A stretch of 27,081 bases of DNA from a virus. Positions 1-27,081 of the stretch are shown in pieces. The first letter of the stretch is position 1; each line of letters starts with the position of its first letter. Below the pieces are notes generated by a model. It made no database searches, was not told where the DNA came from, and saw only the letters and a program-made list of their open reading frames with translations. Made by a program: the position numbers and the translations under genes. The stretch is from positions 1 to 27,081 of the IMG/VR virus record IMGVR_UViG_3300042883_000292. One strand, given 5' to 3'.

Positions 1-54
1 TTAATTAAAAAACGAGACATAATCAGTATTAAAAACTGAACATAATCGGAATTT

Positions 55-181
55 TGCCTATTATGTAAAGCATATTTGACACAACAAAAAGCAATATACT
101 GCACAAATTTATACTCACAGTATAAAAATCTGCATAACTTTTCCAAATAGAGCAATATACTGCCTATTATGTAAAGCATAT
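55..181. repeat. 21-bp perfect direct repeat pair
   Basis: The copies are at 55-75 and 161-181 and are identical over 21 bases (start tgcctattatg, end aaagcatat). A second word, agcaatatactgc, occurs at 90-102 and 151-163 and runs directly into the second long copy. The spacing of the long copies is 106 bp. The arrangement resembles binding sites (iterons or operators) more than a coding relic, because no open frame crosses it. Function is inferred only. Confidence 0.7.
108..126. promoter_or_regulatory. Perfect 8+3+8 palindrome, operator-like
   Basis: Arms tttatact (108-115) and agtataaa (119-126) are perfect complements around cac. It lies between the two direct repeats. A minus-strand TAAATTTG box (111-104) overlaps it but has no TTG at the right distance. 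The size and symmetry suit a dimeric regulator's operator; no regulator gene is visible nearby in the window. Confidence 0.4.
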
Positions 182-271
182 CTTACAATAATGTAGGTAT
201 TTGTAAACTTTATTTAGCTTTATTGTCTTTAATGTTGGAGATATTCGTCACAAATTTTGCTAATATTTGGG

Positions 272-314
272 ACAAAAAAAAACAGCTACGTGCTGGGGAG
301 CTTATAACTGTTTT
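272..314 (-). terminator. Intrinsic terminator after late operon
   Basis: On the minus strand AAAACAG (314-308) pairs with CTGTTTT (285-279), and the stem runs into a further T tract to about 274. The loop is long (22 nt) and contains a smaller AGCT/AGCT pairing. On the plus strand the far arm is followed by ttttctttt, so it could act in both directions. It sits 47 nt beyond the stop of the last late gene, as expected for the end of the operon. Confidence 0.6.
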
Positions 315-332
315 CTTTTTAACTATGAATGA

Positions 333-360
333 CAAATATACTATAAATTATTTAATCAAA
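333..360 (-). promoter_or_regulatory. Possible leftward Bacteroidetes-type promoter
   Basis: On the minus strand TTTG (360-357), 16 nt, then TATATTTG (340-333) resembles the Bacteroidetes promoter (TTG ... TAnnTTTG). It lies immediately after the stop codon at 361 and would start transcription about 12-15 nt before the hairpin at 314-279. It may be a chance match in AT-rich DNA. Confidence 0.25.
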
Positions 361-1404
361 CTAAAAAATATGCGTTAATCGTGCAATTTGTCCAAATTCT
401 TTATGGTGGATGTAACCTTCAACCGCTTTTGGAACTCCTGTATATCCGTTTTTATGATGCCAACTATCAGAACCTGAAGGACTGCGTAACGTTTCAAATG
501 TTACTCCAATGAAATCTTTGCTTGTTTTATGGTGAACGTGGTGTGAATAAATATAGCGGTGTTTTGTTTTGCTCCAAAGTATTGGAAACTCCGTTGCAAG
601 TAATAAAGGTAAGTTTTCGATTTTTGCTCCGTCACCGTGTGTTGTTCCTATTAAGTTACTTCCGTACCTAAATGCTTTTCGGTGTTTTAAATCTACGTTA
701 AAACGAATACTTGAATTACTAAAGTGTGCTTCTATTAACTGCATTAAAAAGAAACCGTGCGTTAAATCGTGATTGCTTGGATTGTAAACAACTTCAACGT
801 CTGCAAAACTTATTAATTTTTCTAAAAGTTCTATGTACAGGTTCTTCGCCATTAAAAAATTATCGTACCACATTCCATCGGTGTCTTGCGGTGTTCCTGC
901 TGTTGTAGTTCTTCTTGTGTTGTCGGTGTGTAAAATATCGTTTCCTGCAACAAATAAAACCTTATCAATATAAAACCCTTTAGCTTTGTTTAAAATGCCT
1001 TGTAGTCCGTCTTTTGCACGTTTAACAGCAATCTGTGAATTATAATCTTCGCCTGTTTCAAATGCTGTTGCAAGTTTTCCAATATGTAGGTCTGCAATAT
1101 CAATTACAAGTAAATGTCCGTCCGTGTCAATATCGTATTTTATTGCTGAATCAGTATATTTAGGTGCGTATAACTTTACTTCTTTTATACATTCGTTTTT
1201 TATTCTTTGTATCTCGTTTAGTTCTTCTTGTTTAAAATTAGGATTTTTAAAGAACAAAGAAGCTTGTTTAGTTTTTAGCCATCCGTGTTTTACGTCTTTG
1301 TCGTCAACTCCCGCTTCGTCTGTTGCATTTTTTATTCCCCTGTACTGCATAAGTATTTCAATCTCGTCTTGTTTTAAACGAAACCTTGCGCTGCTATTTG
1401 CCAT
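361..1404 (-). CDS. Calcineurin-like metallophosphoesterase
   Basis: A 347-residue protein with the ordered metal-binding motifs of calcineurin-like phosphoesterases: D105-x-H107 (ADLHIGK), G154-N-D156, N211-H-D213, H256-G-D258 and a late H-H-V-H-H cluster (288-292). These would bind a di-metal centre and hydrolyse phosphoesters, possibly nucleic acid. The first 90 residues lie outside the core and resemble a small helical domain. It is the last gene of the late operon, after the lysis genes, an unusual place for a DNA-repair-type nuclease, so it may act on host DNA or RNA or on cyclic nucleotides. The substrate cannot be read from the sequence. Start is the ATG at 1404, 6 nt after the spanin-like gene. 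The motif assignment is firm; the biological role is unknown. Confidence 0.8.
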   Translation of the reverse strand: MANSSARFRLKQDEIEILMQYRGIKNATDEAGVDDKDVKHGWLKTKQASLFFKNPNFKQEELNEIQRIKNECIKEVKLYAPKYTDSAIKYDIDTDGHLLVIDIADLHIGKLATAFETGEDYNSQIAVKRAKDGLQGILNKAKGFYIDKVLFVAGNDILHTDNTRRTTTAGTPQDTDGMWYDNFLMAKNLYIELLEKLISFADVEVVYNPSNHDLTHGFFLMQLIEAHFSNSSIRFNVDLKHRKAFRYGSNLIGTTHGDGAKIENLPLLLATEFPILWSKTKHRYIYSHHVHHKTSKDFIGVTFETLRSPSGSDSWHHKNGYTGVPKAVEGYIHHKEFGQIARLTHIF

Positions 1405-1410
1405 AAAAAT

Positions 1411-1839
1411 TTAGATTAATGATTGTTTTGCGAACTTCCACAGGTACGAAAGTAATAAACCTATTCCAACACCTACAAAAAGAAGGTTTAAATTTCCTTT
1501 AGGTCGGTTCTTTTTACCTTCGGCTTTTGCTTGTGCTTTTTCTACTATCCTATCTTTGTAGATAGTTTTTACTTTTATTTTGTATTCACGTTTTAGTTGT
1601 ATTCGTGTTTTTGGAACGTAAACATTTTTGTATTGTATAATGGTGTCTTTTGTAGTGATGAATTTTTCCCACACTATAGTATCATTTATAATGATAGGGA
1701 TGGAATCAACCGACATTATTTGAATTGTGTCGCTTGTTTCTTCGCACTTATAACCTTTCTTTATTGCTTTGTTCAAATGGTATTGAGCGGAACACGAATA
1801 AAGTAAAATGCTAATAATTACTATAAATAGTTTTCCCAT
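1411..1839 (-). CDS. Putative unimolecular spanin (lipoprotein with C-terminal TM)
   Basis: A 142-residue protein. The N-terminus is a lipoprotein signal: hydrophobic residues 4-14, then a lipobox ending YSC with the lipidated Cys at 16. Residues about 20-110 are a charged periplasmic segment. A second hydrophobic helix spans about 116-135 (glycine/leucine-rich) and is followed by Lys. An outer-membrane lipid anchor at one end and an inner-membrane helix at the other is the topology of u-spanins such as T1 gp11, which fuse the two membranes in the last step of lysis. The gene follows the endolysin (overlapping it by 29 nt) and holin, which supports this. I have not verified homology to a known spanin; the assignment rests on topology and position. 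It could be another phage lipoprotein, such as one for superinfection exclusion. Confidence 0.6.
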   Translation of the reverse strand: MGKLFIVIISILLYSCSAQYHLNKAIKKGYKCEETSDTIQIMSVDSIPIIINDTIVWEKFITTKDTIIQYKNVYVPKTRIQLKREYKIKVKTIYKDRIVEKAQAKAEGKKNRPKGNLNLLFVGVGIGLLLSYLWKFAKQSLI

Positions 1840-2245
1840 TTTTTTTGGTTGCTTTTAATACTTGTTTACGATTTTTAGAACTATAACTAACGTGAACCCA
1901 AGACGGATTTTCATCGTTTCCAAACTCCCAAATAAGTTGGTCGAAGTCTAACTTGTCTTTGATAAAATTAAACCCTTTAGCGCCTATTTGCAAGTCCATT
2001 GCTTCGCCTTTTGTATGTTGTGAAGTCTTTGCACCGCCTATCATTTTATTAACCTGTAAACTGCGAAAACCCGAACTAATTTGTATCGGTATGTTTAAGT
2101 GAATTCTTAACGGTTCAAACACGTTTTCACACAAAAGTTTTGCGGACGCAATTTGCGACTCGTTCATTTCGTTATTAAGGTTTCGTAACGTTGCTAATCC
2201 TGAAGCTTGAAACTCTTTTAATGTAACGTGTTTTGATAAATTCAT
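1811..2245 (-). CDS. Endolysin, M15-type zinc peptidase (D-Ala-D-Ala/L-Ala-D-Glu peptidase-like)
   Basis: A 144-residue protein with the peptidase M15 signature: G-F-R (59-61), then S-x-H77-x(2)-G-x-A-x-D84 and W-V-H118. H77, D84 and H118 are the expected zinc ligands. Enzymes of this family cut peptide cross-links in peptidoglycan, and small phage versions act as endolysins. There is no signal peptide, so release to the periplasm would need the holin encoded just upstream (overlap at 2242-2245, ATGA). Length suits a single-domain Gram-negative phage endolysin. Alternative: a virion-associated peptidase, less likely given the holin and spanin neighbours. Confidence 0.88.
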   Translation of the reverse strand: MNLSKHVTLKEFQASGLATLRNLNNEMNESQIASAKLLCENVFEPLRIHLNIPIQISSGFRSLQVNKMIGGAKTSQHTKGEAMDLQIGAKGFNFIKDKLDFDQLIWEFGNDENPSWVHVSYSSKNRKQVLKATKKNGKTIYSNY

Positions 2246-2703
2246 TTCAGTTTATTAAGGTTGTCTTTAACTTCTTTTGCTCGTGCAAACAATAACTTTG
2301 CCGACTGCCATAAATCTATTCCTTTAACAACTTTGTAATTTTCGTTTATACTCATAACTTCTATTGAAGCAAGTACCAATGCTAACACTTTTGTAAGCAT
2401 TAAAGGAACGGAAAAGAACGTTAAAATTATGTCGTTTAAAATATAAAAGTCTATAAGGTAAAACATAATAACTGTTAACTCGTATAAAAGTAATTTAGAA
2501 ACTATCGCCGAAAGTTTGCGTGATGTTATTTCTTGTTTTTGGTGTTTTGCTTTCCAAATGCCTGTAGCCGTGTCCGATAATATTAATGCAAATAAAAGTC
2601 CAAGTATTCCGCTAATAGGTAAGAAAAACGAAAAGCAAATTGTTATAAGTTTCAACGCTGAATTTTTAATTGTGTAAAGTAATAAATAAAATTGTAGTTT
2701 CAT
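2242..2703 (-). CDS. Holin, phage holin 4-like family
   Basis: A 153-residue membrane protein. Hydrophobic helices are visible at about 17-46, 68-90 and 92-113. Between them is the D-x-x-T-G-x-x-K-A motif (residues 44-52) followed by I-T-S-R-K-L (59-64), which recalls the phage holin 4_1 family (TcdE/BhlA-like). Holins form lesions in the inner membrane that release the endolysin. The tail (120-153) is charged and probably cytoplasmic. It overlaps the endolysin by ATGA, so the two are likely translated together. Family recognition is from memory of the motif; the role is also supported by context. Confidence 0.75.
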   Translation of the reverse strand: MKLQFYLLLYTIKNSALKLITICFSFFLPISGILGLLFALILSDTATGIWKAKHQKQEITSRKLSAIVSKLLLYELTVIMFYLIDFYILNDIILTFFSVPLMLTKVLALVLASIEVMSINENYKVVKGIDLWQSAKLLFARAKEVKDNLNKLK

Positions 2704-2864
2704 AATCCTAAATTTTCAAGCGCATCCGTTAAACTGAATGTTAAATAAAAAAATAAAGTAATTCCGGCTAAATTAATGTATAGTTCAGTTCCTTGAAACA
2801 TTAAAGAAAACGAAGTTATGTAGCCAAACACGAAATATAAACTTGCTAAAATATTTGTTTTCAT
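2700..2864 (-). CDS. Small two-helix membrane protein
   Basis: A 54-residue ORF starting at the ATG at 2864 and ending in a TGA that overlaps the holin ATG (ATGA). It has two hydrophobic stretches, about residues 4-23 and 29-46, separated by a short polar loop, so it is probably a two-pass membrane protein. It is in the lysis cassette and could be a holin partner, an antiholin, or unrelated. I do not recognise a family. Confidence in coding comes from tight overlap with the next gene, a fully open frame and exact filling of the gap between two genes. Confidence 0.6.
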   Translation of the reverse strand: MKTNILASLYFVFGYITSFSLMFQGTELYINLAGITLFFYLTFSLTDALENLGL

Positions 2865-2865
2865 A

Positions 2866-3165
2866 TTAATTATGTCCTAAAAATCCGTGTTTTGGATTGT
2901 TCACTTTTATTGAGTTACTTCCAAAGTCTATATCTTGTTCACACATCACATCGTAATGGTAGCCATCAGCATAAATAGGAGCGGTAAGTTCGTTGCCTTG
3001 TTCATCATAAGTGCCATTAGTAATGACAATCTTACCAATTTCTACTACTGCGTGAATACCTGTGCCGTATGTTAGACCTTCTTCAGTCACTACATAAACA
3101 CCCTTTGCTTTAAGGTTTTTTTCAGCAGCTGCTTTAGTTGTGTATTTGAGTTTGTAGATGTTCAT
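2866..3165 (-). CDS. Conserved Bacteroidetes phage protein of unknown function
   Basis: A 99-residue soluble protein with a strong beta pattern: K-G-V-Y-V-V-T, G-T-G-I-H-A-V-V-E-I-G-K-I-V-I-T-N-G-T-Y and A-D-G-Y-H-Y-D-V-M. Proteins with this pattern are common between the fibre and lysis genes in Bacteroidetes phages. There is no signal peptide or membrane helix. It begins 1 nt after the stop of the adhesin gene, so it may be a fibre chaperone or accessory tip protein; this is inference from position only. Confidence 0.6.
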   Translation of the reverse strand: MNIYKLKYTTKAAAEKNLKAKGVYVVTEEGLTYGTGIHAVVEIGKIVITNGTYDEQGNELTAPIYADGYHYDVMCEQDIDFGSNSIKVNNPKHGFLGHN

Positions 3166-3166
3166 A

Positions 3167-4423
3167 TTATATAGCTGTTAAAGTTGCAAGTTGTGGGTCT
3201 GTTAATCTTGTTTTGAATAGAATAAATGAATTAACCTCACCTTGTTGAAATTGTGGATTTACTGCTGCATCAAAAATAATAGAATCTAAAGAGGTCATTA
3301 TTTGAGCCCCCCCTAATGGTAAAGCATACTGTGTTCCATTTATAAATAAAACAACACCCGTAGCGTTGTAAGCAAAAGCAATTTTTATGCCCAAATCCGT
3401 TTTTGGAGATGTTGTTATCGTATCGCTTAATCCGTTTATTATTGCTCTAACACTATTTACGCCATTTAAAGCCAATCCAATCTCATTGCTTACTCCAAAT
3501 AATTTAAACCAACGCCCCGATGAGGTTGCAGATGCCAAATATTTTGCATCTAAAAACAAAGTTCCCTCCGTCTGCCCTATCAAACTACTTACACCTGTCT
3601 TACTAATCACATCAGCATTACGAGTAACTGTAGCTGTTGTTGTAGGAATGTAGGATGTTGCATTTGAGCCTGTTTCAAATTGAGCTCCCCATATAGCAAT
3701 AGCTTGTTGTCCTATTACACCTGTATAAGTAGAAACATTATCAGTAGTTGCAGAAGCAATACGATAATCAATTTGTGTGCCAATAGTTGCTACAAATTGA
3801 AAAGAACACCTATACCACCCATTACCATAATTTTCCATTTTAGGGTTTAAAACCCCTAAAGTAGATGTGCCAACTAAACCCGTAGATAAATTAAAATAAA
3901 CCCGTACAGAAGGGATTTGAAATCCATTAAAGTCATTATAATAACAAAAATCTCTTGTTATTTTTTTAGCGAAAAAAGATACTGAATAAGTAGTTGTAAG
4001 TGTAAGTCCACTTGGTCTTGAAAGAGCGTTAACTCCAAAAACAACATTTGATGTGCTATTTTCAACTAATATATCAGCAGTTGATGTTCCATCAGGAGAA
4101 GTTGATGAGTTTGCGGTTATAGTCGTGTTTGTTTTAGTCCAACTTGCATTGTCAAACTCTTCACTATATAATACTAAATTAGTTCTTGCAGGTTCTAACA
4201 ATATACTTGGACAACTACCACCTGTATAATCTAAACGTGGCACATTGATTGCAACACTTTCTATAAGTCCCGCACTATTTACTCTTGTAGCTGTTGTTGC
4301 TCTTACAACATCCATATCGCCACTTGCATCGGTAGGTTTTACGCTATACAACTTTCCTGTTGTTACTCCGCCTTTATATCCGTTAGGCGTTAGTATTAAA
4401 CTTGCCGTATCTAATAAACTCAT
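3167..4423 (-). CDS. Tail fibre / adhesin with beta-sandwich binding domains
   Basis: A 418-residue protein, rich in Ser, Thr, Asn and Gly. The N-terminus (about 1-85) has the S-L-I-L-T-P-N-G-Y-K-G-G...K-L-Y-S pattern with R-A-T-T-A-T-R-V-N-S-A-G and L-L-E-P-A-R-T-N, which I know from phage head-spike/fibre and receptor-binding proteins. Residues about 85-270 look like a carbohydrate-binding beta-sandwich (W-Y-R-C-S-F-Q-F; I-W-G-A-Q-F-E-T-G-S-N-A-T-S-Y-I-P-T). Residues about 280-418 look like a concanavalin A/LamG-like domain (G-T-L-F-L-D-A; I-F-D-A-A-V). It probably binds surface glycans of the host. It overlaps the next upstream gene by ATGA. A head spike rather than a tail fibre is also possible. 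Confidence 0.75.
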   Translation of the reverse strand: MSLLDTASLILTPNGYKGGVTTGKLYSVKPTDASGDMDVVRATTATRVNSAGLIESVAINVPRLDYTGGSCPSILLEPARTNLVLYSEEFDNASWTKTNTTITANSSTSPDGTSTADILVENSTSNVVFGVNALSRPSGLTLTTTYSVSFFAKKITRDFCYYNDFNGFQIPSVRVYFNLSTGLVGTSTLGVLNPKMENYGNGWYRCSFQFVATIGTQIDYRIASATTDNVSTYTGVIGQQAIAIWGAQFETGSNATSYIPTTTATVTRNADVISKTGVSSLIGQTEGTLFLDAKYLASATSSGRWFKLFGVSNEIGLALNGVNSVRAIINGLSDTITTSPKTDLGIKIAFAYNATGVVLFINGTQYALPLGGAQIMTSLDSIIFDAAVNPQFQQGEVNSFILFKTRLTDPQLATLTAI

Positions 4424-4668
4424 TGTATACTATTTAAATTTGTTAATTCCGTGTTTAAGCAAGAATTGGCTTCCATTGTTCCGCCATCCGTAACAACTCG
4501 TAATTCAAATGCAGTTACTAAAGACGGAATTGGTGAACCTACAATATCAGTTAAACCTGCATAAGATACTAAATGTGATTTTCCCCAACCAATTGTGTTT
4601 ATTGCACCTTGTCCCCAACCTATGTTATTATTTGAAGCTCCATCGCCCCAACCGTTACTATTTGCCAT
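4420..4668 (-). CDS. Small GWG-repeat virion-associated protein
   Basis: An 82-residue protein whose first 32 residues contain three spaced G-W-G units (residues 6-8, 18-20, 27-29) in an Asn/Ala/Gly-rich setting. The remainder has an F-E-L-R-V-V-T-D-G-G beta strand. Short proteins with this N-terminal GWG repeat commonly precede fibre genes in Bacteroidetes phages. It is likely a fibre adaptor or structural tip component; the role is inferred from context. It ends overlapping the adhesin start. Confidence 0.6.
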   Translation of the reverse strand: MANSNGWGDGASNNNIGWGQGAINTIGWGKSHLVSYAGLTDIVGSPIPSLVTAFELRVVTDGGTMEANSCLNTELTNLNSIQ

Positions 4669-4731
4669 TTTCTAATTTTTTTAAGTAAGTCTTTAACTTT
4701 ACGATATTGACTTCTTTTGGTTTGTATGTCT

Positions 4732-5232
4732 TTAAATGTACCACCCTGTATAATTATTGTTTGTATCCGGAAACATATCACTATTGGAATTTGAATTGTA
4801 TTCAGGAAACAAATTATTGTTATTGCTTATGTAGTCAATAAAACGTTGTGTGTAGTGTTGTGCTATTTGTGTTTCCTTTTCAATTAAAAAATCTATTTCG
4901 TTTTTTTCTACGCTCGTTGAATTTTCGGAATTATGTTTATAAACTCCTTTGTTTGAAATTGTGTAAGCTGCAAACGGCAAATAATACTTCATTGCTAAAT
5001 GAATAAGCATTGGCTTCAAATAAGTCGTTGTAAGCGTTAAATAATTACCACTTAATGTATTTGCTATTATGTCCGCTTTTATCTTGTTTAGGAGCTTTGT
5101 ACCGGTGAAATTTTGCAAATCTGTATCTTGTGCAATCTTAATATATTGTATAAAATTGTCCGTGTCAACGTTTCCGTTTAACGAAGTAAATTTTACAAGG
5201 TCTTGTCGTGTTACTAAAAGTGCTTCTGCCAT
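4732..5232 (-). CDS. Probable head-tail connector/head completion protein
   Basis: A 166-residue, mostly helical protein. The N-terminus (T-R-Q-D-L-V-K-F-T-S-L-N-G-N-V-D) and the central helices (L-I-H-L-A-M-K-Y-Y-L-P-F-A-A-Y-T-I) match a protein family usual just after the portal gene in Bacteroidetes phages. The arrangement resembles gp6-like head-tail adaptors, which bind beneath the portal. The C-terminus is Asn/Ser-rich and likely disordered (136-160). The start overlaps the portal stop by one base at 5232. Family assignment is tentative. Confidence 0.6.
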   Translation of the reverse strand: MAEALLVTRQDLVKFTSLNGNVDTDNFIQYIKIAQDTDLQNFTGTKLLNKIKADIIANTLSGNYLTLTTTYLKPMLIHLAMKYYLPFAAYTISNKGVYKHNSENSTSVEKNEIDFLIEKETQIAQHYTQRFIDYISNNNNLFPEYNSNSNSDMFPDTNNNYTGWYI

Positions 5233-6998
5233 TATCGTGTTATTGTTCTTGGTGGTTGTGGGTTGCTTGGTAAAAATCCGTAGTTATCCATATCAACAGG
5301 ACGTTTTGCAACAAGTTCAGGATTAACAACTAAATAACCACTAATTGCTGCTTTTAATTGTCCTATTTTCTTTGCTTCGTTTATATTAATTCCTTTTCCT
5401 AAAGGAACAACATACACTTGTTTGTTCCAACGGTGGTAACAATTTCCACCACCTTTATAGAGCCAAATTGAATAGGTTGCTGCGCCTTTTGCTCCCCAAC
5501 CTTCGTTTACTGCAACATCACCCATTGCAACAATATCTTCTTTGCGATAAACTTTATTTGCACTTATCATTTGAGTACAAAATGGTCTTGTTTTTTCATC
5601 TATTGCACCTACATATTTATAACGTACAATAAATTTTAATTGCTTAATTATCTTATCTTGTGCGCTTGTTATGTTTGGTCTTGCTTCTCCTGTACTAACC
5701 AAGTTTACAATTTTACTTAATAAACTTTGTTTTGGCTCTTTGCTTAACAATTCGTTTTCTTCTTCGTCTTTTTCGTAGTCAACTTCTTTTTCGTCTATTA
5801 ATATCCATTCAGGGTTTACGTCTTCGCCTAAATCAATTAACGGATTTGTATGTGCGCTTAATTCTGTGCCTGTTTCTTCTGCAACTTGTTCAGCGTTTTG
5901 CGTGTTTTCCAAGTCTGTAAACTCTAAAGGTTGTAACGTTTTAAAGAATAACTTTAATGCAACTCCGTTAAATGCTAATATGCTATCAAAAGCGTCTAAT
6001 ATTTCTTCTTGGAATGGTCGTATAACCATATTGTCAAATAATATACTTGAATTTTTTAGTTCTTCTGCGTTACTTGAAAAGCCATTTGTTGAAGCAACAC
6101 CAAATAATAACGGACTTGTAATATTGTGTCCTAACATAATCTTGCGTAAACATTCTTCGCTTAAATACGTGTAGTGTTCTGGAGCATCGTTTAAAGGAAT
6201 GTCTTCAACCGTTGTTTTGCTTTCTGCGTTGTTATTAAAAGCTACAATAACTTTTTGTCCACGACTTCCTGTTAACTTGTCAAGTACTTTGTTTGAAATA
6301 ATACTTTGCTGTTCGTCTGTTGGAACTCCGTTATTAAAATTTACAACTTTAGTACCGCTAAATCCGTTTTGTACTTCGTTAATTAAATAGTCTGCAATTT
6401 CTTCTTCTAAAAGTGTATAAGGTACTGCACCTTGATAGTCCGGATAAGCATAATATTTCATTCCAACCGAATAAGGTTTAGAAAATAATATTTCTATTTT
6501 TTCTTTTCCATAACCAAAAGCACTAAATCTAATTGGCGCAAACTTTTTAGTATCGTCCCAATTGTCCGAATAGTAATAACCTGTTATTTGTCCGTCTTTG
6601 TCGCATTTTTCAGCTCGTAAAAGATTAACCGGTATGTGATATGCTTTTAATATTTTGTCGTGTTTGTCATTATAATGTACTTGAATAGCAAATTGTCCAA
6701 ACATTTTCCTATCAAGAACCATTTTACGTACGTCTTCTTTGTGAAATAAAGACATCATTTGTGCGTACTCATTCGGCTTTTTATTAGCGTCCAATGCACT
6801 TAAACCTTTTCCGTAAATTAATCGTGCTACGTTGTTTATAATAGCGTTGTTCGTTGTTGAATTGCTATATCTATCAATTAAGAATTGAAAGTATTGGTCT
6901 CCGTCTTCAGTTAAAAAGTCAACCCAATTTTCTCGGTTTGTTTCCGATACCACAGGTGACGTATAAGCCGACAAATTTAAAACGTGTAAATTATTCAT
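5232..6998 (-). CDS. Portal protein with MuF-like C-terminal domain
   Basis: A 588-residue protein. Residues about 25-350 show the portal pattern: N-N-V-A-R-L-I-Y-G-K-G (56-65), beta-rich wing, and the long stem/clip helices with L-L-F-G-V near 297-301 and the substrate-like S-S-N-A-E-E-L-K-N-S. Residues 360-440 are acidic and flexible. Residues about 450-530 form a separate domain: R-Y-K-Y-V-G-A-I-D-E-K-T-R-P-F-C474, then G-G-G-N-C520-Y-H522-R-W, resembling the Cys/His core of Mu gpF (MuF) minor head proteins. Portal and MuF are usually separate adjacent genes, so this looks like a fusion. The protein forms the DNA-entry ring of the capsid. It overlaps the gene before it by 8 nt. The portal call is strong; the MuF call is moderate. 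Confidence 0.8.
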   Translation of the reverse strand: MNNLHVLNLSAYTSPVVSETNRENWVDFLTEDGDQYFQFLIDRYSNSTTNNAIINNVARLIYGKGLSALDANKKPNEYAQMMSLFHKEDVRKMVLDRKMFGQFAIQVHYNDKHDKILKAYHIPVNLLRAEKCDKDGQITGYYYSDNWDDTKKFAPIRFSAFGYGKEKIEILFSKPYSVGMKYYAYPDYQGAVPYTLLEEEIADYLINEVQNGFSGTKVVNFNNGVPTDEQQSIISNKVLDKLTGSRGQKVIVAFNNNAESKTTVEDIPLNDAPEHYTYLSEECLRKIMLGHNITSPLLFGVASTNGFSSNAEELKNSSILFDNMVIRPFQEEILDAFDSILAFNGVALKLFFKTLQPLEFTDLENTQNAEQVAEETGTELSAHTNPLIDLGEDVNPEWILIDEKEVDYEKDEEENELLSKEPKQSLLSKIVNLVSTGEARPNITSAQDKIIKQLKFIVRYKYVGAIDEKTRPFCTQMISANKVYRKEDIVAMGDVAVNEGWGAKGAATYSIWLYKGGGNCYHRWNKQVYVVPLGKGININEAKKIGQLKAAISGYLVVNPELVAKRPVDMDNYGFLPSNPQPPRTITR

Positions 6999-7323
6999 AT
7001 ACTATAAAATCATTTGTTGTTGAATTAGAAACGTATTGGTTATTGTTAACCGAAAATGTAACTAAACTTTGTGCCGTGCAAAATACTCGGTCTTTATATA
7101 TAATGGTTGTGCCTACTCTTAAAACTAAATTGTAAAAATGTCCTTCTACTAAACCAAAAGTTGCTGTAATCGTGTTTATGTAGTCTCCTGTTGTGCTTGA
7201 AGTAATCGCTACCGCTGTTGTTACGTTTGTTTGTTCGTCTGTTAGTTCCATAACATTAAAGGAATTGTCTCTTGGAATAAAACTAAACGTTTGCGGACTT
7301 CCTGAAGGTGTTAATACTATCAT
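6991..7323 (-). CDS. Small beta-rich phage structural protein, unknown role
   Basis: A 110-residue protein with alternating beta strands (F-Y-N-L-V-L-R-V-G-T-T-I-I-Y-K-D-R-V-F-C-T at 63-83) and Ser/Thr-rich loops. The pattern is common in Bacteroidetes phages next to the portal. It has no signal peptide or membrane helix. It is translated from a leader nearly identical to that of the tail chaperone gene and follows a terminator, so it may start a transcription unit with the portal gene. Head stabilisation or connector are possible roles; not proven. Confidence 0.55.
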   Translation of the reverse strand: MIVLTPSGSPQTFSFIPRDNSFNVMELTDEQTNVTTAVAITSSTTGDYINTITATFGLVEGHFYNLVLRVGTTIIYKDRVFCTAQSLVTFSVNNNQYVSNSTTNDFIVYE

Positions 7324-7354
7324 ATTAGTATAATTAAATATTCGTGTTTTTGTT
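7321..7354 (-). promoter_or_regulatory. Leader sequence shared with the 19039 gene
   Basis: The 34 nt ending in the ATG at 7323 match the 34 nt ending in the ATG at 19039 at 29 positions, including an identical block AACAAAAACACGAATA. The two downstream genes are unrelated, so the similarity belongs to the leader. It may be a translation-initiation element in a host without Shine-Dalgarno use, or part of a phage late promoter. Confidence 0.45.
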
Positions 7355-7366
7355 CTTTTTTTAAGA

Positions 7367-7399
7367 CAAAAAAAAAGCCGAACTGTGAAGAACGGCTTT
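7367..7399 (-). terminator. Intrinsic terminator after the tail tube gene
   Basis: On the minus strand AAAGCCG (7399-7393) pairs with CGGCTTT (7380-7374) around a 12-nt loop, followed by a run of six more T to about 7368. It lies 20 nt downstream of the stop of the 186-residue gene and upstream of the next gene's leader. It would reduce transcription between the capsid/tail tube genes and the portal group, consistent with high expression of the former. Confidence 0.8.
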
Positions 7400-7418
7400 A
7401 AAAATAATTTTTTAAATT

Positions 7419-7979
7419 TTAGTCAACGTCTACTGTTGCCCCTGTGAAACAGCTACTAATTAATAAAGCATCTGTGTAAGGTGAAGTAACAGACAAATGG
7501 TTTGCAGGAACTGGCTCCTGTCCTACCAATGTCATTGTGTAACCGTTTAAGTCACCCATTGCAGTACCGTTTGAAACAAGTCCTGTTGTTACATCCATTC
7601 CGTGATTAAGTCCTGCTATAAAGAAATTGTTAGCGTTTGTCTTAATTACTACGTGTGGACGACCCCAAGCAAGTAATTTCATTTGTTTTGTAGTTGTTGC
7701 GTCTAAACCTTTAATTGTAAAAGTTAAAGTTTGCTCTACAAATGTAGTTCCGTTTTCTCTTGAACTTGTTATTGTTTGCTCAAAAGAGTTTGCGCCTTTC
7801 AAATCGTATTTAAAAAGTGTTGTAACTCCTGCAATACTATCAATTTCGTCTTCTAAATCTGCTGTTGCATTGTAAGTAATTGCCCCTATATTTCCGTAGT
7901 TAATAAAGTATATTGACTTTATACCCCCTACAAATTCTTTACAAACTTCAGCTCTACCGTGTGTTAATATACAAGCCAT
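7419..7979 (-). CDS. Probable major tail tube protein
   Basis: A 186-residue beta-rich protein with the pattern F-F-I-A-G-L-N-H-G-M-D-V-T-T-G-L-V...A-M-G-D-L-N-G-Y-T-M-T-L-V-G-Q-E-P-V-P-A (residues 118-157), seen in tail tube proteins of Bacteroidetes phages. Size is right for a siphophage tail tube monomer, which polymerises around the tape measure. It sits after the major capsid gene and is bounded on both sides by hairpins, as expected for an abundant structural protein. Conserved early cysteines (C3, C13) are notable. Alternative: another abundant virion protein such as a second capsid component. Confidence 0.6.
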   Translation of the reverse strand: MACILTHGRAEVCKEFVGGIKSIYFINYGNIGAITYNATADLEDEIDSIAGVTTLFKYDLKGANSFEQTITSSRENGTTFVEQTLTFTIKGLDATTTKQMKLLAWGRPHVVIKTNANNFFIAGLNHGMDVTTGLVSNGTAMGDLNGYTMTLVGQEPVPANHLSVTSPYTDALLISSCFTGATVDVD

Positions 7980-8007
7980 CTCGTTTTTTGTTTTTAAATG
8001 TGAATAA

Positions 8008-8035
8008 AATAAAGCGCAGTTGCCTACGCTTTTTA
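8008..8035 (-). terminator. Weak hairpin terminator after the major capsid gene
   Basis: On the minus strand AAAGCG (8032-8027) pairs with CGCTTT (8016-8011) around a 10-nt loop, followed by ATTTTATT. The stem is short and the T tract interrupted, so it may be a partial terminator or an mRNA 3'-end stabiliser. It lies within the 63-nt gap between the capsid and tail tube genes. Confidence 0.45.
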
Positions 8036-8042
8036 TTTAATG

Positions 8043-8996
8043 TTATACTCCGTAAAGAACTACGTCTGAACCGATACCGTATTGAACCGCTCCATTGTAA
8101 CGCATAATTACACGAACATTTTGTGAACCGTCTATATCAGCCATATCAATTACTTTAACAAGTGAATTGTCATTTAAAAGTCCGCAACCAAAATAAAGGT
8201 TGTCAACTGTTGTTGCAACCATATTGTTTGCACCAAGTCCGTTAGCCATAAAGATTGGAATACCGTCGTAAGATAAACTTCCGTTTGTGTACCATTGTGT
8301 TCCTTGTGTGTTTGTTCCGTTAGCTCCTAAACCTGAAGCACCAAAACCACCTAATGCACGAACGTACAATTTAGCAATCTTTTGTGAAACATAAATTCTT
8401 AAATTTTCGTTTCCGTAAAGTGCTGCAGGAATAGCGTCTACTGTTCTTCCAATTTCGCCAATTACAGTTGTTGCGTCTAAAGTTGTTGTTAATGGGTTTT
8501 GTACGTCGATAACGTCTGCGTCTGCTAAAAACAAAGTTTTAAATCCTGCAAATTCTCCTGCTGTTGCGTTTGTTCCGTTCCAAATTGTAGTTTCAATTTT
8601 AGCTGCAACTTTAGCTGCTACGTGTGCAATTAAAAAGTCTGAAAAAGATTTTGGCAACGTTTTAAACGATGAATAACCCATTTCAGCCGATTGCCAAGAT
8701 TGTGCCAAGTCTGACTTGCAAAGTTGTAAATTTACTTGAAACTCTTCTGTTGTTAATACTCTTTCGGTAAGTGTAATAGTTGATGTTGGTGTAAAATCAC
8801 AAGTTGCGTTTGCAACGATGTCACCTGTTGCAACTTTTTGCATAACTTGTTTGTAAGCAACGTTTGGAAGTATAGTTACTCCGCCTTGCTCAAGTGTTGG
8901 TGCGCTTAATAAAGCTGCTGCTAAATATTTACCTGCAAACTGACCTTCGTAAGTTGTGGTAATTGATGTTGTTGTACTTAAATTAATGTTTTTCAT
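8043..8996 (-). CDS. Major capsid protein, HK97-fold
   Basis: A 317-residue protein of the size and composition of HK97-fold capsids lacking a long delta domain. Ala/Thr/Gly-rich N-arm (1-30), then beta strands with a helical spine (about 125-140, H-V-A-A-K-V-A-A-K-I-E-T-T-I-W-N-G), N-E-N-L-R-I-Y-V-S-Q-K-I-A-K-L-Y (196-211), and a C-terminal strand R-V-I-M-R-Y-N-G-A-V-Q-Y-G-I-G. Y-D-G-I-P-I-F (243-249) is a typical P-domain element. It forms the icosahedral shell. The scaffold-like and protease genes precede it, as expected for prohead assembly. I see no separate annotation of a cleavage site. Confidence 0.8.
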   Translation of the reverse strand: MKNINLSTTTSITTTYEGQFAGKYLAAALLSAPTLEQGGVTILPNVAYKQVMQKVATGDIVANATCDFTPTSTITLTERVLTTEEFQVNLQLCKSDLAQSWQSAEMGYSSFKTLPKSFSDFLIAHVAAKVAAKIETTIWNGTNATAGEFAGFKTLFLADADVIDVQNPLTTTLDATTVIGEIGRTVDAIPAALYGNENLRIYVSQKIAKLYVRALGGFGASGLGANGTNTQGTQWYTNGSLSYDGIPIFMANGLGANNMVATTVDNLYFGCGLLNDNSLVKVIDMADIDGSQNVRVIMRYNGAVQYGIGSDVVLYGV

Positions 8997-9014
8997 TGTA
9001 TAAATTTTTAAAAA

Positions 9015-9437
9015 TTAAACTGCTGTTAATGTAATTGCGCCTGCTGTTGCTCCTACTCCTGAAACATACCAATTAACGCCATCACAATATAATTGAACAA
9101 AATCGCCGATTGTGTCCGCACTTGCTACAAATGTAATTGTGTTTTCATTTGCACCCAAAACGTTAACTGAATTAACAATTACGCCCCCTTGAATAACACT
9201 TGAAGCCGCTAAAATTGTCCAAGCAGTAGTTGCGAATAACGCTTGTACTGTAAAACGAAAATTTAAACCTGCTGAAGTTGCTACTGCCGGTAGTGTAATT
9301 TGCGCTCCTGCTGCTGCATTCAAAGAAAATTGTTTTCCTGAATCTGCTGCGCTTAAAGTAATTGCTGAACTAATTACTTGTGTTTCTAATACTTGACGTA
9401 ATTCGTCATTTGATATTGATATTAAAGTTCCACTCAT
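9015..9437 (-). CDS. Probable capsid decoration / head fibre-type protein
   Basis: A 140-residue protein, almost entirely short beta strands separated by small residues (Ala, Gly, Thr, Ser). The C-terminal G-D-F-V-Q-L-Y-C-D-G-V-N-W-Y-V-S-G-V-G (112-130) is a pattern frequent in phage decoration and fibre beta-sandwich domains. The first 18 residues are a polar helix (S-N-D-E-L-R-Q-V-L-E), which may attach it. The gene lies directly between the scaffold-like and major capsid genes, the usual place for a head decoration protein. No catalytic motif is seen. Confidence 0.6.
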   Translation of the reverse strand: MSGTLISISNDELRQVLETQVISSAITLSAADSGKQFSLNAAAGAQITLPAVATSAGLNFRFTVQALFATTAWTILAASSVIQGGVIVNSVNVLGANENTITFVASADTIGDFVQLYCDGVNWYVSGVGATAGAITLTAV

Positions 9438-9456
9438 TTTTTTTTATTTTAAATTA

Positions 9457-10032
9457 TTATTTACTTATTTTTTCTAATATTGAATCCATAATTGAACGTG
9501 GTCTCTTTGAACCATATTGAAAGTGTTCAACTTTATTCGTGTTTTCAGGGTTAAACGCAATAGGTTTTACTTCGGTAAGTTCGGTTGCTTCAGTTGCAAC
9601 TTCGTCAACTTTCGATAGTAATTCGATTTGTGCTTTTAACTCTATATTTTCGTTTGTTAATTTTTCTATTTCTGCAAAGAACGTTTCTTTAACAACGCTT
9701 TCAATTGTCTTCTTTGCTGTTGGTGTTGCTTCAGCTTCTACTTCAACTTCTACTTCCGGTGCTTCTTCAACAACTTCTTCTTCAGTTGCAACTTCTTTTA
9801 TTTCTAAAATAATTCCTTCAACTTCTACAACTAAAATACGTCCGTCTTCTAATTCATATTCTCCGATTGGAACAGGAATTTTTTGCTCGTCTTCAGTTAC
9901 AATAAAAACTTCTTTGTCAGTTTCAAAAGTGTCTGCTTCAAAAATTGTTATTCCGTCCATTAACTTCATTGTTTCCAATTTTACTTCCATTCCTAAAAGT
10001 GTTTTGATTTGATTAATTACGCTTGTTTTCAT
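9457..10032 (-). CDS. Acidic coiled-coil scaffold-like head protein
   Basis: A 191-residue, strongly acidic protein. Residues 1-85 are beta-rich (G-I-T-I-F-E-A-D; V-P-I-G-E-Y-E-L-E-D-G-R). Residues 85-107 are a run rich in Glu and Val. Residues about 108-145 form a heptad-like coiled coil (F-F-A-E-I-E-K-L-T-N-E-N-I-E-L-K-A-Q-I-E-L-L). The basic C-terminus (175-191) could bind capsid. Acidic coiled-coil proteins between the protease and the capsid gene are typical scaffolds. The leader has AACACGAA close to the ATG. Alternative: a head-associated accessory protein. Confidence 0.65.
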   Translation of the reverse strand: MKTSVINQIKTLLGMEVKLETMKLMDGITIFEADTFETDKEVFIVTEDEQKIPVPIGEYELEDGRILVVEVEGIILEIKEVATEEEVVEEAPEVEVEVEAEATPTAKKTIESVVKETFFAEIEKLTNENIELKAQIELLSKVDEVATEATELTEVKPIAFNPENTNKVEHFQYGSKRPRSIMDSILEKISK

Positions 10033-10055
10033 ATTTCGTGTTTTGTTTGTTTATT

Positions 10056-10403
10056 TTAAATATCGTCTCCACCTTTTATTTGTAAAGAATTTAACGCACT
10101 AACTACTTTAACATATTCAGTTAATTTTGCTTTTACTCTTGTTGAATTTACAGGTGATTGTACACCAATTTCTTTAGAAGCTTTGTCAATTTTATCCGCT
10201 TCTTTTACTGCTAACTCTAAATTTATAACTGCCGATTGCATTGCTCCAATTAATTTTTGATAACTTACTGAAGCACTTTTTCTGTCATTATTTGCTCTAT
10301 CTATTCGAGAATTATAATCGTCAACTAATGCCAATTCAATTTCGTGTTTTGCTAACTCCGTTTTATCGGATAACCTGTTGTAAACGTTTTGTAGTGTGTT
10401 CAT
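10056..10403 (-). CDS. Small helical protein, paralogue-like to the 11116 gene
   Basis: A 115-residue all-helical protein of unknown function. It shares its order of elements with the protein at 10727-11116: an N-terminal helix with L-A-x-H/K-x-I/V-E-L-A-x-x-D-D (residues 18-29), a basic stretch and a second long helix. The leader (AAAATACAACAAA...) resembles that before the gene at 11690. It stands between the protease and scaffold genes, so a head-assembly role is likely by position only. Confidence 0.5.
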   Translation of the reverse strand: MNTLQNVYNRLSDKTELAKHEIELALVDDYNSRIDRANNDRKSASVSYQKLIGAMQSAVINLELAVKEADKIDKASKEIGVQSPVNSTRVKAKLTEYVKVVSALNSLQIKGGDDI

Positions 10404-10445
10404 ATATGTATAATTTAATTGTTTATTATTTGTTGTATTTTTAAA

Positions 10446-10592
10446 TTAGATTGCGCCTATTCCTTGTGCTTGTAAACTACCGTCACAACATTTTGCAGAG
10501 TACGTTTTATTGTCTTTACATAGACAACCACGTTGACCGCCTTTTGGACTTGTTTTCGCTTGTGCTACTTGTTTAGTTATTTTCTTACTCAT
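10446..10592 (-). CDS. Small Cys-rich conserved phage protein
   Basis: A 48-residue ORF, ATG at 10592 overlapping the previous stop (ATGA). The sequence has K-G-G-Q-R-G-C-L-C (residues 17-25) followed by K-C-C-D-G-S-L-Q-A-Q-G-I-G (34-46). The two Cys pairs (C23, C25 and C35, C36) could bind zinc. I recall this small protein from Flavobacteriaceae phages, always in the head region, with no known role. Coding is supported by tight overlap and by the motif. Confidence 0.65.
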   Translation of the reverse strand: MSKKITKQVAQAKTSPKGGQRGCLCKDNKTYSAKCCDGSLQAQGIGAI

Positions 10593-10726
10593 CGTCCTTG
10601 TCGTGTATAAGTTTTGGTATAATTTTTACTTGACTTTAATTTACTATTTCGTGTTTTTGCGTGAACTCCTGCACGTTTAACTTTCGGTTTTTTAAGATGA
10701 ACTTTAACGTTAGTTTGCTTCGCCAT
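10589..10726 (-). CDS. Small very basic conserved phage protein
   Basis: A 45-residue, highly basic ORF (ATG at 10726, TGA overlapping the next start). It contains K-R-A-G-V-H-A-K-T-R-N-S-K-L-K-S-S-K-N-Y (residues 17-36) and ends G-R. Its charge suggests nucleic-acid binding or binding to acidic scaffold. The pairing with the Cys-rich ORF next to it is a motif I recall from Bacteroidetes phages. It starts directly after the stop at 10727. Function unknown. Confidence 0.6.
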   Translation of the reverse strand: MAKQTNVKVHLKKPKVKRAGVHAKTRNSKLKSSKNYTKTYTRQGR

Positions 10727-11116
10727 TTAAAATCCAAATTTTTGTATATTGGTTTGTATTTTGTCTATTACATCTTTTCTTATTTCAATAGCTTGTATTA
10801 CTGATTGAGCCTGTTTGTAAAAATCAGTACTTTTAAAATCTAAACCTAATTCTTTAGCTTGTTTTTCCGATTGAAATAATGGCTCATTAATATTACTTAA
10901 TAAAACATTATATTTAATTTCTATTTCTCTTGCTTTAATAATAACTCCATTTAAAGTAGCTTTAAAATCACTATATAAATTAGCTTCTTGTTTTTTACCT
11001 TCTGCTATTCCTTTTTTTAAATCGTCAATTATAGCCAACTCTACTTTTTGACTTGCTAACTTTGCTTCTACCTTTGCAGTAATGTCTGCAATAATTAATT
11101 CTTTAGTTGTTTTCAT
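10727..11116 (-). CDS. Helical protein of unknown function, related to the 10403 gene
   Basis: A 129-residue all-helical, Lys/Glu-rich protein. Residues 18-32 (E-A-K-L-A-S-Q-K-V-E-L-A-I-I-D) correspond to the matching segment of the protein at 10056-10403, and the subsequent helices have similar spacing, so the two may be diverged duplicates. The start overlaps the end of the XkdF-like gene by 14 nt, which implies coupled translation. Its DNA is more AT-rich than that of its neighbours. A role in prohead assembly is inferred from position. Confidence 0.5.
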   Translation of the reverse strand: MKTTKELIIADITAKVEAKLASQKVELAIIDDLKKGIAEGKKQEANLYSDFKATLNGVIIKAREIEIKYNVLLSNINEPLFQSEKQAKELGLDFKSTDFYKQAQSVIQAIEIRKDVIDKIQTNIQKFGF

Positions 11117-11690
11117 TTTCCGTTATTATTTGTTTTATTTTATCTATTAAAATTTCATCTTCATCTTGTAAACTCATTTCGTATTTGTCCGCAAAATAAC
11201 CTTCAATAGAAAAACCTTTTACTTCTCCAAGTTTAACTTTGTTCCAAATTTCATCGTTGTTTACTTTCATAGAAATAACCCAAGTTCCTTTTGGAAAGTT
11301 AAAACCGTAGTTCGTGCTTTTGTCGTTTTTTCCTTCTGTAATCCAACTTTCGACAACGCTCATTCCGTCTAACTTTTGTTTGTGTTCTAAAGTTGCGTTG
11401 TTCTGGTTGCTATTCATAAAAAACAATTCACTTGCTTTTCTTACAGTTTCTTCAGAAAAGTAAATATAGTATTCTTCGTTCTTGTCGTTCTTGCGGTAAA
11501 TTTGTTTGTTAGGTATTAAAGCCGCACCCATTAATATACGCTTTTCAGCATCTACTTCTTTTAACTCTATTTCGTGTTTTTTTAGTGCTATAAAGTCGCT
11601 TTCGATTGCAGGACTTTCAACAACTGAAACGGCATCAATTCCGCTTGTCTCGTCTTTTTCGTCAATTATTAATTCAACTATTCTATACAT
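11103..11690 (-). CDS. XkdF-like putative prohead protease
   Basis: A 195-residue protein with features of the XkdF family: V-V-E-S-P-A-I-E-S-D-F (23-33), R-I-L-M-G-A-A-L-I-P-N-K-Q-I-Y-R (51-66), Y-Y-I-Y-F-S-E-E-T-V (74-83), T-L-E-H103, V-E-S-W-I (113-117) and P-K-G-T-W-V...K-G-F-S161-I-E-G. XkdF proteins are putative phage serine proteases that process the prohead; H103 with a Ser from the later motifs is the likely catalytic pair. The gene precedes the scaffold-like and capsid genes, as expected. Which Ser is nucleophile is not clear from the sequence alone. Confidence 0.75.
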   Translation of the reverse strand: MYRIVELIIDEKDETSGIDAVSVVESPAIESDFIALKKHEIELKEVDAEKRILMGAALIPNKQIYRKNDKNEEYYIYFSEETVRKASELFFMNSNQNNATLEHKQKLDGMSVVESWITEGKNDKSTNYGFNFPKGTWVISMKVNNDEIWNKVKLGEVKGFSIEGYFADKYEMSLQDEDEILIDKIKQIITENENN

Positions 11691-11728
11691 AATATATTAA
11701 TTAAATTATTGTTTGTTTGTTGTATTTT

Positions 11729-13723
11729 CTAACCGCCTAAAGTTGCGTTTGCTAACCTGTTTCTATCTAACGCCTGTTGTGAAGTTACTTGTCCTGAAAC
11801 TACGTAAGCTTGTATTGGTTGTTGGTTTAAACTTGCAAGTTGATTAACGCCACTTTGTCCAACTACGTTAAATTGTGGTGCTGACATTGTTGGTACTGTT
11901 GCACCGCCACCGCCAACACTTCCTGAAGGCGCACTACCACCGCCCAAAGCACTTAACGCTTTTGCAGTTGCCGCTATGTTTGCAGCTATTCCTATTCCTG
12001 TACTAATGTTATTCATTGCAATAACAGGTGCAGCCGCCGCTCCACTTGTCGCAATTGCTTGTGGTGTTGCTAATGCGCCTATGTTTGCTAATTTATTTGA
12101 TATAATCATTTTTGCAATACCTATTGCGCTTTCTGCTATAACCGCAGCTTTCTGTACTCCTTTTTGTTTTTCAAATAAACCTTTTATTAACTGAACTCCT
12201 TGTAATGCTGTGTCTAAACCTTGTTGTTGTATAACGGCTTTTTGTTCGGCTTCTGCCTTTGCTATTTCTATTGATTTTGCGGATGCTATTTTTTCATTTT
12301 CTAATTTTTTAATTGCTAATTGGTCTTCATAAGATAAAATTTGTAAATCAATTTCTTGCTTTGCTTCGTTATATGCAATTTCAGCGTCTAACCTTCCTTG
12401 AGTACCTAATTTATATACGTCTATTTGTTCTTGAAGTCTTGCAAGTTGTAATTCTTTTTCTTTGTTTGCAGTATTGATTTGAGCCTGTAGTTTCTTTTCT
12501 TCGTCTTTAATTAATTCATTTGTAGCTTTTTCTCTTTCAATTGCTAAAGTTACTTCTGATTCAGTTCGTGTTTTTGTTAACTCGTCAGCTTCACGTTGTA
12601 ACGCAAGGTCATTTGCTAACTGTTCAGAGCGTAACCCTTCTATTTGTGCTAATACTCCAACTTTGTTTGCTTGTGCATCTAATAAAGCAACTTGATTTTC
12701 TGTTGTTTTTGCTTTGTTATATTCTAATTGAGCGGCTTGAACTTGTAAAGATGCTTGTGCTAACATAGCTTTTTCTTGATTGTCAAGAACCGCTTTTAAA
12801 TCATTATTTGCTTTAATTCGTTCTGTTATAGAATTACGTTCTTCATCTCTGATTTGACGTAATTTTTCCGCTTGCATATCGTACTTTTCAATTAATAAAC
12901 TTTGTTGAGCAGCTGCAATGGCAGCATTGTTTTTTGCGTTTACTAATGCTTTACCTTGTTCGTAAGCTGCGCTAATACTAACCTTGCTTACTTCTTCAAT
13001 TCCACGTTTTCCTAAATCAACAACTTCACCAATTGCTTCACCAAAATTGTTGTAAATGTCTTTACCGGATTTTACAACATTTTTACCAACGTCAATAATA
13101 TCTTTTTCGGTTGCCTTGATATTTTTACGAAGTTCTTTAATTACTTTAGGGTCTTTATCGCCAAAAAATGATTTTTCCCAAGCAAGTTGTAATTCTTCAA
13201 TTCCTAATTTTAAACTAAAAAAAGTAAGTTTTAAAGGGGCAAGTACAATGTTTAATAAACCGCCCATTACTTTTGCAAGTGCGTTAAATCCACCTGTTGC
13301 TTCGTATGATGCTTTTGCTGCTGAAATAACTGCCCCTACCGTTTTATTAAAAACAATACTGATAGTTTCCATAACAGCAGAAAACGTTGTTGCTACTTCT
13401 TGGTTTTGTTCAAACGCACTTTTTAACGTTACAAACGCTGAAATTATCAAGCCAATTCCTGCGGCTTTTAATGCAGTTCCAACTCCAACGGCTGCTGTTT
13501 TTATTTTTTTAAAACCACTTTCAGCACTACCTGTTGAGTCTTTAATTGACTTTACAGAGTCGTTTAATAAGTCTGTTTTTTTAGTAGCATCTTTAACACT
13601 ATTGGAAGTTTTTACAAAATCTTGCGATAAATCTTGAACATCACCTTGTGCTTGTTTAAGTTGTTGTTTTAAATTGCCTAAATTAGAACTTACTTCTAAT
13701 TCAATTACTTTTTTTTCAGCCAT
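11729..13723 (-). CDS. Tail tape measure protein
   Basis: A 664-residue protein. Residues 1-70 form a coiled coil with heptads; 73-130 and 140-175 are hydrophobic, with glycine-rich membrane-like segments (A-A-V-G-V-G-T-A-L-K-A-A-G-I-G-L-I-I), then a very long coiled-coil, Gln/Glu/Ala-rich, from about 255 to 510, and a Gly/Ala/Ser-rich C-terminus. This is the standard organisation of a tape measure, which sets tail length and reaches the host membrane at DNA entry. At roughly 0.15 nm per residue it predicts a tail of about 100 nm, so a flexible-tailed siphophage is likely. It is the last gene of the tail block. Its ATG lies inside the end of the small gene before it (8-nt overlap). Confidence 0.9.
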   Translation of the reverse strand: MAEKKVIELEVSSNLGNLKQQLKQAQGDVQDLSQDFVKTSNSVKDATKKTDLLNDSVKSIKDSTGSAESGFKKIKTAAVGVGTALKAAGIGLIISAFVTLKSAFEQNQEVATTFSAVMETISIVFNKTVGAVISAAKASYEATGGFNALAKVMGGLLNIVLAPLKLTFFSLKLGIEELQLAWEKSFFGDKDPKVIKELRKNIKATEKDIIDVGKNVVKSGKDIYNNFGEAIGEVVDLGKRGIEEVSKVSISAAYEQGKALVNAKNNAAIAAAQQSLLIEKYDMQAEKLRQIRDEERNSITERIKANNDLKAVLDNQEKAMLAQASLQVQAAQLEYNKAKTTENQVALLDAQANKVGVLAQIEGLRSEQLANDLALQREADELTKTRTESEVTLAIEREKATNELIKDEEKKLQAQINTANKEKELQLARLQEQIDVYKLGTQGRLDAEIAYNEAKQEIDLQILSYEDQLAIKKLENEKIASAKSIEIAKAEAEQKAVIQQQGLDTALQGVQLIKGLFEKQKGVQKAAVIAESAIGIAKMIISNKLANIGALATPQAIATSGAAAAPVIAMNNISTGIGIAANIAATAKALSALGGGSAPSGSVGGGGATVPTMSAPQFNVVGQSGVNQLASLNQQPIQAYVVSGQVTSQQALDRNRLANATLGG

Positions 13724-13883
13724 TATTGTTTAGTTTTTTTTCTATTAACCTTTTGCGTTGTGCTTGTTTCCATTGTTCTTTTATGCTTGTTGTAAATTTA
13801 TATTTACCTTTTGCTATGTCTATGTTTTCACTTTCTCCGTAAAAATCACTTAATAAAAGCATTTCTATTATTTTGTTTATCAT
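13716..13883 (-). CDS. Small helical protein preceding the tape measure
   Basis: A 55-residue ORF with ATG at 13883 overlapping the upstream stop (ATGA) and a stop inside the tape measure start. It contains L-L-L-S-D-F-Y-G-E-S-E-N-I-D (8-21), T-T-S-I-K-E-Q-W-K-Q-A-Q-R-K-R-L-I-E-K-K (31-50). The amphipathic, basic C-terminus suggests binding to another tail protein. It fills the gap exactly between two genes, with overlaps at both ends. No known family. Confidence 0.65.
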   Translation of the reverse strand: MINKIIEMLLLSDFYGESENIDIAKGKYKFTTSIKEQWKQAQRKRLIEKKLNNNG

Positions 13884-16180
13884 ACTTGGTTTATTATAAT
13901 ATAGTTTGTGTCCTTGTTTTTGTTGTTAGAAGTTATTGTTAAAGTAATTACTCTTGCAACGTTTATTGGTACGGTTACATCTAAATAACCTTCGCTTGTA
14001 AATTTTGCGTTTGACAAAGTAACGTTACTTGCATTTGCACTTTTAGTAATGTCTACTGTGTCTGAACCATTTGGAAATAAAATTGCAAAACGTAAAGTGT
14101 TACCTGTTCCTGTTGGTGTGTCAACTAATTTAATTGGGTTAACTTGTGCGAAGTCATTAATTAAAGTAAAACTTACATCGCCTGTTGTTAAGTCGCTTTG
14201 CATTTCGTTAATCATATAACGTTTGTCTCTTATTATAAGGCGGTCATTTAATTGTAAACTTGTAAGTAAAGAAACAGGAAGTATCGTTTTAACTTTTACT
14301 AATCGGTTTTTTGGGTTGTATAGGTTAACTAAATAATCTCTGTAATATAAAGCGTATATCGTGTTTGGGTTGTTTTCTAAATAAAAACTTGAAATTTCTT
14401 CACCAAAGTTTAATGTCAAAGGTATTAAACCTGTTTCAAATAGTATGTTGCTATCTTGTCCAAATGGAACATAGTTAGTTATATCAGCAAGTCCGTTCCA
14501 GTGTATATGTCCGCTTGTTATAAATTCTTTTTGGTTCATATACAACAAAACAGGTTTTGGAATATAAGGAGCTAACTCTTTGTTTAGGCAATAACCTACT
14601 TGTAATTGATTGCCAAAATTATTAAATAGTAAATTCTCAAATGGACTTTCTATTTTGTATTCGCCACCGTCATAGTTCCAACCTATTTTCGTGTTTCCGT
14701 AGCCGTGTGCATCTGCGTTTAATGGACTTTCTAAAAAGTATTTATTAAGCATACATTCGCTATCTTGGTATTTAAACTCAACGGACTTGTAAAGTTTCAT
14801 TCGTTCAATTTCAATGCTTGTGATGTCGGTATATTTTGTTATGTCAACAACATCTCCTTTGCTATACCAATATTGTATTGGTTCAAAAGTAAATACGTTC
14901 TTCGTGTTTGAGTAAACCGTTAAATTAAATTCTTTGCATATTCCTGTTATAAAATCACTAATCTTCATATCAGGTGCTAAACCTGCTAAATCAGTAAATG
15001 AAGTTGTTGTTGCCGTTGTAACTGCTGTTCCTGTTTGCGTTGTTATTACTCCTGAATCAAAAACCGTTCTAAAATAAGTAAAATTTATTCCAATTGTTAT
15101 TGCAGCGTAACTTCTTATTTTATATGTTATGACATCGTTTTGTTGTACACTTATTGAAGCACTTACACCTGTTGTTGTTCCGCCTACTGCGTGAGAAAAA
15201 ACTCCATTTCTGTACAAGTCAACAAAATAATCTATTGGTGAACTTAACGAAGCAACTGTAAAAGTTAATTGATGTACAACCGTGTTTGTGGTGTTTAATT
15301 CTATTCGTGTAAAACTATTTGTTGTTGTGTTAAACGCACTTGCTAAAGCACCACTTGACGAAGTAAAATCTAATTCTACAGGGTTGTTTGTGTAGTGGTA
15401 ACTTTCCTTGTTTTTGTAAAGTAAAAATGCTTTTTTAAATAAGTCGCTTTGTAAAAATATGCCGTTAAATGTTATGCTATATTTACTTTCAATTAAATCA
15501 AATATACTTGCAACACGAACCGCAGGAAATAATTCTGTGTAAACTATTTCACCGTGTACGTGGTTTAAATTATTATCGTTGTTTGTAGGGTATTCATACC
15601 AATTAGGTAAATTTGCAGTAGGCAAAGGAACATTTGAACCAAACTGCCAAACTCTATTTGAACTTATTAATGGATAACGTACGTTGTAATCGGTTACTGT
15701 GCTGTCTATTGTTACCCTATTATAAACTTCTTGGTTTGTATAGTTGTGGTCATAACCGCTATAATTTAATTGGCTTAATTTGTCTTCGTTAAAGAAGTCT
15801 TTTAAACTTACACCTGCTCCGTAAAATGTTACTGAATAACTATCAGGTTTTCCGTTTTTTAAATTCGTCTTTTCGAGCTGAATTTTACCACGTCTAAATA
15901 AAATTGTGTCAACTTCTATATAAGCGTTGTATCTATTTTGATAGTCAATAGTTGCATTAACATCGTTTTGGTAAAAGTGCTGAAATATTGCGTTATTAGT
16001 AGGTGAACACGGAATCGTAAAACCTTGTGAATAGTCTGTAAAGATTTTGCTTATATCCGAAATATTCTGAATAGTAGAATTTACGGTTATCTTCTCGTCA
16101 TTGAATAATTCTAAACGTGAAAATTCTAACTCTGTTTGTGCTAATGCCGTTTCAATAAATATTGCTACTTGACGTTTCAT
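13880..16180 (-). CDS. Tail tip / baseplate hub protein
   Basis: A 766-residue protein. The N-terminus has the pattern R-L-E-L-F-N-D-E-K-I-T-V-N-S-T-I-Q-N-I-S-D...I-F-T-D-Y-S-Q-G-F-T-I-P, followed by R-R-G-K-I-Q-L-E and Y-S-V-T-F-Y-G-A-G-V-S-L-K-D-F-F, which I recognise from large tail proteins of Bacteroidetes phages. Residues about 415-650 look like a hub fold (M-K-I-S-D-F-I-T-G-I-C-K-E-F-N-L; R-D-K-R-Y-M-I-N-E-M-Q-S-D-L). The C-terminus (about 680-766) is an Ig-like domain. It likely forms the tail-tip hub below the tube. ATG at 16180 overlaps the preceding stop by one base. Confidence 0.7.
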   Translation of the reverse strand: MKRQVAIFIETALAQTELEFSRLELFNDEKITVNSTIQNISDISKIFTDYSQGFTIPCSPTNNAIFQHFYQNDVNATIDYQNRYNAYIEVDTILFRRGKIQLEKTNLKNGKPDSYSVTFYGAGVSLKDFFNEDKLSQLNYSGYDHNYTNQEVYNRVTIDSTVTDYNVRYPLISSNRVWQFGSNVPLPTANLPNWYEYPTNNDNNLNHVHGEIVYTELFPAVRVASIFDLIESKYSITFNGIFLQSDLFKKAFLLYKNKESYHYTNNPVELDFTSSSGALASAFNTTTNSFTRIELNTTNTVVHQLTFTVASLSSPIDYFVDLYRNGVFSHAVGGTTTGVSASISVQQNDVITYKIRSYAAITIGINFTYFRTVFDSGVITTQTGTAVTTATTTSFTDLAGLAPDMKISDFITGICKEFNLTVYSNTKNVFTFEPIQYWYSKGDVVDITKYTDITSIEIERMKLYKSVEFKYQDSECMLNKYFLESPLNADAHGYGNTKIGWNYDGGEYKIESPFENLLFNNFGNQLQVGYCLNKELAPYIPKPVLLYMNQKEFITSGHIHWNGLADITNYVPFGQDSNILFETGLIPLTLNFGEEISSFYLENNPNTIYALYYRDYLVNLYNPKNRLVKVKTILPVSLLTSLQLNDRLIIRDKRYMINEMQSDLTTGDVSFTLINDFAQVNPIKLVDTPTGTGNTLRFAILFPNGSDTVDITKSANASNVTLSNAKFTSEGYLDVTVPINVARVITLTITSNNKNKDTNYIIINQV

Positions 16181-17247
16181 TAAATAACTGAATTAATAAC
16201 ATCGTATGTAAACTCAAATTCTAAAGTATAATTTATTTGTTTCGTGTTAATACTCTTAAACAACTCCGTGCTTTTACTATTAATCTTTGCAGGTTTATCA
16301 TTAATCAGTATTCGTTCACTTAACATTATTTCTTTTAAAACATCCTTCCAATTTTCGTAAACCCAACCTGTATTTACTTTTATACTTTTTTTGCCGTTAG
16401 TGTTAAATGTTTCTCTTTGTCCTTCTAAAGCGTTGTAAGTAGTTACACTTGAAACTGTGGTAAATGTTTGCATCAAATTGTATTCCGTGTTTTCAACGCT
16501 GAAGTTATCGTTACTTGCCTTAAAGAAAAACTCACGTTGCCAAGCTCCATATCTATTTACAAAATCAATTATAACAGGTGTGTATTTGCATTCTTCAATA
16601 GGAAAAAAAGAATAAGCTTCCTGTGTAACTGAAGAAGCGTTAAGTATTTCAACAATATTACCGTCGTTTACGTTTGCTGTGCGTACTCTTGGAATATCAA
16701 AAACGTTTGCTGTTGCTCCAAGTGTTAAAGTTGTTTGTACGTTTGTTACTAAATTTGTATATCTAACCGTGAAATTTGCACCAACATTTATTCGTATTTT
16801 TCCTGCGTATTCTGTAGGTAAATAATAGTGATTAGGAAAGCCATTTAAACCATAATCTCCTAAATCAAAATTAACATTGTCTTCGTAATATCCGTAACCA
16901 TTAAACGCTTTGTAGTCAACTTGTGCATTTGTCGCTGTTGGAGAATAAGTAGAACCTACTAATTTATATCTTTTAACCCTTACGTTTGCATATTGATTAG
17001 TCGGTGTAACTTCTTGTGTATCGCCACTTGTAGAACAAGCATCGTGACTTATGTATTCTTGTATGTAAGAACTTATGTCGTAAAGTGTTTCTATGTTGTT
17101 AGATGCCGGTATTAATTTACTTAACGTGTATTGTGGTGTTCCTGAAAAACTTGTTGAGTTGCTTATAAACAATTCTACTTTAGAGCCGTTTTGTCCACTT
17201 TCTGCAATCCTAATTATATACGGAGACCGTGTAAATATATTAGCCAT
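16180..17247 (-). CDS. Tail tip structural protein (distal-tail-like)
   Basis: A 355-residue protein, beta-rich throughout, starting A-N-I-F-T-R-S-P-Y-I-I-R-I. Residues 218-245 contain E-C-K-Y-T-P-V-I-I-D-F-V-N-R-Y-G-A-W-Q-R-E-F-F-F-K, a pattern found in a Bacteroidetes phage tail protein family encoded next to the hub. The C-terminal I-N-Y-T-L-E-F-E-F-T-Y-D suggests a final beta strand. It is a candidate for the ring between tube and hub (Dit-like role); that is inference from neighbours. Confidence 0.6.
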   Translation of the reverse strand: MANIFTRSPYIIRIAESGQNGSKVELFISNSTSFSGTPQYTLSKLIPASNNIETLYDISSYIQEYISHDACSTSGDTQEVTPTNQYANVRVKRYKLVGSTYSPTATNAQVDYKAFNGYGYYEDNVNFDLGDYGLNGFPNHYYLPTEYAGKIRINVGANFTVRYTNLVTNVQTTLTLGATANVFDIPRVRTANVNDGNIVEILNASSVTQEAYSFFPIEECKYTPVIIDFVNRYGAWQREFFFKASNDNFSVENTEYNLMQTFTTVSSVTTYNALEGQRETFNTNGKKSIKVNTGWVYENWKDVLKEIMLSERILINDKPAKINSKSTELFKSINTKQINYTLEFEFTYDVINSVI

Positions 17248-17825
17248 TATTTCTTTTCGTTTTTAAATTGTGTTTCTTTAAATAAATTCATTGCGTCTAA
17301 ACCAAACTTTTCTACAAGTTCATCTGGCAATCTTTTAAATGCAGCTTCAAATGGTGTAGTAAAAAATAAGCTTGGTTTAATTCCACGATTATAAATGTTT
17401 CCTGCTATTATTTGCGCTATTGTACTATAACCGCCCTTCTTATATTTTCCTTTATCGTCTCTTAATCTTATGTTTCGTTTTTGCGCCCATTTTTGAATAT
17501 TGCTTACAAACATACCCCATTGCCCAGAAGCTGAACCACTTCCAAACTTGTAAGGACTGTTTGGCGCTTGTTGTCCTTTTATTCTTGCGTTTTTAGAAAC
17601 TTTACTTGGGTCTTTACCTTTTACTCCTTTGTCCTGAAACTTGCCGTAATCATTCATTTCAAAGTCCATACTGAAACTATTCGGCATTGCCTTAACATTT
17701 CCTTTCAAACTTTCGTAAAGTCCTTTAGTATCGTTTTTTTTTAAACTACTTAAATTCTTCTTGGCTTCGTTAATAACAAAATCTCTGAATCTTTCAAGTT
17801 CTTTTTGTACTTCGCTTTGTTTCAT
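17247..17825 (-). CDS. Tail completion / HK97 gp10-like protein
   Basis: A 192-residue basic protein. N-terminal helix with L-E-R-F-R-D-F-V-I-N-E-A-K-K-N-L, then M-N-D-Y-G-K-F-Q-D-K-G-V-K-G (57-70) followed by a Lys/Ser/Gly-rich loop, and a C-terminal P-S-L-F-F-T-T-P-F-E-A-A-F. The Y-G-x-F-Q-D-x-G pattern is typical of gp10-like head-tail joining or tail completion proteins, which sit between connector and tube. It lies next to the tail-terminator-like gene, which supports this. Confidence 0.65.
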   Translation of the reverse strand: MKQSEVQKELERFRDFVINEAKKNLSSLKKNDTKGLYESLKGNVKAMPNSFSMDFEMNDYGKFQDKGVKGKDPSKVSKNARIKGQQAPNSPYKFGSGSASGQWGMFVSNIQKWAQKRNIRLRDDKGKYKKGGYSTIAQIIAGNIYNRGIKPSLFFTTPFEAAFKRLPDELVEKFGLDAMNLFKETQFKNEKK

Positions 17826-17826
17826 C

Positions 17827-18282
17827 TTAACAAATAGTCATTTCGTTTGGTGTTACTATGTCAAGTGTCATTGTCCATCCTGCCATATAATTCTCAAAAC
17901 GTTCTGTAAATGGTTCTAAATTTGCAGTTCCTTCAACCATAAATAAATCGTATGCTAAACTTCCGTGTTTTATTATTTCGTACGCCCTGTTTAATACTGC
18001 GTGTTGTGTATTCAGTACGTCAATTTCGTTGTCGTTACCTAAAAAAATATTTGTTGTTGCGTTCTTGGACAAGTCTACAACGTCCATTGCTATTAAACTA
18101 ATATTCCACGTTGTTGTGCTTTCGTCTAACGTGCAGTTATTAACCATTATATGAACTAAAGGAAATATTGTTTGTTTGCTTAAATCAACTTTAAATATGT
18201 CGCCTTGTGTTACCGTGTTAACAATAACGTCTGCGTCAAAGTGTGTTTTTAATTTGTCTAATAAGTTGTAATAACCTGTCAT
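17827..18282 (-). CDS. Tail terminator-like protein
   Basis: A 151-residue alpha/beta protein: N-terminal helix (Y-Y-N-L-L-D-K-L-K-T-H-F), strands F-P-L-V-H-I-M-V-N-N-C (41-51) and T-W-N-I-S-L-I-A-M-D-V-V-D (58-70), then a long helix with Y-E-I-I and a final strand G-W-T-M-T-L-D-I-V. The order (helix, strands, helix, strands) resembles gpU-type tail terminators, which cap the tube. Its ATG overlaps the stop of the -1 frame of the tail chaperone (ATGA, 18282-18279), which is evidence that the -1 frame is translated. Confidence 0.6.
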   Translation of the reverse strand: MTGYYNLLDKLKTHFDADVIVNTVTQGDIFKVDLSKQTIFPLVHIMVNNCTLDESTTTWNISLIAMDVVDLSKNATTNIFLGNDNEIDVLNTQHAVLNRAYEIIKHGSLAYDLFMVEGTANLEPFTERFENYMAGWTMTLDIVTPNEMTIC

Positions 18283-18551
18283 TTTCGTAGTTTATTTAAT
18301 TGGCGTTGTTCAATTTCTTGCTTTTGTTTTTCGAAGGTAAGATAGTTGAGACACATAGTAAGTCTATATCCGGTGACTGTGTCAAATCTTGTAATGTCTC
18401 CTTGAGCGAGTGCATAAACTGATTGATACCAACCCCATTGTTTTCCAAATTGAGCTTGTTCACTAAACTCGTTTCCGTCTTCTTGTTCGTCTTTATCTGC
18501 CGTTCCAAATAATTCAGAGTAGCTGTCAATAATTCGCTTCCTAAATTCCAA
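18279..18551 (-). CDS. -1 frame extension of the tail assembly chaperone (GT-like)
   Basis: A 90-codon open frame with no good start of its own: the first codon is TTG within the slippery run, and a TAG closes the frame eight codons before. The product has K-Q-W-G-W-Y-Q-S-V-Y-A-L-A-Q-G-D-I-T-R-F-D (35-55) and C-L-N-Y-L-T-F-E-K-Q-K (67-77), a pattern found in tail assembly chaperones of Bacteroidetes phages. A -1 shift at 18551-18557 would join 163 residues of the upstream frame to these 90 (253 in total). The TGA overlaps the next ATG. In lambda the equivalent fusion (gpGT) recruits tail tube to the tape measure. Confidence 0.75.
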   Translation of the reverse strand: MEFRKRIIDSYSELFGTADKDEQEDGNEFSEQAQFGKQWGWYQSVYALAQGDITRFDTVTGYRLTMCLNYLTFEKQKQEIEQRQLNKLRK

Positions 18552-19039
18552 AAAAAAACACTTGAACTAATCGCTATGTCTACAGGCGTGAACTTCATTA
18601 ACTCGTGCATTTCGTCCATAGGTTTGTAATCAACTATCTCATATTTATCTTTGAACTTCATTTTGATAGGTCGGTACATAACAGCCATTGCCTTATGATA
18701 GTCTTCCCACTTTAATAAACTATTTTCCAAGTCTACGTATTCACCAAAACTTATGTCTTCAAGGTTAGTTATAAATCCAAATTCTTGTGTGCCTATTTTA
18801 AAGGTTGGTTGAAACTTCGGCTTTTCGCTAAACAACTTTGTAAAGTGTGTTATTAATTCGTTTAAACTTGTCAACTTCATTTTTACAATATCCTTTAGTT
18901 CTATTCCACAGAATATTTGAACCATTTTTTGTGCTATAAATTCTTCGTCGTTGCTTCCCTGTTGAACTTTTAAAAAATCTTGGTAGCTTTTTAATGGTAT
19001 TTCACTTAAACTTGTTGGAACGTTTATTTCTAACTTCAT
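18296..19039 (-). CDS. Tail assembly chaperone, unshifted product (G-like)
   Basis: A 247-residue protein. Conserved-looking N-terminal part: M-K-L-E-I-N-V-P, Q-K-M-V-Q-I-F-C (38-45), F-G-F-I-T-N-L-E-D-I-S-F-G-E-Y-V-D-L (87-104) and H-K-A-M-A-V-M-Y-R-P-I (115-125), as in chaperone-like genes of Bacteroidetes phages. The slippery run falls at codons V161-F-F163. The unshifted C-terminus (164-247) stays open for 84 further residues and also appears to have a conserved style (N-N-G-V-G-I-N-Q-F-M-H-S-L-K-E), so two alternative C-termini may be made. It has the leader shared with the 7323 gene. Chaperone identification rests on the frameshift plus sequence pattern. Confidence 0.75.
   Translation of the reverse strand: MKLEINVPTSLSEIPLKSYQDFLKVQQGSNDEEFIAQKMVQIFCGIELKDIVKMKLTSLNELITHFTKLFSEKPKFQPTFKIGTQEFGFITNLEDISFGEYVDLENSLLKWEDYHKAMAVMYRPIKMKFKDKYEIVDYKPMDEMHELMKFTPVDIAISSSVFFWNLGSELLTATLNYLERQIKTNKKTETSLVNKLNLENNGVGINQFMHSLKETLQDLTQSPDIDLLCVSTILPSKNKSKKLNNAN
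18551..18557 (-). other. Programmed -1 ribosomal frameshift site, T TTT TTT
   Basis: The minus strand reads GTT TTT TTT TGG, a run of nine T preceded by G and followed by GG. The heptamer T-TTT-TTT in the zero frame is a classical -1 slippery site: both tRNA-Phe can re-pair after slipping back one base. The next codon in the -1 frame is TTG, and the frame then stays open for 90 codons. I did not find a clear downstream pseudoknot by eye. Confidence 0.8.
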
Positions 19040-19070
19040 ATCTTAATAATTAATTATTCGTGTTTTTGTT
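19037..19070 (-). promoter_or_regulatory. Leader shared with the 7323 gene
   Basis: The 34 nt ending at the ATG at 19039 match the leader at 7321-7354 at 29 of 34 positions, with the identical block AACAAAAACACGAATA. Part of it lies in the last codons of the 54-residue ORF before it, so the element has probably been kept at the DNA or RNA level. Confidence 0.45.
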
Positions 19071-19214
19071 GTGTTCGTTTTTTTGTATGTAATCGTATGC
19101 TTGTTTTAACATATTAATATCTCGGATGTCACGTAAATAAATACGAACCTTTACACCTTTTTTTTGGTAGATGTAAATCTGTACAGCTTGCATCATTATT
19201 TCTAAATCGTTCAT
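19050..19214 (-). CDS. Small protein between TerL and tail chaperone
   Basis: A 54-residue ORF (ATG at 19214 overlapping the terminase TGA, ATGA; stop at 19050). Contains M-M-Q-A-V-Q-I-Y-I-Y-Q-K-K-G-V-K-V-R-I-Y (7-26) and a helical, polar C-terminus. No signal peptide, no recognised family. Coding is supported by translational overlap and by filling the only gap here. Confidence 0.55.
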   Translation of the reverse strand: MNDLEIMMQAVQIYIYQKKGVKVRIYLRDIRDINMLKQAYDYIQKNEHNKNTNN

Positions 19215-20416
19215 CGTATAAAATATAAACCTTTTGTTGGATTGTCTAATTGATATGCTACTGCATACCTTAAAGCATCTATTGCGTGATTGTGTTTGTC
19301 TATTGGTGTTTTTGACTTCTTCTCAAGCCAAGAATAGTTGTTTAGTTCTTTAATTAAATCTATGCTATCTTCTGTAATTACAAGGTCGTAATCCTGTAGT
19401 AAACTTATTCCATAAATTACAGAGTCCGCTCCTTTGATTGTCGGAACTACATTATTACCTAAAGCATTTAGTTCGCTTATTAATCGTGGTTCTGAATTGT
19501 CACCTACTATTAAATCTTTAGCTGCAAACTCTGAATTTAACCTTGCTATTTGGCTTGTTGTTAGTGCCTGTTTATAGTACAATAGTTTAACGTAAATTAT
19601 TTTGTTTGCCTTGTCTATGTTTGTCTTGACTAAAGTTGTAGGGTCTGCACTAAATCCGTAGTCTTGTCCGTACACACTTACACCAACTTCTTTAAAGTCA
19701 CCTATCTTCCAATTGGTAAATATAACTCCTTCAGCTTTATCTAACCAACCGCCAAGTATTGTGTGTTTGTATTTTTCAGGTCTTCGTTCTTTTATGTATT
19801 CAACTTGTTTTAAAAAAGACTCGGATAGGTTTTCGATGTTATCCAAGTACGTTGTGTGTATGTACGTGGTATCGTTTTTTATTACTGTTGTGCCTTGTTC
19901 TATTCCTTTGCTTTCAAAGAACTTGTCGTATATAAAATGTTCTTTTGTCGTAGGATTAAGAATAAGAATAACTCGGTTTTGTTTTGTCTTGTGCCTTATG
20001 GATAAATCTATTTTATCAAAAGTGTCTTCGTCTGTAAGTTCTTCTGCTTCGTCCAATACCCAAGTTGTAACACCTTGTAAAGATTTTAAATTTGCCGTTT
20101 GTGTTCCAGAACTTGTCTTTATTCCTTTGAATATTATTTTGCTTCCTGTTTGTAGGTTTATTATTTCGTCTTTTGTTACGACAAAATCTTGTTCCATTTT
20201 CATTAACTCAATCTTTTCTATAAATTCCGGTATGATTGAAATGGATGCTGAAACCAAAGTGTAACGTGTGAACAAAACAACGTGTCCGCTTTCCTTTGTA
20301 AGTAAAAGTAAGAACGTTGTAACGCTGTAAGACTTGGACGAACCACGACCACCTGTTACAATAAAGTAACGTGAAGAACTTCCTAAATAATTAAACTTCG
20401 GGTTTATAACTATCAA
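19211..20416 (-). CDS. Terminase large subunit
   Basis: A 401-residue packaging motor. Walker A G22-G-R-G-S-S-K28-S, Walker B W-V-L-D122-E123-A-E-E, and a C-terminal RNase H-like nuclease with acidic residues D252 (Q-D-Y-G-F), D306 (V-G-D-N) and D380 (H-A-I-D-A-L-R-Y). The layout matches the PBSX-type phage terminase (terminase_3) family. It cuts concatemers and drives DNA into the prohead with ATP. Start ATG at 20416 lies inside the end of the small subunit gene (26-nt overlap). All key residues are present. Confidence 0.95.
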   Translation of the reverse strand: MIVINPKFNYLGSSSRYFIVTGGRGSSKSYSVTTFLLLLTKESGHVVLFTRYTLVSASISIIPEFIEKIELMKMEQDFVVTKDEIINLQTGSKIIFKGIKTSSGTQTANLKSLQGVTTWVLDEAEELTDEDTFDKIDLSIRHKTKQNRVILILNPTTKEHFIYDKFFESKGIEQGTTVIKNDTTYIHTTYLDNIENLSESFLKQVEYIKERRPEKYKHTILGGWLDKAEGVIFTNWKIGDFKEVGVSVYGQDYGFSADPTTLVKTNIDKANKIIYVKLLYYKQALTTSQIARLNSEFAAKDLIVGDNSEPRLISELNALGNNVVPTIKGADSVIYGISLLQDYDLVITEDSIDLIKELNNYSWLEKKSKTPIDKHNHAIDALRYAVAYQLDNPTKGLYFIR

Positions 20417-20735
20417 TTCGGAATAGGTCTTTTACATCAAAGTCTGAAACACTTAAATTTGTATCTGTAGTTTGTTTAGGCGCACCATAGCAACTATCCA
20501 TAAGTGCTTTGTATGCGTTTACGTCTCCTTTATTTGCCTTTAATAACATAGCCAAAGTAATTGCTTGTTCTTGCGTTAAAGTTTCTTGTTCGCCTGTTAA
20601 AACGTTCTTTTGACTTGACGCAAATTCTAATAACTCCTTTACAATAGTGCTGCGGTTTCTACTTCCTTTTGGTCTTCCATTTGGATTAGATACTTCGCCT
20701 TTTTTAAAGTTTTTTAAGTTTTGTTCGTTAGCCAT
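20391..20735 (-). CDS. Terminase small subunit
   Basis: A 114-residue protein with an N-terminal F-K-K-G-E-V-S-N-P-N-G-R-P-K-G-S-R-N-R-S-T (10-30), a DNA-binding arm seen in DUF5681-type terminase small subunits, then helices (T-I-V-K-E-L-L-E-F; T-Q-E-Q-A-I-T-L-A-M-L-L-K-A; A-Y-K-A-L-M-D-S-C-Y-G). The position just before the large subunit, with coding overlap, supports a role in recognising packaging sites. Size is usual. Confidence 0.85.
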   Translation of the reverse strand: MANEQNLKNFKKGEVSNPNGRPKGSRNRSTIVKELLEFASSQKNVLTGEQETLTQEQAITLAMLLKANKGDVNAYKALMDSCYGAPKQTTDTNLSVSDFDVKDLFRIDSYKPEV

Positions 20736-20756
20736 TTTTTCGTTATTGTTTCGTTA

Positions 20757-21131
20757 TTAACTATTTTCTTCGGTAGTTTCTTCAGGTGTGTACTCGTTGT
20801 AAATTACTCTTAACTTACTTACTAAATCTCTCAAACAACTTGAACAGGTGCTGAACGTTAATTTTTGGTTTAGTACTCTGTTATTAATTGCTATTAGACT
20901 TGTTTGTTCATCGCTTGTTAGTGTGTTCGTGTTTTGTTTGAAGTAAGTGTCTAACGTGTTAAACTCGTCTTCTGTTAAACACAACGGTTTTGCATACGGA
21001 AATAGTTTGTTTAACTTTTCTTTTCTCTCATCACATCCGCAGTCTTCACCTGCAATAAATTTAACAAGTTTATCAATTCCTGTTGCTTCTGTAATCTTTG
21101 CGATTGTATCGCCTAATCCTTTACTTTTCAT
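20757..21131 (-). CDS. Conserved Cys-containing phage protein near terminase
   Basis: A 124-residue protein. N-terminus G-L-G-D-T-I-A-K-I-T-E-A-T-G-I-D-K-L-V-K, then E-D-C-G-C-D-E-R-K-E-K-L-N-K-L-F-P-Y (30-47) and C-x-x-C (S-T-C-S-S-C, 94-99). I recall this pattern in Bacteroidetes phages next to terminase. The four Cys could form a small zinc site. No catalytic motif is visible. It overlaps the sigma-like gene by ATGA (21131-21128), so the two are co-expressed. A head-tail or packaging accessory is possible, not shown. Confidence 0.6.
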   Translation of the reverse strand: MKSKGLGDTIAKITEATGIDKLVKFIAGEDCGCDERKEKLNKLFPYAKPLCLTEDEFNTLDTYFKQNTNTLTSDEQTSLIAINNRVLNQKLTFSTCSSCLRDLVSKLRVIYNEYTPEETTEENS

Positions 21132-21667
21132 TTTTTCTTTTTTATTAGTTCGTAATCTTGGTTTATAAAATCTTGGTAGTCTTCACCTACGTTATTTTTA
21201 ATTCGTTTTTTACAAGTCTTTACAGTGTTAAATATACTTGTTACACTTATGTTAGTTTCACTACTTATTTGTCGTAAACTTTTATTCGTGTTTTTGTATA
21301 ACTCAAATAATTGTTTGTCGTACCAATGCCAACTATCACATTCTAAATCTACGTTATTTAACAGGTCGTTGTAAGCTTCGTTTTCTTCGGTGTTGTTTTC
21401 TTCTGCTAAATTATAAACATCGTCTAAAGGTATAAATTTAATTTTGTTGTTTTTGTTCACGTGCTGAAGGAAAGTATTCTTGAGAGCCAACCACATATAT
21501 CCTTTACTGATTTGTCCGTCTTTAAATAGTTTTTCTTCGCTGCTCCATTTCATTAACATAATATAAGTTTCTTGGACTATGTCTTCGGCAAAGAAATATT
21601 CGCCAAATTGATTAACCATTTTGACCCATTCGTTGTGATGCTTTGCAACTTTAGTTAACCATTCCAA
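21128..21667 (-). CDS. Phage sigma-70-family (ECF-like) factor
   Basis: A 179-residue protein. Residues about 10-75 fit sigma region 2, with A-E-D-I-V-Q-E-T-Y-I-M-L-M-K-W at 27-41, the typical D-x-V-Q-E-T helix. Residues about 115-157 fit region 4, a helix-turn-helix (L-R-Q-I-S-S-E-T-N-I-S-V-T-S-I-F-N-T-V-K). The linker (80-110) is acidic, as in two-domain ECF sigma factors. It would recruit host RNA polymerase to phage promoters and is placed just ahead of the packaging/late genes, behind a terminator and a host-type promoter. That suggests a switch to late transcription. Target promoters are unknown. Confidence 0.75.
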   Translation of the reverse strand: MEWLTKVAKHHNEWVKMVNQFGEYFFAEDIVQETYIMLMKWSSEEKLFKDGQISKGYMWLALKNTFLQHVNKNNKIKFIPLDDVYNLAEENNTEENEAYNDLLNNVDLECDSWHWYDKQLFELYKNTNKSLRQISSETNISVTSIFNTVKTCKKRIKNNVGEDYQDFINQDYELIKKKK

Positions 21668-21689
21668 TTTATATTGTTTAGATATTAAG

Positions 21690-21723
21690 CAAATGTATGA
21701 TTAATTTTTCAACAATAAACAAA
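21690..21723 (-). promoter_or_regulatory. Bacteroidetes-type promoter for the sigma-like gene
   Basis: On the minus strand TACATTTG (21697-21690) fits TAnnTTTG exactly. A TTTG lies 22 nt upstream (21723-21720). The start would be near 21683, about 15 nt before the ATG at 21667. It directly follows the terminator at 21754-21782, so it restarts transcription between early and late blocks. Confidence 0.7.
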
Positions 21724-21753
21724 CGAATTTATTAACAATTAGTTGTGTAGAAC

Positions 21754-21782
21754 AAAAAAAGCGCAAACAATTAAGTCTGCGC
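21754..21782 (-). terminator. Intrinsic terminator of the early operon
   Basis: On the minus strand GCGCA (21782-21778) pairs with TGCGC (21765-21761) around a 12-nt loop, then seven T (21760-21754). It lies 23 nt downstream of the stop at 21805 and separates the early operon from the sigma-like gene promoter. Confidence 0.75.
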
Positions 21783-21804
21783 CTACGTTTTTAAGTTAAA
21801 AATT

Positions 21805-21996
21805 TTATCTATTTACGAAGTAATCTATTTTTTTAAGCGTTGAAAGTGAAACATCCTTGCCTTCTAAAAAGTTTGTAAGTTGGAAGAAGTGAAATTTACT
21901 TCCGTTACTTTGTATTTCTTTTACTATGCTGTTTCGTTTTTTAAAAGCTAAAATCTTTTTTAATTCCTTGCGTAGCTGCTCGTCTTGTATGTGCAT
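21805..21996 (-). CDS. Small putative DNA-binding protein
   Basis: A 63-residue protein that ends F-Q-L-T-N-F-L-E-G-K-D-V-S-L-S-T-L-K-K-I-D-Y-F-V (39-61 region), a pattern like the second half of small XRE/Cro helix-turn-helix proteins, in which F-L-x-G-K-x-V-S-x-x-T-L-K-K lies at helix 4. The N-terminal half is basic and helical. It is the last gene of the early operon, immediately before a terminator. It may be a transcriptional regulator. Alternatives include a small accessory protein without DNA binding. Confidence 0.5.
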   Translation of the reverse strand: MHIQDEQLRKELKKILAFKKRNSIVKEIQSNGSKFHFFQLTNFLEGKDVSLSTLKKIDYFVNR

Positions 21997-21998
21997 AA

Positions 21999-22283
21999 TT
22001 AAAACGGTAAGTCATCGTTAGGGTCTAAATCATTGTAACTTATTGATTTTTTTAATGTACTATTAATTTGTGGCTCATTTTTATTTATTTGTGGCTCATT
22101 CTTTACAAATGGTTCACTAAATGAAGCCGACATAAATTTAACTCCTTTTGCTGAAGTCTTCATCCATAACGCTACTTCCATATCCTTGCCGTTTACGTTT
22201 ACTTTACCTTTGTAGTCCGGATGGTTTTCCGCTTTTTTGTTGTCGTTCTTAAAAATTGCACCTGTGTTGTTTCTTGTTTCCAT
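21999..22283 (-). CDS. Small protein with SSB-like acidic C-terminus
   Basis: A 94-residue protein. Residues 5-58 (N-T-G-A-I-F-K-N-D-N-K..., G-K-V-N-V-N-G-K-D-M-E-V-A-L-W-M-K) are an OB-like beta pattern as in DUF736-type small phage proteins. A linker carries two direct copies of K-N-E-P-Q-I-N (61-74; 21-nt period at 22066-22100). The end is D-L-D-P-N-D-D-L-P-F, closely resembling the acidic tip of bacterial single-strand binding proteins, which docks replication and repair proteins. Located among recombination genes. It may bind ssDNA or mimic host SSB; the fold is not proven. AACACGAA lies in its leader. Confidence 0.55.
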   Translation of the reverse strand: METRNNTGAIFKNDNKKAENHPDYKGKVNVNGKDMEVALWMKTSAKGVKFMSASFSEPFVKNEPQINKNEPQINSTLKKSISYNDLDPNDDLPF

Positions 22284-22289
22284 TTTTAT

Positions 22290-22496
22290 TTATTTAGATT
22301 GTTTGTATTCGTGTTTTAGTCGCTCCAAGTATAGAACAAAGTCCATTGCTTCTTCTTGTGCGTGTGTAAGCCATTCTAACGTGCTTAAATCCGTTCGTTC
22401 TAACGTTGTCTTGTATTTCTTTATTCCCGCTTCTGAACGTTCTTTAAATTTAGCCATTACGCTTAAAACGTTTTTATCTTGTATTTGTATGTTCAT
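22290..22496 (-). CDS. Small conserved early phage protein
   Basis: A 68-residue protein. I place the start at the ATG at 22496 (not a TTG nine bases upstream) because this ATG overlaps the stop of the tiny gene before it (ATGA). It contains K-F-K-E-R-S-E-A-G-I-K-K-Y-K-T-T-L-E-R-T-D-L-S-T-L-E-W-L and H-A-Q-E-E-A-M-D-F-V-L-Y-L-E-R-L. The E-E-x-x-D helix recalls MazG-like nucleotide pyrophosphohydrolases, but the protein is far shorter than a complete MazG. Common in Bacteroidetes phages; function unknown. Confidence 0.6.
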   Translation of the reverse strand: MNIQIQDKNVLSVMAKFKERSEAGIKKYKTTLERTDLSTLEWLTHAQEEAMDFVLYLERLKHEYKQSK

Positions 22497-22585
22497 ATCA
22501 GCCAATTAAATAAATTGTAAATACCAACGGCAGCAAAACCATAAATTGCTATCCAAATAATAATTGCTATTGCTTTTTCTTTCAT
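22493..22585 (-). CDS. Tiny single-pass membrane protein
   Basis: A 30-residue ORF (ATG at 22585, TGA at 22493) with one hydrophobic helix from about residue 5 to 23 (A-I-A-I-I-I-W-I-A-I-Y-G-F-A-A-V-G-I) after a basic M-K-E-K start. It overlaps the upstream stop and the downstream ATG by ATGA at both ends, which is the main evidence that it is translated. Role unknown; a superinfection-exclusion or membrane-anchoring function is possible. Confidence 0.5.
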   Translation of the reverse strand: MKEKAIAIIIWIAIYGFAAVGIYNLFNWLI

Positions 22586-22782
22586 ATTGTTACATTGTTT
22601 TCGTTAATAAATTCGTTTAGTTTTTTTCTTACTTCAAACATTTCTTCTTTGCCGTTGTACTTGTATTCGCTTCTTAACCAATTGTCAAACTCAACAAGTG
22701 CTGCATAGTAATTAATTCCTTTGGTTGCAAATTCAAAATCTTCTTTGTCTTCAGGCAGGTTAAATTCAAGTGTTGCTTTCAT
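22582..22782 (-). CDS. Small conserved early phage protein, unknown function
   Basis: A 66-residue acidic protein starting M-K-A-T-L-E-F-N-L-P-E-D-K-E-D-F-E-F-A-T-K-G, then Y-Y-A-A-L-V-E-F-D-N-W-L-R-S-E-Y-K-Y. A short beta strand then helices. The pattern is frequent in early regions of phages from several phyla, with no assigned role. Its ATG at 22782 is overlapped by the stop of a 12-codon ORF. Confidence 0.6.
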   Translation of the reverse strand: MKATLEFNLPEDKEDFEFATKGINYYAALVEFDNWLRSEYKYNGKEEMFEVRKKLNEFINENNVTI

Positions 22783-22817
22783 ATCTTATCGTATATTATC
22801 GTATAAATACGAATCAT
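22779..22817 (-). other. Micro-ORF, tandem 10-bp repeat and palindrome
   Basis: The gap between HNH and the next gene holds two tandem copies of ttatcgtata (22786-22795, 22796-22805) and a palindrome tcgtataaatacga (22799-22812). It is also open as a 12-codon ORF whose ATG (22817) is in the HNH-flanking repeat and whose TGA overlaps the next ATG. It may be an operator, or a short leader peptide that couples translation. Both ideas are inference. Confidence 0.3.
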
Positions 22818-22839
22818 ATTGTTTCAATTAAATTGTTAA
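22814..22839. repeat. Direct repeat, left copy flanking HNH gene
   Basis: It matches 23299-23324 over 26 nt with one mismatch (19 identical bases, then t/c, then tgttaa). On the minus strand both copies encode L-I-E-T-I-stop and contain ATGA. The left copy ends the HNH gene, the right copy ends the YqaJ-type gene, so the HNH gene lies exactly between copies. Confidence 0.8.
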
Positions 22840-23302
22840 TTTTTTTCTGATATCTTTTTATTAAAATTTCGTTTTTTAACATCTTTTTAATATCCATTGT
22901 TTGGTCTTTTGCAATAGCATTAGCTACTTCATCTGAAATTAAATTATAAACTTTTTGTATTGTGCCTATTGAACAAGGAATTGCTTCTGCAATATCTCTA
23001 TATGAATAATTAGTATTAATTCTATATACACATATTTCTTTTATTAATTTTTTTTTAATCCAATTTTCAAATGTTTCTGGTTTCCTGTTTGCTCCATTGT
23101 TTTTGTAAACTCCCTTAAGTTTAGCTTTTTGTATTCCTATAGCTTGTAAATTTCGAGACTTTACAAAATCTTTTCCGTGAACTAAACCGTGACATTTTAC
23201 ACATAATGGAACTGTAAAATTACCACCCATAACTTTAGGCACAACGTGATGATTTTCTAATTTTCCTATATAACCACAATTACAACAACTATTTAAATTC
23301 AT
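22814..23302 (-). CDS. HNH endonuclease with helix-turn-helix, homing-like
   Basis: A 162-residue protein. HNH zinc finger: C6-x2-C9, E-N-H18-H19-V-V-P-K-V-M-G-G-N, then C34-x2-C37-H-x3-H42. Residues about 68-120 resemble the C-terminal recombinase HTH (G-V-Y-K...G-A-N-R-K-P-E-T-F; Y-S-Y-R-D-I-A-E-A-I-P-C-S-I-G-T-I-Q-K-V), which would give sequence-specific binding. It is probably a free-standing homing endonuclease, cleaving a site in related phages that lack it. Flanking 26-bp direct repeats duplicate the end of the upstream gene, so its insertion leaves that gene intact. Its DNA looks more AT-rich than its neighbours. Confidence 0.8.
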   Translation of the reverse strand: MNLNSCCNCGYIGKLENHHVVPKVMGGNFTVPLCVKCHGLVHGKDFVKSRNLQAIGIQKAKLKGVYKNNGANRKPETFENWIKKKLIKEICVYRINTNYSYRDIAEAIPCSIGTIQKVYNLISDEVANAIAKDQTMDIKKMLKNEILIKRYQKKINNLIETI

Positions 23303-23324
23303 ATTGTTTCAATTAAACTGTTAA
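23299..23324. repeat. Direct repeat, right copy flanking HNH gene
   Basis: Partner of 22814-22839, 485 bp away. It covers the last codons and stop of the YqaJ-type exonuclease and the first base overlap with the HNH start. Confidence 0.8.
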
Positions 23325-23970
23325 AATAAATTCTTGCTTCTTCTACTTTGTTTTGTATTTCCCAAATTACAGTTTCGTCTCGTTCTATTTTAAAGACTTT
23401 TACTTTTGTTTGTTCCGGTAAATGGTCAAAGTTATGTTTCTTTTCTACGTATTCTCTAATTTCTGCGTCTTCGTCAATTTTAAATTGTTTCCAATGCTCC
23501 CTGCGTATTTCGTCTTCAACTATTTCTAACGGAGTATTGACTAAACAATAACAAAGTAATGCTTCGGCTTTTCCTGTTAGCCACATATAACCCTGTAATT
23601 GATAGTAATAATCTTTTGTAGGTATTTCATCTTCAAAGAACGGAAACGTGTGTGCTTCGTAACTACATTTAATGTCTAAAAGAATTTCATTCGTGTTTAC
23701 GTCGGGTGTTCCTGTAATCCAATCGTTGTTAAAATGTTCTTCGTTCTTAAATATAAATCCTAAACCTAAAACATCGTTTACCAAACTAATTGCTTCGTCT
23801 TCGCATTGTAAACCTTTGTCCGTGTATCTACTTGAAAATTCTTTTTTAATTCCGTACTTGTGTTCTAAAACAAGTTCTTGGATGTAACTCTTTGCTGTTT
23901 TGCTTAATGTCTCGGTCTTGGTGCGTGGAGCGGTCATTAACCGCCCCAATGCTGAACAACGTATTTTCAT
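23299..23970 (-). CDS. YqaJ-type viral recombinase/exonuclease
   Basis: A 223-residue PD-(D/E)XK nuclease. Motif residues: E57 (Q-C-E-D-E-A), G-T-P-D90-V, L-L-D99-I-K101-C and Q124-L-Q126-G-Y-M-W (the typical Q-x-x-x-Y-M element). This matches YqaJ/lambda exonuclease-like enzymes, which resect double-stranded DNA and hand single strands to an annealing protein. The ERF-type gene directly upstream (overlap 23967-23970) is that partner. Together they would serve recombination and concatemer formation. All catalytic positions are present. Confidence 0.85.
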   Translation of the reverse strand: MKIRCSALGRLMTAPRTKTETLSKTAKSYIQELVLEHKYGIKKEFSSRYTDKGLQCEDEAISLVNDVLGLGFIFKNEEHFNNDWITGTPDVNTNEILLDIKCSYEAHTFPFFEDEIPTKDYYYQLQGYMWLTGKAEALLCYCLVNTPLEIVEDEIRREHWKQFKIDEDAEIREYVEKKHNFDHLPEQTKVKVFKIERDETVIWEIQNKVEEARIYFNSLIETI

Positions 23971-24482
23971 ACTTCTAACGTTTTTAATTGTGCAGGTGTT
24001 AAACTAAACTTTGTTGTTAGTTCTTCAACTGTATATTCTCCTTTGCTAATTGCGTCAATAGCTTTTTGAAACCTTGCGTTGTCTATTGTAGCTTTTTTAG
24101 GTTCGTGTTTTACTTGTTCTCCAGAAGCGTCGGTGTCTTTGTCCGTAACTAAACCAAGCATCGAACTTAATGCGTAACGTCTTAAGTAAGTTATTGCACT
24201 TCCTAAAACTTGGAACTCGTTCATTCCTTTTAAAATTACTCCTTGTGGTATGTCAATTTTACTTTCAATACTTTCAGCACTTTCAACGTGAAATAAACAG
24301 GTTGCTATTTGTGTGCCGTTAATTAGTTGAGTGAACCCTAATCCGTGTTTTTTTAGTAGCGGGTTAATTACTTCAAAGATTTTCGGTAAATCTGCGTAAG
24401 TGTAACCGTAACCTTGTGTTGCTTTGTGAATAACAGGGACTTCTTGTTGGAACGCTGCTAAACTTTTAAATAAATGTTTCAT
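23967..24482 (-). CDS. ERF-family single-strand annealing protein
   Basis: A 171-residue protein with ERF signatures: Y-G-Y-T-Y-A-D-L-P-K-I (25-35), H-G-L-G-F-T-Q-L, then V-L-G-S-A-I-T-Y-L-R-R-Y-A-L-S-S-M-L-G-L (92-111) and D-K-D-T-D (114-118). ERF proteins bind ssDNA and anneal complementary strands in phage recombination. The C-terminus (about 125-171) is charged and may bind the exonuclease. It is the first gene behind the promoter at 24512-24541 and forms a pair with the YqaJ-type nuclease. Confidence 0.88.
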   Translation of the reverse strand: MKHLFKSLAAFQQEVPVIHKATQGYGYTYADLPKIFEVINPLLKKHGLGFTQLINGTQIATCLFHVESAESIESKIDIPQGVILKGMNEFQVLGSAITYLRRYALSSMLGLVTDKDTDASGEQVKHEPKKATIDNARFQKAIDAISKGEYTVEELTTKFSLTPAQLKTLEV

Positions 24483-24511
24483 AGTTAAATAATTTAAGTT
24501 AATAATATATG

Positions 24512-24541
24512 CAAATATAAATAAAGTTATTTAATAAACAA
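24512..24541 (-). promoter_or_regulatory. Bacteroidetes-type promoter for recombination genes
   Basis: On the minus strand TTG (24541-24539), 19 nt, then TATATTTG (24519-24512), an exact fit to TTG-N17-23-TAnnTTTG. It lies in the 59-nt gap right after the ninG-like stop, with an expected start near 24505 and ATG at 24482. It would express ERF and downstream genes by host polymerase. Confidence 0.75.
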
Positions 24542-25066
24542 CTATTTTTTTAATTTATTTTTATAAATTTCTATTAATTTTTTTAATTCGTCTTTTGTCC
24601 ATTTCTTTGTTTCGTGTGCTTTCGCCTGAAGCTCCATTAATCTTTGCGCTCCTATTCGTTTTTCTATGCCTATTTGATAGTTAAGTAGGTTACCGCTTAA
24701 ATAAGTATTACAAGCTTCGCATTGCAAGTGTACGTTGTCTTCGTTAAACCTTACGTTACTGTGTCCACCTTGCGAATAATAGTGTCCTGCGTTTTCTTTT
24801 TTACAAGGTTTGTTGCACGAAATACAATTTAGTCCAGCGTCACGAACACGAATAAATTTATTAAACACCTGTTGAGCAATTTTTAAATAATCGTTTGCGG
24901 TTTTTAAGTTCTCAACTAACTTCTTTTTCTTCTTGTTCCATTCCTTTAACTTTTGTGTTTCAACCATTGCTTTTATACATTCGTTTTTTAAACAAAACTT
25001 TTGTAAGGTGCTGAACGGTGTGTATTCTTCTTTGCAGTTAAAACATTTTTTAGTTCGTGTTTTCAA
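24542..25066 (-). CDS. NinG-like recombination endonuclease
   Basis: A 174-residue protein with the NinG layout: an N-terminal zinc finger (C8, C11, C25, C30), a basic coiled-coil helix with K-K-K-K-K-L (46-50) and A-Q-Q-V-F-N-K-F-I-R-V-R-D, then a second Cys/His site (C81, C84, H95, C116, C119; A-G-H-Y-Y-S-Q-G-G). NinG (Rap) of lambda binds and cleaves branched DNA in recombination. The NinG call rests on this pattern and the recombination neighbours. Start overlaps the stop of the upstream gene (ATGA). Confidence 0.85.
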   Translation of the reverse strand: MKTRTKKCFNCKEEYTPFSTLQKFCLKNECIKAMVETQKLKEWNKKKKKLVENLKTANDYLKIAQQVFNKFIRVRDAGLNCISCNKPCKKENAGHYYSQGGHSNVRFNEDNVHLQCEACNTYLSGNLLNYQIGIEKRIGAQRLMELQAKAHETKKWTKDELKKLIEIYKNKLKK

Positions 25067-25353
25067 AGTTCCAAGTTGTTAAATTCAATTTGTCTTTTAA
25101 GGTTTTGTATTTCTTGTTTTTGTTCCAAATTTAACCGCTCTAAATTAAAGTTTGTTTGCCTTGCAACTCTAAACTCCTTTTCCAAGACTTCATAAACAAC
25201 CATTGCTCGTCTTATGTCTTTTAAAGAACTTTGCATTGAAGTTATTAAATCGGTTCTTTTTGGGTGGTTCGTTTTTATCTCGTACAAACTAATTTCTAAT
25301 TTTAAACAAGTGTGGTTTAAGTTTATTCTACTGCTCAATAAGTCAAGTTCCAT
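25063..25353 (-). CDS. Coiled-coil protein, unknown function
   Basis: A 96-residue protein with three helices; the C-terminal part (60-96) is a coiled coil with heptads (L-E-R-L-N-L-E-Q-K-Q-E-I-Q-N-L-K-R-Q-I). No known family. It lies between helicase-like and NinG-like genes, so a role in replication or recombination is possible. Its start (25353) follows the ATPase gene after 11 nt. Confidence 0.5.
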   Translation of the reverse strand: MELDLLSSRINLNHTCLKLEISLYEIKTNHPKRTDLITSMQSSLKDIRRAMVVYEVLEKEFRVARQTNFNLERLNLEQKQEIQNLKRQIEFNNLEL

Positions 25354-25364
25354 TTTTTTAGTTT

Positions 25365-26282
25365 TTATATTATTTGTTTACAAGCAAAAGTTTTTTCATA
25401 TACATTTGGCGCTGGATTTGATTGTTCAAAGTAACACAATTTTTCTTTATCAAACCAAATTTCAATCATTCCAATATTTCCGTTTGAACGTGGTTTAATT
25501 TTATTAAAGTGTAATTCAGCTAAATTAAAAGTTGGGTCTTGCCTGTGTACTGTTATCATACATTTACCGCTATTGAACCATTCGCTGCCACCTTTTAAAT
25601 CGTAAGGAACAGGAGCGTTTCTTTTTCCGTTTTCTTTTTCAGTTAGTTTAGGATGTATAATTGTATGCAAATGTAAATCGTTGTCTTCTGCTATTTGGTT
25701 TCTATACGGCAAAACATATTCTAAATATTGTGCATAGCCACCGTAATCGTTATAAGGGTGATTTAAGTCCTTCCAACTATCAATTGAAGCTGTGTGAAGT
25801 TCATCGTGTTTTTTTAGTTCAACAGCCATATCCCAAAATTGTATTGGTGTAAGTTTTGCCTTAACATCTTTTTTAGTTAATACCTTAAAATGTTCTAATA
25901 CCCAATCAATAGCTTGTGTTATTTCTTTGTCTTCAATCGTGTTCCGGTCTAAAGGATTAAAACTCTTGCCTGTTTTCTTATGTATTAAATCAGCAATTAT
26001 TTCTACATTAGAACCAACATCCGGAAAGTAAACTAAATGCTTCCAACCATAAAATTTAGAAGTGTTCATTAAACATTCCATTAATACTTGCGTTTTACCG
26101 CTCATAGGAAAACCTGTCCAATCCGTACAATTTCCTAAACTCATAGAATAATGTTCGTGTAAACTTTTAAATCCTAAATATTTGCCTTTATTATTGTAAT
26201 TGTCTCTATATTTAAATAGTTGAGTAATTACGTCTCCAGCTTCGGTTATTTTATATCCATTTAACTCCACGGTGCTTTCCAT
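25365..26282 (-). CDS. RecA-fold ATPase, replicative helicase-like
   Basis: A 305-residue protein. Walker A G57-F-P-M-S-G-K63-T64, a strand ending in D168 (H-T-A-S-I-D-S-W, probable Walker B), and T-I-I-H210-P-K (motif H3-like) as in DnaB/RepA-type helicases, preceded by L-G-F-K-S-L-H-E-H (36-44), the loader-side helix. The N-terminal DnaB domain is missing, so this is a core-only ATPase. It may unwind DNA in phage replication or act as helicase loader. The gene overlaps the initiator gene by 22 nt. D168 as Walker B is a guess from context. Confidence 0.75.
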   Translation of the reverse strand: MESTVELNGYKITEAGDVITQLFKYRDNYNNKGKYLGFKSLHEHYSMSLGNCTDWTGFPMSGKTQVLMECLMNTSKFYGWKHLVYFPDVGSNVEIIADLIHKKTGKSFNPLDRNTIEDKEITQAIDWVLEHFKVLTKKDVKAKLTPIQFWDMAVELKKHDELHTASIDSWKDLNHPYNDYGGYAQYLEYVLPYRNQIAEDNDLHLHTIIHPKLTEKENGKRNAPVPYDLKGGSEWFNSGKCMITVHRQDPTFNLAELHFNKIKPRSNGNIGMIEIWFDKEKLCYFEQSNPAPNVYEKTFACKQII

Positions 26283-26893
26283 TTTTTAGGTTCGTTAACT
26301 TCTTGTATTGTTTGTATGTTGTCCCAAAACAACCCTTGCCAACCTTGTTCGATTGATTTGTTAATTACAAACTTACATTGTTCATTTGTATATTTTTCCA
26401 TTTTAACTAAAATAGATTTTATGCTTTGTTGTGTTAAAGTCTTTTTTGCGGACTTCCTGTATTCAATCCAACTATCTAAAATCACTTCTTTTTCATTCTT
26501 TTCTTTCTTTTCATTCTTGTTTGTTGTTGATTGTTTGTTAGTCGTTTGTTGATTGTTTGTTATTCGTTTGTTAGTGTCTTCATTTTCATCTTGGTAACAT
26601 TCATATTTACAAATAGTTACGATAGTAAATTGGCTTGTTGATTTTACTACAATTTCATTCGTTTTTTCTAACTTTTTTAAAATGGTTCTAATTTGCTGAA
26701 TAGTAATTCCTGTAGCACTGGAAATATTACCTAAAGACGAAATAAATTGCCCACGTTTTACATCGTTACCTTGCCATTTATTGTCCTTGTGGTTTGCCTT
26801 TAACAACATATACAAAAACAAGTGTACAGCTTCAGACTTATTAAACCATTCCCAATCTAAAAACTTTCTGTGTATTTTAATCCAACCGCTCAT
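26261..26893 (-). CDS. Winged-helix replication initiator / DnaD-like
   Basis: A 210-residue protein. Residues 1-95 are a winged helix (G-W-I-K-I-H-R-K-F-L-D-W-E-W-F...H-L-F-L-Y-M-L-L-K-A-N-H; G-Q-F-I-S-S-L-G-N-I-S-S-A-T-G-I-T-I-Q-Q-I-R-T-I-L-K-K-L). This is typical of phage replication organisers. A flexible Asn/Thr/Gln/Lys-rich linker runs from about 100 to 135 and the rest is helical. The linker DNA carries 22-bp tandem repeats, as lambda O carries the origin within its gene. It overlaps the ATPase gene. The initiator call is by homology pattern and position. Confidence 0.75.
   Translation of the reverse strand: MSGWIKIHRKFLDWEWFNKSEAVHLFLYMLLKANHKDNKWQGNDVKRGQFISSLGNISSATGITIQQIRTILKKLEKTNEIVVKSTSQFTIVTICKYECYQDENEDTNKRITNNQQTTNKQSTTNKNEKKEKNEKEVILDSWIEYRKSAKKTLTQQSIKSILVKMEKYTNEQCKFVINKSIEQGWQGLFWDNIQTIQEVNEPKKWKAPWS
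26527..26570. repeat. 22-bp tandem direct repeat in the initiator gene
   Basis: Two adjacent 22-bp copies, 26527-26548 and 26549-26570, differ at one base. They start ttgattgtttgtta and end cgtttg. The period is not a multiple of three, so the copies are read in different frames: the repeat is kept as DNA, not as protein. A partial copy follows. The flanks are a T-rich, purine-poor tract. A replication origin with initiator-binding iterons is the best reading. Confidence 0.65.
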
Positions 26894-27081
26894 TATATTT
26901 TTCTTTTAATATTATTTTTATTCATATAATCAATTACTGTTAAATGAGCTTCTAAATCTGTATTAAAAAATCCTAAACAAACATTTTTTTTGTTATGCCA
27001 AATATTTGACCGCCATTTACCATTTGCTTTTTGTTTTGAAGTTCCAAATAAATTAGAATGATTAAATCTTTTTATTGAATT
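26893..27081 (-). CDS. 3' end of an AP2-like domain protein (partial)
   Basis: The frame is open from the window edge (27081) to TAA at 26893, which overlaps the initiator ATG (TAATG). The 62 residues include N-G-K-W-R-S-N-I-W-H-N-K-K-N-V-C-L-G-F-F-N-T-D-L-E-A-H-L-T, the strand-strand-helix pattern of AP2 domains, often found at the end of phage HNH homing endonucleases. The N-terminal part is outside the window, so whether an HNH domain is present is unknown. The DNA is notably AT-rich. Confidence 0.5.
   Translation of the reverse strand, partial: NSIKRFNHSNLFGTSKQKANGKWRSNIWHNKKNVCLGFFNTDLEAHLTVIDYMNKNNIKRKI

Follow-up and report, generated by a model that had tools for sequence, protein, structure and literature searches.

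ECF sigma factors use two-element promoters with an AAC-type -35 element, which for E. coli sigma-E reads GGAACTT. These factors, also classified as group IV, contain regions 2 and 4 only (PMC6372665, excerpt). Late sigma factors of phages are already known from 7-11 and phiEco32. The sigma factor of the Salmonella phage 7-11, SaPh711_gp47, has bipartite late promoters of the form GTAAtg-16-aCTA; it uses the host core, and the early genes are served by the host primary sigma (PMC8948821, excerpt). The phiEco32 sigma factor gp36 serves middle and late genes and works with a second small phage protein, gp79, at promoters made of a single element, tAATGTAtA (PMC8948821, PMC4331800, both in excerpt). 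In both phages, transcription starts 6-9 nt from the promoter element (PMC8948821, excerpt). In F. johnsoniae, the start lies 4-5 nt downstream of the TAnnTTTG -7 element, and 87% of the mRNAs with a probable promoter have leaders longer than 10 nt (PMC6847099, excerpt).

The locus described here resembles that of 7-11 in combining a small phage sigma factor with bipartite candidate promoters before late genes, and 7-11 offers a strong precedent, by analogy, for a phage sigma that reads late promoters. Different from 7-11 as excerpted, the motif is AACAA-N16-nTT(A/T)T, the phages are those of Bacteroidota, the predicted -10 element lies about 10 nt from the ATG, and the sigma gene has a companion encoding a four-cysteine protein. 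The two elements of this family also differ from the single element described for phiEco32. At the level of sequence, the locus has the features of the phiEco32/7-11 type, namely a phage-encoded sigma and, ahead of late genes, candidate promoters that depart from the host consensus. With E. coli sigma-E and other ECF factors it shares two domains, a region 4 fitting the structure 2h27, and the AAC of the predicted -35 element; unlike them, it is phage-borne and no membrane anti-sigma was seen. The probable late sigma of these Bacteroidota phages represents a new form, and a literature search of partial coverage returned no paper on the late promoters of these phages.

The window, meaning the whole analysed stretch of DNA, is a virus record of 27,081 bases whose convincing genes all lie on the minus strand (Table 1). 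Past the early block, the order on this strand is a hairpin with U-run, TACATTTG, the sigma gene, the four-cysteine gene, the DUF5681 gene, TerL, and the head and tail genes, which include protease, capsid-like, and portal proteins. A megablast of the window against phages gave no match. A related capsid protein is encoded on two MAG contigs labelled Bacteroidia and Bacteroidetes (2/48 pattern matches), which is consistent with such a host but no proof of it. The window probably belongs to a phage of Bacteroidota that carries its own sigma factor, with four DNA signals recognisable in its genome and in relatives at which this factor probably turns on the late genes.

Table 1. Positions of the genes and signals of the window discussed in the text.
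Feature	Position	Strand	Remarks
Host-type promoter TATATTTG	24512..24519	-	before early ERF gene 23967-24482
Early block	last gene 21805-21996	-	helicase loader, NinG, ERF, exonuclease, SSB
Intrinsic terminator	21784-21759, U-run to ~21752	-	10-pair stem, then TTTTTTTG; terminator scan
Host-type promoter, -7 element TACATTTG	21697-21690	-	start predicted near 21685; consensus from PMC6847099 (excerpt)
Phage ECF-type sigma factor gene	21667-21128	-	TTG start, 179 aa; NCBIfam profiles and structure
Four-cysteine protein (CGC...CxxC)	20757-21131	-	124 aa; directly after sigma; phrog_32048
Probable terminase small subunit, DUF5681 protein	20391..20735	-	PF18932; role assigned from position
Terminase large subunit (TerL)	19211..20416	-	PF04466, PF17288
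Candidate late promoter AACAAAA-N-TTATTAAG	19039..19070	-	before gene 18296-19039; best placement in window
Candidate late promoter	11690..11721	-	before protease gene; second-best placement
Head maturation protease	11103-11690	-	PF14550
Candidate late promoter	10403..10434	-	before gene 10056-10403; score 7.9, TT-to-ATG 10
Hairpin with U-rich tail	8011..8032	-	after major capsid gene; fold -12.7 kcal/mol, z -4.53
Intrinsic terminator	7374..7399	-	immediately upstream of candidate late promoter at gene 7323; folds at -11.2 kcal/mol (z -3.74)
Candidate late promoter	7323..7354	-	before gene 6991-7323, upstream of portal; score 11.0
Host-type promoter-like TATATTTG	333..340	-	gap before gene 3-179; 0 orthologs of gene 179 for comparison

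We then inspected the junction between the early block and the sigma gene, where the initial annotation had placed an early-to-late switch. The switch is real as a sequence arrangement. The U-tract hairpin said to end the early operon was confirmed as a G+C-rich stem followed by a U-run; its RNA folds at -14.8 kcal/mol (z -4.19), and none of 200 shuffles folded equally well. The terminator scan of the whole window gave no excess (3 found vs 5.5 expected). Similarly, bare TAnnTTTG shows no enrichment across the window (47 occurrences vs 51 expected), so the weight of TACATTTG comes from its position and conservation. Scans of the window for sigma-70 promoters (TTGACA/TATAAT) showed no excess, with 41 hits against 46.7 expected, and such promoters were set aside. 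The leader of the sigma mRNA, claimed to be about 15 nt, comes to about 17 nt from the predicted start when the spacing excerpted for F. johnsoniae is applied (PMC6847099).

A tblastn search of annotated phages with the window sigma gave no match, so relatives were taken from IMG/VR. Among 115 stretches with close sigma relatives, 80 were kept and the upstream DNA of 79 was read. TACATTTG occupies the promoter position in 77/79 of these near relatives, which supports, by comparison, the claim that sigma is expressed from a host-type promoter. The other two (L071 and L073) have TAAATTTG, begin with ATG where the remaining 77 begin with TTG, and lack the terminator. For a wider count, 54 non-redundant sigma loci having 200 nt upstream were used. 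TAnnTTTG is found within 110 nt upstream in 30 of them (10.6% in shuffles), a terminator within 200 nt in 23 (1.1% in shuffles), and both together in 19. The terminator of the window is hence not universal in the family. Ahead of sigma, terminator and promoter recur with stems that differ clearly in sequence between clades; hence some branches of the family have kept the function of the arrangement. In other members, the sigma gene appears to lie inside an operon without such a promoter.

Three variations were seen around this junction. The DNA just upstream of the terminator varies in L006, L010, L034, L048, L052, and L072, with terminator, promoter, and sigma unchanged, and the boundary upstream of 21784 is likely a recombination boundary. 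Eight of the 79 relatives (L020, L044, L046, L049, L055, L060, L061, and L070) carry a repeat-like insert, ACCAACCTTTCAA...GGTT, in the interval from the terminator to the sigma promoter. An inverted repeat, TTGTT...AACAA, surrounds the sigma promoter at 21715-21674(-), is longer in L071/L195 (TTGTTTAAA...TTTAAACAA), and is possibly an operator.

The sigma-70-like nature of the gene, also proposed initially, gives a weak match in Pfam and PHROGs when the window protein is searched alone (phrog_1740 at 1.7e-6), and becomes clear with NCBIfam profiles and structure. The protein matches TIGR02937 (sigma70-ECF) over residues 10-158 at 3e-8, with 33.5 bits, below the NCBI naming cut-off of 42.9. 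In the family alignment A2, each of the 48 proteins matches both TIGR02937 and TIGR02985, the Bacteroidetes ECF profile. The AF2 model has a mean pLDDT of 88 and a pTM of 0.47, which suggests two well-formed domains in an uncertain relative arrangement. The top PDB matches of the model in Foldseek are ECF sigma factors. Superposed on region 4 of E. coli sigma-E on -35 DNA (2h27), the C-terminal domain has an rmsd of 1.7 over 69 residues (Z 9.3). For the N-terminal domain and region 2 on -10 DNA (4lup), the rmsd is 3.3 over 76 residues (Z 8.7); helical domains fairly commonly reach Z values of 8-10. The solved ECF chains that match best share about 10-17% identity with the protein. The closest viral structure models include annotated phage ECF sigma factors, and the model also matches the sigma of phage GAP52 (E 0.011), which is grouped with 7-11 (PMC8948821, excerpt). 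Judged from profiles and model, with 179 aa and both domains fitting ECF structures, the gene is predicted to encode a two-domain ECF-type sigma factor with regions 2 and 4 only. A relative of this sigma is encoded in at least 560 stretches, among the 600 matches listed. On one contig (IMGVR_UViG_3300044639_000820, 47,246 bases, combining L014 and L051), two sigma genes with 98% and 96% identity to that of the window lie about 30 kb from each other; this contig represents either two joined genomes or a tandem copy.

The late motif was learned from leaders of gene 7323 in other clades, with the window clade excluded. After redundancy removal, 22 of 41 leaders were kept, cut to 46 nt plus the ATG, and subjected to an expectation-maximisation search. 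A search on uncut leaders had returned only the terminator, and the leaders were trimmed afterwards. The learned motif is AACAA-N16-nTT(A/T)T, or (A/T)ACAA-N16-nTT(A/T)T in general form. The distance from AAC (or TAC) to TT is 18 nt in 20/22 training leaders and 17 nt in the other two (L143 and L151). In the window, the gap before gene 7323 holds the terminator and then AACAAAAACACGAATATTTAATTATACTAAT immediately ahead of the ATG; diverged relatives have a hairpin of other sequence at the same position, again followed by AAAACAA...TT....

The window was scanned with the motif on both strands (54,100 placements). The two best placements end at the starts of genes 19039 and 11690; genes 7323 and 10403 rank 5 and 19. 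At all four sites, the TT lies exactly 10 nt ahead of the ATG. With the threshold set at 7.9, the lowest score among these four sites, 21 placements pass and 4/44 gene starts carry one at the 10-nt offset, for which the binomial probability is 3e-9, or 7e-7 without gene 7323. Over 300 rounds with shuffled leaders, the mean at this offset was 0.04 and no round gave more than 1. The excess is weaker at any offset, where 5/44 window leaders pass and shuffles average 1.19 and reach up to 5. The third-best placement, 24559-24528(-), is before the early ERF gene, near its host-type promoter. In being A+T-rich, the motif resembles the A-rich leaders of Bacteroidota. These results agree with the initial annotation in several respects. 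It had noted that the late gaps lack TAnnTTTG, and none is found on their coding strand; it had suggested late promoters of a different consensus, for which the motif before 19039, 11690, 10403, and 7323 is a candidate; and it had pointed to a leader shared by 7354-7321 and 19070-19037, which agrees at 29/34 positions (by eye) and appears to form part of the motif. The common motif upstream of late starts that it proposed to look for was thus found, at four window sites and again in relatives. At the far end of the window, 340-274(-), TATATTTG is followed by a very stable hairpin with U-run (z -6.86) ahead of gene 3-179, possibly an attenuated early leader.

Recurrence was counted by ortholog group in non-redundant leaders (<90% identity) at a score of at least 10. 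The motif occurs in 29/32 leaders of gene 7323 (the training gene), 30/42 of 19039, 18/37 of 11690, 20/49 of 10032, 3/8 of 10403, and 4/39 of 21131, and almost nowhere else. TAnnTTTG runs opposite, being present for the sigma gene in 28/56, for the ERF gene in 19/40, and in no leader or a single one for each of these late groups. Pooling 19039, 11690, and 10032, which were called late only after their motif counts were known, gives 68/128 leaders with the motif vs 2.7% of shuffles. The 11 early groups have it in 6/338 leaders. Loci having both sigma and a 19039 ortholog score at least 8 in 81/94 cases, and several of the remaining 13 show a 17-nt spacer. Individual genomes reuse their own version of the motif at several late genes, either a GTTATA-type with ATG at +10 (e.g. 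L182) or a TTTTTAAA-type with ATG at +15 to +18 (e.g. L189, L196). In 104 sites, the candidate AAC-type -35 has A and C at 100% in positions 1 and 2; as these sites were selected by score, the conservation figures of the 94-locus table and of the 104 sites are partly built in. Four control phage stretches of 6-13 kb each contain no motif site; they comprise the TerL side of two Bacteroidota phages with related TerL and no such sigma seen (L083, L084), plus two other phages.

A related arrangement is present in the cultured Nonlabens phage P12024L (L082), whose genome is complete. Its gp35, annotated as sigma-70 region 2, likewise precedes a four-cysteine gene and the small and large terminase genes. 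Five copies of AAACAA-N12..16-CGTTAATA, a pattern written after looking at the P12024L sequence, each lie on the coding strand upstream of an ATG and ahead of late genes, as compared with 0 in each of 100 shuffles. Unlike the window, its sigma has only 23% identity over 74 residues, the -10 element is CGTTAATA, and the spacer is mostly 19. CGTT at -10 together with AAC at -35 is reminiscent of bacterial ECF promoters. As P12024L is in culture, its motif can be checked by one RNA experiment.

The computations show the fold and a set of elements that are conserved and recur; from these we infer recognition of the motif by the phage sigma, as well as the timing, the start sites, and host polymerase as the partner. 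Very probably, the phage sigma, which is ECF-like, directs host polymerase to late promoters that have AAC at -35 and a -10 near the start codon, which would yield almost leaderless mRNAs. The early genes would be transcribed at the beginning of infection, by host RNA polymerase carrying the primary sigma of Bacteroidota. The same primary sigma would act on TACATTTG to drive the sigma, four-cysteine, and terminase genes, with the terminator shielding these genes from the early block. Next, the phage sigma would join the host core polymerase and start transcription at (A/T)ACAA-N16-nTT(A/T)T before genes 19039, 11690, 10403, and 7323. Since the -10 part is very close to the ATG, most late mRNAs would have almost no leader: a start 4-5 nt (F. 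johnsoniae) or 6-9 nt (7-11, phiEco32) past it is predicted at or a few nt from the ATG. Near-leaderless late mRNAs would be unusual, given that most F. johnsoniae mRNAs in the excerpted data have leaders longer than 10 nt. The scheme gives a common group of small phages a complete and testable transcription plan, stating which late genes are transcribed, from where, and by what.

The best surviving alternative, which we consider unlikely, is that the motif does act as a late promoter, but one that is served by an alternative (ECF) sigma of the host or depends on another phage factor, with the phage sigma serving otherwise. Contact of the phage sigma with the motif is itself deduced, Bacteroidota have ECF factors of their own in the profile family to which the phage sigma belongs (TIGR02985), and the four-cysteine gene as a constant companion of sigma could be the true activator. 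Against this, sigma is encoded in 18/22 records, the four without it being 14.5-24.6 kb long, and promoter differences track sigma differences beyond those of a downstream protein (partial r 0.31, 0/2000 permutations). This test covered 33 non-redundant genomes at a score of at least 6, among which shared descent is not fully removed and relatives are not independent. Sigma and motif also occur together even in the distant P12024L, and the control stretches, though short, have no site.

Somewhat less probable still is a scheme in which read-through from the sigma promoter accounts for most late transcription, with the internal sites being minor. The single coding strand with its few gaps fits such read-through, and the initial annotation had the sigma gene head the packaging and structural genes. 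This holds for the four-cysteine, TerS-like, and TerL genes; the DUF5681 gene in particular lies behind the sigma promoter. The structural genes, however, have at least four candidate late-type promoters themselves, which recur in relatives, and a strong terminator separates genes 7979 and 7323. In one clade, sigma is located several kb from TerL, away from the packaging genes, which speaks against one operon running from sigma through the structural genes. It is very improbable that the element is no promoter and serves instead as an A-rich, Kozak-like leader for translation initiation or at the RNA level: it does lie immediately ahead of start codons, and F. johnsoniae uses A-rich initiation regions (PMC6847099, excerpt), but its internal spacing is fixed and its separation from the ATG ranges between 10 and >30 nt across the 104 sites (exactly 10 in 49), it is missing ahead of most genes (19/846 leaders of groups outside 19039, 11690, 10032, 7323, and 10403 have it), and the terminator directly ahead of it at gene 7323 in diverged clades calls for a new transcription start.

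The sigma gene is followed on the same strand by the four-cysteine gene in 152/152 loci where sigma has at least 700 nt of sequence behind it, 149 within -60 to 700 nt, some of these loci overlapping one another. The encoded protein has the pattern GLGDT...DCGC..RK..LN...C..C. The window protein matched no Pfam family, no PDB fold at E 0.001 or better, and in PHROGs only families of unknown function. In the clade with sigma distant from TerL, the two genes stay together, indicating that they are linked to each other rather than to packaging. Hence, the four-cysteine protein may be a partner of sigma. Its N-terminal half occurs as a separate gene of 56-62 codons in two unrelated phages, where no annotated sigma gene is adjacent, so the protein is not tied to sigma everywhere. 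It is a candidate anti-sigma or co-activator, or neither, and a functional likeness to gp79 is a guess by analogy. We tentatively raise the possibility of a two-gene late-switch module, in which the ECF-like sigma would act with the four-cysteine protein as anti-sigma or co-activator and the late mRNAs would be leaderless. If true, leaderless late mRNAs in a mostly leadered phylum would mean that late translation may switch together with transcription. Sigma-promoter pairs differing by clade would give orthogonal expression parts for Bacteroidota. In the clade with sigma far from TerL (L183-L186, L188, and L190), an HTH gene lies upstream of TerL, and its HTH presumably resembles DnaA domain IV.
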